Of a stretch of 64,000 nucleotides of DNA, positions 1 to 64,000 are shown one piece after another. Each line of letters starts with the position of its first letter. The first letter of the stretch is position 1. The position numbers were made by a program, and so were the translations under genes. The DNA is from Crossaster papposus (Eukaryota > Echinodermata > Asteroidea > Velatida > Solasteridae). The notes beneath the pieces were generated by a model. The model was not told the DNA's origin. It did not search any database and saw only the letters and a list, made by a program, of their open reading frames with translations. The DNA is taken from the NCBI GenBank assembly GCA_037893245.1, contig JBAIAA010000808.1:1-64000 (forward strand). The letters are read 5' to 3'.

Positions 1-199
1 CTGTAAGACTAGAAATTTCTAATGCACAATTCTTTCTCTTTACATATTTAACTCGAGGGCTTGTTCCGACATCAGGTGTCTATTTCTGTGGAGTTTGCGC
101 CGACGGTGGGAATTTTGGGTTAGAAAACCACTAATTTAAGCTGTTATTTACGGTACATACAAGCCTGAAAAAATGTATCATTTTTGACATCATTTTTGC

Positions 200-975
200 C
201 TGTAAGACGGGAAATTTCTAATGCACACTTCTTTCTCTTTACATATTTAACTCTAGGGCTTGTTCCGACATCAGGTGTCTATTTCTGTGGAGTTTGCGCC
301 GACGGTGCGGATTTTGGTTTAGAAAACCACTAATTTAAGCTGTTATTTACGGTACATACAAGCCTGAAAATATTTATCATTTTTGACATCATTTTTGACT
401 GTAAGACTGGAAATTTCTAATGCACACTTCTTTCCCTCTACATATTTAACTCGAGGGCTTGTTCCGACATCAGGTGTCTATTTCTGTGGAGTTTGCGCCA
501 ATGGTGCGAATTTTGGGTTAGAAAACCACTAATTTAAGCTGTTATTTACGGTACATACAAGCCTGAAAAAATGTATCATTTTTGACATCATTTTTGCCTG
601 TAAGACGGGAAATTTCTAATGCACACTTCTTTCTCTTTACATATTTAACTCTAGGGCTTGTTCCGACATCAGGTGTCTATTTCTGTGGAGTTTGCGCCGA
701 CGGTGCGGATTTTGGTTTAGAAAACCACTAATTTAAGCTGTTATTTACGGTACATACAAGCCTGAAAATATTTATCATTTTTGACATCATTTTTGACTGT
801 AAGACTGGAAATTTCTAATGCACACTTCTTTCCCTCTACATATTTAACTCGAGGGCTTGTTCCGACATCAGGTGTCTATTTCTGTGGAGTTTGCGCCAAT
901 GGTGCGAATTTTGGGTTAGAAAACCACTAATTTAAGCTGTTATTTACGGTACATACAAGCCTGAAAAATTTATCA
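200..975 (+). repeat. 398-bp dimer repeated twice in the satellite
   Basis: Monomer pairs at 200-597 and 598-975 are nearly identical and share rare markers: TTTTGCCTGTAAGACGGG at the start, ACTCTAGGG replacing ACTCGAGGG in the first monomer, and GCGCCAATGGTGCGAA in the second. This is a local two-monomer higher-order unit. The second copy ends in a short-form monomer. Confidence 0.85.
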
Positions 976-3099
976 TTTTTGACTGTAAGACTGGAAATTT
1001 CTAATGCACACTTCTTCCCTTTACATATTTAACTCGAGGGCTTGTTCCGACACCAGGTGTCTATTTCTGTGGAGTTTGCGCCGACGGTGCGGATTTTGGG
1101 TTAGAAAACCACCAATTTAAGCTGTTATTTACGGTACATACAAGCCTGAAAAAAGTTATCATTTTTGACATCATTTTTGACTGTAAGGCTGGAAATTTCT
1201 AATGCACACTTCTTTATCTTTACATATTTAACTCGAGGGCTTGTTCCGACATCCGGTGTCTATTTCTGTGGAGTTTGCGCCGACGGTGCGGATTTTGGGT
1301 TAGAAAACCACTCATTTAAGCTGTTTTTTACGGTACATACAAGACTGAAAATATTTATCATTTTTGACATCATTTTTGACTGTAAGACTGGAAATTTCTA
1401 ATGCACAATTCTTTCTCTTTACATATTGAACTCGAGGGCTTGTTCCGACATCAGGTTTCTATTTCTGTGGAGTTTGCGCCGACGGTGGGAATTTTGGGTT
1501 AGAAAACCACTAATTTAAGCTGTTATTTACGGTACATACAAGCCTGAAAACATTTATCATTTTTGACATCATTTTTGACTGTAAGACGGAAAATTTCTAA
1601 TGCACACTTCTTTCTCTTTACATATTTAACTCTAGGGCTTGTTCCGACATCAGGTGTCTATTTCTGTGGAGTTTGCGCCGACGGTGCGGATTTTGGGTTA
1701 GAAAACCACTAATTTAAGCTGTTATTTACAGTACATACAAGCCTGAAATTATCATTTTTGACATCATTTTTGACTGTAAGACTGAAAATTTCTAATGCAC
1801 ACTTCTTTCTCGTTACATATTTAACTCGAGGGCTTGTTCCGACATCAGGTGTCTATTTCTGTGGAGTTTGCGCCGACGGTGCGGATTTTGGGTTAGAAAA
1901 CCACTAATTTAAGCTGTTATTTACGGTACATACAAGCCTGAAAATATTTATCATTTTTGACATCATTTTTGACTGTAAGACTGAAAATTTCTAATGCACA
2001 CTTCTTTCCCTCTACATATTTAACTCGAGGGCTTGTTCCGACATCAGGTGTCTATTTCTGTGGAGTTTGCGCCAATGGTGCGAATTTTGGGTTAGAAAAC
2101 CACTAATTTAAGCTGTTATTTACGGTACATACAAGCCTGAAAAAATTTATCATTTTTGACTGTAAGACTAGAAATTTCTAATGCACACTTCTTTCCCTCT
2201 ACATATTTAACTCGAGGGCTTGTTCCGACATCAGGTGTCTATTTCTGTGGAGTTTGCGCCGACGGTGCGGATTTTGGGTTAGAAAACCACTAATTTAAGC
2301 CGTTATTTACGGTACATACAAGCCTGAAAAATTTATCATTTTTGACTGTAAGACTGGAAATTTCTAATGCACACTTCTTCCCTTTACATATTTAACTCGA
2401 GGGCTTGTTCCGACACCAGGTGTCTATTTCTGTGGAGTTTGCGCCGACGGTGCGGATTTTGGGTTAGAAAACCACCAATTTAAGCTGTTATTTACGGTAC
2501 ATACAAGCCTGAAAAAAGTTATCATTTTTGACATCATTTTTGACTGTAAGGCTGGAAATTTCTAATGCACACTTCTTTATCTTTACATATTTAACTCGAG
2601 GGCTTGTTCCGACATCAGGTGTCTATTTCTGTGGAGTTTGCGCCGACGGTGGGAATTTTGGGTTAGAAAACCACTAATTTAAGCTGTTATTTACGGTACA
2701 TACAAGCCTGAAAACATTTATCATTTTTGACATCATTTTTGACTGTAAGACGGGAAATTTCTAATGCACACTTCTTTCTCTTTACATATTTAACTCTAGG
2801 GCTTGTTCCGACATCAGGTGTCTATTTCTGTGGAGTTTGCGCCGACGGTGAGGATTTTGGGTTAGAAAACCACTAATTTAAGCTGTTATTTACAATACAT
2901 ACAAGCCTGAAAAAAATTATAATTTTTGACTGTAAGACTGGAAATTTCTAATGCATACTTCTTTCTCTTTACATATTTAACTCGAGGGCTTGTTCCGACA
3001 CCAGGTGTCTATTTCTGTGGAGTTTGCGCCGACGGTGCGGATTTTGGGTTAGAAAACCACTAATTTAAGCTGTTATTTACAGTACATACAAGCCTGAAA

Positions 3100-6000
3100 T
3101 TATCATTTTTGACATCATTTTTGACTGTAAGACTGGAAATTTCTAATGCACACTTCTTTCTCTTTACATATTTAACTCGAGGGCTTGTTCCGACATCAGG
3201 TGTCTATTTCTGTGGAGTTTGCGCCGACGGTGGGAATTTTGGGTTAGAAAACCACTAATTTAAGCTGTTATTTACGGTACATACAAGCCTGAAAAAATTT
3301 ATCATTTTTGACATCATTTTTGACTGTAAGACTGGAAATGTCTAATGCACACTTCTTTCCCTTTACATATTTAACTCGAGGGCTTGTTCCGACACCAGGT
3401 GTCTATTTCTGTGGAGTTTGCGCCGATGGTGCGAATTTTGGGTTAGAAAACCACTAATTTAAGCTGTTATTTACGGTACGTACAAGCCTGAAATTGTCAT
3501 TTTTGACATCATTTTTGACTGTAAGACTGAACATTTCTAATGCACACTTCTTTCCCTCTACATATTTAACTCGAGGGCTTGTTTCGACATCAGGTGTCTA
3601 TTTTGTGGAGTTTGCGCCGACGGTGCGGATTTTGGGTTAGAAAAACACTAATTTAAGCTGTTATTTACGGTACATACAAGCCTAAAATTATCATTTTTGA
3701 CATCATTTTTGACTGTAAGACTGGAAATTTCTAATGCACACTTCTTTCTCTTTACATATTTAACTCGAGGGCTTGTTCCGACATCAGGTGTCTATTTCTG
3801 TGGAGTTTGCGCCGACGGTGGTATTTTGGGTTAGAAAACCACCAATTTAAGCTGTTATTTACGGTACATACAAGCCTGAAATTATCATTTTTGACATCAT
3901 TTTTGACTGTAAGACTGGAAATTTCTAATGCACACTTCTTTCCCTTGACAAATTGAACTCGAGGGCTTGTTCCGACATCAGGTGTCTATTTCTGTGGAGT
4001 TTGCGCCGACGGTGCGGATTTTGGTTTAGAAAACCACTAATTTAAGCTGTTATTTACGGTACATACAAGCCTGAAAAAATGTATCATTTTTGACATCATT
4101 TTTGACTGTAAGACTGGAAATTTCTAATGCACACTTCTGTCTCTTTATACATATTTAAGTCGAGGGCTTGTTCCGACATCAGGTGTCTATTTCTGTGGAG
4201 TTTGCGCCGACGGTGCGGATTTTGGGTTATAAAACCACTAATTTAAGCTGTTATTTACGGTACATACAAGCCTAAAATTATCATTTTTGACATCATTTTT
4301 GACTGTAAGACTGGAAATTTCTAATGCACACTTCTTTCCCTTTACAAATTTAACTCCAGGGCTTGTTCCGACATCAGGTGTCTATTTCTGTGGAGTTTGC
4401 GCCGACGGTGCGGATTTTGGTTTAGAAAACCACTAATTTAAGCTGTTATTTACAGTACATACAAGCCTGAAAAAATGTATCATTTTTGACATCATTTTTG
4501 ACTGTAAGACTGGACATTTCTAATGCACACTTCTTTCTCTTTATACATATTTAACTCGAGGGCTTGTTCCGACATCAGGTGTCTATTTCTGTGGAGTTTG
4601 CGCCGACGGTGCGGATTTTGGTTTAGAAAACCACTAATTTAAGCTGTTATTTACGGTACATACAAGCCTGAAATTATCATTTTTGACATCATTTTTGACT
4701 GTAAGACTGGACATTTCTAATGCACACTTCTTTCTCTTTACATATTTAACTCGAGGGCTTGTTCCGACATCAGGTGTCTATTTCTGTGGAGTTTGCGCCG
4801 ACGGTGCGGATTTTGGGTTAGAAAACCACTAATTTAAGCTGTTATTTACGGTACATACAAGCCTGAAATTATCATTTTCGACATCATTTTTGACTGTAAG
4901 ACTGGAAATTTCTAATGCACACTTATTTCCCTTTACAAATTTAACTCGAAGGCTTGTTCCGACATCAGGTGTCTATTTCTGTGGAGTTTGCGCCGACGGT
5001 GCGGATTTTGGTTTAGAAAACCACTAATTTAAGCTGTTATTTACGGTACATACAAGCCTGAAAATATTTATCATTTTTGACATCATTTTTGACTGTAAGA
5101 CTGGAAATTTCTAATGCACAATTCTTTCTCTTTACATATTGAACTCGAGGGCTTGTTCCGACATCAGGTGTCTATTTCTGTGGAGTTTGCGCCGACGGTG
5201 TGAATTTTGGGTTAGAAAACCACTAATTTAAGCTGTTATTTACGGTACATACAAGCCTGAAAACATTTATCATTTTTGACATCATTTTTGACTGTAAGAC
5301 GGGAAATTTATAATGCACACTTCTTTCTCTTTACATATTTAACTCTAGGGCTTGTTCCGACATCAGGTGTCTATTTCTGTGGAGTTTGCGCCGACGGTGA
5401 GGATTTTGGGTTAGAAAACCACTAATCTAAGCTGTTATTTACAGTACATACAAGCCTGAAAAAAATTATCATTTTTGACTGTAATACTGGAAATTTCTAA
5501 TGCATACTTCTTTCTCTTTACATATTTAACTCGAGGGCTTGTTCCGACATCAGGTGTCTATTTCTGTGGAGTTTGCGCCGACGGTGGGAATTTTGGGTTA
5601 GAAAACCACTAATTTAAGCTGTTATTTACGGTACATACAAGCCTGAAAAAATTTATCATTTTTGACATCATTTTTGACTGTAAGACTGGAAATGTCTAAT
5701 GCACACTTCTTTCCCTTTACATATTTAACTCGAGGGCTTGTTCCGACACCAGGTGTCTATTTCTGTGGAGTTTGCGCCGATGGTGCGAATTTTGGGTTAG
5801 AAAACCACTAATTTAAGCTGTTATTTACGGTACATACAAGCCTGAAATTGTCATTTTTGACATCATTTTTGACTGTAAGACTGAACATTTCTAATGCACA
5901 CTTCTTTCCCTCTACATATTTAACTCGAGGGCTTGTTTCGACATCAGGTGTCTATTTTGTGGAGTTTGCGCCGACGGTGCGGATTTTGGGTTAGAAAACC

Positions 6001-9000
6001 ACTAATTTAAGCTGTTATTTACGGTACATACAAGCCTAAAATTATCATTTTTTACATCATTTTTGACTGTAAGACTGGAAATTTCTAATGCACACTTCTT
6101 TCTCTTTACATATTTAACTCGAGGGCTTGTTCCGACATCAGGTGTCTATTTCTGTGGAGTTTGTGCCGACGGTGGGATTTTGGGTTAGAAAACCACCAAT
6201 TTAAGCTGTTATTTACGGTACATACAAGCCTGAAATTATCATTTTTGACATCATTTTTGACTGTAAGACTGGAAATTTTTAATGCACACTTCTTTCCCTT
6301 GACAAATTGAACTCGAGGGCTTGTTCTGACATCAGGTGTCTATTTCTGTGGAGTTTGCGCCGACGGTGCGGATTTTGGTTTAGAAAACCACTAATTTAAG
6401 CTGTTATTTACGGTACATACAAGCCTGAAAAAATGTATCATTTTTGACATCATTTTTGACTGTAAGACTGGAAATTTCTAATGCACACTTCTGTCTCTTT
6501 ATACATATTTAACTCGAGGGCTTGTTCCGACATCAGGTGTCTATTTCTGTGGAGTTTGCGCCGACGGTGCGGATTTTGGGTATAAAAACCACTAATTTAA
6601 GCTGTTATTTACGGTACATACAAGGCTGAAAAAAATTATCATTTTTGACTGTAAGACTAGAAATTTCTAATGCACACTTCTTTCCCTCTACATATTTAAC
6701 TCGAGGGCTTGTTCCGACATCAGGTGTCTATTTCTGTGTAGTTTGCGCCGACGGTGCGGATTTTGGGTTAGAAAACCACTAATTTAAGCCGTTATTTACG
6801 GTACATACAAGCCTGAAAAAATTTATCATTTTTTGACTGTAAGACTGGAAATTTCTAATGCACACTTCTTCCCTTTACATATTTAACTCGAGGGCTTGTT
6901 CCGACACCAGGTGTCTATTTCTGTGGAGTTTGCGCCGACGGTGCGGATTTTGGGTTAGAAAACCACCAATTTAAGCTGTTATTTACGGTACATACAAGCC
7001 TGAAAAAAGTTATCATTTTTGACATCATTTTTGACTGTAAGGCTGGAAATTTCTAATGCACACTTCTTTATATTTACATATTTAACTCGAGGGCTTGTTC
7101 CGACATCCGGTGTCTATTTCTGTGGAGTTTGAGCCGACGGTGCGGATTTTGGGTTAGAAAACCACTAATTTAAGCTGTTATTAACGGTACATACAAGCCT
7201 GAAAACATTTATCATTTTTGACATCATTTTTGACTGTAAGACGGGAAATTTCTAATGCACACTTCTTTCCCTTTACATATTTAACTCGAGGGCTTGTTCC
7301 GACACCAGGTGTCTATTTCTGTGGAGTTTGCGCCGATGGTGCGAATTTTGGGTTAGAAAACCACTAATTTAAGCTGTTATTTACTGCACGTACAAGCCTG
7401 AAATTGTCATTTTTTACATCATTTTTGACTGTAAGACTGAACATTTCTAATGCACACTTCTTTCCCTCTACATATTTAACTCGAGGGCTTGTTTCGACAT
7501 CAGGTGTCTATATTGTGGAGTTTGCGCCGACGGTGCGGATTTTGGGTTAGAAAACCACTAATTTAAGCTGTTATTTACGGTACATACAAGCCTAAAATTA
7601 TCATTTTTGACATCATTTTTGACTGTAAGACTGGACATTTCTAATGCACACTTCTTTCTCTTTACATATTTAACTCGAGGGCTTGTTCCGACATCAGGTG
7701 TCTATTTCTGTGGAGTTTGCGCCGACGGTGGGATTTTGGGTTAGAAAACCACCAATTTAAGCTGTTATTTACGGTACATACAAGCCTGAAATTATCATTT
7801 TTGACATCATTTTTGACTGTAAGACTGGAAATTTCTAATGCACACTTCTTTCCCTTGACAAATTGAACTCGAGGGCTTGTTCCGACATCAGGTGTCTATT
7901 TCTGTGGAGTTTGCGCCGACGGTGCGGATTTTGGTTTAGAAAACCACTAATTTAAGCTGTTATTTACGGTACATACAAGCCTGAAAAAATGTATCATTTT
8001 TGACATCATTTTTGACTGTAAGACTGGAAATTTCTAATGCACACTTCTGTCTCTTTATACATATTTAAGTCGAGGGCTTGTTCCGACATCAGGTGTCTAT
8101 TTCTGTGGAGTTTGCGCCGACGGTGCGGATTTTGGGTTATAAAACCACTAATTTAAGCTGTTATTTACAGTACATACAAGCCTGAAAAAATGTATCATTT
8201 TTGACATCATTTTTGACTGTAAGACTGGAAATTTCTAATGCACACTTCTTTCTCTTTACATATTTAACTCGAGGGCTTGTTCCGACATCAGGTGTCTATT
8301 TCTGTGGAGTTTGCGCCGACGGTGCGGATTTTGGGTTAGAAAACCACTAATTTAAGCTGTTATTTACGGTACATACAAGCCTGAAATTATCATTTTCGAC
8401 ATCATTTTTGACTGTAAGACTGGAAATTTCTAATGCACACTTATTTCCCTTTACAAATTTAACTCGAAGGCTTGTTCCGACATCAGGTGTCTATTTCTGT
8501 GGAGTTTGCGCCGACGGTGCGGATTTTGGTTTAGAAAACCACTAATTTAAGCTGTTATTTACGGTACATACAAGCCTAAAAATATTTATCATTTTTGACA
8601 TCATTTTTGACTGTAAGACTGGAAATTTCTAATGCACAATTCTTTCCCTTTACATATTGAACTCGAGGGCTTGTTCCGACATCAGGTGTCTATTTCTGTG
8701 GAGTTTGCGCCGACGGTGGGAATTTTGGGTTAGAAAACCACTAATTTAAGCTGTTATTTACGGTACATACAAGCCTGAAAACATTTATCATTTTTGACAT
8801 CATTTTTGACTGTAAGACGGGAAATTTCTAATGCACACTTCTTTCTCTTTACATATTTAACTCTAGGGCTTGTTCCGACATCAGGTGTCTATTTCTGTGG
8901 AGTTTGCGCCGACGGTGAGGATTTTGGGTTAGAAAACCACTAATTTAAGCTTTAAGCTGTTATTTACAGTACATACAAGCCTGAAAAAAATTATCATTTT

Positions 9001-10400
9001 TGACTGTAAGACTGGAAATGTCTAATGCATACTTCTTTCTCTTTACATATTTAACTCGAGGGCTTGTTCCGACATCAGGTGTCTATTTCTGTGGAGTTTG
9101 CGCCGACGGTGGGAATTTTGGGTTAGAAAACCACTAATTTAAGCTGTTATTTACGGTACATACAAGCCTGAAAAAATTTATCATTTTTGACATCATTTTT
9201 GACTGTAAGACTGGAAATGTCTAATGCACACTTCTTTCCCTTTACATATTTAACTCGAGGGCTTGTTCCGACACCAGGTGTCTATTTCTGTGGAGTTTGC
9301 GCCGATGGTGCGAATTTTGGGTTAGAAAACCCTAATTTAAGCTGTTATTTACGGTACATACAAGCCTGAAATTGTCATTTTTGACATCATTTTTGACTGT
9401 AAGACTGAACATTTCTAATGCACACTTCTTTCCCTCTACATATTTAACTCGAGGGCTTGTTTCGACATCAGGTGTCTATTTTGTGGAGTTTGCGCCGACG
9501 GTGCGGATTTTGGGTTAGAAAACCACTAATTTAAGCTGTTATTTACGGTACATACAAGCCTAAAATTATCATTTTTGACATCATTTTTGACTGTAAGACT
9601 GGAAATGTTTAATGCACACTTCTTTCCCTTGACAAATTGAACTCGAGGGCTTGTTCCCGACATCAGGTGTCTATTTCTGTGGAATTTGCGCCGACGGTGC
9701 GGATTTTGGTTTAGAAAACCACTAATTTAAGCTGTTATTTACGGTACATACAAGCCTGAAAAAATGTATCATTTTTGACATCATTTTTGACTGTAAGACT
9801 GGAAATTTCCAATGCACACTTCTGTCTCTTTATACATTTTTGACATCATTTTTGACTGTAAGACTGGAAATGTCTAATGCACACTTCTTTCCCTTTACAT
9901 ATTTAACTCGAGGGCTTGTTCCGACACCAGGTGTCTATTTCTGTGGAGTTTGCGCCGATGGTGCGAATTTTGGGTTAGAAAACCACTAATTTAAGCTGTT
10001 ATTTACGGTACATACAAGCCTGAAATTGTCATTTTTGACATCATTTTTGACTGTAAGACTGAACATTTCTAATGCACACTTCTTTCCCTCTACATATTTA
10101 ACTCGAGGGCTTGTTTCGACATCAGGTGTCTATTTTGTGGAGTTTGCGCCGACGGTGCGGATTTTGGGTTAGAAAACCACTAATTTAAGCTGTTATTTAC
10201 GGTACATACAAGCCTAAAATTATCATTTTTGACATCATTTTTGACTGTAAGACTGGAAATGTTTAATGCACACTTCTTTCCCTTGACAAATTGAACTCGA
10301 GGGCTTGTTCCGACATCAGGTGTCTATTTCTGTGGAGTTTGCGCCGACGGTGCGGATTTTGGTTTAGAAAACCACTAATTTAAGCTGTTATTTACGGTAC
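3100..10400 (+). repeat. Higher-order repeat zone with 2,354-, 1,556- and 655-bp offsets
   Basis: A marker monomer with GTTTCGACATCAGG and a 2-nt loss in TATTTTGTGG occurs at 3,581, 5,935, 7,491, 9,459 and 10,113. A second marker, TCCCTTGACAAATTGAACTC, follows at 3,941, 6,295, 7,851, 9,625 and 10,280. Both give the same successive offsets of 2,354 and 1,556, and about 655 for the last pair; they differ in the 7,851-9,625 interval, where a monomer has been lost. Blocks of about 12, 8 and 3 monomers have therefore been copied as units. Confidence 0.85.
9792..9852 (+). repeat. Truncated satellite monomer (deletion junction)
   Basis: A unit starting CTGTAAGACTGG runs only as far as CTCTTTATACAT near 9,837. 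It then jumps straight to the TTTTTGACATCATTTTTGAC end, losing about 135 bp. The join lies at an ATACAT/TATCAT microhomology, as expected for slippage or unequal exchange. The phase of the array continues normally afterwards. Confidence 0.8.
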
Positions 10401-12349
10401 ATACAAGCCTGAAAAAATGTATAATTTTTGACATCATTTTTGACTGTAAGACTGGAAATTTCCAATGCACACTTCTGTCTCTTTATACATATTTAACTCG
10501 AGGGCTTGTTCCGACATCAGGTGTCTATTTCTGTGGAGTTTGCGCCGACGGTGCGGATTTTGGGTTATAAAACCACTAATTTAAGCTGTTATTTACGGTA
10601 CATACAAGGCTGAAAAAAATTATCATTTTTGACTGTAAGACTAGAAATTTCTAATGCACACTTCTTTCCCTCTACATATTTAACTCGAGGGCTTGTTCCG
10701 ACATCAGGTGTCTATTTCTGTGTAGTTTGCGCCGACGGTGCGGATTTTGGGTTAGAAAACCACTAATTTAATCTGTTATTTACGGTACATACAAGCCTGA
10801 AAAAATTGATCTTTTTTGACTGTAAGACTGGAAATTTCTAATGCACACTTCTTTATCTTTACATATTTAACTCGAGGGCTTGTTCCGACATCCGGTGTCT
10901 ATTTCTGTGGAGTTTGCGCCGACGGTGCGGATTTTGGGTTAGAAAACCACTAATTTAAGCTGTTATTTACGGTACATACAAGCCTGAAAACATTTATCAT
11001 TTTTGACATCATTTTTGACTGTAAGATGGGAAATGTCTAATGCACACTTCTTTCTCTTTACATATTTAACTCTAGGGCTTGTTCCGACATCAGGTGTCTA
11101 TTTCTGTGGAGTTTGCGCCGACGGTGCGGATTTTGGGTTAGAAAACCACTAATTTAAGCTGTTATTTACGGTACATACAAGCCTGAAAATATTTATCATT
11201 TTTGACATCATTTTTGACTGTAAGACTAAAAATTTCGAATGCACACTTCTTTCCCTTTACATATTTAACTCGAGGGCTTGTTCCGACATCAGGTGTTTAT
11301 TTCTGTGGAGTTTGCGCCGACGGTGCGGATTTTGGTTTAGAAAACCACTAATTTAAGCTGTTATTTACGGTACATACAAGCCTGAAAATATTTATCATTG
11401 TTGACATCATTTTTGACTGTAAGACTGAAAATTTCTAATGCACACTTCTTTCCCTCTAAATATTTAACTCGAGGGCTTGTTCCGACATCAGGTGTCTATT
11501 TCTGTGGAGTTTGCGCCAATGGTGCCAATTTTGGGTTAGAAAACCACTAATTTAAGCTGTTATTTACGGTACATACAAGCCTGAAATTATCATTTTCGAC
11601 ATCATTTTTGACTGTAAGACTGGAAATTTCTAATGCACACTTCTTTCCCTTTACAAATTTAACTCGAAGGCTTGTTCCGACATCAGGTGTCTATTTCTGT
11701 GGAGTTTGCGCCGACGGTGCGGATTTTGGTTTAGAAAACCACTAATTTAAGCTGTTATTTACGGTACATACAAGCCTGAAAATATTTATCATTGTTGACA
11801 TCATTTTTGACTGTAAGACTGAAAATTTCTAATGCACACTTCTTTCCCTCTACATATTTAACTCGAGGGCTTGTTCCGACATCAGGTGTCTATTTCTGTG
11901 GAGTTTGCGCCAATGGTGCCAATTTTGGGTTAGAAAACCACTAATTTAAGCTGTTATTTACGGTACATACAAGCCTGAAAAAATTTATCATTTTTGACTG
12001 TAAGACTAGAAATTTCTAATGCACACTTCTTTCCCTCTACATATTTAACTCGAGGGCTTGTTCCGACATCAGGTGTCTATTTCTGTGGAGTTTGCGCCGA
12101 CGGTGCGGATTTTGGGTTATAAAACCACTAATTTAAGCTGTTATTTACGGTACATACAAGCCTAAAATTATCATTTTTGACATCATTTTTGACTGTAAGA
12201 CTGGAAATTTCTAATGCACACTTCTTTCCCTTTACAAATTTAACTCGAGGGCTTGTTCCGACATCAGGTGTCTATTTCTGTGTAGTTTGCGCCGACGGTG
12301 CGGATTTTGGTTTAGAAAACCACTAATTTAAGCCGTTATTTACGGTACA

Positions 12350-14330
12350 TACAAGCCTGAAAAAAATTATCATTTTTGACTGTAAGACTTGAAATTTCTA
12401 ATGCACACTTCTTCCCTTTACATATTTAACTCGAGGGCTTGTTCCGACACCAGGTGTCTATTTCTGTGGAGTTTGCGCCGACGGTGCGGATTTTGGGTTA
12501 GAAAACCACCAATTTAAGCTGTTATTTACGGTACATACAAGCCTGAAAAAAGTTATCATTTTTGACATCATTTTTGACATCATTTTTGACTGTAAGGCTG
12601 GAAATTTCTAATGCACACTTCTTTATCTTTACATATTTAACTCGAGGGCTTGTTCCGACATCCGGTGTCTATTTCTGTGGAGTTTGCGCCGACGGTGCGG
12701 ATTTTGGGTTAGAAAACCACTAATTTAAGCTGTTATTTACCGTACATACAAGCCTGAAAACATTTATCATTTTTGACATCATTTTTGACTGTAAGACGGG
12801 AAATTTCTAATGCACACTTCTTTCTCTTTACATATTTAACTCTAGGGCTTGTTCCGACATCAGGTGTCTATTTCTGTGGAGTTTGCGCCGACGGTGCGGA
12901 TTTTGGTTTAGAAAACCACTAATTTAAGCTGTTATTGACGGTACATACAAGCCTGAAAAAATTTATCATTTTTGACATCATTTTTGACTGTAAGACTGGA
13001 AATTTCTAATGCACACTTCTTTCTCGTTACATATTTAACTCGAGGGCTTGTTCCGACATCAGGTGTCTATTTCTGTGGAGTTTGCGCCGACGGTGCGGAT
13101 TTTGGATTAGAAAACCACTAATTTAAGCTGTTATTTACGGTACATACAAGCCTAAAATTATCATTTTTGACATCATTTTTGACTGTAAGACTGGAAATTT
13201 CTAATGCACACTTCTTTCCCTTTACATATTTAACTCGAGGGCTTGTTCCGACACCAGGTGTCTATTTCTGTGGAGTTTGCGCCGATGGTGCGGATTTTGG
13301 GTTAGAAAACCACTAATTTAATCTGTTATTTACGGTACATACAAGCCTGAAAAAAATTATCATTTTTGACTGTAAGACTGGAAATTTCTAATGCACACTT
13401 CTTCCCTTTACATATTTAACTCGAGGGCTTGTTCCGACACCAGGTGTCTATTTCTGTGGAGTTTGCGCCGACGGTGCGGATTTTGGGTTAGAAAACCACC
13501 AATTTAAGCTGTTATTTACGGTACATACAAGCCTGAAAAAAGTTATCATTTTTGACATCATTTTTGACATCATTTTTGACTGTAAGGCTGAAAATTTCTA
13601 ATGCACACTTCTTTATCTTTACATATTTAACTCGAGGGCTTGTTCCGACATCCGGTGTCTATTTCTGTGGAGTTTGCGCCGACGGTGCGGATTTTGGGTT
13701 AGAAAACCACTAATTTAAGCCGTTATTTACGGTACATACAAGCCTGAAAACATTTATCATTTTTGACATCATTTTTGACTGTAAGACGGGAAATTTCTAA
13801 TGCACACTTCTTTCTCTTTACATATTTAACTCTAGGGCTTGTTCCGACATCAGGTGTCTATTTCTGTGGAGTTTGCGCTGACGGTGCGGATTTTGGTTTA
13901 GAAAACCACTAATTTAAGCTGTTATTTACGGTACATACAAGCCTGAAAATTTTTTTCATTTTTAACATCATTTTTGACTGTAAGACTGGACATTTCTAAT
14001 GCACACTTCTTTCTCGTTACATATTTAACTCGAGGGCTTGTTCCGACATCAGGTGTCTATTTCTGTGGAGTTTGCGCCGACGGTGCGGATTTTGGATTAG
14101 AAAACCACTAATTTAAGCTGTTATTTACGGTACATACAAGCCTAAAATTATCATTTTTGACATCATTTTTGACTGTAAGACTGGACATTTCTAATGCACA
14201 CTTCTTTCCCTTTACATATTTAACTCGAGGGCTTGTTCCGACACCAGGTGTCTATTTCTGTGGAGTTTGCGCCGATGGTGCGGATTTTGGGTTAGAAAAC
14301 CACTAATTTAAGCTGTTATTTACGGTACAT
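12350..14330 (+). repeat. 990-bp, five-monomer tandem higher-order repeat (x2)
   Basis: The marker TTTGGATTAG lies at 13,101 and 14,091, and CTTCCCTTTA at 12,411 and 13,401, both 990 bp apart. Each copy also has the doubled GACATCATTTTT monomer and a GACATCCGGTGTC monomer. Two adjacent five-monomer blocks are therefore near-copies. Confidence 0.85.
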
Positions 14331-15911
14331 ACAAGCCTGAAAACATTTATCATTTTTGACATCATTTTTGACTGTAAGACGGGAAATTTCTAATGCACAC
14401 TTCTTTCTCTTTACATATTTAACTCTAGGGCTTGTTCCGACATCAGGTGTCTATTTCTGTGGAGTTTGCGCCGACGGTGCGGATTTTGGTTTAGAAAACC
14501 ACTAATTTAAGCTGTTATTTACGGTACATACAAGCCTGAAAACATTTATCATTTTTGACATCATTTTTGACTGTAAGACTGGAAATTTCTAATGCACACT
14601 TCTTTCTCTTTACATATTTAACTCGAGGGATTGTTCCGACATCAGGTGTCTATTTCTGTGGAGTTTGCGCCGACGGTGGGATTTTGGGTTAGAAAACCAC
14701 CAATTTAAGCTGTTATTTACGGTATATACAAGCCTGAAATTATCATTTTTGACATCATTTTTGACTGTAAGACTGGACATTTCTAATGCACACTTCTGTC
14801 TCTTTATACATATTTAACTCGAGGGCTTGTTCCGACATCAGGTGTCTATTTCTGTGGAGTTTGCGCCGACGGTGCGGATTTTGGGTTATAAAACCACTAA
14901 TTTAAGCTGTTATTTACGGTACATACAAGCCTAAAATTATCATTTTTGACATCATTTTTGACTGTAAGACTGGAAATTTATAATGCACACTTCTTTCCCT
15001 TTACAAATTTAACTCGAGGGCTTGTTCCGACATCAGGTGTCTATTTCTGTGGAGTTTGCGCCGACGGTGCGGATTTTGGTTTAGAAAACCACTAATTTAA
15101 GCTGTTATTTACGGTACATACAAGCCTGAAAAAATGTATCATTTTTGACATCATTGTTGACTGTAAGACTGGAAATTTATAATGCACACTTCTTTCTCTT
15201 TATACATATTTAACTCGAGGGCTTGTTCCGACATCAGGTGTCTATTTCTGTGGAGTTTGCGCCGACGGTGCGGAATTTGGTTTAGAAAACCACTAATTTA
15301 AGCTGTTATTTACGGTACATACAAGCCTGAAATTATCATTTTTGACATCATTTTTGACTGTAAGACTGGACATTTCTAATGCACACTTCTTTCTCTTTAC
15401 ATATTTAACTCGAGGGCTTGTTCCGACATCAGGTGTCTATTTCTGTGGAGTTTGCGCCGACGGTGCGGATTTTGGGTTAGAAAACCACTAATTTAAGCTG
15501 TTATTTACGGTACATACAAGCCTGAAATTATCATTTTCGACATCATTTTTGACTGTAAGACTGGAAATTTCTAATGCACACTTCTTTCCCTTTACAAATT
15601 TAACTCGAAGGCTTGTTCCGACATCAGGTGTCTATTTCTGTGGAGTTTGCGACGACGGTGCGGATTTTGGTTTAGAAAACCACTAATTTAAGCTGTTATT
15701 TACGGTACATACAAGCCTGAAAATATTTATCATTTTTGACATCATTTTTGACTGTAAGACTGAAAATTTCTAATGCACACTTCTTTCCCTCTACATATTT
15801 AACTCGAGGGCTTGTTCCGACATCAGGTGTCTATTTCTGTGGAGTTTGCGCCAATGGTGCCAATTTTTGGTTAGAAAACCACTAATTTAAGCTGTTATTT
15901 ACGGTACATAC

Positions 15912-17922
15912 AAGCCTGAAAACATTTATCATTTTTGACATCATTTTTGACTGTAAGACGGGAAATTTCTAATGCACACTTCTTTCTCTTTACATATTTA
16001 ACTCTAGGGCTTGTTCCGACATCAGGTGTCTATTTCTGTGGAGTTTGCGCCGACGGTGCGGATTTTGGTTTAGAAAACCACTAATTTAAGCTGTTATTGA
16101 CGGTACATACAAGCCTGAAAAAATTTATCATTTTTGACATCATTTTTGACTGTAAGACTGGAAATTTCTAATGCACACTTCTTTCTCGTTACATATTTAA
16201 CTCGAGGGCTTGTTCCGACATCAGGTGTCTATTTCTGTGGAGTTTGCGCCGACGGTGCGGATTTTGGATTAGAAAACCACTAATTTAAGCTGTTATTTAC
16301 GGTACATACAAGCCTAAAATTATCATTTTTGACATCATTTTTGACTGTAAGACTGGAAATTTCTAATGCACACTTCTTTCCCTTTACATATTTAACTCGA
16401 GGGCTTGTTCCGACACCAGGTGTCTATTTCTGTGGAGTTTGCGCCGATGGTGCGGATTTTGGGTTAGAAAACCACTAATTTAAGCTGTTATTTACGGTAC
16501 ATACAAGCCTGAAAAAAATTATCATTTTTGACTGTAAGACTGGAAATTTCTAATGCACACTTCTTCCCTTTACATATTTAACTCGAGGGCTTGTTCCGAC
16601 ACCAGGTGTCTATTTCTGTGGAGTTTGCGCCGACGGTGCGGATTTTGGGTTAGAAAACCACCAATTTAAGCTGTTATTTACGGTACATACAAGCCTGAAA
16701 AAAGTTATCATTTTTGACATCATTTTTGACATCATTTTTGACTGTAAGGCTGGAAATTTCTAATGCACACTTCTTTATCTTTACATATTTAACTCGAGGG
16801 CTTGTTCCGACATCCGGTGTCTATTTCTGTGGAGTTTGCGCCGACGGTGCGGATTTTGGGTTAGAAAACCACTAATTTAAGCTGTTATTTACGGTACATA
16901 CAAGCCTGAAAACATTTATCATTTTTGACATCATTTTTGACTGTAAGACGGGAAATTTCTAATGCACACTTCTTTCTCTTTACATATTTAACTCTAGGGC
17001 TTGTTCCGACATCAGGTGTCTATTTCTGTGGAGTTTGCGCCGACGGTGCGGATTTTGGTTTAGAAAACCACTAATTTAAGCTGTTATTTACGGTACATAC
17101 AAGCCTGAAAAAATTTATCATTTTTGACATCATTTTTGACTGTAAGACTGGAAATTTATAATGCACACTTCTTTCTCGTTACATATTTAACTCGAGGGCT
17201 TGTTCCGACATCAGGTGTCTATTTCTGTGGAGTTTGCGCCGACGGTGCGGATTTTGGATTAGAAAACCACTAATTTAAGCTGTTATTTACGGGACATACA
17301 AGCCTAAAATTATCATTTTTGACATCATTTTTGACTGTAAGACTGGAAATTTCTAATGCACACTTCTTTCCCTTTACATATTTAACTCGAGGGCTTGTTC
17401 CGACACCAGGTGTCTATTTCTGTGGAGTTTGCGCCGATGGTGCGGATTTTGGGTTAGAAAACTACTAATTTAAGCTGTTATTTACGGTACATACAAGCCT
17501 GAAAACATTTATCATTTTTGACATCATTTTTGACTGTAAGACGGGAAATTTCTAATGCACACTTCTTTCTCTTTACATATTTAACTCTAGGGCTTGTTCC
17601 GACATCAGGTGTCTATTTCTGTGGAGTTTGCGCCGACGGTGCGGATTTTGGTTTAGAAAACCACTAATTTAAGCTGTTATTTACGGTACATACAAGCCTG
17701 AAAACATTTATCATTTTTGACATCATTTTTGACTGTAAGACTGGAAATTTCTAATGCACACTTCTTTCTCTTTACATATTTAACTCGAGGGCTTGTTCCG
17801 ACATCAGGTGTCTATTTCTGTGGAGTTTGCGCCGACGGTGGGATTTTGGGTTAGAAAACCACCAATTTAAGCTGTTATTTACGGTACATACAAGCCTGAA
17901 ATTATCATTTTTGACATCATTT
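15912..17922 (+). repeat. Second copy of a ~2-kb satellite block (offset 3,162 bp from 12,750-14,760)
   Basis: TTTGGATTAG at 16,263 and 17,253 repeats the pair at 13,101 and 14,091 with the same 990-bp spacing. The private variant GTTATTGACGG (12,931 and 16,093) and the GGTGGGATTTTGGG monomer (14,676 and 17,838) keep the 3,162-bp offset. Agreement ends near 14,770 versus 17,930. This is a later, longer-range copy of a block that already contained the five-monomer duplication. Confidence 0.8.
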
Positions 17923-19269
17923 ATTACTGTAAGACTGGAAATTTATAATGCACACTTCTTTCCCTTTACAAATTTAACTCGAGGGCTTGTTCCGACATCA
18001 GGTGTCTATTTCTGTGGAGTTTGCGCCGACGGTGCGGATTTTGGTTTAGAAAACCACTAATTTAAGCTGTTATTTAAGGTACATACAAGCCTGAAAAAAT
18101 GTATCATTTTTGACATCATTTTTGACTGTAAGGCTGGAAATTTCTAATGCACACTTCTTTATCTTTACATATTTAACTCGAGGGCTTGTTCCGACATCCG
18201 GTGTCTATTTCTGTGGAGTTTGCGCCGACGGTGCGGATTTTGGGTTAGAAAACCACTAATTAAGCTGTTATTTACGGTACATACAAGCCTGAAAACATTT
18301 ATCATTTTTGACATCATTTTTGACTGTAAGACTGGAAATTTCTAATGCACACTTCTTTCTCTTTACATATTTAACTCGAGGGCTTGTTCCGACATCAGGT
18401 GTCTATTTCTGTGGAGTTTGCGCCGACGGTGGGATTTTGGGTTAGAAAACCACCAATTTAAGCTGTTATTTACGGTACATACAAGCCTGAAATTATCATT
18501 TTTGACATCATTTTTGACTGTAAGACTTGAAATTTCTAATGCACACTTCTTTCTCTTTACATATTTAACTCGAGGGCTTGTTCCGACATCAGGTGTCTAT
18601 TTCTGTGGAGTTTGCGCCGACGGTGGGATTTTGGGTTAGAAAACCACCAATTTAAGCTGTTATTTACGGTACATACAAGCCTGAAAAAATGTATCATTTT
18701 TGACATCATTTTTGACTGTAAGACTGGAAATTTCTAATGCACACTTCTTTCTCTTTATACATATTTAACTCGAGGGCTTGTTCCGACATCCGGTGTCTAT
18801 TTCTGTGGAGTTTGCGCCGACGGTGCGGATTTTGGTTTAGAAAACCACTAATTTAAGCTGTTATTTACGGTACATACAAGCCTGAAATTATCATTTTTGA
18901 CATCATTTTTGACTGTAAGACTGGAAATTTCTAATGCACACTTCTTTCTCTTTACATATTTAACTCGAGGGCTTGTTCCGACATCAGGTGTCTATTTCTG
19001 TGGAGTTTGCGCCGACAGTGCGGATTTTGGGTTAGAAAACCACTAATTTAAGCTGTTATTTACGGTACATACAAGCCTGAAATTATCATTTTCGACATCA
19101 TTTTTGACTGTAAGATTGGAAATTTCTAATGCACACTTCTTTCCCTTTACAAATTTAACTCGAAGGCTTGTTCCGACATCAGGTGTCTATTTCTGTGGAG
19201 TTTGCGCCGACGGTGCGGATTTTGGTTTAGAAAACCACTAATTTAAGCTGTTATTTACGGTACATACAA

Positions 19270-22200
19270 GCCTGAAAAAATGTATCATTTTTGACATCAT
19301 TTTTGACTGTAAGACTGAAAATTTCTAATGCACACTTCGTTCCCTCTACATATTTAACTCGAGGGCTTGTTCCGACATCAGGTGTCTATTTCTGTGGAGT
19401 TTGCGCCAATGGTGCGAATTTTGGTTTAGAAAACCACTAATTTAAGCTGTTATTTACGGTACATACAAGCCTGAAAAAATTTATCATTTTTGACTGTAAG
19501 ACTAGAAATTTCTAATGCACACTTCTTTCCCTCTACATATTTAACTCGAGGGCTTGTTCCGACATCAGGTGTCTATTTCTGTGTAGTTTGAGCCGACGGT
19601 GCGGATTTTGGGTTAGAAAACCACTAATTTAAGCCGTTATTTACGGTACATACAAGCCTGAAAAAAATTATCATTTTTGACTGTAAGACTGGAAATTTCT
19701 AATGCACACTTCTTCACTTTACATATTTAACTCGAGGGCTTGTTCCGACACCAGGTGTCTATTTCTGTGGAGTTTGCGCCGACGGTGCGGATTTTGGGTT
19801 AGAAAACCACCAATTTAAGCTGTTATTTACGGTACATACAAGCCTGAAAAAAGTTATCATTTTTGACATCATTTTTTACTGTAAGGCTAGAAATTTATAA
19901 TGCACACTTCTTTATCTTTACATATTTAACTCGAGGGCTTGTTCCGACATCCGGTGTCTATTTCTGTGGAGTTTGCGCCGACGGTGCGGATTTTGGGTTA
20001 GAAAACCACTAATTTAAGCTGTTATTTACGGTACATACAAGACTGAAAATATTTATCATTTTTGACATCATTTTTGACTGTAAGACTGGAAATTTATAAT
20101 GCACACTTCTTTCCCTCTACATATTTAACTCGAGGGCTTGTTCCGACATCAGGTGTCTATTTCTGTGGAGTTTGCGCCGACGGTGCGGATTTTGGGTTAG
20201 AAAACCACTAATTTAAGTTGTTTTTTTACGGTACATACAAGCCTGAAATTATCATTTTTGACATCATTTTTTACTGTAAGACTGGACATTTCTAATGCAC
20301 ACTTCTTTCTCTTTACATATTTAACTCGAGGGCTTGTTCCGACATCCGGTGTCTATTTCTCTGGAGTTTGCGCCGACGGTGCGGATTTTGGGTTAGAAAA
20401 CCACTAATTTAAGCTGTTATTTAGGGTACATACAAGCCTGAAAAAAATGTATCATTTTTGACTGTAAGACTGGAAATTTCTAATGCACACTTCTTTCTCT
20501 TTACATATTTAACTCGAGGGCTTGTTCCGACACCAGGTGTCTATTTCTGTGGAGTTTGCGCCGACGGTGCGGATTTTGGGTTAGAAAACCACTAATTTAA
20601 GCTGTTATTTACAGTACATACAAGCCTGAAATTATCATTTTTGACATCATTTTTGACTGTAAGACTGGAAATTTCTAATGCACAATTCTTTCTCTTTACA
20701 TATTTAACTCGAGGGCTTGTTCCGAAATCAGGTGTCTATTTCTGTGGAGTTTGCGCCGACGGTGCGGATTTTGGGCTAGAAAACCACTAATTTAAGCTGT
20801 TATTTACGGTACATACAAGACTGAAAATATTTATCATTTTGACATCATTTTTGACTGTAAGACTGAAAATTTCTAATGCACACTTCTTTCCCTCTACATA
20901 TTTAACTCGAGGGCTTGTTCCGACATCAGGTGTCTATTTCTGTGGAGTTTGCGCCAATGGTGCGAATTTTGGGTTAGAAAACCACTAATTTAAGCTGTTA
21001 TTTACGGTACATACAAGCCTAAAATTATCATTTTTGACATCATTTTTGACTGTAAGACTGGAAATTTCTAATGCACACTTCTTTCTCTTTACATATTTAA
21101 CTCGAGGGCTTGTTCCGACATCAGGTGTCTATTTCTGTGGAGTTTGCGCCGACGGTGGGATTTTGGGTTAGAAAACCACCAATTTAAGCTGTTATTTACG
21201 GTACATACAAGCCTGAAATTATCATTTTTGACATCATTTTTGACTGTAAGACTGGAAATTTCTAATGCACACTTCTTTCTCTTTACATATTTAACTCGAG
21301 GGCTTGTTCCGACATCAGGTGTCTATTTCTGTGGAGTTTGCGCCGACGGTGGGATTTTGGGTTAGAAAACCACCAATTTAAGCTGTTATTTACGGTACAT
21401 ACAAGCCTGAAAAAATGTATCATTTTTGACATCATTTTTGACTGTAAGACTGGAAATTTCTAATGCACACTTCTTTCTCTTTATACATATTTAACTCGAG
21501 GGCTTGTTCCGACATCAGGTGTCTATTTCTGTGGAGTTTGCGCCGACGGTGCGGATTTTGGTTTAGAAAACCACTAATTTAAGCTGTTATTTACGGTACA
21601 TACAAGCCTGAAATTATCATTTTTGACATCATTTTTGACTGTAAGACTGGAAATTTCTAATGCACACTTCTTTCTCTTTACATATTTAACTCGAGGGCTT
21701 GTTCCGACATCAGGTGTCTATTTCTGTGGAGTTTGCGCCGACGGTGCGGATTTTGGGTTAGAAAACCACTAATTTAAGCTGTTATTTACGGTACATACAA
21801 GCCTGAAATTATCATTTTCGACATCATTTTTGACTGTAAGATTGAAAATTTCTAATGCACACTTCTTTCCCTCTACATATTTAACTCGAGGGCTTGTTCC
21901 GACATCAGGTGTCTATTTCTGTGGAGTTTGCGCCAATGGTGCGAATTTTGGGTTAGAAAACCACTAATTTAAGCTGTTATTTACGGTACATACAAGCCTG
22001 AAAAAAATTATCATTTTTGACTGTAAGACTAGAAATTTCTAATGCACACTTCTTTCCCTCTACATATTTAACTCGAGGGCTTGTTCCGACACCAGGTGTC
22101 TATTTCTGTGGAGTTTGCGCCGACGGTGCGGATTTTGGGTTAGAAAACCACCAATTTAAGCTGTTATTTACGGTACATACAAGACTGAAAATATTTATCA

Positions 22201-25200
22201 TTTTTGACATCATTTTTGACTGTAAGACTGGAAATTTATAATGCACACTTCTTTCCCTCTACATATTTAACTCGAGGGCTTGTTCCGACATCAGGTGTCT
22301 ATTTCTGTGGAGTTTGCGCCGACGGTGCGGATTTTGGGTTAGAAAACCACTAATTTAAGCTGTTTTTTTACGGTACATACAAGACTGAAAATATTTATCA
22401 TTTTTGACATCATTTTTGACTGTAAGACTGGAAATTTATAATGCACACTTCTTTCCCTCTACATATTTAACTCGAGGGCTTGTTCCGACATCAGGTGTCT
22501 ATTTCTGTGGAGTTTGCGCCGACGGTGCGGATTTTGGGTTAGAAAACCACTAATTTAAGCTGTTTTTTTACGGTACATACAAGCCTGAAATTATCATTTT
22601 TGACATCATTTTTTACTGTAAGACTGGAAATTTCTAATGCACACTTCTTTCTCTTTACATATTTAACTCGAGGGCTTGTTCCGACATCCGGTGTCTATTT
22701 CTCTGGAGTTTGCGCCGACGGTGCGGATTTTGGGTTAGAAAACCACTAATTTAAGCTGTTATTTACGGTACATACAAGCCTGAAAAAATGTATCATTTTT
22801 GACATCATTTTTGACTGTAAGACTGGAAATTTCTAATGCACACTTCTTTCTCTTTACATATTTAACTCGAGGGCTTGTTCCGACACCAGGTGTCTATTTC
22901 TGTGGAGTTTGCGCCGACGGTGCGGATTTTGGGTTAGAAAACCACTAATTTAAGCTGTTATTTACAGTACATACAAGCCTGAAATTATCATTTTTGACAT
23001 CATTTTTGACTGTAAGACTGGAAATTTCTAATGCACAATTCTTTCTCTTTACATATTTAACTCGAGGGCTTGTTCCGACATCAGGTGTCTATTTCTGTGG
23101 AGTTTGCGCCGACGGTGCGGATTTTGGGCTAGAAAACCACTAATTTAAGCTGTTATTTACGGTACATACAAGACTGAAAATATTTATCATTTTTGACATC
23201 ATTTTTGACTGTAAGACTGGAAATTTCTAATGCACACTTCTTTCTCGTTACATATTTAACTCGAGGGCTTGTTCCGACATCAGGTGTCTATTTCTGTGGA
23301 GTTTGCGCCGACGGTGCGGATTTTGGGTTAGAAAACCACTAATTTAAGCTGTTATTTACGGTACATACAAGCCTGAAAATATTTATCATTTTTGACATCA
23401 TTTTTGACTGTAAGACTGACAATTTATAATGCACACTTCTTTCCCTCTACATATTTAACTCGAGGGCTTGTTCCGACATCAGGTGTCTATTTCTGTGGAG
23501 TTTGCGCCGACGATGCGGATTTTGGGTTAGAAAACCACTAATTTAAGCTGTTATTTACGGTACATACAAGCCTAAAATTATCATTTTTGACATCATTTTT
23601 GACTGTAAGACTGGAAATTTCTAATGCACACTTCTTTCCCTTTACAAATTTAACTCGAGGGCTTGTTCCGACATCAGGTGTCTATTTCTGTGGAGTTTGC
23701 GCCGACGGTGCGGATTTTGGTTTAGAAAACCACTAATTTAAGCTGTTATTTACGGTACATACAAGCCTGAAAAAATGTATCATTTTTGACATCATTTTTG
23801 ACTGTAAGACTGGAAATTTCTAATGCACACTTCTTTCTCTTGATACATATTTAACTCGAGGGCTTGTTCCGACATCAGGTGTCTATTTCTGTGGAGTTTG
23901 CGCCGACGGTGCAGATTTTGGGTTAGAAAACCACTAATTTAAGCTGTTATTTACGGTACATACAAGCCTAAAATTATCATTTTTGACATCATTTTTGACT
24001 GTAAGACTGGAAATTTCTAATGCACACTTCTTTCTCTTTACATATTTAACTCGAGGGCTTGTTCCGACATCAGGTGTCTATTTCTGTGGAGTTTGCGCCG
24101 ACGGTGCGGATTTTGGGTTAGAAAACCACTAATTTAAGCTGTTATTTACGGTACATACAAGCCTGAAATTATCATTTTCGACATCATTTTTGACTGTAAG
24201 ATTGAAAATTTCTAATGCACACTTCTTTCCCTTTACAAATTTAACTCGAAGGCTTGTTCCGACATCAGGTGTCTATTTCTGTGGAGTTTGCGCCGACGGT
24301 GCGGATTTTGGTTAGAAAACCACTAATTTAAGCTGTTATTTACGGTACATACAAGCCTGAAAAAATGTATCATTTTTGACATCATTTTTGACTGTAAGAC
24401 TGAAAATTTCTAATGCACACTTCTTTCCCTCTACATATTTAACTCGAGGGCTTGTTCCGACATCAGGTGTCTATTTCTGTGGAGTTTGTGCCAATGGTGC
24501 GAATTTTGGGTTAGAAAACCACTAATTTAAGCTGTTATTTACGGTACATACAAGCCTGAAAAAAATTATCATTTTTGACTGTAAGACTAGACATTTCTAA
24601 TGCACACTTCTTTCCCTCTACATATTTAACTCGAGGGCTTGTTCCGACATCAGGTGTCTATTTCTGTGTAGTTTGAGCCGACGGTGCGGATTTTGGGTTA
24701 GAAAACCACTAATTTAAGCCGTTATTTACGGTACATACAAGCCTGAAAAAAATTATCATTTTTGACTGTAAGACTGGAAATTTCTAATGCACACTTCTTC
24801 ACTTTACATATTTAACTCGAGGGCTTGTTCCGACACCAGGTGTCTATTTCTGTGGAGTTTGCGCCGACGGTGCGGATTTTGGGTTAGAAAACCACCAATT
24901 TAAGCTGTTATTTACGGTACATACAAGCCTGAAAAAAGGTTATCATTTTTGACATCATTTTTTACTGTAAGGCTGGAAATTTCTAATGCACACTTCTTTA
25001 TCTTTACATATTTAACTCGAGGGCTTGTTCCGACATCCGGTGTCTATTTCTGTGGAGTTTGCGCCGACGGTGCGGATTTTGGGTTAGAAAACCACTAATT
25101 TAAGCTGTTTTTTTACGGTACATACAAGCCTGAAATTATCATTTTTGACATCATTTTTGACTGTAAGACTGGAAATTTCTAATGCACACTTCTTTCTCTT

Positions 25201-26540
25201 TACATATTTAACTCGAGGGCTTGTTCCGACATCCGGTGTCTATTTCTCTGGAGTTTGCGCCGACGGTGCGGATTTTGGGTTAGAAAACCACTAATTTAAG
25301 CTGTTATTTACGGTACATACAAGCCTGAAAAAAATGTATCATTTTTGACTGTAAGACTGGAAATTTCTAATGCACACTTCTTTCTCTTTACATATTTAAC
25401 TCGAGGGCTTGTTCCGACACCAGGTGTCTATTTCTGTGGAGTTTGCGCCGACGGTGCGGATTTTGGGTTAGAAAACCACTAATTTAAGCTGTTATTTACA
25501 GTACATACAAGCCTGAAATTATCATTTTTGACATCATTTTTGACTGTAAGACTGGAAATTTCTAATGCACAATTCTTTCTCTTTACATATTTAACTCGAG
25601 GGCTTGTTCCGACATCAGGTGTCTATTTCTGTGGAGTTTGCGCCGACGGTGCGGATTTTGGGCTAGAAAACCACTAATTTAAGCTGTTATTTACGGTACA
25701 TACAAGACTGAAAATATTTATCATTTTTGACATCATTTTTGACTGTAAGACTGGAAATTTCTAATGCACACTTCTTTCTCGTTACATATTTAACTCGAGG
25801 GCTTGTTCCGACATCAGGTGTCTATTTCTGTGGAGTTTGCGCCGACGGTGCGGATTTTGGGTTAGAAAACCACTAATTTAAGCTGTTATTTACGGTACAT
25901 ACAAGCCTGAAAATATTTATCATTTTTGACATCATTTTTGACTGTAAGACTGACAATTTATAATGCACACTTCTTTCCCTCTACATATTTAACTCGAGGG
26001 CTTGTTCCGACATCAGGTGTCTATTTCTGTGGAGTTTGCGCCGACGATGCGGATTTTGGGTTAGAAAACCACTAATTTAAGCTGTTATTTACGGTACATA
26101 CAAGCCTAAAATTATCATTTTTGACATCATTTTTGACTGTAAGACTGGAAATTTCTAATGCACACTTCTTTCCCTTTACAAATTTAACTCGAGGGCTTGT
26201 TCCGACATCAAGTGTCTATTTCTGTGGAGTTTGCGCCGACGGTGCGGATTTTGGTTTAGAAAACCACTAATTTAAGCTGTTATTTACGGTACATACAAGC
26301 CTGAAAAAATGTATCATTTTTGACATCATTTTTGACTGTAAGACTGGAAATTTCTAATGCACACTTCTTTCTCTTGATACATATTTAACTCGAGGGCTTG
26401 TTCCGACATCAGGTGTCTATTTCTGTGGAGTTTGCGCCGACGGTGCAGATTTTGGGTTAGAAAACCACTAATTTAAGCTGTTATTTACGGTACATACAAG
26501 CCTAAAATTATCATTTTTGACATCATTTTTGACTGTAAGA
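19270..26540 (+). repeat. Third higher-order zone with ~2.35/2.53-kb and 5.09-kb offsets
   Basis: The marker GGGCTAGAAAACC occurs at 20,773, 23,126 and 25,660 (offsets 2,353 and 2,534). CTCTGGAGTT occurs at 20,359, 22,701 and 25,246. TAAGACTGACAATTTATAATG (23,411 and 25,945) and GCAGATTTTGGG (23,911 and 26,445) both give 2,534. GTGTAGTTTGAGCCG (19,581 and 24,666) and TCTTCACTTT (19,711 and 24,796) both give 5,085. Blocks of about 12-13 monomers were copied, and a larger segment was then copied over them. Confidence 0.8.
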
Positions 26541-28739
26541 CTGGAAATTTTTTAATGCACACTTCTTTTCCTTTACATATTTAACTCGAGGGCTTGTTCC
26601 GACACCAGGTGTCTATTTCTGTGGAGTTTGCGCCGATGGTGCGAATTTTGGGTTAGAAAACCACTAATTTAAGCTGTTATTTACGGTACATACAAGCCTG
26701 AAATTGTCATTTTTGACATCATTTTTGACTGTAAGACTGAACATTTCTAATGCACACTTCTTTCCCTCTACATATTTAACTCGAGGGCTTGTTTCGACAT
26801 CATGTGTCTATTTTGTGGAGTTTGCGCCGACGGTGCGGATTTTGGGTTAGAAAACCACTAATTTAAGCTGTTATTTACGGTACATACAAGCCTAAAATTA
26901 TCATTTTTGACATCATTTTTGACTGTAAGACTGGAAATTTCAAATGCACACTTCTTTCTCTTTACATATTTAACTCGAGGGCTTGTTCCGACATCAGGTG
27001 TCTATTTCTGTGGAGTTTGCGCCGACGGTGGGATTTTGGGTTAGAAAACCACCAATTTAAGCTGTTATTTACGGTACATACAAGCCTGAAATTATCATTT
27101 TTGACATCATTTTTGACTGTAAGACTGGAAATTTCTAATGCACACTTCTTTCTCTTTATACATATTTAACTCGAGGGCTTGTTCCGACATCAGGTGTCTA
27201 TTTCTGTGGAGTTTGCGCCGACGGTGCGGATTTTGGTTTAGAAAACCACTAATTTAAGCTGTTATTTACGGTACATACAAGCCTGAAATTATCATTTTTG
27301 ACATCATTTTTGACTGTAAGACTGGAAATTTCTAATGCACACTTCTTTCTCTTTACATATTTAACTCGAGGGCTTGTTCCGACATCAGGTGTCTATTTCT
27401 GTGGAGTTTGCGCCGACGGTGCGGATTTTGGGTTAGAAAACCACTAATTTAAGCTGTTATTTACGGTACATACAAGTCTGAAATTATCATTTTCGACATC
27501 ATTTTTGACTGTAAGACTGGAAATTTCTAATGCACACTTCTTTCCCTTTACAAATTTAACTCGAAGACTTGTTCCGACATCAGGTGTCTATTTCTGTGGA
27601 GTTTGCGCCGACGGTGCGGATTTTGGTTTAGAAAACCACTAATTTAAGCTGTTATTTACGGTACATACAAGCCTGAAATTGTCATTTTTGACATCATTTT
27701 TGACTGTAAGACTGAACATTTCTAATGCACACTTCTTTCCCTCTACATATTTAACTCGAGGGCTTGTTTCGACATCAGGTGTCTATTTTGTGGAGTTTGC
27801 GCCGACGGTGCGGATTTTGGGTTAGAAAACCACTAATTTAAGCTGTTATTTACGGTACATACAAGCCTAAAATTATCATTTTTGACATCATTTTTGACTG
27901 TAAGACTGGAAATTTCAAATGCACACTTCTTTCTCTTTACATATTTAACTCGAGGGCTTGTTCCGATATCAGGTGTCTATTTCTGTGGAGTTTGCGCCGA
28001 CGGTGGGATTTTGGGTTAGAAAACCACCAATTTAAGCTGTTATTTACGGTACATACAAGCCTGAAATTATCATTTTTGACATCATTTTTGACTGTAAGAC
28101 TGAAAATTTCTAATGCACACTTCTTTCTCTTTATACATATTTAACTCGAGGGCTTGTTCCGACATCAGGTGTCTATTTCTGTGGAGTTTGCGCCGACGAT
28201 GCGGATTTTGGGTTAGAAAACCACTAATTTAAGCTGTTATTTACGGTACATACAAGGCTGAAAAAAATTATCATTTTTGACTGTAAGACTGGAAATTTCT
28301 AATGCACACTTTTTTATCTTTACATATTTAACTCGAGGGCTTGTTCCGACATCAGGTGTCTATTTCTGTGGAGTTTGTGCCGACGGTGCGGATTTTGGGT
28401 TAGAAAACCACTAATTTAAGCTGTTATTTACGGTACATACAAGCCTGAAAAAATTTATCATTTTTGACATCATTTTTGACTGTAAGACTGGAAATTTCTA
28501 ATGCACACTTCTTTCCCTTTACAAATTTAACTCGAGGGCTTGTTCCGACATCAGGTGTCTATTTCTGTGGAGTTTGCGCCGACGGTGCGGATTTTGGTTT
28601 AGAAAACCACTAATTTAAGCTGTTATTTACGGTACATACAAGCCTGAAAAAATGTATCATTTTTGACATCATTTTTGACTGTAAGACTGGAAATTTCTAA
28701 TGCACACTTCTTTCCCTTTACATATTTAACTCGAGGGCT

Positions 28740-31700
28740 TGTTCCGACATCAGGTCTCCAGTTTCGTGGAATTTGCGCCAACGGTTTGGGTTTTGGGAAA
28801 AAAACCCACTAATTTAGGCTGTTATTTACGGTACATACAAGCCTGAAATTATCATTTTTGACATCATTTTTGACTGTAAGACTGGACATTTCTAATGCAC
28901 ACTTGTTTCCCTTTACAAATTTATCTCGAGGGCTTGATACGACATCAGGTCTCCAGTTTCGTGGAATTTGCGCCAACGGTTCGAGTTTTGGGAAAAAAAC
29001 CCACTAATTTAGGCTGTTATTTACGGTAAATACAAGCCTGAAATTATCATTTTTGACATCATTTTTGACTAAGACTGGAAATTTCTAATGCACACTTCTT
29101 TGTCTTTACATATTTAACTCGAGGGCTTGTTTCGACATCAGGTGTCTATTTCTGTGGAGTTTGCGCCGACGGTGGGGATTTTGGGTAAACAAACCACTAA
29201 TTTAACCAGTTCGCGCCGGATGACGTATATAAACGCAACAATTTCCCCAAATTCAAAACGGATGACGCATAAACACGCCAAGTTCAAGTTCGGAAATGTA
29301 TGTCAGCAGCGCGCAAGGCTGGAAATGCGTGGGTGTGCTTCCCGGCACTATCAGCCTGAACACGCTTCGGATCGAGTTTCGTTAAAAATAATCCCGCCTG
29401 TCGGCTCGGCGATGTTAAAATAATCCTGGCGCGAACTGGTTAAGCTGTTATTTACGGCACATACAAGCCTAAAATTATCATTTTTGACATCATTTTTGAC
29501 TGCAAGACTGGAAATTTCTAATGCACACTTCTTTCCCTTTACAAATTTAACTCGAGGGCTTGTTCCGACATCAGGTCTCCAGTTTCGTGGAATTTGCGCC
29601 AACGGTTCGGGTTTTGGTGAAAAAAAACACTAATTTAGGCTGTTATTTACGGTACATACAAGCCTGAAATTATCATTTTTTACATCATTTTTGACTGTAA
29701 GACTGGACATTTCTAAGGCACACTTCTTTCTCTTTACATATTTAACTCGAGGGCTTGTTCCGACATCAGGTGTCTATTTCTGTGGAGTTTGCGTCAACGG
29801 TTCGGGTTTTGAGAAAAAAACCCACTAATTTAGGCTGTTATTTACGGTACATACAAGCCTGAAATTATTATTTTTGACATCATTTTTGACTGTAAGACTA
29901 GAAATTTCTAATGCACACTTCTTTCCCTTTACATATTTAACTCGAGGGCTTGTTCCGACATCAGGTGTCTATTTCTGTGGAGTTTGCGCCGACGGTGCGG
30001 ATTTTGGGTTAGAAAACCACTAATTTAAGCTGTTATTTACGGTACATACAAGCCAGAAAAAAATTATCATTTTTGACATTATTTTTGACTGTAAGACTGG
30101 AAATTTCTAATGCACACTTCTTTCTCTTTACATATTTAACTCGAGGGCTTGTTCCGACATCAGGTGTCTATTTCTGTGGAGTTTGCGCCGACGATGCGGA
30201 TTTTGGGTTAGAAAACCACTAATTTAAGCTGTTATTTACGGTACATACAAGGCTGAAAAAAAATATCATTTTTGACTGTAAGACTGGAAATTTATAATGC
30301 ACACTTTTTTCTCTTTACATATTTAACTCGAGGGCTTGTTCCGACATCAGGTGTCTATTTCTGTGGAGTTTGTGCCGACGGTGCGGATTTTGGGTTAGAA
30401 AACCACTAATTTAAGCTGTTATTTACGGTACATACAAGCCTGAAAAAATTTATCATTTTTGACATCATTTTTGACTGTAAGACTGGAAATTTCTAATGCA
30501 CACTTCTTTCCCTTTACAAATTTAACTCGAGGGCTTGTTCCGACATCAGGTGTCTATTTCTGTGGAGTTTGCGCCGACGGTGCGGATTTTGGTTTAGAAA
30601 ACCACTAATTTAAGCTGTTATTTACGGTACATACAAGCCTGAAAAAATGTATCATTTTTGACATCATTTTTGACTGTAAGACTGGAAATTTCTAATGCAC
30701 ACTTCTTTCTCTTTATACATATTTAACTCGAGGGCTTGTTCCGACATCAGGTGTCTATTTCTATGGAGTTTGCGCCGACGGTGCGGATTTTGGGTTAGAA
30801 AACCACTAATTTAAGCTGTTATTTACGGTACATACAAGCCTAAAATTATCATTTTTGACATCATTTTTGACTGTAAGACTGGACATTTCTAATGCACACT
30901 TCTTTCCCTTTACATATTTAACTCTAGGGCTTGTTCCGACACCAGGTGTCTATTTCTGTGGAGTTTGCGCCGATGGTGCGAATTTTGGGTTAGAAAACCA
31001 CTAATTTAAGCTGTTATTTACGGTACATACAAGCCTGAACAAATTTATCATTTTTGACATCATTTTTGACTGTAAGACTGGAAATTTCTAATGCACACTT
31101 CTTGCTTTTTACATATTTAGCTCGAGGGCTTGTTCCGACATCAGGTGTCTATTTCTGTGGAGTTTGCGCCGACGGTGCGGATTTTGGGTTAGAAAACCAC
31201 TAATTTAAGCTGTTATTTACGGTACATACAAGCCTAAAATGATTATTTTTGACATCATTTTTGACTGTAAGACTGGAAATTTCTAATGCACACTTCTTTC
31301 CCTTTACAAATTTAACTCGAGGGCTTGTTCCGACATCAGGTCTCCAGTTTCGTGGAATTTGCGCCAACGGTTCGGGTTTTGGTGAAAAAAACCACTAATT
31401 TAGGCTGTTATTTACGGTACATACAAGCCTGAAATTATCATTTTTTACATCATTTTTGACTGTAAGACTGGAAATTTCTAAGGCACACTTCTTTCTCTTT
31501 ACATATTTAACTCGAGGGCTTGTTCCGACATCAGGTGTCTATTTCTGTGGAGTTTGCGCCAACGGTTCGGGTTTTGAGAAAAACCCCCACTAATTTAGGC
31601 TGTTATTTACGGTACATACAAGCCTGAAATTATTATTTTTGACATCATTTTTGACTGTAAGACTGGTAATTTCTAATGCACACTTCTTTCCCTTTACATA

Positions 31701-31800
31701 TTTAACTCGAGCGCTTGTTCCGACATCAGGTCTCCAGTTTAGTGGAATTCGCGCCAACGGTTTGGGTTTTGGGAAAAAAACCCACTAATTTAGGCTGTTA
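28740..31800 (+). repeat. Divergent satellite subfamily near the array edge
   Basis: Several monomers replace the usual CTATTTCTGTGGAGTTTGCGCC core with CTCCAGTTTCGTGGAATTTG and then CGCCAACGGTTCGGGTTTTG, a run of A, and CCCACTAATTTAGGCTG. Full divergent cores begin near 28,756, 28,951, 29,575, 31,341 and 31,734. Units near 29,780 and 31,545 are chimeras: standard first half, divergent second half. The type is seen only in the last ~3.3 kb before unique DNA, as expected where edge monomers escape homogenisation. Confidence 0.88.
29206..29439. mobile_element. 234-bp MITE with TTAA target duplication, inserted in a satellite monomer
   Basis: The satellite sequence CTAATTTAAGCTG is split at its TTAA, and TTAA stands on both sides of the insert (29,202-29,205 and 29,440-29,443). 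The ends are a perfect 12-bp inverted repeat, CCAGTTCGCGCC...GGCGCGAACTGG. The TTAA duplication is the hallmark of piggyBac-class insertion, so it is probably a non-autonomous relative, although the first bases (CCA) are not the classic CCC/CCT. Inside, CGGATGACGTATATAAACGC (29,217) is partly repeated as CGGATGACGCATAAACACGC (29,260). The insert is far richer in G+C and CpG than the satellite. It encodes no protein; the reading frames crossing it are chance. Confidence 0.9.
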
Positions 31801-32012
31801 TTTACGGTACATACAAGCCTGAAATTATCATTTTTGACATCATTTTTGACTGTAAGACTAGAAATTTCTAATGCACACTTCTTTCCCTTTACATATTTAA
31901 CTCGAGGGCTTGTTCCGACATCAGGTGTCTATTTCTGTGGAGTTTGCGCCGACGGTGCGGATTTTGGGTTAGAAAACCACTAATTTAAGCTGTTATTTAC
32001 GGTACATACAAG

Positions 32013-32470
32013 AACTGAAATTGCACACTTGAAGACGAAGTAATCAAGAAACAAACTGCCGCAATTAACTTAAGGAAATAATTGTTAAACTGTTTCGGTT
32101 ACATGTTTATGAAGTATACTTGTAGTTTTAATCAGGTTAATCTTTACAGTGGTAAAATAAAGACTCTTTTATTCATGGTGCATTTGTAAATTTTGGCAAA
32201 CCACATTTCATGGCGTTTTAACCTGCCTGTCAAATTATATTTCACAGGTACGTAGTTAATGTAGGTTAACGATTATTTCCTCAGAGTTATATCAAAGACG
32301 AGTGGCTTGGCCGTGATGCAACAGACTTACATCCAGTATTCCACTTAAGGATGATCTATAGCAGATTTTGTATTTTTACCAATTTACCCATACACCTCAG
32401 TCTGTCTGACTTGTATTGTCCACCAATACACACTTCAGTTTGTCTGACTGGTACATGTACTATACAAAAC
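32013..32470. other. Array edge and flank with a short tandem repeat
   Basis: Satellite homology stops at ACATACAAG and is followed by non-satellite, AT-rich DNA with no gene. At 32,393-32,470, two copies of a ~38-bp unit (CACCTCAGTCTGTCTGACTTG and a variant) end at the hAT insertion. A third copy lies just beyond that element at 33,365-33,407. The hAT element therefore landed in a small pre-existing tandem repeat. Confidence 0.6.
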
Positions 32471-33353
32471 CAGTGTTGTAGTCGAGTCACCTATGTCGAG
32501 TCCGAGTCCGAGTCACTTGGTCCGAGTCCGAGTCCGAGTCCCGAGTCACTTGGTTAGAGTCCAAGTCTGAGTCACGAGTCACTTAAGTTTAAATAATTAA
32601 ATAGTTAAAATACTTCAACCAGTTCACTTAGATGACTGGATCACTATAGTATTGATCGCAAACAACACACAGCCATCTCAGTGCAATATACAGGTGGTGT
32701 TTTGACAGGTACCAGACATGCCAGACTATGGTCAGCTTCGGTTGCGTCTATGGCTAGATCAGCGCGTAAGCCGCCTGTGTTTTAACATTAAAAAGAGGTA
32801 GCGATATAGCCGCAGCCAGCTAAAGCCGTTATTCGGATTCCGGAGACGAATTCCAATTTCCCTGGTAATATGCATCAAGCAGTGGCTATGGTGTTAAGGT
32901 TGACAGAATACCAGCGTTAATATTGTTGTCGTGCACAATAATGCTTTTACAGAAATATATCCCAGTGTTATTATGCGTATTGAACATACACATGTACATG
33001 TACGTGCGCTGTACACTACATGGCCATAGCAACACAGTAATCACGAACACTATTACTTGCAACATCAGTGTAACTGCTTATTTCGTGTGCTCAACGTTAA
33101 TATTCCCCAATGTGCATGACGATCGGTTCATTGCAATTGTTTTTAATATTTACAAAAAAATAAAAAAGGTATTGTTGGTGAAAATACGTGACTCGAGTCA
33201 CGAGTCCTCGAGGTCAAGTCCGAGTCATGGTAGTCGAGTCCGACTCCGAGTCCGAGTCTTTTGTCGACGTGACTCGAGTCAAGTCCGAGTCACCAAAATT
33301 GTGACTCGAGACGGACTCGAGTCCGAGTCCTGGACTCGAGTCATACAACTCTG
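32471..33353. mobile_element. 883-bp non-autonomous hAT-type element
   Basis: The ends are inverted copies of each other: CAGTGTTGTAGTCGAGTC on the left, and CAGAGTTGTATGACTCGAG read inward from the right. Exactly outside them is an 8-bp direct repeat, TACAAAAC, at 32,463-32,470 and 33,354-33,361. Eight-base duplications and CAG-type termini are the standard hAT signature. Both ends are filled with GAGTCC/ACTCGAGT motifs (32,485-32,590 and 33,188-33,345), making long imperfect subterminal inverted repeats. The middle (32,600-33,180) is ordinary AT-rich DNA without a transposase; a 152-codon frame across the right part shows no transposase motif. The clean target duplication suggests a fairly young insertion. 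Confidence 0.9.
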
Positions 33354-33361
33354 TACAAAAC

Positions 33362-34228
33362 ACACACCTCAGTCTGTCTGACTAGTATTATCCACCAATA
33401 CACACCACATCAAACTACCCCTACTTTTTTCAGCATAGGCGCACATCAGAATTTTGGAGTAGACGTAGCCGTAATGGTGTCCCTGAATTTATCTTTAGAG
33501 CTACAATATTACTACCCAAATGAAATCTTAGAATGTTTGGCAGTTTTCTATAGCCATTAGAAGCATGTTGTTTTAAAGCAAATAATTAAGAATATTTACT
33601 AAACTTGTTGGTTTTGGGTTTTGGTTGTTTTGGTTTTTTTTTTGTTTTTTTTTTTGGGGGGGGGGGTTTGGGGAGTTGCTTTTTTCGTTTTTGTTTCCTG
33701 CAAGATCTTGCAATAAAAGGCCATTTAAGCATATGGAAGTTGTGAATCATTAAAATAACCATTACAATTAATTCCCCATAGGGTCTACGTGAATTATGCA
33801 GAAATGTGGGTTTGTGGGTCTATGTACAATAAAAGGTAGTTGTTGATACATTTGATTTTGATCTGTCGCGACAATTCCCGTGTGACAAAAAAGTAAAGGC
33901 CGTTTTTCTCCAAGGAGTGGTTTTGGTGCAAATAAATGCCTGCAATCGATTGAGAATCATAACAAAAACCTATTTGTACCCCTCACAAGCTGCTTAAAGG
34001 TAGTATACACCATTTGCAGATATCGAAACATTTTACTACCGAATTATTAAGGAATATCTTACTCATATGAAAGTATATACTGATTCTAGGCATCCAGCAA
34101 AATGATTGCGCTAGATATCCTGTAATTATTCTGAACAATTGATTTGTATAAAGAAAAATTCGCAATCGCTGGACGGCAATCGCGAAAAAAGGACAACAGC
34201 TGTTTTTGTTTACTTTTGGTTTATATTT
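33362..34228. other. Non-coding stretch with a poly-T/poly-G tract
   Basis: No gene seen. It starts with the third copy of the CAGTCTGTCTGACT unit (33,365-33,407). At about 33,607-33,690 there is a low-complexity T-rich run passing into about eleven G. The segment CCGTGTGACAAAAAAG to CTTAAAGGTAGTATACACC (33,870-34,012) has the look of a decayed foldback MITE, but I could not find its second end. Confidence 0.5.
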
Positions 34229-34711
34229 CCTCAAAACATTAGCTAATTGGGTATGGCATCCTGAAAATCATAGCATGGAAATAATGCAAACAAACATGGT
34301 GACGTAAATAGTGTGTGCGGGGAACGACACTTGCAAAGTTACAGTATATTGAATATCTTATAAATGGAAAATGGATAGCTCATTTTCCCCCTAAACGCCT
34401 ATCTATGTTCAGGTAGGTCATGTCTCCTTGCATTTTGAAGAAGGATCTTGGAATACAAAGCCTAACACACTTGCCAAACTGAAGTTTCCATGTAGCACTC
34501 ACTATAGTCAATGCTGCAGCACCACCATTACTGGTAAGCCTTTCTATTTTCACTTTTCAATTTGTGGCATTTTCTGAGCTAAAGCTGCATTTATTTGGTT
34601 AGTGAACTACTTTACTGAAGGCTATCCATGAATTTTCTTTCGCACAGGACCTATCATTTCCTAGAAATAAGAGGAACTTGAGCCTGATAAAAAAGGTTTT
34701 CTTTATACATG
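34229..34711 (+). repeat. Left arm of a ~485-bp inverted repeat
   Basis: From TCAAAACATTAGCTAATTGGGTATGGCATCC to CTTTATACATG this matches the reverse complement of 42,661-43,145 along its whole length, with scattered substitutions and small indels (roughly 85% by eye). Shared landmarks are TATGGCATCCTGAAAATCATAGCATGG, GTTAGG next to CTTTGTATT (inverse strand), and AGGCTATCCAT. No coding constraint is visible: a short frame in both arms differs mainly at amino-acid-changing sites. Confidence 0.9.
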
Positions 34712-34869
34712 TGGACCTTTCTCAATGGTCCTGCACTGTACCCCGACTCGTTTATGTACAAAACAATATGAGGCAGACCTTGTTTAATCCTAATGCCACC
34801 TACAGTAATACTAAAAATACTATTTGAGACTTATTTTGAGCATATTTAAATGAAAAAAATAAAATGTAA

Positions 34870-35700
34870 AATAAAAACTAGCAAATGCTCTGAAGTACAG
34901 GCAAAAGCATTTACTTTATGGTACTGGTACACGCATTGGGGAAAGCAAATGCTTCAATTTGTATGAATAACGTCAAGTTTTACTGTTTAGCATTTACTAG
35001 TTGAAATAGTAGTAAATTATGCTTCTTACTTGTAGTTGATTGCACAGCCGAATAGTTTATTCCTTTTCCTGCCTAACCACACATATAAAAGCTCCTATTT
35101 TGCATACTAGTATTTGCTTTTCTTTTTTTCAAGGTACACTGTGCATACATGTATGTAGCTTCAACCCAACCTTGAAAAATGAAAAGTAAATACTGCAAAT
35201 CTGAAGCACTTACTCATTTTTTATTCATACCAAATGGAACAAATACTACCGGTACTATTCTAGCAAATGCTTTCCAGTGAAACCTTTTGCTTCATTTGTA
35301 TTCATACAGATGCTAGAAAATGCTTGAAAAGTGGTAGTAAAAGCAAATTATACTATTCTTTTATTCATATGGCCCATTGTCGATTTCAAAATTGTAATAC
35401 TAGTTATGACACATTTATCTGCATACATAAAATCAACTGTTTCAAAATAACGCACAACATTGGGCCAAATGTAGTAATAGCTTTTTGTCGCCTTTTGCTT
35501 ACATTTTTAAACATACAAATAAGAAATGTATAACAAACAAACGCAAAAGTAAAAGATTGGGCCAAATACATAAACAATAGCAATTGCTTTTTCTAGGCTT
35601 TTTCTTACAGTTTTATAATTCCTGTTTCTGGAAAGCAAATGCTTCCCAGACTGTATACATAAAAACAAGCTTTTGCTTGCAATAAGCAATTACTTGTAGA
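34870..35700. repeat. Cluster of degenerate AGCAAATGCTT / GGCCCAAT motifs
   Basis: The motif GCAAATGCT recurs at about 34,881, 34,945, 35,262 and 35,635. Its complement AGCATTT appears at 34,906 and 34,990. TTGGGCCAAAT or ATGGCCCATTG occurs at about 35,364, 35,459 and 35,557, interleaved with TTTATTCATA. Further members lie at 36,525-36,690. It looks like several overlapping, decayed copies of one foldback repeat. No boundaries or target duplications could be set. Confidence 0.5.
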
Positions 35701-35995
35701 GTTTCAACTTCAAGTTCCCCAATTGGTAGCTTTACATGATGTAGCTCCTCCTTATCACAATATCAGGCAAGACCGACCATTACCATCATGTGCCCTCCAC
35801 TTTTATTTCCTTGCTACATGTACTTGTTTGGTAGTTGACACTTCTCTACAATTACTGTCAAACACCTTTATTTGGGGACAAATTACCTCGTTATAACACT
35901 GTACCTTGTATTATCAGTATGTAATAGAAAACTGGAAAAACTTGTTTTTCTTGTTGTAAGTAGCATGTTATATTAACAGTGCTCTTATTATCAGA

Positions 35996-36341
35996 GGCCA
36001 ATTTCATCATAGCTGCTTCAGCAGACAAATGTGTTTGAGCACAAAAACCCTTGCATAAAATCAGGTTTCAAGCAAACATTCCACGTGTTTGTTATGCTAA
36101 GCTAAAAACAGCTAAATACTAATCACAAAAAATGTACATCACAAGGAGTTGTGGCTGTTAAGCTCATTTTACAGAGCATACTGGTTGAAACGTCGCGTTA
36201 AACCACTGGTTTTTATCAGAACTACCCTACCTCTTCTCAAAAGAGATCCTTACACACGGTGTTACCGCAAATCTTTCTAAGTAAAGTGTTGTGCTTTAAA
36301 AGCAATTGTTGTGCTTAAGCAGCTCTATGACTAAATTGGCC
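35996..36341. mobile_element. Foldback MITE, family A copy 1 (~346 bp)
   Basis: The left end GGCCAATTTCATCATAGCTGC with the nearby GAGCACAAAA is mirrored by the right end, read inward as GGCCAATTTAGTCATAGAGC and TGCTTAAGCACAACAATTGC. The internal part has CTAAGCTAAAAACAGC and a GAAACGTCGCG motif. It shares termini with 41,498-41,735. From memory this type is abundant in echinoderm DNA. No protein is encoded; the 128-codon frame starting here is not credible. Confidence 0.7.
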
Positions 36342-36713
36342 CCAGGAGTCAACTGTACACTGTATTTTATTGGCAAGATTGGCAACCAACATCGTCAAAT
36401 TATCCGCTGCCATTTTAGAAAGCAAGTGGGGATAAAAATCCAAACAAGCGTCTATATAATAAACTTTATGTTGATGCACGCCTTGGCGCACATCTGGATA
36501 AATATAGCACTATTGTTCAGAAAATTAAAGCATTTGCTAGTCAAGCTTAATAAAAAGCTGTTAGTCAAAGCAAAAGGTTATTTTATGCTTTTAAGCAATT
36601 ACTTTTGCTTAATGAGATTTTTCTCGGTGCTTGGAGCTTATAAGCAATATTGCTACTGTAGCTGTTATGCATTCGGCCCATTGATCTATTAGTTTTAATC
36701 TACCGGTAACCTG

Positions 36714-36964
36714 TACCTGAATCCATCAAAACTTCCTGCTTTGGAGTTGTTTGGCAGATTCAGGATTCTTCCATCTTGAAGACTGGGACATTTTGATGGA
36801 TTGAAGATTTTAAGCCTAGCAATAATGCAGGATTTTGATGGATTTAGCACTACCTCCATAATAAGCAATCACTAACAACAACTTTTCGTGTGGATGACCA
36901 TATGCTGGTGGATTTTGGCAGATCCGGGATACTTTATAGTAAAAGTACTCGAGGGGTAACTAGC
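36714..36964. repeat. Dispersed repeat, family B copy 1
   Basis: Contains CCTGAATCCATCAAAA, TTTTGATGGATTGAAGATTTTAAGCC, and later GGTGGATTTTGGCAGATCC with TAGTAAAAGTACTCGAGGGGTA. The same blocks recur in the same order at 40,460-40,935. TGGATTCAGGAT occurs in both orientations, so the element is partly palindromic. Decayed; no coding potential. Confidence 0.65.
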
Positions 36965-37635
36965 AAACATCAACTTTAGGCATGGCAGTTTTGGGATTAT
37001 AGGGTCAGCTACTTATGTAATCAATTTTTCAAATATGCTACTTGTCAGACGAAAAGTTTAGAATGCCATTTGCACATGGTAAATTTTCAAAATGAAAGCC
37101 AGGCTTCACACAAACAAATGCACATATTTCTAGTTCAACATTATAATGCTCACAAAATTCGCAGCTTACACCCTAAAGCCATAATCTCATTGTGCATGCT
37201 GTATTGACTCGCACCAATGTAGTTGTATATTAACGAGCAACTTTAACATCAGCTTCCGAGATTCACATTTTTGAGTGGGTTTCCTTAACCCCAATGTCCT
37301 TGGAGTACAGTACTACAAAATACTACATGTACTCACTTATAGGCCAGTAAGTAAAGTAAGAGTACTGCATACTGCAGTTTACTTGAGTATTATTTTGCAC
37401 TTATTGGGTGATGTTAGGGTTGATGAAGGGTAACTCAATGCTATTTTGTAAACATTGTATTTGTTTTCTTCAATCTGGTACCCTGTTCCAGTAAGTACTA
37501 TAAATGCAAACTCTAAGAACATTATAATAATTACAATGTACATGTTTGAAATAAATTATAATAATTAAATATTATAGCGCAAATATCTACCAGAACTGGT
37601 ACTCAAGGCACTGTGTCACTATTATCCTTGCTCAT
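36965..37635. other. No feature recognised
   Basis: AT-rich DNA with scattered TACATGTA words; no credible reading frame, RNA gene or repeat partner within the window. Confidence 0.5.
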
Positions 37636-37639
37636 TGGG

Positions 37640-37862
37640 CCCATTCCAAATACCATCTCAGCTCCCAGGGGAGTATACAGCTCAATGCTGCCATTTTGGC
37701 ACAAAGCAGCTAATAACAATTATCTCCGCCCTCACAGGTAACTATTTACTCCTGGGTGGAGAGAAACAATGAGTGACAAAGTGCCTTGCCCAAAGGGCAC
37801 ATGCACCATAGTCTTCAATGCTCCAGACCACGCGACCACGGCACTCCACAATTATGAGTTTA
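37640..37862. repeat. SINE-like dispersed module, copy 1
   Basis: Shares with 63,178-63,362 the blocks ATTCCAAATACCATCTCAGC, GGGGAGTAT, GCAGYTAA, ATCTCYGCCCTC and GAGTGACAAAGTGCCTTGCC followed by CAAGGGCA, in the same order. A similar module is common in marine deuterostome DNA from memory. In this copy the tRNA-like end is poorly preserved; the other copy still shows a B-box-like GGTTCGAGTCC on the minus strand. Confidence 0.7.
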
Positions 37863-38195
37863 ATTACCATTTAGCAAGCAATATACAAAGCTAATAAAGT
37901 GTGGAAATCTAGGCGAACAGTGGGCTTCTTCATAGTGAAGTACATGTATGGGATTACGTCTTCACCGATAGCGGGAGATTCATACCACCAGTGTCACCCT
38001 GATGTTGGGGTATTCCTAACTTTACTTACATGGGTATAGCATAAAAAGGACATCATATTCATGAAAACCATACTCAAACAAGATAACTTACATATTGCCG
38101 GTAATGCTACACATTATCAGTGATCATGGTGATATGTGTTATGAAACAATGTGATAGGCGCATTTAGCTTTCTGTCAACAACCTGGTTCTCTGGG

Positions 38196-38350
38196 CTCCC
38201 TCCCATGACAAAAGATCCAGAGGAAGACCGAATCTTACTTATGTGGACAGCATTTGTCAGGATTCCTAAAAGAAGAGCTGTCTACTGCTACGGGCAACAG
38301 GGAACAGTGGAGATCGAGCCAATATCCGGCAGACACTGCCGACTTACATG
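38196..38350 (+). pseudogene. LINE reverse transcriptase C-terminal remnant
   Basis: Plus-strand translation gives RSRGRPNLTYVDSICQD, then, after a frame change, GFLKEELSTATGNREQW. This matches the tail of many non-LTR retrotransposon pol proteins, where a basic RGRP..TYVD block is followed by EL..A..+R..W (family knowledge, not a search). Only about 50 residues remain, with at least one frameshift and one stop. It points toward, and nearly touches, the oppositely oriented endonuclease remnant at 38,374. Clade cannot be fixed. Confidence 0.6.
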
Positions 38351-38373
38351 TAAGCAAGTAAGCACTTCTAAGA

Positions 38374-39900
38374 ATCTAAGCTGTTGCTTTTCTAAGTCGT
38401 TTCAACATCTTCAGTCGTTCAAGTTTCTTGTCTATCCTTACTTTGGCCCTCACTAACTGGTGGCGACTTCCAATGTCCACTTTTGGGACTGTTGCTACAT
38501 TCATCAGTACATCCTTCCTGTCGCTTATTATGTAGTCAATGAGATTGTGTGTTGTTGCATTTGGGCTCTCCCATCTCAAGTACATGTATCTCTTTAGAGA
38601 CTTTTGAAAAAATATTCCAATAAAGATATCCCTGTTTGCTACAAAATCCAGTAATCTTTCTCCTCTCTCATTCCTTTCCCCAATTCCAAATGGGCCTAAA
38701 GACCTTTCTTTTCCAGATCCTTCCTTAATCCTATTTTCGCATTCAAGTCGCCCATAATGATTGTGTAAGTCGTCTTGTCATCTCCAAGTGCTTGGCCTAC
38801 ATGTACTTCTTTGTAGAAAGCTTTGTCATCACGACTTGTGGTTGGTGCATAAACTTGAATTAGTTTCAGTGTGTAGTTTTGTTGTTCTTGATATGAAGCT
38901 TCAGCATTGCTACTCTGTCCGAGTATCCTCTAAACTTCACGATATTGATTTTGATGTTTTATGTTTCAGAAAGCAAACTCCATTCAGACTTCTTTTGGTG
39001 GCAGCTGAGGTATATCAGATGTACCGTATGAACAGTTTAGTTTAATATCGTTTTCTGGCCGTCTGGTTTCTGCAAGGTCTATTGCATACCAGTTGGTTTT
39101 CTCTACTTCCTCCAGTAGAGCATCTAGACTTTCATCAGTGCGCAGTGAACTTACATTATAGGCGCGTGTACTGTGGTTGCATCCTGATCCCTTGTAATTG
39201 TCAGAGCAAATCTGGATCTAGCCCATCATGAGCTACAGTGTAGCAATCTGCCAGAGGAATATTTAGCATCTTTTCCCCTTACTCTGTAAGCAGAGTTGGG
39301 GTCTCATTGGGGTCTTGGGCATTGCCACCTCTCATTTGTCACATCTCCATCATTGGTATAAAGGTACTGTAGTAGCCTCCGCGCTATAGCAGGGCATGTT
39401 GGTGGAGTTCTTACAGGCCTTTGTTGTCATCTTGGTGTTAATTCTGACAGAGGTTTAGTTGCTCCCCTCCAACCAAGCGAAATTCATCATCCTTATCTCT
39501 AACCAAGCTGGCAAATGCTGGATAGTTTGGTGCAGGCATCTAAACCTGGCTTACAACAATGTTAAATGCTGGCATAATGCTTGAGTTAAAAGGGTCCGGA
39601 GGGAACCGAATAGGAAAGTAAAAAAGATAAATGCAGAGAAAGACAGAACACCATGCCAGAACCCAAACCTCAGTATGGGGATACGCCTTTCCCGTCACCA
39701 GGGGATCTGTGTGTATGTACCCCTGGTGACATCGGTGAAGTCTTGACCTTTCCAGGGGTCAGGCGCCTCTGACCCTACCTAAGCTAGCCAGGATGAATTA
39801 TAACCTGATCTGGCAGGTGTCCCTAGAAAGGGGTGGGGAAGAAAGGAAATAAAATAAAAGGGAAGACAGCCGGGGATGTAGAGGACACTTAAACCCTCAC
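38374..39900 (-). pseudogene. RTE/BovB-type LINE endonuclease remnant with its upstream region
   Basis: On the minus strand, fragments of an APE-like endonuclease appear in order from about 39,172 downward: TRAYNVSSLRT, DLAETRRP, LIQVYAPTTSRDDKAFYKEV, IMGDLNAKIG, GPFGIGERNERGERLLDF and RWESPNATTHNLIDYI, ending with DIGSRHQLVRAKV before a stop at 38,374. These are the conserved blocks of RTE-like endonucleases (also annotated as craniofacial-development-protein-2-like). The catalytic GDxN is kept, but the final SDH block reads SRH. Several stops and frameshifts separate the fragments, so it is dead. The RT that should follow is missing. Sequence from ~39,200 to ~39,900, with CCCCTGGTGAC repeats, may be its 5' region; that part is inference. 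Confidence 0.75.
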
Positions 39901-39930
39901 TCTTGTATCTCAGCCTCTACGCAATCACCT

Positions 39931-39952
39931 ACAGTACAGTACAGTACAGTAC
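39931..39952. repeat. (ACAGT)n microsatellite
   Basis: Four tandem ACAGT units. Confidence 0.9.
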
Positions 39953-40459
39953 ATATAATTCTAGTATCGTTTGGCACTTTATAGAAGCATTCTTTTTTTA
40001 AACGTGCCACATACTTGATTTTGAGTGCCGGTGAATAATCAAACATATCTTTGAATTGAGCAAATAAGGTAGGGTGAAACAAACTGCATTTGGAAGCTAA
40101 TTTAGTTATCCTAAAGCTCATACAAACATCAATAGCAAATGCTGAATGTTTAACGACGCATTTCACTTGCACCAATGTGGCGTGATCAAGGGAAATGAGT
40201 CACATGTCCTTTTATAGTGGTGCCGAAAATCACTCAAATATATACATTTCTCAACAAAAATATGCTAAGATACTTTTGGAAATATAATTGAAGAGTTTAT
40301 TAAATACTACATTAATCTCAATTTCCAAAAAAAATCATCCTTTACGTTGTTTTGGCCTGTATGCCAATAAGACAATAGCGGCATACAACTCATTTCTCTT
40401 GATCGGGCCACATATTTTTGTAGGCCACCATGTACGTAACGTGTACAACAAATTTAACC
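39953..40459. other. No feature recognised
   Basis: AT-rich DNA. A 92-codon minus-strand frame ending at 39,897 shows no recognisable motif and begins in low-complexity sequence; I do not call it a gene. Confidence 0.5.
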
Positions 40460-40935
40460 CATCCTGAATCCATCAGTATCCATTCCCTATTTTGCAGGAG
40501 ATTTCGGTGGATTTAGGATACCAATCCTAAATCCACCAAAGTCCCCCAGTTTGTTCAATATGATATTGAACAAACTGGGAGACTTTGATGGATTCAGGAT
40601 TGTAAGCCTAGCAATACTATACGAGATTTTGCAATACTACACTATTTTGCAGAACTGCAAAATGGATTACGTACAGTATACATGTACATGTACATCTAAT
40701 GTGTGGACTCCTATGGAGAAACACTACAATGCAACCTACAACCTGCATTGTATCCTTATCCATCCGAACTCTGGTGGATTTTGTATGGATTTATCAGGAT
40801 ATCTCTAGAATTTATACTGGTAGATTCTGATGGACTCAGGACAACAGCAGTTTTTGCTTGACAAACTTGTTGGACTTTGGTGGATTCAGGACACTTTCTA
40901 GTAAAAGCAGTCACTAAGGGGTACATGTAGCTAAT
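40460..40935. repeat. Dispersed repeat, family B copy 2
   Basis: Aligns in patches with 36,714-36,964. TTTGATGGATTCAGGATTGT followed by AAGCCTAGCAATA at 40,584 corresponds to 36,793, and GGTGGATTCAGGACACTTTC then TAGTAAAAGCAGTCACTAAG near 40,880 corresponds to 36,905. This copy contains two strong hairpins at 40,506-40,602. Confidence 0.65.
40506..40602. other. Two abutting hairpins
   Basis: First: GGTGGATTTAGGAT, loop ACCA, ATCCTAAATCCACC (40,506-40,537). Second: a ~40-bp arm pair, 40,522-40,561 and 40,563-40,602, with a single central base and a perfect 17-bp core CCCAGTTTGTTCAATAT. The right arm of the first hairpin is also part of the left arm of the second, so the two folds exclude each other. 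Confidence 0.85.
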
Positions 40936-41497
40936 TAGGCCATTAAATGTAAACCATTTATATCATGTTTTTGCACAAATTACATGTAATTAATTCTATC
41001 TAAGCTACCGGTATTTTGCAAATGTGGCACATTGTACTGTTGTTCATGTACTAAATGAAAACACACACACATGTTTGTTTATGGTGTAAATCAAGGATTT
41101 CTTTGGTTTCTCTGAACGATTTCCTTTGTACCATACTTTCCGACGGCTCTTATTGGTTTTGTACACAAATCTCAATCGAGGACGTCCTCGATTACACACC
41201 TAACCCCGATTCACCGTACATGTACATGGCGTCAGGGATGTGTCCTCCATATATACACCATAAACAAACCCACAGTGTGTACAAACAACTTACATCGTGG
41301 ACCCCCTATTGTCTCTCTTTGGTTTGTACTCTTAGAGTTTTTGGAAGGCCTCCCATAGGTTGTGTACACGATTTTTAATCATGGACTTTCTGTCAAGCAT
41401 AGACCCTAATTGTCCTCTATTTGTTCTACAAGTACATTAAAAACCATTTCCCTCCTCTTTCTAAACGTGAGGGATACACTATCAGCGCCAGCCATGG
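40936..41497. other. Non-coding; contains a 20-bp perfect palindrome
   Basis: AATCGAGGACGTCCTCGATT at 41,174-41,193 is perfectly self-complementary. Otherwise there are TACATGTA words and a few short frames without recognisable content. Confidence 0.6.
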
Positions 41498-41735
41498 GCC
41501 AACTTTATAAAACATGCAAGCACAACCATTTGCTTAGCATGCAAATTCTTCCTTGGCAAAAAAAGGGGTAACAAACCAAATTTTCAGGTGATGTTTATTG
41601 TTTTGGACTGGTATTCAGCTAGTTTTGCTTAGCATGAAAAGTACATGGAGTTTTTGCTGGTAACCTGTTTTTACTGAGAAAGACGTTTTTGTGCTAAGCA
41701 AATTGTTGTGCTTATATGTTTTATGAAATTGCTCC
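41498..41735. mobile_element. Foldback MITE, family A copy 2 (~238 bp)
   Basis: Left arm GGCCAACTTTATAAAACATG and AAGCACAACCATTTGCTTAGCA are mirrored on the right by TGCTAAGCAAATTGTTGTGC and TTATATGTTTTATGAAATTG. Arms are about 44 bp. The centre has GGTATTCAGCTAGTTTTGCTTAGCATG. Same terminal type as 35,996-36,341 but shorter. Confidence 0.75.
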
Positions 41736-42660
41736 GTTTTATATACAGGTGTAACTGACACCCTGATGTTGAGCCAAGCGTATCATTGCCACAGTACACT
41801 AGCCCATAAAATTCAACATAATGGGTTTTATTTCAAATTTCTTTAAAAGACCTACAGTAAACTACATGTATTTCCTTGAGGAATTCAAGGATCTGAACAG
41901 GGCATTTTTTTAAATAGAGTATTTTAGGTCTCTAACATTTAAGTACTTTTGTCATATACATTTATGTTATAGCAACAATGTATTCTATGAGAATGGGTTG
42001 AACAGTGATTTAGACAATTGCAATAAATACACTGAGGAATGTCCTCGGAATAAGTACTGTACATGTATGCATGTGTGATATAATGTGTGACCAACACGGG
42101 TCCGTGCTAGCACTATCTCCACATTTACCATTAACCCTAACAATCCTGAATCCTCCAATTTCAATAGAAATTCATATTAAGAGCTTCTTTTGCTAAAGTG
42201 TCGGCCTTCTCATTGCCCCTAATAAGCATCAAGCCAAAACAAAACAAATTTACATTTCCATTAGCTTATAATAAGTCTCAAGTATGCATGAGCGGTTTAA
42301 ATTACTTCCATTCAAAGCCATGAGAGGCTTTGTCAATAAGAGGTAAAATGAATGGGCAAACAGAGTCCATGAATTTACTAGTCTGTCTGTGGTAATCAAC
42401 TAAGCAACAATCTTGCGTAATTGTTTTCAGCTGTAATACGATCTCGTAAATCATGTAAGGTCAAAATAAAATAATTAAGCCTATCTCCTTAACACCATTC
42501 ATTTGGGGTAAGGTACACTGTCCTACAAAATACTACTCAATTCTCATAGTGTGGTAAGATTATACTGCATAGTTTACTTAAATAGTATTTGTTTAGTATT
42601 ACTGTACATGTATAAAACGAGTTGGTGTACAGCTACTGCACGACTATTGAGAAATGTTCT
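41736..42660. other. No feature recognised
   Basis: AT-rich non-coding DNA; no frame, RNA gene or repeat partner that I can support. Confidence 0.5.
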
Positions 42661-43145
42661 CATGTATAAAGAACAACTTTTTTTATCATGCTCCAGTTAC
42701 TCTTATTTCTAGGAATTGATATGTTAATGCGAAAGAAAATTAATGGATAGCCTTCAGAAAAGTATTTCCCTACCGAATAAATGCAGTTTCAGCTCAGAAA
42801 ATGCCACAAATTGAAAAGTGAAAATAGAAAGTCTAACCAGTGATGGTGGTGCTGCAGCATTAACTATAGTGAGTGCTACATGGAAACTTCAGTTTGGCAA
42901 GTGTGTTAGGCTTTGTATTACAAGATCCTTCTTCAAAATGCAAGGAGACAGGACCTACCTGAACATGGATAAGCGTTTAGGGGGAAAATGAGCTATCCAT
43001 ATTCCATTTATAAGATTGTCAAACTACTGTAACTTTGCAAGTGTCGTTCACCGCACACACAATTTACGCCACCATGTTTGTTTGCCATTATTTGCCAATG
43101 CTATGATTTTCAGGATGCCATACCCATTTAGATTATGTTTTGAAA
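42661..43145 (-). repeat. Right arm of the ~485-bp inverted repeat
   Basis: Reverse-complement partner of 34,229-34,711. Homology starts at CATGTATAAAG and stops near 43,145. Beyond it the flanks differ, except for a CAACAGCTG near both outer edges that may be chance. Confidence 0.9.
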
Positions 43146-43195
43146 AAATTAAAAAAATTAAAAATTAACCAGTCGTTTATGTTGTGAGGGCTTAC

Positions 43196-43279
43196 CAGTG
43201 CAGCTGTTGTCCTCTTGTCCTTAAGAATCGTAAACAGAGCGGTTACTTCATCTTGTGACAAATCAATGATGTCTTCCAT
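43196..43279 (-). CDS. Candidate first coding exon (28 codons), uncertain
   Basis: On the minus strand an ATG followed by G (CCATGG context) opens MEDIIDLSQDEVTALFTILK, then DKRTTAAL, and the frame runs straight into a consensus donor CTG|GTAAGC at 43,195. Composition (acidic start, amphipathic middle) looks protein-like and unlike neighbouring AT-rich DNA. I do not recognise the family. No following exon can be identified upstream of 43,145, where the inverted-repeat arm begins. It could equally be a relic of a transposon-derived gene or chance. Confidence 0.3.
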
Positions 43280-43292
43280 GGAAAGCTTCAAA

Positions 43293-43402
43293 CTAATTAG
43301 ACAGCCTGTTCAGAATCTTCCTGTTGGCCTCTACTTCACTTTGGATGGACTTAACAGCCACTTGAATCTTGCAGATGGCCCTTAGCATAATGTTCAGCAC
43401 AG
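43293..43402 (-). CDS. Candidate last exon with coiled-coil-like segment, uncertain
   Basis: A minus-strand frame after a plausible acceptor (TTTTTAATTGATGTAG, ending at 43,403) reads LNIMLRAICKIQVAVKSIQS, then EVEANRKILNRLSN and a stop at 43,293. Hydrophobics fall in a heptad-like pattern (I, L, I, V, V, I, V, I, L). Such short helices precede DUF4806-type domains in some animal genes, but nothing here proves that. It ends only 13 bp before the ATG of the 28-codon candidate, so the two would belong to different transcripts or to one broken gene. Confidence 0.28.
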
Positions 43403-43419
43403 CTACATCAATTAAAAAT

Positions 43420-43445
43420 CAACATAAAACAGATGTTTATATCAA
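43420..43445 (+). repeat. 26-bp exact direct repeat (first copy)
   Basis: Sequence from CAACATAAAACAGATG to TTTATATCAA is repeated exactly at 44,019-44,044, 599 bp away. On the minus strand both copies end in a GTAG acceptor-like context, so they may be a duplicated intron end. Confidence 0.85.
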
Positions 43446-43454
43446 TAAACCCGA

Positions 43455-43550
43455 GAGTCCTATGGTAAATCAAGCATAGAGTCCTAGGGTAAATACACTT
43501 GAGAGTCCTAGGGTTAATAAAGCCAAGAGTCCGAGGGTAAATAAGAAAAG
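43455..43550 (+). repeat. 24-bp minisatellite, four copies
   Basis: GAGTCCTAGGGTAAATA-type units start at 43,455, 43,479, 43,503 and 43,527, exactly 24 bp apart, with a few substitutions. Confidence 0.9.
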
Positions 43551-44018
43551 GGTAATAAGAAACAAAGCCGTGACGTCATTGGGTCTTAGGTCTATTATTA
43601 ACTTATTATCCACGCATCAAGACATTCAAGCATTTAACCCAAACCTAAGCCGTCACATCACTTGTAATTAATAAATACCTAGGAGAGTTGATTCTGATGG
43701 TCTAGACTCGATTGTGTGGAGGGCATTATTTTGTAGTAATGGCCCAGCCTTTTAAAAATTGGAGCAAATTCACTGTTTACTAGTGTTAGCTAGGTCATCC
43801 AACAAAATGATTGCACTTATTCTTTTTGTACATGTACTTAGCCATTTATTTGATCTCTGTGGCGCCTTCTATACATTACGAACACGAATCCAATTCATCC
43901 CATATCCAATCCGTATGATATCAATATCGCGCTAGCTCTCTGGATTCAAAATGTACTTCATGTCAACCCACCGCGCATCCAACTAGAAAATACATGTACA
44001 TGGTCATTGTTCTGGCTA
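43551..44018. other. No feature recognised
   Basis: Non-coding DNA between the 24-bp minisatellite and the second copy of the 26-bp direct repeat. Confidence 0.5.
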
Positions 44019-44192
44019 CAACATAAAACAGATGTTTATATCAAATATTGCTGGCTTGGCCCTGAACTTTATAATCCAATTTATGCCAATATCATCTTCT
44101 GAAACTAAGATCGTTCAAATAGCCGGTAACGAAGTCAGCTTCTTTCAAATTCTAGAGCCATCTTGTTTTAGTAAGCACGCGGACGATGCGCA

Positions 44193-44193
44193 A

Positions 44194-44224
<31 letters not shown>

Positions 44225-44225
44225 T
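44193..44225. repeat. (ATT)n microsatellite
   Basis: About ten ATT units; they create a poly-tyrosine run in one meaningless reading frame. Confidence 0.95.
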
Positions 44226-44309
44226 TCTGGTAATGAAACCAAGGATCCTTCAAAAGCGCAAGTGCACATTGCGATTTGTCAGGGCCTTGGATCTGTCAAC
44301 CAGCAGTTT

Positions 44310-44380
44310 GCCTGCTGTTTTATTGCAGGCGGTAACCTCAGCCCAGGTTGGACTCCTCCGTCGTGTACAACACGACGGAG
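44310..44380. other. Two hairpins in a short GC-richer patch
   Basis: GCCTGC-TGTTTTATT-GCAGGC at 44,310-44,330, and CTCCGTCGTGT-ACA-ACACGACGGAG (11-bp perfect arms) at 44,356-44,380. On the minus strand a short frame (MFAMAGEIDTLDSVVLYTTE...) crosses the second hairpin and is followed by AATAAA; too short to call a gene. Confidence 0.7.
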
Positions 44381-44737
44381 TCCAGGGTATCAATTTCTCC
44401 TGCCATAGCGAACATTTTTTCATATTTTTACCTGATAAAGGAAGCCAAAATCTCGCTTATGTCTTTCTTGAGTCTGGAATTACAGATCGTCATGGGTTAC
44501 AAAGAGCAAATGTGTAACAGTCGCGTTTGCGGAACGGGGATAGTTTTCACCTTTTTTTACAGAAATTGGCCAAGATTCGCCCGGTTTTTGGTGGGCAGCG
44601 ACTGGGTGAGTTGATAAAGTACTTATACAATTTTTCTGGCGGTAGACCGTGCGGCAGTATGGGAGTTATTGCCTCCTTTTTGTGCATGGTTTCTATTGTT
44701 TAACGGCGGTTAACCTGTACAAACCCTCTCTGTCTAT

Positions 44738-44780
44738 GGGGCTCCGCCCTACGGCCCGTAGTACGGGCGTCGGGAGCCCC
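44738..44780. other. GC-rich hairpin
   Basis: GGGGCTCC pairs with GGAGCCCC across 27 bp that themselves contain GCCCGTA/TACGGGC. This is a strong fold in an otherwise AT-rich region. Not a tRNA: no A or B box. Function unknown. Confidence 0.75.
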
Positions 44781-45154
44781 AGAGTTCTAGGGTACTGAAA
44801 ATGAAATACCACAACAATAATTTCCAATACACACAAACTCACCCGGCAATAGACATTGCACGCTAAAAAGATTACCCGAGGCTGTGATTGTGAGGAAGGA
44901 TTTGATTTATCGACGAGACAGGTGGATTATGACAGGCAAATAAAAAGTAAAACAAACGTTAATCTCCCATCCAAAGCGCGCGCATTGAGCTGCACTGGTT
45001 TGCTGACAATTGAAAACGCAAAATATACACCCTGGTATACACCCTGGTATACACATACATGTACATGCACATGTACACCAAATGTACATTGTGCTATTGT
45101 AGCCGCCGGGAACCAGTTGACACATGAAGCGTATGACGAGGAAGGCACTTATAA

Positions 45155-45305
45155 TAGTGAGGTGGATTAAGGACAAAAAACACGAAGATCGTGACACGGT
45201 GGACAAAAGCACCAATTTTTTTTTAAAGACTCCTATGGGTATGTATATTAATAAAATCCCATGCTCCCAAAAAATTGCAATGACCTTGACCTAATTATGA
45301 CGCAA
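45155..45305 (+). repeat. Left inverted end of the RT element
   Basis: Best-matching part is the outer ~75 bp. The inner half aligns with small gaps (CATGCTCC..AAAAAATT, CCTTGA, AATTATGACG). Partner: 49,265-49,416. Confidence 0.8.
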
Positions 45306-45497
45306 TATATTCAAAATGGCCGCCATTTCCTTAAAACGGCATGTTTTTAGTTATATAATGCCGAGGCAAGTGATTTTAGTAGCGAATTATATGTATCAAA
45401 GGCCAAGGAATCGCATGGCAACGTTTGTGTTGCGCTGAAACAAACAGTTTCATCATTTTTGTATTAAATTTGTCTATATTAGCATATGATGGTATAA

Positions 45498-46795
45498 AAT
45501 ACATCATCATCACCGTGGGAAAATCAGTGGTTTGTATTAAAAATCGTCTCTTCCGGTCAATCCAAAATACCATCAATGGACCTGCTGCCTAAAGTCCACA
45601 AGTTGAAAGAACCACCTTCTCCCCATAATGAGAAATTACTTAAAGGCAGGCCCATTATAACTGCACATAGCTGGATCACCTCCCCTGTATCCAAAACATT
45701 AGGCTTCTACCTAAACATCTTACTGTCCAGATTTCAAGATAATTTTTTTGAAAAGGACATTCCTTGGCCAATCATCACCAACTCCCTTCAATTAATAAAT
45801 TCACTTGATTCTCTGGAAGTATCTTACGACGATGATATCTCATTTATTTCTTTTGATTTTGAGAGCCTATACACAAATATCACACCTCACGATATCCAAG
45901 AAACACTTTTCAAGATAAGTGCTGCCTGTGAATACCCTCACGAATACTATTCCTATTTTTCTAAACTACATAACTTCACCAGTGATTTCATTTTTCAATC
46001 GGTAAACACCTCTTCAAACAAACTAAAGGAGTTCAAATGGGGAGCTATCATTCCGCACAACTCGCTAACCTTGTATTAGCTTATAGAGAATTCCTGTTCT
46101 GGACCGCACATAGATCCCCCAATGTACTGCTCTTCGTTAGATACATCGACGACGGCTTAATTATTTTCCGCAACGACCCCACTTCCTCATATCAAGACAT
46201 AATCAAAACGCTAGCGGGCCTCTATCCGAAATCCATTCCTGTCAACTTCTCTGTGAACAACAAAACTATGATTTTTCTGGATCTTACCTTGTCTATCAAC
46301 TATTTCACTCTAACGAATAATAACATCCAATACCGTGTCTTCCAAAAAGCCTTTCATAAGTTCACCTATGTCAATTACAAATCTAATCATAACCCCTGTA
46401 TCTTCAGAGGCATCATCAAAGGAGAATGCCATCGCTACAAGACTCACAGTGCAGACGAGAATGAATATAATCACATACTCCAACTTTTCCAACTCCGACT
46501 CAAAAGGTGCAGCTACCCTAATAGATTAATTCGAGAAAATTCCCTAGATTACAAAGACGAAGCCTGCACCAGATTACACACTTTTAAAACGCCGAAACGC
46601 GCAATTCTTTGCAAAATTCCCTTCAACAAAGCCAGCTACAACGTCAGACAAGTTAAACGAATCCTTAATAAATACACTGGTCTACTAGGCCCCAACTACG
46701 GCGTTAACATCTCTATCACCAACAACCCTAAGCTAAAACAGTTGTTTTGTACCAGCCGCACACTGCACAGGAAGATTGCTAACTTCAAAGTATAA
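45498..46795 (+). pseudogene. Penelope-like reverse transcriptase, N-terminally short
   Basis: The frame is open from 45,498, with the first ATG at 45,576. The first part (45,576-46,079) has LLPKVHKLK at its start, GRPIITAHSW (RT1-2 region, residues 24-33) and motif A FDFESLYTNI (residues 93-102). The second part (46,037-46,795, another frame) has motif B MGSYHSAQLANL, motif C FVRYIDDGLIIF with the two catalytic aspartates, FLDLTLS, then FRGIIKGECHRYK and a basic C-terminus ending in NFKV. LPKxHK, FDxxSLYTN and RYIDD are typical of Penelope-like RTs. The two overlapping frames show it is disrupted, and the N-terminal domain is short or missing. No GIY-YIG block follows. Of the PLE types, the endonuclease-lacking ones (Athena/Coprina-like) fit best by absence, but a truncated canonical element is possible. 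Confidence 0.8.
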
Positions 46796-46857
46796 TATTA
46801 ATATAAAAACAAGAATATAATAAAACAAAACAAATCCTCCCACTATCACAAGTTTGT

Positions 46858-48010
46858 GACGCGCAATTCCTTCTCAAAAATATCCCCCGAGAGCCACTGG
46901 TATTGGACGCGTAATTTCTTCTTAATAATATCATCCAAGAGCCACTGGTTTGTAGACGCGTAATTCCTTCTTAAAAATATCCACCAAGAGTCACAGGTTT
47001 ATGGACGCGTAATTCCTTCTTTATAATTTACTACAAAAGCCACTGGTTGGTAGATACGTAATTCCTTCTTAAAAATACCCTCAGACAGCCACAGGTTTGT
47101 GGACGCGTAATTCCTTCTTAGAAATATCCTCCAAGAACCACAGGTTGGTGGACGCGTGGTTCCCTCTTTAAAATATCCTCAGACAGCCACAGGTTTGTGG
47201 ACGCGTAATTCCTTCTTAAAAATATCCTTCAAAAGCCACATGTTTGTGGACGCGTAATTCCTTCTTAAAAATATCCTTCAAAAGCCACTGGTTAGTGGAC
47301 GCGTAATTCCTTCTTATAAATATTCTTCAAGAGCCACAGGTTTGTGGACGCGTAATTCCTTCTTAAAAATATCCTTCAAAAGCCACATGTTTGTGGACGC
47401 GTAATTCCTTCTTAAAAATATTCTTCAAGAGCCACTGGTTAGTGGACGCGTAATTCCTTCTTATAAATATTCTTCAAGAGCCACAGGTTTGTGGACGCGT
47501 AATTCCTTCTTAAAAATATTCTTCAAGAGCCCCTGGTTAGTGGACGCGTAATTCCTTCTTATAAATATTCTTCAAGAACCACAGGTTTGTGGACGCGTAA
47601 TTTCCTCTTAAAAATATATTCCAAGAGCCACAGGTTTGTGGACGCGTAATTCCTTCTTAAAAATATCCTCCGAGAACCACAAGTCTGTAGACGCGTGTTT
47701 CCTTATAACATTATTATATCCTCCAAGAACCACAGGTTGGTGGACGCGTGGTTCCCTGTTTAAAATATCCTCAGACAGCCACAGGTTTGTGGACGCGTAA
47801 TTCCTTCTTAAAAATATCCTTCAAAAGCCACATGTTTGTGGACGCGTAATTCCTTCTTAAAAATATTCTTCAAGAGCCACAGGTTTGTGGACGCGTAATT
47901 TCCTCTTAAAAATATATTCCAAGAGCCACAGGTTTGTGGACGCGTAATTCCTTCTTAAAAATATCCTCCGAGAACCACAAGTCTGCAGACGCGTGTTTCC
48001 TTATAACATT
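46858..48010 (+). repeat. 49-bp minisatellite, ~24 copies, 3' of the RT
   Basis: The unit has GACGCGTAATTCCTTCTTAA, AAATATCCTCCAAGAG and CCACAGGTTTGTG; starts at 46,955, 47,004, 47,053 and 47,102 give the 49-bp period. Each unit contains an MluI palindrome ACGCGT and a small hairpin CCACA-GGTT-TGTGG. Two levels of internal duplication are visible: the GGTTGGTGGACGCGTGGTTC variant recurs 590 bp apart (~47,135 and ~47,725), and the AGACGCGTGTTTCCTTATAA variant recurs ~297 bp apart (~47,691 and 47,988). It begins ~60 bp after the RT stop and lies wholly inside the element. Confidence 0.95.
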
Positions 48011-49264
48011 ATTTCGCCGACAGCCATTGCTGTACAGGCATGTATGCCTATATTAAAAAGATAACTTTTTACTCAATTAAATAACAACTATCAACTATAT
48101 AACGGGCAGCTGTTCACTATGTGAGACGTGGTGTTTAAGCTCTACCCATTTTAAGTTAAGTTTTTAAGTTACGCATACATATCGGTTAATGTTTTCATAA
48201 TTTTCCGATAATTTACCACACGCCCTTATACATAACAATTTTTCTTTAGTATGAAGTCTAAATTACACGATATGTTTCTTATACAATTCATTATTAAAGA
48301 TTGATTTATGTCAATTAAAATACACATTGGTTATACACTCTGTATAATTTTAATTCATTTCTTTATTTTTGAAACTCATCTTTTGAGTTTTTAAGGTAAT
48401 AAGTGTATCATTACAGGCTCGAGAAATATCTAAACCATATCTGCTAACTTCCAAATTGAACACAATTGTTTATATCCTTAAACTATTTAATTCATATTTC
48501 TAATTTATTATGTTAAATATAATATTAAAAAAAAATGCGAATTAATACCGTAGTTCTTTTTAGAGAAACAGAATTCCTTCACCTAGGCCTAATTGATTTA
48601 AAATATAGTTGTATCGAAATGTAATAAATTATAACCATAGAACTGTCCGTACTTCGCGTGCATTTTGAGTTCTTACTGTTTCCTCTATGTGTGATCTCTG
48701 TGTCTTTGAACTACCTATCCCCTCGTGCCGGGTTTGACATTACTGGATCTTTTATAACCGGTCGTCAAGTCCACCAACAGGCACATTCCCGAACGGTTTT
48801 TAAATCTCACTTTCTCCCACGGCGACTGTCTGAACGTCTGGTGTATCGTGAGGTACGCTAGGGACTGTAGTTGGACTTTAGGTTCACTATATAACAATAC
48901 ATTGTGTTAATGTGTTATTGTTTTGGTTGATAGTTATTGTTTATTATATCATAATGACATCATGGTATCTTGAAGATCAGTGCCACGGTAATTATACTGT
49001 TACCATTTTGAACACAAAAGAAATAGCATTTTGGTGAAAAAACGGCAATAAAATTTTTTTTTTTTTCAAATTGTGTGTTATTTGTGTAGTATTGACGATG
49101 ATGACGTCATATTTACATCAATATACATGTAGTCACCATAAAGGATATTAATTTTTTACAAACTAATACCACCCTCATTGAATTCCTTGACCTCAGAAAC
49201 ATAATTTTGGCATGTAGAAATCCCACCATGGCATTTGCGTTTGCTTTATTACATAACAAGAGGT
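48011..49264. other. AT-rich 3' part of the RT element
   Basis: No gene recognised. Includes a poly-T tract near 49,053-49,068 and CRE-like TGACGTCA at 49,102-49,109. The 60-67-codon frames around 48,650-48,900 have no recognisable content. Confidence 0.5.
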
Positions 49265-49416
49265 TATGACGTCATAATGACGTAATTCAAGGTTAACAAT
49301 TCTCAGATTTTTTGGAGCATGACTTTTTTGAAATCTATGGATCAAACTGATACTTTGGTGAAAAAATGGTGCTTTTGTCCACCGTGTAACGATTTTTTCC
49401 TTAATCCACCTCACTA
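49265..49416 (-). repeat. Right inverted end of the RT element
   Basis: Reverse complement of the left end. Contains a second CRE-like TGACGTCA (49,267-49,274). Ends in CCACCTCACTA immediately before the TAATACTAACCGG of the tandem duplication. Confidence 0.8.
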
Positions 49417-49685
49417 TAATACTAACCGGTGTAGCGGTTCGCGTTATTTGTTTTCAGGAGCTAGGTGGTGCATGATGTGGGCGCCATATGCAAAGCGCGC
49501 GCAGGCATTGTGGGCTTTTACGAAATGGGGCTAGAGTTACAGGCTACGTACGGGTTATGCTTGGCTTGGCTCGGACTTGGCCGGCTCGCGAATATATTTT
49601 TCCAAAACCTAACTGGCACTGTGGCAGATTTCATGAATTATTCAGTAGTTGCATTGATCACTGTACAACACTTAGGTTCTAGGTC

Positions 49686-49823
49686 TCTTTTTTTTCTTAT
49701 ATTTAAAATACTCCAAAGATATCAATTTGACTATAGGAAAAACGAAGTGACCTACAGCAGGATTCGAACCAGGGATCTTTGATCCATAGCCCATCCCACT
49801 ATCCACTAAACTACGTACAACAG
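49686..49823 (-). repeat. tRNA-derived SINE-like element (copy in unit 1)
   Basis: On the minus strand, TAGTTTAGTGGATAGT fits a Pol III A box and, ~45 bp on, GGTTCGAATCC is a perfect B box. The ~138-bp unit ends in an A-rich tail (T run at 49,688-49,695 on the plus strand). Acceptor and T stems do not pair, so it is not a functional tRNA. Confidence 0.65.
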
Positions 49824-50332
49824 CTGTTCTTTAAAGTGATTTAATGTAACAATTAAGTTACAGTCAGTGCGCAGGGTACTCGTTAATGAGGCATATCGCT
49901 AAAGTTTATTTGCAGCGATTTGACGGTCTCGGACCATTCGAGATTTGGCGAGTTTTCAGTAGTACCCCTTCAAAACCGTGCAGGAAACCCTTCAGTGGAC
50001 AGTGTTGGGTCAAAATAGAGTGGTAAGTGAATTTACGATATTTTTTCCATTAAAAGAAATGCATTTTAGCCGTTTAAAGTTTCGAAAAATTAGTTAAATC
50101 GCCATGTGAAATGTACCGAAAGTCGTTGACTTTTTCGGGAGTGGCCCCACATTTTGGGTGCTCCTGGCTGTTTCGAGATATTTAGGGAAAAATTGTGGTG
50201 TTTGTCACTGTCGCAAAACGTAACGCATTTCAACGATACCGAAATCACTTCTGCAAATTTTTCCATGAGCGAACATTTTGATGTCAAACTTTTGCAAAAG
50301 TCACACATTTTGCCGTAAGACTCGCAATATGA

Positions 50333-50340
50333 TGACGTCA
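50333..50340. promoter_or_regulatory. CRE-like palindrome in unit 1
   Basis: TGACGTCA within GATGATGACGTCACAAG; exact CREB/ATF consensus by sequence only. Repeated at 53,887-53,894 by the duplication. No transcript start is identified nearby. Confidence 0.35.
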
Positions 50341-50959
50341 CAAGTGCAATAACTGCGGTTTTCAAATCACGTTCGTGTTCAGGCAATTATTTTGGTGTCG
50401 GCAATAGGGCGCTGTTCTATATGTACGTGCACAATCCCCTGCAGTCATGGTGACTCGGCCTAGTGTTTTTTTTTCTAGAGATTTAAGTTTTTAGTAAACT
50501 TTTAAACTTAATTTTTAGGCTGGTGTAGTCTGGTGTAGATAAGTCTAAGATGAAACGGAGCAATTTATAAATGTTGGGGAATTGTACGGTCAATGTAGCT
50601 GGCTTAGTACCCGGCCATTCATATCGATTGCTAACAAAATGCAAACTATTAAATTGGGGATAGTTATTTGAAAGAAGCCAGGTTTTTGTCCAATGCTGAT
50701 GGGCCGACCAGCATTGGAAATATTCAAAATAAAAATTCCCACTTTTCTTGAAAATGACGGCACGCCAGATACCATAATTTTACAGGATGCTTTAGACAAT
50801 CATTCACCAACAGTTGAATAAGGTATTTCATAATAATTTGTTGGTGCAAATGTTGTATAATGTGTATATAGTTCTGTAAACAAAAAACGTAAACAAATAA
50901 TCCTTTCCTCTCATTTGCCATATGACAGGCCCATCACTCCGAGCGATCTACCTTGGCTC

Positions 50960-51155
50960 CTTGTAAAAATACTGGGTGACTCCATTACAAGGTATCTGCC
51001 AGACAACCTACAGTGATTGGTTTATTCCGTCAGTTGTGACCAAACCTGGTGCTACAATATCTTGTCTCCGAGAAACTGTGCTTTCTATGTCTAAGCATGG
51101 AGGAATAAGAGCAGAGTCCTCCATGGTCTAAGTACCAACCAACTTGCCCATTGAG
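50960..51155 (+). pseudogene. SGNH-hydrolase-like remnant (unit 1)
   Basis: Plus-strand fragments VKILGDSITRYLPDNLQ, then in another frame DWFIPSVVTKPGATISCLRE and, after a stop, VPTNLP (VSTNQLA in the neighbouring frame). They follow the order of SGNH/GDSL hydrolases: GDSI block, KPGA.I..L segment, then GTND-like block. Such domains occur in CR1-type LINE ORF1 proteins and in domesticated transposon proteins. At least two frame changes, and the GTND block reads STNQ, so it is dead. Identification rests on these short motifs only. Confidence 0.4.
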
Positions 51156-52475
51156 TTATTTATTCGACATTCCAAAGTGTGCTATTTATGTTTGCTAAAT
51201 TTTTAATTTTATTTGAACTTTACAACTAAAAATAATTCTTGGTTGAAAAAATACTTGCATGCATACTTGAGTTCGGTACGGGTATTACATCTGTGTGCTT
51301 CATGACTCTTAATTATTGCCTGCTGTTGTATTCAGAAAGTAATTTGTCTTTTACCATGCATGTCAAGAGGGTTCATTTTTTTATCGCCATTTGCCATATT
51401 CAATTCCTGCCACCGTCATGAATTGAAATAAACTTGTGTAATTCTTTGTAATAATTGTTGTATTTTAATATCAGTTATATTGCCTTGTGTAACTGTAATG
51501 TTCTGGTACTTGACAATATATTTCATGCTGTTTGCAAGTTAGCAAAATTGTTTAAAATGCTATTGTAGTACACTTTTGCAGCTGAGAATGTATCAAGTCT
51601 TTTATAAAAAATAAAGGTTTTGGCCAAAAGACAATAAAAGTCAAACTCATTTCTTTGTTCTGTTAATACGAATTATGAAGGGAAGGAATGTTACCATTAG
51701 CGAGACTGCAAGGGATTTATTTGTTTGCATATAAATTATTGCTCAACTTGTAGGAAAGATTATATTTATTTCTCATTTTAACCATTCAGTTGTTTACTCT
51801 TTCCCCGTGGGTCTCGCGTGGTTTACATAAAAACAAAAACAATATAAGCCTATTTTTAAAAAAGTTTATCGTCCCGCCCCCGCCCTCGCCCCCTTCCATT
51901 TTTGTTGTTATTTTGACATTTTCATCAAACTTAACAAAATATCAGTTTTAATTATTCACTTCATAGAATTCTGAACACTATTCATAACCATCTTGAGGAA
52001 AAAGGTGTTGACCATTTCAAAAACTGGCATTTAACCAGGGTCTTTTCCCTCTCTCTTTAAAATTCCAATTACTTGGCCTAATTCTCATTCAAGTAAAAAA
52101 AAAAATGATACATTGTCCAAATTGACAAGTGAAGATGAAAAAAAAGAACCTCACTACTGCAGGTACGTTTACATGAATATTTTAGCTGTATAATCAAACT
52201 TCTTAAAAATCCACAGCTAAAACTGCTAAAACATTTCTGTAAATGTACCTGCAGTAAACAGAGGTTAGCCTATATTTTATTATTTTATATGAATTACTAC
52301 TGGTGAAATCTGGTTTGAATAAAATTGTAACACGAATGAGTGCTGCCACAATCCCAGGCGAATAAACCAGTCTATTAGTCGGGAGTCTCCTAACCCTTTT
52401 TAGTTGTACATGAAATCCCATACGACGTCGAGGTGTCAGTTCCCGCCACGCTGCCTTGCGGTATTTCTTGCTTTG

Positions 52476-52522
52476 CGTGATTGGTGAACGCGTGTGAGGG
52501 TTTGGCGTCTCGACCAATCACG
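52476..52522. promoter_or_regulatory. Facing CCAAT boxes in a CpG-rich patch (unit 1)
   Basis: CGTGATTGGT and ACCAATCACG form a perfect 10-bp inverted repeat 27 bp apart, within a CpG-rich ~150-bp patch. CCAAT boxes in both orientations would suit an NF-Y-type promoter, but no gene is attached. Copied at 56,030-56,076. Confidence 0.3.
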
Positions 52523-53239
52523 TACGCGCTCTTGTGCAATTCGCACATTTCCACGACGTAGTATTTTGTGAATTTGGAGCTCGCAAAGTTCAATATTGTT
52601 TAGGTGCTCCTGACTGTTTCGAATCATCTCCAGAAATACGGTCAAGGGATATGTAAAGATGAATAACAAAACTTATCCCATGTATGAATGATTTGTCTGC
52701 ACGATTTATTTTCATGAAAAAAACAACCGTTTTACTTCGACCGTCAATTCTGTACACTGACGTCAATCTTTTCGCCCTTATAATCTACAAAAATGATCTT
52801 TAAAAATCTATTAAAAAGCAATTAAATCAAGTATTGAAATGTTGGCTATTGTATACCCGACTTAAATAACATTTTTAAAAACAGGTTTATACGAAAACAA
52901 TTTCGAAAATGTGACCTCCGATCTCATTATATATGCAAAACCGAACGATCCCATGCATACGCTGCAAATAAACGAAAGCCCTTTTCCGAAGGCTGCGCAC
53001 TGTTAATACTAACCGGTGTAGCGGTTCGCGTTATTTTGTTCAGGAGCTAGGTGGTGCATGATGAGGGCGCCATATGCAAAGCGCGCGCAGGCATTGGGGG
53101 CTTTTACGAAATGGGGCTAGAGATTACAGGCTACGTACGGGTTATGCTTGGCTTGGCTCGAACTTACTGGCACTGTGGCAGATTTCATGAATTATTCAGT
53201 AGTTGCATTGATCACTGTACAACACTTAGGTTCTAGGTC

Positions 53240-53377
53240 TCTTTTTTTTCTTATATTTAAAATACTCCAAAGATATCAATTTGACTATAGGAAAAACGAA
53301 GTGACCTACAGCAGGATTCGAACCAGGGATCTTTGATCCATAGCCCATCCCACTATCCACTAAACTACGTACAACAG
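53240..53377 (-). repeat. tRNA-derived SINE-like element (unit 2)
   Basis: Same sequence as at 49,686-49,823 with the same A and B boxes, carried along by the tandem duplication. Confidence 0.65.
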
Positions 53378-54513
53378 CTGTTCTTTAAAGTGATTTAATG
53401 TAACAATTAAGTTACAGTCAGTGCGCAGGGTACTCGTTAATGAGGCATATCGCTAAAGTTTATTTGCAGCGATTTGACGGTCTCGGACCATTCGAGATTT
53501 GGCGAGTTTTCAGTAGTACCCCTTCAAAACCGTGCAGGAAACCCTTCAGTGGACAGTGTTGGGTCAAAATAGAGTGGTAAGTGAATTTACGATATTTTTT
53601 CCATTAAAAGAAATGCATTTTAGCCGTTTAAAGTTTCGAAAAATTAGTTAAATCGCCATGTGAAATGTACCGAAAGTCGTTGACTTTTTCGGGAGTGGCC
53701 CCACATTTTGGGTGCTCCTGGCTGTTTCGAGATATTTAGGGAAAAATTGTGGTGTTTGTCACTGTCGCAAAACGTAACGCATTTCAACGATACCGAAATC
53801 ACTTCTGCAAATTTTTCCATGAGCGAACATTTTGATGTCAAACTTTTGCAAAAGTCACACATTTTGCCGTAAGACTCGCAATATGATGACGTCACAAGTG
53901 CAATAACTGCGGTTTTCAAATCACGTTCGTGTTCAGGCAATTATTTTGGTGTCGGCAATAGGGCGCTGTTCTATATGTACGTGCACAATCCCCTGCAGTC
54001 ATGGTGACTCGGCCTAGTGTTTTTTTTTCTAGAGATTTAAGTTTTTAGTAAACTTTTAAACTTAATTTTTAGGCTGGTGTAGTCTGGTGTAGATAAGTCT
54101 AAGATGAAACGGAGCAATTTATAAATGTTGGGGAATTGTACGGTCAATGTAGCTGGCTTAGTACCCGGCCATTCATATCGATTGCTAACAAAATGCAAAC
54201 TATTAAATTGGGGATAGTTATTTGAAAGAAGCCAGGTTTTTGTCCAATGCTGATGGGCCGACCAGCATTGGAATTATTCAAAATAAAAATTCCCACTTTT
54301 CTTGAAAATGACGGCACGCCAGATACCATAATTTTACAGGATGCTTTAGACAATCATTCACCAACAGTTGAATAAGGTATTTCATAATAATTTGTTGGTG
54401 CAAATGTTGTATAATGTGTATATAGTTCTGTAAACAAAAAACGTAAACAAATAATCCTTTCCTCTCATTTGCCATATGACAGGCCCATCACTCCGAGCGA
54501 TCTACCTTGGCTC

Positions 54514-54709
54514 CTTGTAAAAATACTGGGTGACTCCATTACAAGGTATCTGCCAGACAACCTACAGTGATTGGTTTATTCCGTCAGTTGTGACCAAACC
54601 TGGTGCTACAATATCTTGTCTCCGAGAAACTGTGCTTTCTATGTCTAAGCATGGAGGAATAAGAGCAGAGTCCTCCATGGTCTAAGTACCAACCAACTTG
54701 CCCATTGAG
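54514..54709 (+). pseudogene. SGNH-hydrolase-like remnant (unit 2)
   Basis: Duplicate of 50,960-51,155 with the same disruptions, so it was already dead before the duplication. Confidence 0.4.
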
Positions 54710-56558
54710 TTATTTATTCGACATTCCAAAGTGTGCTATTTATGTTTGCTAAATTTTTAATTTTATTTGAACTTTACAACTAAAAATAATTCTTGGTTGA
54801 AAAAATGGTTGCATGCATACTTGAGTTCGGTACGGGTATTACATCTGTGTGCTTCATGACTCTTAATTATTGCCTGCTGTTGTATTCAGAAAGTAATTTG
54901 TCTTTTACCATGCATGTCAAGAGGGTTCATTTTTTTATCGCCATTTGCCATATTCAATTCCTGCCACCGTCATGAATTGAAATAAACTTGTGTAATTCTT
55001 TGTAATAATTGTTGTATTTTAATATCAGTTATATTGCCTTGTGTAACTGTAATGTTCTGGTACTTGACAATATATTTCATGCTGTTTGCAAGTTAGCAAA
55101 ATTGTTTAAAATGCTATTGTAGTACACTTTTGCAGCTGAGAATGTATCAAGTCTTTTATAAAAAATAAAGGTTTTGGCCAAAAGACAATAAAAGTCAAAC
55201 TCATTTCTTTGTTCTGTTAATACGAATTATGAAGGGAAGGAATGTTACCATTAGCGAGACTGCAAGGAATGTATTTGTTTGCATATAAATTATTGCTCAA
55301 CTTGTAGGAAAGATTATATTTATTTCTCATTTTAACCATTCAGTTGTTTACTCTTTCCCCGTGGGTCTCGCGTGGTTTACATAAAAACAAAAACAATATA
55401 AGCCTATTTTTAAAAAAGTTTATCGTCCCGCCCCCGCCCTCGCCCCCTTCCATTTTTGTTGTTATTTTGACATTTTCATCAAACTTAACAAAATATCAGT
55501 TTTAATTATTCACTTCATAGAATTCTGAACACTATTCATAACCATCTTGAGGAAAAAGGTGTTGACCATTTCAAAAACTGGCATTTAACCAGGGTCTTTT
55601 CCCTCTCTCTTTAAAATTCCAATTACTTGGCCTAATTCTCATTCAAGTAAAAATAAAAATGATACATTGTCCAAATTGACAAGTGAAGATGAAAAAAAAG
55701 AACCTCACTACTGCAGGTACGTTTACATGAATATTTTAGCTGTATAATCAAACTTCTTAAAAATCCACAGCTAAAACTGCTAAAACATTTCTGTAAATGT
55801 ACCTGCAGTAAACAGAGGTTAGCCTATATTTTATTATTTTATATGAATTACTACTGGTGAAATCTGGTTTGAATAAAATTGTAACACGAATGAGTGCTGC
55901 CACAATCCCAGGCGAATAAACCAGTCTATTAGTCGGGAGTCTCCTAACCCTTTTTAGTTGTACATGAAATCCCATACGACGTCGAGGTGTCAGTTCCCGC
56001 CACGCTGCCTTGCGGTATTTCTTGCTTTGCGTGATTGGTGAACGCGTGTGAGGGTTTGGCGTCTCGACCAATCACGTACGCGCTCTTGTGCAATTCGCAC
56101 ATTTCCACGACGTAGTATTTTGTGAATTTGGAGCTCGCAAAGTTCAATATTGTTTAGGTGCTCCTGACTGTTTCGAATCATCTCCAGAAATACGGTCAAG
56201 GGATATGTAAAGATGAATAACAAAACTTATCCCATGTATGAATGATTTGTCTGCACGATTTATTTTCATGAAAAAAACAACCGTTTTACTTCGACCGTCA
56301 ATTCTGTACACTGACGTCAATCTTTTCGCCCTTATAATCTACAAAAATGATCTTTAAAAATCTATTAAAAAGCAATTAAATCAAGTATTGAAATGTTGGC
56401 TATTGTATACCCGACTTAAATAACATTTTTAAAAACAGGTTTATACGAAAACAATTTCGAAAATGTGACCTCCGATCTCATTATATATGCAAAACCGAAC
56501 GATCCCATGCATACGCTGCAAATAAACGAAAGCCCTTTTCCGAAGGCTGCGCACTGTT

Positions 56559-56960
56559 AATACTAACCGGTGTAGCGGTTCGCGTTATTTTGTTCAGGAG
56601 CTAGGTGGTGCATGATGAGGGCGCCATATGCAAAGCGCGCGCAGGCATTGGGGGCTTTTACGAAATGGGGCTAGAGATTACAGGCTACGTACGGGTTATG
56701 CTTGGCTTGGCTCGAACTTACTGGCACTGTGGCAGATTTCATGAATTATTCAGTAGTTGCATTGATCACTGTACAACACTTAGGTTCTAGGTCTCTTTTT
56801 TTTCTTATATTTAAAATACTCCAAAGATATCAATTTGACTATAGGAAAAACGAAGTGACCTACAGCAGGATTCGAACCAGGGATCTTTGATCCATAGCCC
56901 ATCCCACTATCCACTAAACTACGTACAACAGCTGTTCTTTAAAGTGATTTAATGTAACAA
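56559..56960 (+). repeat. Tandem duplication, partial copy 3 (402 bp)
   Basis: Identical to the start of copy 2, including the 33-bp loss and the SINE-like piece (56,794-56,931). It stops at TAATGTAACAA, after which the sequence turns into an inverted fragment of the same unit. Confidence 0.95.
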
Positions 56961-56987
56961 GTTAACTAAATAGCAACAACTTCTCAT

Positions 56988-57046
56988 CCAAACTACTGAA
57001 TAATTCATGAAATATGCCAGTTAGGTTTGGGAAAAATATATTCGCG
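56988..57046 (-). repeat. Inverted fragment of the tandem unit start
   Basis: AACTACTGAATAATTCATGAAAT, then GCCAGTTAGGTTTGGGAAAA and ATATATTCGCG, are the reverse complement of 49,582-49,655 in copy 1. They include the part that copies 2 and 3 lack. A second, unit-1-like source is therefore present in inverted orientation. Confidence 0.8.
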
Positions 57047-57047
57047 G

Positions 57048-57736
57048 CCGGTGTGGACGGTAATTCTGTCCCCCGGTAAAATTGTCCGGGGGGACAGAAT
57101 TACCTAGGTAAAAGTTTCCCCCTAGAGCCGTTAATTCCGTCCCCCTCCAGTTTATTCTGTCCCCTCTCTAGGTAATTTTGTCCCCCAATGTTCCACACAT
57201 AAGTGGTTATTTTGATGTTATTTCAATGAAAAGCCTACATGGTATTTATTATTTGGACTTCTGTTCCCTTCATCGATTTATCAAAATATAAATAAAAATA
57301 TAAATAACTGTATTAATTAAATCAACCGATCTACGTTTCTGCGCAAAAGGGAAATTAGCGGTAATCAGTATTTTCAGACTTCTTGCACGCGTACAAATTC
57401 TGTATACCCAGCACGAAATGTGGCAGCACTTTTTACCACCTGTAATTTGTAGTACGCTACACATCCTACAGTCTGCCACAAATGATGCACCATGAAGAGG
57501 TGAACCTGTACTACACTGGTTGTTGCGTCTGGTGGGTGCTAGACTTGTGACGTTGCACGGGACAATTTTACCAGGGGGACACGTTTAACGTTGGGCAGGG
57601 AGACAGAATTACCTGGAGGGGGACAGAAATACCTAGGTAAATGTGTCCCCCCGGACAGATTTACCGGGTCACGGCCTGGTAAGTCTGTCCGGGGGGACAC
57701 ATTTACCAGGGGGGACAGAATTACCTTTCACACCGG
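57048..57736. mobile_element. 689-bp foldback element rich in GGTAATTCTGTCCCCC motifs
   Basis: The left end CCGGTGTGGACGGTAATTCTG, then TCCCCC, is mirrored on the right by GGGGGGACAGAATTACCTTTC and ACACCGG. Both halves carry several more copies of (A)GGTAATTNTGTCCCCC in each orientation (57,061-57,185 and 57,560-57,725), so each end also folds on itself. The middle (57,190-57,550) is unrelated AT-rich DNA. No transposase; reading frames in it are repeat translations. No target duplication could be confirmed because the flanks are themselves mirror-like (ATTCGCGG / CTCGCGTA). Confidence 0.8.
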
Positions 57737-58150
57737 CTCGCGTATTTTTTTTCCTAGGATCGTTACGGGCAATTATCATAACTGGGCGTATCTATCCTTA
57801 CCTTCCCTTAAATAAAACTCACTCCAGTATTGTAGTGGGCCTATATGGCACACTTTGACCTTTGGTATGAAATATGATAAAGGTCACATGAATATATAGT
57901 TATGATATAAATATGTAATTATGCATCAATTAATAAATATGTATAATGAAGTAATGAATATGTAGTAGTAGGGGATATGGGGTTAAACATATATAGCCCA
58001 AGTTGCCCTAATGTATGGAATTGAATATAGGGTTAAAATATTAAGAACAGTTTGACCTAGTGTATGGGGAAAATATGAAATTTATGGCCCACTTTGACCT
58101 TGTTACGAATGGTTTGCGAGTGATGGTTGTTGCGTGTATAGTTTTTATTT
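57737..58150. other. AT-rich, no gene; direct repeat GGCMCACTTTGACCTT
   Basis: ATGGCACACTTTGACCTT near 57,846 and ATGGCCCACTTTGACCTT near 58,084 bracket ~240 bp of AT-rich DNA containing GGGTTAAA repeats. Could be a small insertion or an old duplication. Confidence 0.45.
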
Positions 58151-58223
58151 TTTCAATGGCCGCCAATATACTTGTTCCCGCATAATTAATCCGGTAACAA
58201 GCATATTGGCGGCCATTTTGAAA
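58151..58223. other. Hairpin with ~26-bp arms
   Basis: TTTCAATGGCCGCCAATATACTTGTT pairs with AACAAGCATATTGGCGGCCA plus TTTTGAAA across a 19-bp loop, with one mismatch and one 2-nt bulge. Confidence 0.85.
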
Positions 58224-58411
58224 ATGTAAACATTTCTCAATTCTGGTGTGCATACTTTGCCAAAAATCGCTATGAACGTTACTCCTCTCGATCATTTGGC
58301 CAAATTGTTGGACCGAGGCTGATGGCCGAAAACGAGTTTGACTCAAACTGTGCACTAAGTGTGTAATTCTAGCCCTCGCTTGGTCGTGGCAATGTTGGCA
58401 ACAACTGCGGT

Positions 58412-58436
58412 GGGGGGGGGGGGGGGGGGGGGGGGG
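58412..58436. repeat. 25-G homopolymer
   Basis: An uninterrupted run of 25 G. Length is likely unreliable in sequencing. Confidence 0.9.
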
Positions 58437-58594
58437 CATTAAAACTACCGACTATGGGGATGGGGTGGGAGTGGGGGTGGAGATATTTATTGGCGCAACT
58501 TACGCTAAATCCATATTTTTTTGGAAGCGCAAGTTACGCCACCAATTGGGTGGATTATAGAGCGTTCCAACGGAGGCATAACTTCATTAGTATT

Positions 58595-58877
58595 TGTGAT
58601 GCGATCTGTGAAAACCCGCCACGTGGTGGCAACATTTAAACAAATGAGTTCTTTACATCATCTTAAAGCTGAGATCATCCTCTTTCTAATGCTTTTTCAA
58701 TTCTCTAGGACCTCTACATCAAAAGTTACGTTAAAATGAACGTCGATTATTGGCGATGCGAAGTTTTGAGAAAACAGCGTTTAACGATAGGGTACCAGAA
58801 TAGCAATGAAAATCCCTTACAAATTTTTTTTTTTGCAACTTTGCGAGATCCGACGGGTTTTCACAGATCGCATCACA
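58595..58877. repeat. Inverted repeat, 26-bp arms 231 bp apart
   Basis: TGTGATGCGATCTGTGAAAA plus CCCGCC (58,595-58,620) is mirrored by GACGGG plus TTTTCACAGATCGCATCACA (58,852-58,877), with one mismatch. Contents are non-coding. May be the ends of a small foldback element. Confidence 0.75.
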
Positions 58878-59683
58878 TTTTTGGATTAACTACCAACTTT
58901 AATACGCCTCGTCTACAAACAGTGTACGACAAATTACCACTTATACTGACATAAACAAGCGCGAAAACCGACCAGCAAATAGAACAACAGTTACGTCGAT
59001 CTAATTGGTGTATAGGAAACCTCCTGTCTGGATGAAAGACTATCGAACATAAATGATGGACACTAACGAATTTCTCTCTCTGACTGAACCAAACTAAACG
59101 ACATTCACAAATCTGCTTCATTGTGGTATTACTTTTTTTGTCATTTAAACAATGCCTAACCATTTTATAAGATACATTTACTCCGAATGTTAGGCTTACA
59201 TGACAGGGTAAATGCAAAGGACCTGATTCAACAAACAAAAAACACCTCAACGAACAAACACCCCAAACACCCCAATAAACAAACAAACCAAAATCAGGGG
59301 GATTGTATTACAAGCAGCAAACAGAGGACAAAATCCCTTTGAAGTTAAGCAATCGATAACACACTTTAATAAGGTTTTTTCCAGAGATGGGAGATGTATC
59401 CTTGTAGTGTGCCCTCCATTGGCAAGGTGTTGCTGGTCCACCATGTTGGATTAAACATTCATACATATGTGTCCGTACTTTCATCAATTCCACGCGACAT
59501 AACCGACAGCTCGCTGATGTTGCAATGACATTGTAGATGATGGTGACGGTCTGCCTTTGTTTTTAGGCGTAATATCCTAAACTGGTAGTAAAAGAGTGAT
59601 TTCACATTGAAGACAACGTACCGGTATATGTTGCTTTTGGTCTAAAATCTGTGAAATAAGAGATGTACATCTGTAAACATGTC
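58878..59683. other. No gene seen
   Basis: AT-rich DNA with an A/C-rich low-complexity run at 59,225-59,300. Minus-strand frames of 60-137 codons lack recognisable motifs. Confidence 0.5.
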
Positions 59684-60075
59684 TCAATAAGCCATTTGCG
59701 CGTGACCCCGAGTTAAATTTGAATAACATCTGGCACACTGACTTGCTCACTCAGCTTGGCACAGTTTAACTTTAAATTCTCCAGACCAAAGACGCTGTTG
59801 CTATATCACGTGATTCGGGGCAAGCCTTACGCTAGCAACCCCCAGCTCTGGAATGGTCTGGTGTCTTTTTGCCATTCTCACCCATTGTAAAGAATGTATC
59901 GGTGCTGAGCGTCTCTTACGTAACCATGCAAAAGCTTTCCCCGAATCACATGATATAGCAGCAGTGTCTTTGGTCTGGAGAATTTAAAGTTAAACTGTGC
60001 CAAGCTGTGTGAACAAGTCAGTGTACCAGATAATATTTAAATTTAACTCGGGGTCACGCGCAAATGGCTTATTGA
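59684..60075. mobile_element. Palindromic MITE, ~392 bp with ~140-bp arms
   Basis: TCAATAAGCCATTTGCGCGTGACCCCGAG and on to CCAGACCAAAGACRCTG are repeated in reverse at the other end, finishing GGGGTCACGCG...GGCTTATTGA. Arm identity is above 90% by eye; the ~110-bp centre is unpaired. No coding capacity. The right end abuts the LINE at 60,076. No clear target duplication. Confidence 0.85.
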
Positions 60076-62495
60076 CATTAATCTGCCCTGGATTCCTGTG
60101 ACTGGTCTGTGGTTTTCAATACTGATAATCCTAATGTTTCCTTTAATACATTTATGAATATTTTTATTAATTTGTATGAAAAAAATATCCCTCTTATTAG
60201 GACTAATCATTCCAATAGAAAAACCCAACCTCGGTCGAAATGGATTTTGCCAGCTTTGCTGAAATCTATCAATTATAAAAATAGACTTTATCGTAAATAT
60301 CTTTCTTGTCCTAGTTATCTTAATCGTTTAAAGTACACCCGATATAAAAACTAACTCACAACTATACTGCGTTCTGCTAAAGAAAATTATTTTACTCGGC
60401 AATTTGATAAAGAAAAAAACAACATTAAAAACACTTGGAAAATAATTAACTCAGTCATCTGAAGTTCCGAGTATTAAGATTAATGACCTGTGTACGAATG
60501 ATCCCCTTTTAATTGCAGAGCATTATAATGACTACTTTGTTAATATTGGTTCCAAACTTGCCAATCAAATCCCTCCTTGTGATTCGAATTACCATGATTA
60601 CCTATATAATCCCAATCCCTTTTCTATTTTCTTTGATCCAGTAACCGAACATGAACTATATACTATTGTTTTTAATTTAACTAATAAGCAAAGTTCTGGT
60701 CATGATACGATTACTAGTACTGTTATCAAAGCTGTTTTTCTTGCCATTTCCAAGCCTCTTGCTTTCATTATGAATTTGTCATTAAGTACAGGTATTGTTC
60801 CCGATTCCATGAAAATTGCTAAAGTTGTTCCCGTTTAAAAAAAAGGTGATTCCCATTTAGTTAATAATTATAGACCTATTTCCATTCTGACAACCTTTTC
60901 TACAATTCTTGAACGTATTATTTACGTTCGCACGCCTCGGTTTTTAACCAAACATAATATTTTATCTGATTTGCAGTATGGGTTTAGGGAGAACCATTCA
61001 ACATCTCATGCTATTTTACAATTGATAAATACTATTATTACTGGTCATGAACAGTCTTCTCATACTTTGGAAATTTTTCTGGACCTTTCCAAGGCATTCG
61101 ATACAATAGACCATGATATACTTTTGGCTAAACTTTCCTTTTATGGAATTAGAGGGATTGCCTTGGAGTGGTTCAGAAATTATCTCACTTATCGTAAACA
61201 ATTTGTACTTTTTAATGATAACCAGTCTTCACCTAAAGAGTTGGTTTGTGGAGTTCCTCAGGGATCAATTTTGGGACCACTTCTTTTTTCAATATATATT
61301 AACGATTTTGAGAAATCTTCTAGTACCTTGTCATTTATTTTATTTGCAGATGACTCGAATTTATTTTACTCGCATAACAATTTGGGTACACTGGTTAACG
61401 TCATTAATACAGAACTCATTGGTGTTTCTAAATGGATTAAAGACAACAAATTATCCCTCAACATTGATAAAACATGTTTTATGTTGTTTAGCAATACAGC
61501 CAGTTCAATTCCTACTGATGTTTTGTACGATAATTATCCTGTTAATCAAACCAACTGTACTAAATTTCTTGGTCTTTTTATTGATGAACAATTATCATGG
61601 AAATGTCATGTAAATTATCTATGTAAATTAATCTCAAGAAATATTGGTATTATTAACAAATTAAAATATTTTTTTCCCTCTAATATTTTGTATAATATTT
61701 ATAATGCGTTAATTTTGCCTTATATCTCCTACGGTATTCTGGCCTGGGGCAACACAAGCTCTTGTCTTTCTAATAGAATTTTGGTTTTGCAGAAAAGGGC
61801 ATTGCGTGTTATTGACCGTGTGGAATTTAGAGCTCATTCTAATCCATTGTTTTTTAATCACAATACTCTTAAAATTAATGATATGTATTCACTCCAGCTA
61901 GGAATGTTTATGCATCAGCTTGTAGCTCATAAATTACCTAATTCATTTGAACGAATGTTTGTGACTAATGCAGTTATTTATCAATATTATACCAGACAGT
62001 TTAAAGATTTCCATGTTCCTTTTATACGTACTGCTCTTGCAAAGAAATTTGTCATGTATCAGGGTACAACATATTGGAATTCACTAAGTCAAACTCTAAG
62101 AAGTATTCGTAGTCGTCTTTTATTTAAGAAAAAAATTAAACTTCTGCTTTTGGAAAAATATCGTTCTTAACATTGATTATTATAATTAGCTGCGATACAT
62201 GTAGATTCATTGTACGTTCCCCTGTGTAGGTTACATTGTACAATTGTATTTGTTATGTCCTGTTTGTGTTGGTCCTTGTCATTTTATGTGCAACATAAGT
62301 TTACTTCTGTGTAGTTAAAATGGAACCCGTATAATATCTATTTATCATGACATAATTACTTTCTTTCTACACATCAAGGGCCTTTCCACTTGACAAGCTT
62401 GCTTTTTGGAGAAGCCCACCGCTTAATCGTATACGTTTATTTATATCGTCTGTAAATCATTTGTTTTTGATTAAGTGGAAATAAATATGATATGG
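60076..62495 (+). mobile_element. 5'-truncated CR1/Jockey-superfamily LINE
   Basis: It begins inside the region upstream of the RT; the endonuclease is absent, as usual for 5'-truncated LINE copies. Order: linker fragments (MVFNTDNPNVSFNTFMNIF, NYFTRQFDKEKNNIKNTW), the segment EHYNDYFVNIGSKLANQIP, FSIFFDPVTEHELYTIVF and KQSSGHDTIT, NNYRPISILTTF, then the open RT frame. Before that frame I count one in-frame stop near 60,352, one frame change near 60,465 and one stop near 60,836, so the copy is dead. After the stop at 62,170 comes a ~320-bp 3' UTR ending near AAATAAATATGATATGG. FLDLSKAFDT, GVPQGSILGPLLF and LFADDSNLFYS are those of the CR1/Jockey group; exact clade not determined. Confidence 0.85.
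60971..62170 (+). CDS. LINE reverse transcriptase, open C-terminal 399 codons
   Basis: The longest open frame in the window. Residues 36-45 FLDLSKAFDT hold the first catalytic aspartate. Residues 94-106 GVPQGSILGPLLF are the fingers/palm block. Residues 125-128 FADD hold the catalytic pair, and 154-168 KWIKDNKLSLNIDKT is RT block 6. The C-terminal domain has LVLQKRALRVI and ends with the typical LFKKKIKLLLLEKY before the stop. The frame is already open upstream of this ATG (from ~60,839), so the ATG is not a real start. RT activity of the fragment is possible in sequence terms, but the element lacks its endonuclease and upstream frame. Confidence 0.85.
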   Translation: MQYGFRENHSTSHAILQLINTIITGHEQSSHTLEIFLDLSKAFDTIDHDILLAKLSFYGIRGIALEWFRNYLTYRKQFVLFNDNQSSPKELVCGVPQGSILGPLLFSIYINDFEKSSSTLSFILFADDSNLFYSHNNLGTLVNVINTELIGVSKWIKDNKLSLNIDKTCFMLFSNTASSIPTDVLYDNYPVNQTNCTKFLGLFIDEQLSWKCHVNYLCKLISRNIGIINKLKYFFPSNILYNIYNALILPYISYGILAWGNTSSCLSNRILVLQKRALRVIDRVEFRAHSNPLFFNHNTLKINDMYSLQLGMFMHQLVAHKLPNSFERMFVTNAVIYQYYTRQFKDFHVPFIRTALAKKFVMYQGTTYWNSLSQTLRSIRSRLLFKKKIKLLLLEKYRS

Positions 62496-63045
62496 TATAT
62501 GCTGATATGACATAACTTTTGATCGTTACATACAATCCACGTTTTTTCCCCAATCCACCCTGAAGTGTCACATTCATGTGCCAGATTTTCATCAAAGAAT
62601 AGATGTTCATGCTCTGGCTTCTAATTTTTTGCGAAACAAAAATTGATTTTTAGAAACAAGTTCTACGTTTGATTATCATTATTACCCTTTTTAATCAAAG
62701 ATTTACCTACTTATAAAAAACAATATCTAAGCTTTAACTTCTTTTGTTCAAAGTGAAATACAACATTTTTGCTTTGTATTTACTGCTTAGACTGCTAAGG
62801 CGGAAACTAGAACAAAATATGAGCATGAGATTGGGTTAATGTATTATCTTAATAGTAATTTCAATTTTTCCACCCCCACTTATAGGCCTAAGTAATGTCC
62901 AGTCTCCGACCCAAAATAGAGTATGTCCTAAAATGGGTTTTAATATGCAATTTTCACCTACCGTACTGCTAGAAGTCTTGATGAATTACTCTCCTTTTGT
63001 GAGTATCTATCAGCCGGGCGACTTTGTTTTGGCTCAAACCAATAA
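62496..63045. other. No feature recognised
   Basis: AT-rich non-coding DNA downstream of the LINE. Confidence 0.5.
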
Positions 63046-63049
63046 TATT

Positions 63050-63090
63050 ACTACTACTACTACTACTACTACTATAAATAATAATAATGA
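63050..63090. repeat. (ACT)n / (AAT)n microsatellite
   Basis: About nine ACT units followed by a few AAT units. Confidence 0.9.
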
Positions 63091-63177
63091 TGGGGGACAA
63101 TCATCCTTACTGGCAGTTGTGCAGCTGTGCAGCTGAATTGCAACGGAGGTCACATTTCGACCCCGGTCGGTGGCCCA

Positions 63178-63362
63178 CGAAACATTCCAAATACCATCTC
63201 AGCTTCCTGGGGAGTATGCCATTTCGGCGCGAAGCAGTTAAATCAACCACAATATTAAACCATCTCTGCCCTCGAAGATCCCCAGTCACTCATGAGTGAC
63301 AAAGTGCCTTGCCCAAGGGCAAACGCACAATATAGTCCCAGGCCGGACTCGAACCCACAACC
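63178..63362. repeat. SINE-like dispersed module, copy 2
   Basis: Same ordered blocks as 37,640-37,862. At its right end, GGACTCGAACCCACAACC is a minus-strand B-box-like GGTTCGAGTCC with one mismatch, suggesting a tRNA-derived head on the minus strand. The overlapping reading frames are not genes. Confidence 0.7.
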
Positions 63363-64000
63363 TGAGGACAAGAATCTGGGGTTAGGAAAAAATGGTTGAT
63401 TTGGGTTTCGCAGTATTTTATTAGCATTCCCTGAAAAATTATAGGAATGTACAGTGTACAAAATAATGTCCGTACAATGTACGGTCGAAAGGCGTGCAGC
63501 AAGATGCTACCCATCTACCGTATTTTGTTACCGTCAGAACGTAGTTGTATTTACTGATAAACCATATTTTGAACAGTGAAACGTCGGTAATATTCTAAAG
63601 ATTTTATCTTGTTTAACTTTAATTACTTTAATTTTGCCAAATTACAAAGTACAACACACCGATATGCGATTTTTGTAAAATTTGAAATCCTTTAATTGGA
63701 AACTATAGGTCTATAGGTTTCCTTAAAACTTTGGCTTAGAAATATCCTAGTCCTGCATTAAATTACCATCTTTTGGATAATGACACCTCCCTCACCCATA
63801 ATTATTATGGATCCGTTTGCATTGCCCAAGTAGCTTTTCGATGAGACATCAAAATAGCCCATGATATAAATTATTATAGAAAGTTACACTACAAATTAGG
63901 TAATACATACATTGTAAACTACTGAGTATTAACTGTTATAAATGTACGAGCGAAATAACTCATAACTGTCAAACATTATCAGATTTATACGTTTGATGTC
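63363..64000. other. No feature recognised
   Basis: AT-rich DNA; a small palindrome CCGTACAATGTACGG near 63,469 is the only structure seen. Confidence 0.5.

Follow-up and report, generated by a model that had tools for sequence, protein, structure and literature searches.

A TIR DNA transposon carrying a candidate Penelope-like retroelement piece and its 49-bp minisatellite in Crossaster papposus

The window analysed here, 64,000 nucleotides of Crossaster papposus DNA (assembly GCA_037893245.1, contig JBAIAA010000808.1), contains a unit in which inverted ends enclose a reverse transcriptase (RT) and a minisatellite (Table 1). A preliminary description had proposed a single mobile unit at 45155-49416, and these coordinates proved exact, with a 3-bp duplication (taa/taa) at the flanks. 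The RT occupies two frames in different phases, and the minisatellite array starts 51 bp 3' of the RT stop. The first 19 bases of the two ends are identical, and the match is patchy beyond (113 of 185 aligned columns identical, gaps included), with an outer block at 45150-45178/49393-49421 (29 nt, 93%) and an inner block at 45185-45273/49308-49396 (89 nt, 72%). The ~145-bp inverted ends described earlier are therefore present as an imperfect repeat, perfect over the first 19 bp only.

Table 1. Layout of the unit and its flanks (positions in the window)
Feature	Position	Strand	Evidence
Left target-site duplication, taa	45152-45154		Identical to 49417-49419
Left backbone of TIR transposon, 388 bp	45155-45542	+	98% common to RT-less L060 and L061, up to 45542 exactly
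Cargo: putative 5'-truncated PLE-type retroelement	45543-48899	+	Missing from L060 and L061; left part 94% identical to longer C61 copy
First RT frame (LPKVHK... SLYTNI)	45576-46079	+	4 bp deleted near 45990 in comparison with other copies, breaking the frame
Second RT frame, RYIDD and part of thumb	46037-46795	+	Open reading frame
49-bp minisatellite, 23.6 units	46847-48002	+	21-nt box AATTCCTTCTTAAAAATATCC in each unit; also 3' of C61 RT
Cargo 3' tail, probable 3' end of retroelement	48003-48899	+	L066 right end; C352 row
Right backbone, 517 bp, with right terminal repeat	48900-49416	+	97.5% common to L060 and L061
Right target-site duplication, taa	49417-49419		Read at flank

The ends of the unit mobilise a DNA transposon. 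Terminal inverted repeats (TIRs) common to the copies and a target duplication of fixed length, the two marks of TIR cut-and-paste transposition, were both found: 3-bp duplications flank the element at all 20 distinct sites, 18 with the RT and two without it (L046 repeats the L045 site and was counted once, while L052 and L058 were left out). The two RT-less elements, L060 (2,674 bp) and L061 (3,300 bp), were read end to end and have the same ends and 3-bp duplications. They have only positions 1-388 (left) and 3746-4262 (right, 517 bp) in common with the unit in the window, which identifies the interior, 45543-48899, as cargo. The earlier reading of the inverted ends as terminal repeats (pLTRs) of a Penelope-like element (PLE) is rejected on the basis of these RT-less copies together with the fixed duplications. 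By eye, and for two frames by comparison with Pfam, no transposase-like frame was noticed in L007, L008, L060, L061, L065 and L066 or the parts of them that were read, and we infer that the unit is non-autonomous and that its transposase comes from elsewhere. Its termini read TAGTG...CACTA, which we take to be the reverse of those of CACTA elements, and 3-bp duplications that do not follow the TWA rule presumably argue against a typical PIF/Harbinger element. Termini and duplication, set beside the named superfamilies Zator, Academ, PIF/Harbinger and CMC, did not give the transposon a firm assignment. An inner segment of ~2 kb in the RT-less elements lies in opposite orientation in L060 and L061 versus L007, L008 and L065, as if it were invertible.

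Across the genome (1.02 Gb searched), the parts of the unit recur together. All 40 full-length places scored for the left end (out of 321 candidates) are at least 98% identical, and the RT is found at at least 40 places, 39 of them at 96-100% and one at 87%. The preliminary description had named ends that never flank an RT as a refutation of its reading; this RT lies behind 19 of the 40 scored left ends, and for the other 21 there is none among the matches listed, so that the ends often stand without it. Conversely, the left end is in place at all 30 RT loci compared (L009-L038, the 30 top-ranking of the 40 places). The exact junction between end and RT occurs 37 times in the genome and its reversed control not at all; the terminal 19-mer occurs 306 times exactly (control 0). 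Counted by eye, 94 of the 100 places listed for this 19-mer pair off face to face, giving 47 pairs with spacings of 1.7-7.2 kb, and at least 12 of these pairs enclose the RT, 11 by the exact junction and one (C17:2142655) by RT match. The order of parts in the window (left end, RT, array, tail, right end) holds in 18 of 20 further loci, one of which, L047, was read in part. The exceptions are L052, in which very little is left of the array and only a minor part of the tail, and L058, where the RT stretch is matched at 87% and the ends are missing. Contigs C279 and C414 carry the same insertion with the same flanks, with two copies 4.6 kb apart on C279, reflecting either a haplotype or a duplication.

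The origin of the cargo is seen from a longer copy on contig C61, in which an N-terminal region, the RT and the minisatellite follow one another and the N-terminal part begins upstream, beyond the cargo junction; the 2.27 kb of upstream sequence that was read contained no TIR. The cargo begins a short way 5' of the LPKVHK motif and is thus missing the N-terminal half of the RT with its DKN motif, a half that is present both at C61 and in a relative on contig C428 (an 824-aa open frame with 58% protein identity to the cargo RT). Three identical 824-aa frames and a fourth, broken one lie head to tail on one strand at C428 343604-377713, the identical frames spaced 10.8-11.0 kb. The N-terminal region yielded only 17 candidates on six contigs, versus the 37 exact cargo junctions. 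At the other side, the cargo ends at 48899/48900, and another TIR element, L066, contains an inverted, shorter copy of unit positions 2822-3747 that ends at nearly the same base (about 3745-3747 of the unit). The match between C61 and the cargo stops at 48080; the last 819 bp of the cargo probably belong to the retroelement as well, judging from two indirect links, C352, where an N-terminal piece, array and tail stand in one row, and C92 (the tail search gave 514 candidates, of which 40 were scored). Judged by these alignments, a C61-type retroelement is the donor of the cargo. The unit is a composite, as had been considered earlier, by nesting of a retroelement piece in a DNA transposon and not through the meeting of unrelated neighbours. 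Beside the long retroelement copy on C61, on the minus strand of L062 at 416-799, lies a frame with a GPANCGKT Walker-A motif, which presumably resembles a parvovirus NS1 helicase.

Taken together, the unit is very probably a non-autonomous TIR transposon that carries a 5'-truncated, endonuclease-less PLE-type piece and its native array as passengers. A transposase from elsewhere would move the TIR unit and leave the 3-bp target duplications; a 5'-truncated, endonuclease-less PLE-type copy would have landed in, or been copied into, an ancestor of the transposon, the mode of entry being our inference; and the RT piece, array and tail would then have multiplied together. At fixed points the two backbones give way to interiors that differ between elements; neither an uninterrupted ancestral transposon site nor a target duplication around the retroelement insertion was seen.

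Alternatively, the RT piece could have been gained by gap repair with template switching, in the manner of Pack-TIR elements, rather than by PLE retrotransposition. One survey describes gap filling in animals (PMC8277862), and the interiors of other members of the family contain other pieces: in L065 and L061 a frame that by eye resembles a PLE thumb, and in L066 one reminiscent of leucine-rich repeats, although neither frame was supported by Pfam. However, two TIR elements contain the retroelement in opposite orientation, with left truncations at 389 versus 2822 of the unit and approximately the same right end, a pattern expected of 5'-truncated retrotransposition. We consider gap repair a possible route of entry, though a somewhat doubtful one.

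The minisatellite is very probably native to the donor retroelement lineage, 3' of its RT. At C61, the copy without a TIR in the stretch read, the array again comes after the RT. Tandem repeats 3' of the C428 RT contain the 21-nt box with 20/21 and 19/21 identities, versus a maximum of 17 in 200 shuffles. Since silent sites between the cargo RT and the C428 family are saturated (pS 0.80, with pN 0.26), recurrence of the box behind this second RT family points to a native part of the retroelement. The suggestion that the minisatellite marks a distinct lineage thus survives in part: the lineage is that of the donor retroelement and not of the whole unit. A variant of the box, present 272 times genome-wide (control 0), is spaced at 49 bp on C96 and C245. 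On C96 an RT at 1075463-1077628 has arrays on both sides; being 99% identical to C428, this locus does not count as a third, independent family that has the box. In a further relative, on C130, the box is absent (best 14/21, where shuffles reach 17). Stable hairpins in the array were likewise rejected, since it folds no better than shuffled sequence (z -0.61).

Copies differ in their number of units: the 19 element rows have between 8 and 22 boxes each. This variation could suit a private expansion of the minisatellite inside the transposon, foreign to the donor retroelement, as could the 49-bp box arrays at C191 and C245, contigs with no RT among the matches listed. Such an expansion is nevertheless very improbable: it is contradicted by C61, where no TIR was found and the array still stands 3' of the RT, and the near-identical boxes behind the C428 RT, well above the shuffled best, speak against it too. 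If the array is native to the retroelement, it might even be a working cis-acting module of an endonuclease-less PLE lineage: the RT, a telomerase-like enzyme, would recognise the box near the 3' side of its RNA and deposit or extend the repeats by reiterative copying; the array would then have spread in the DNA transposon, with many recognition sites that could be templates in trans. This would explain both the conservation of the box across families with saturated silent sites and the variable unit number, although we regard it as a rather unlikely, speculative reading.

Classification of the RT relies on weak similarity and on motifs. The undivided 407-aa frame of L056 (P0005) matches RVT_1 with an E value of 1.2e-5 and 25.6 bits, just below the cut-off of 29.6, and this weak match identifies the protein as an RT; the same frame matches group II RT at E 1.1e-5, far below the cut-off. 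The full-length P0003 has no family match in either library, P0001 and P0002 have none, and searches of the PDB matched no RT or TERT chain and gave no convincing relative of solved structure. The motifs DKN, LPKVHK, SLYTNI and YIDD are those that we take to mark a PLE, and the RT is best read as PLE-type on that ground. The lack of a GIY-YIG domain noted in the preliminary description, a mark of endonuclease-deficient PLEs (Athena, Coprina type), is borne out by the one full-length relative, the C428-type P0003 (824 aa), which has no Pfam match at E <=10. The combination of a C-terminal GIY-YIG domain and its own pLTRs, by which a canonical Penelope would be recognised, was not found. No hammerhead was found, nor did any copy that was read show a 3'-terminal telomeric array, the AACCCTA at the end of the C61 match being short. 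TTAGGG tracts are abundant in the genome (39,951 overlapping 36-mer matches), many of those listed lying inside contigs (C7, C11 and others); no link of these tracts to the TIR or retroelement copies was shown.

Within the unit, the RT is a passenger of the DNA transposon that moves it. Six of 30 RT copies, including the one in the window, have in common the 4-bp deletion near 45990, at six sites; another pair of indels is common to seven of the 30, at seven sites, and a third pair to L019, L020, L022 and L024, at four sites. Broken frames shared among so many sites show that broken copies kept spreading. The 86 changes among the 30 copies (which count one insertion three times, L016-L018) comprise 59 non-synonymous, 22 synonymous and five stop changes, or 69/26/6%, versus 70-74/21-27/3-4% expected without selection. 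The shared broken frames and the neutral change rule out the RT as the motor of the unit. An open RT frame is kept in at least six of the 30 copies (five by frame comparison, plus L023), and RT supplied from such copies may act in trans. That the unit is instead a new kind of retroelement with inverted termini, moved by its own active RT, is extremely improbable: although ends and RT co-occur in many copies, some with open frames, and PLEs bounded by inverted pLTRs are on record (PMC3846280), the same ends with other interiors and the same duplications contradict an RT-driven unit, the fixed 3-bp duplications speak against it, and so do the broken-frame lineages at six and seven sites, the neutral RT change, and an RT without the N-terminal half seen at C61 and C428.

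Mariner MITEs make a 2-bp TA duplication. One of them, MER6, carries a V-SINE domain (PMC6887750), and like the unit described here it is a TIR DNA transposon that has multiplied a retroelement fragment; it differs in that its domain is a short SINE, whereas the cargo here is 3.4 kb long and RT-bearing, with a minisatellite and 3-bp duplications. An animal survey of Pack-TIR elements describes internal non-TE sequences and gives multicopy cases as rare, 3/23 in frogs (PMC8277862). The likeness lies in TIR ends around foreign sequence, in multiple copies with distinct target duplications; in contrast, the cargo here is a piece of a transposable element, not a non-TE sequence, and is present in at least 37 copies. 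Athena and other endonuclease-deficient PLEs, and Terminons with tandem arrays, have been described (PMC3846280, PMC6431247). Compared with those, the RT without a detected GIY-YIG domain resembles that of Athena-type elements, and the head-to-tail copies on C428 recall Terminon arrays, whereas no hammerhead or telomeric 3' array was seen here, the C428 protein is a single frame of ~820 aa, and a 49-bp array stands 3' of the RT. Penelope elements with inverted pLTRs also have inverted repeats around a PLE RT, but they make 8-10-bp duplications or none (PMC3846280), unlike the fixed 3-bp duplication here and the ends common to elements without RT. None of the titles and abstract openings searched mentioned a PLE with a minisatellite 3' of it, or a TIR element enclosing a PLE, although such cases may still have been described. 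Next to these systems the mechanism, a DNA transposon with a passenger like MER6/V-SINE, is ordinary, and the cargo is unusual.

A retroelement lineage whose long copies are few has, on this evidence, been multiplied to at least 37 copies by a DNA transposon, and such a cargo would mislead a repeat annotator into reporting a new PLE family with inverted ends. The repeated, conserved box 3' of an endonuclease-less RT is a candidate for what such an RT recognises, testable in vitro.

Elsewhere in the window, a satellite of ~199 bp per unit fills ~32 kb (positions 1-32022), with 148.7 units counted up to 29205 and 90% matches. A hairpin at 40520-40605, matched on both strands by plant microRNA families below their gathering scores, is probably a short inverted repeat. 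At 60971-62170 lies a 399-aa frame of a LINE-type RT, recognised by eye from its FADD motif.
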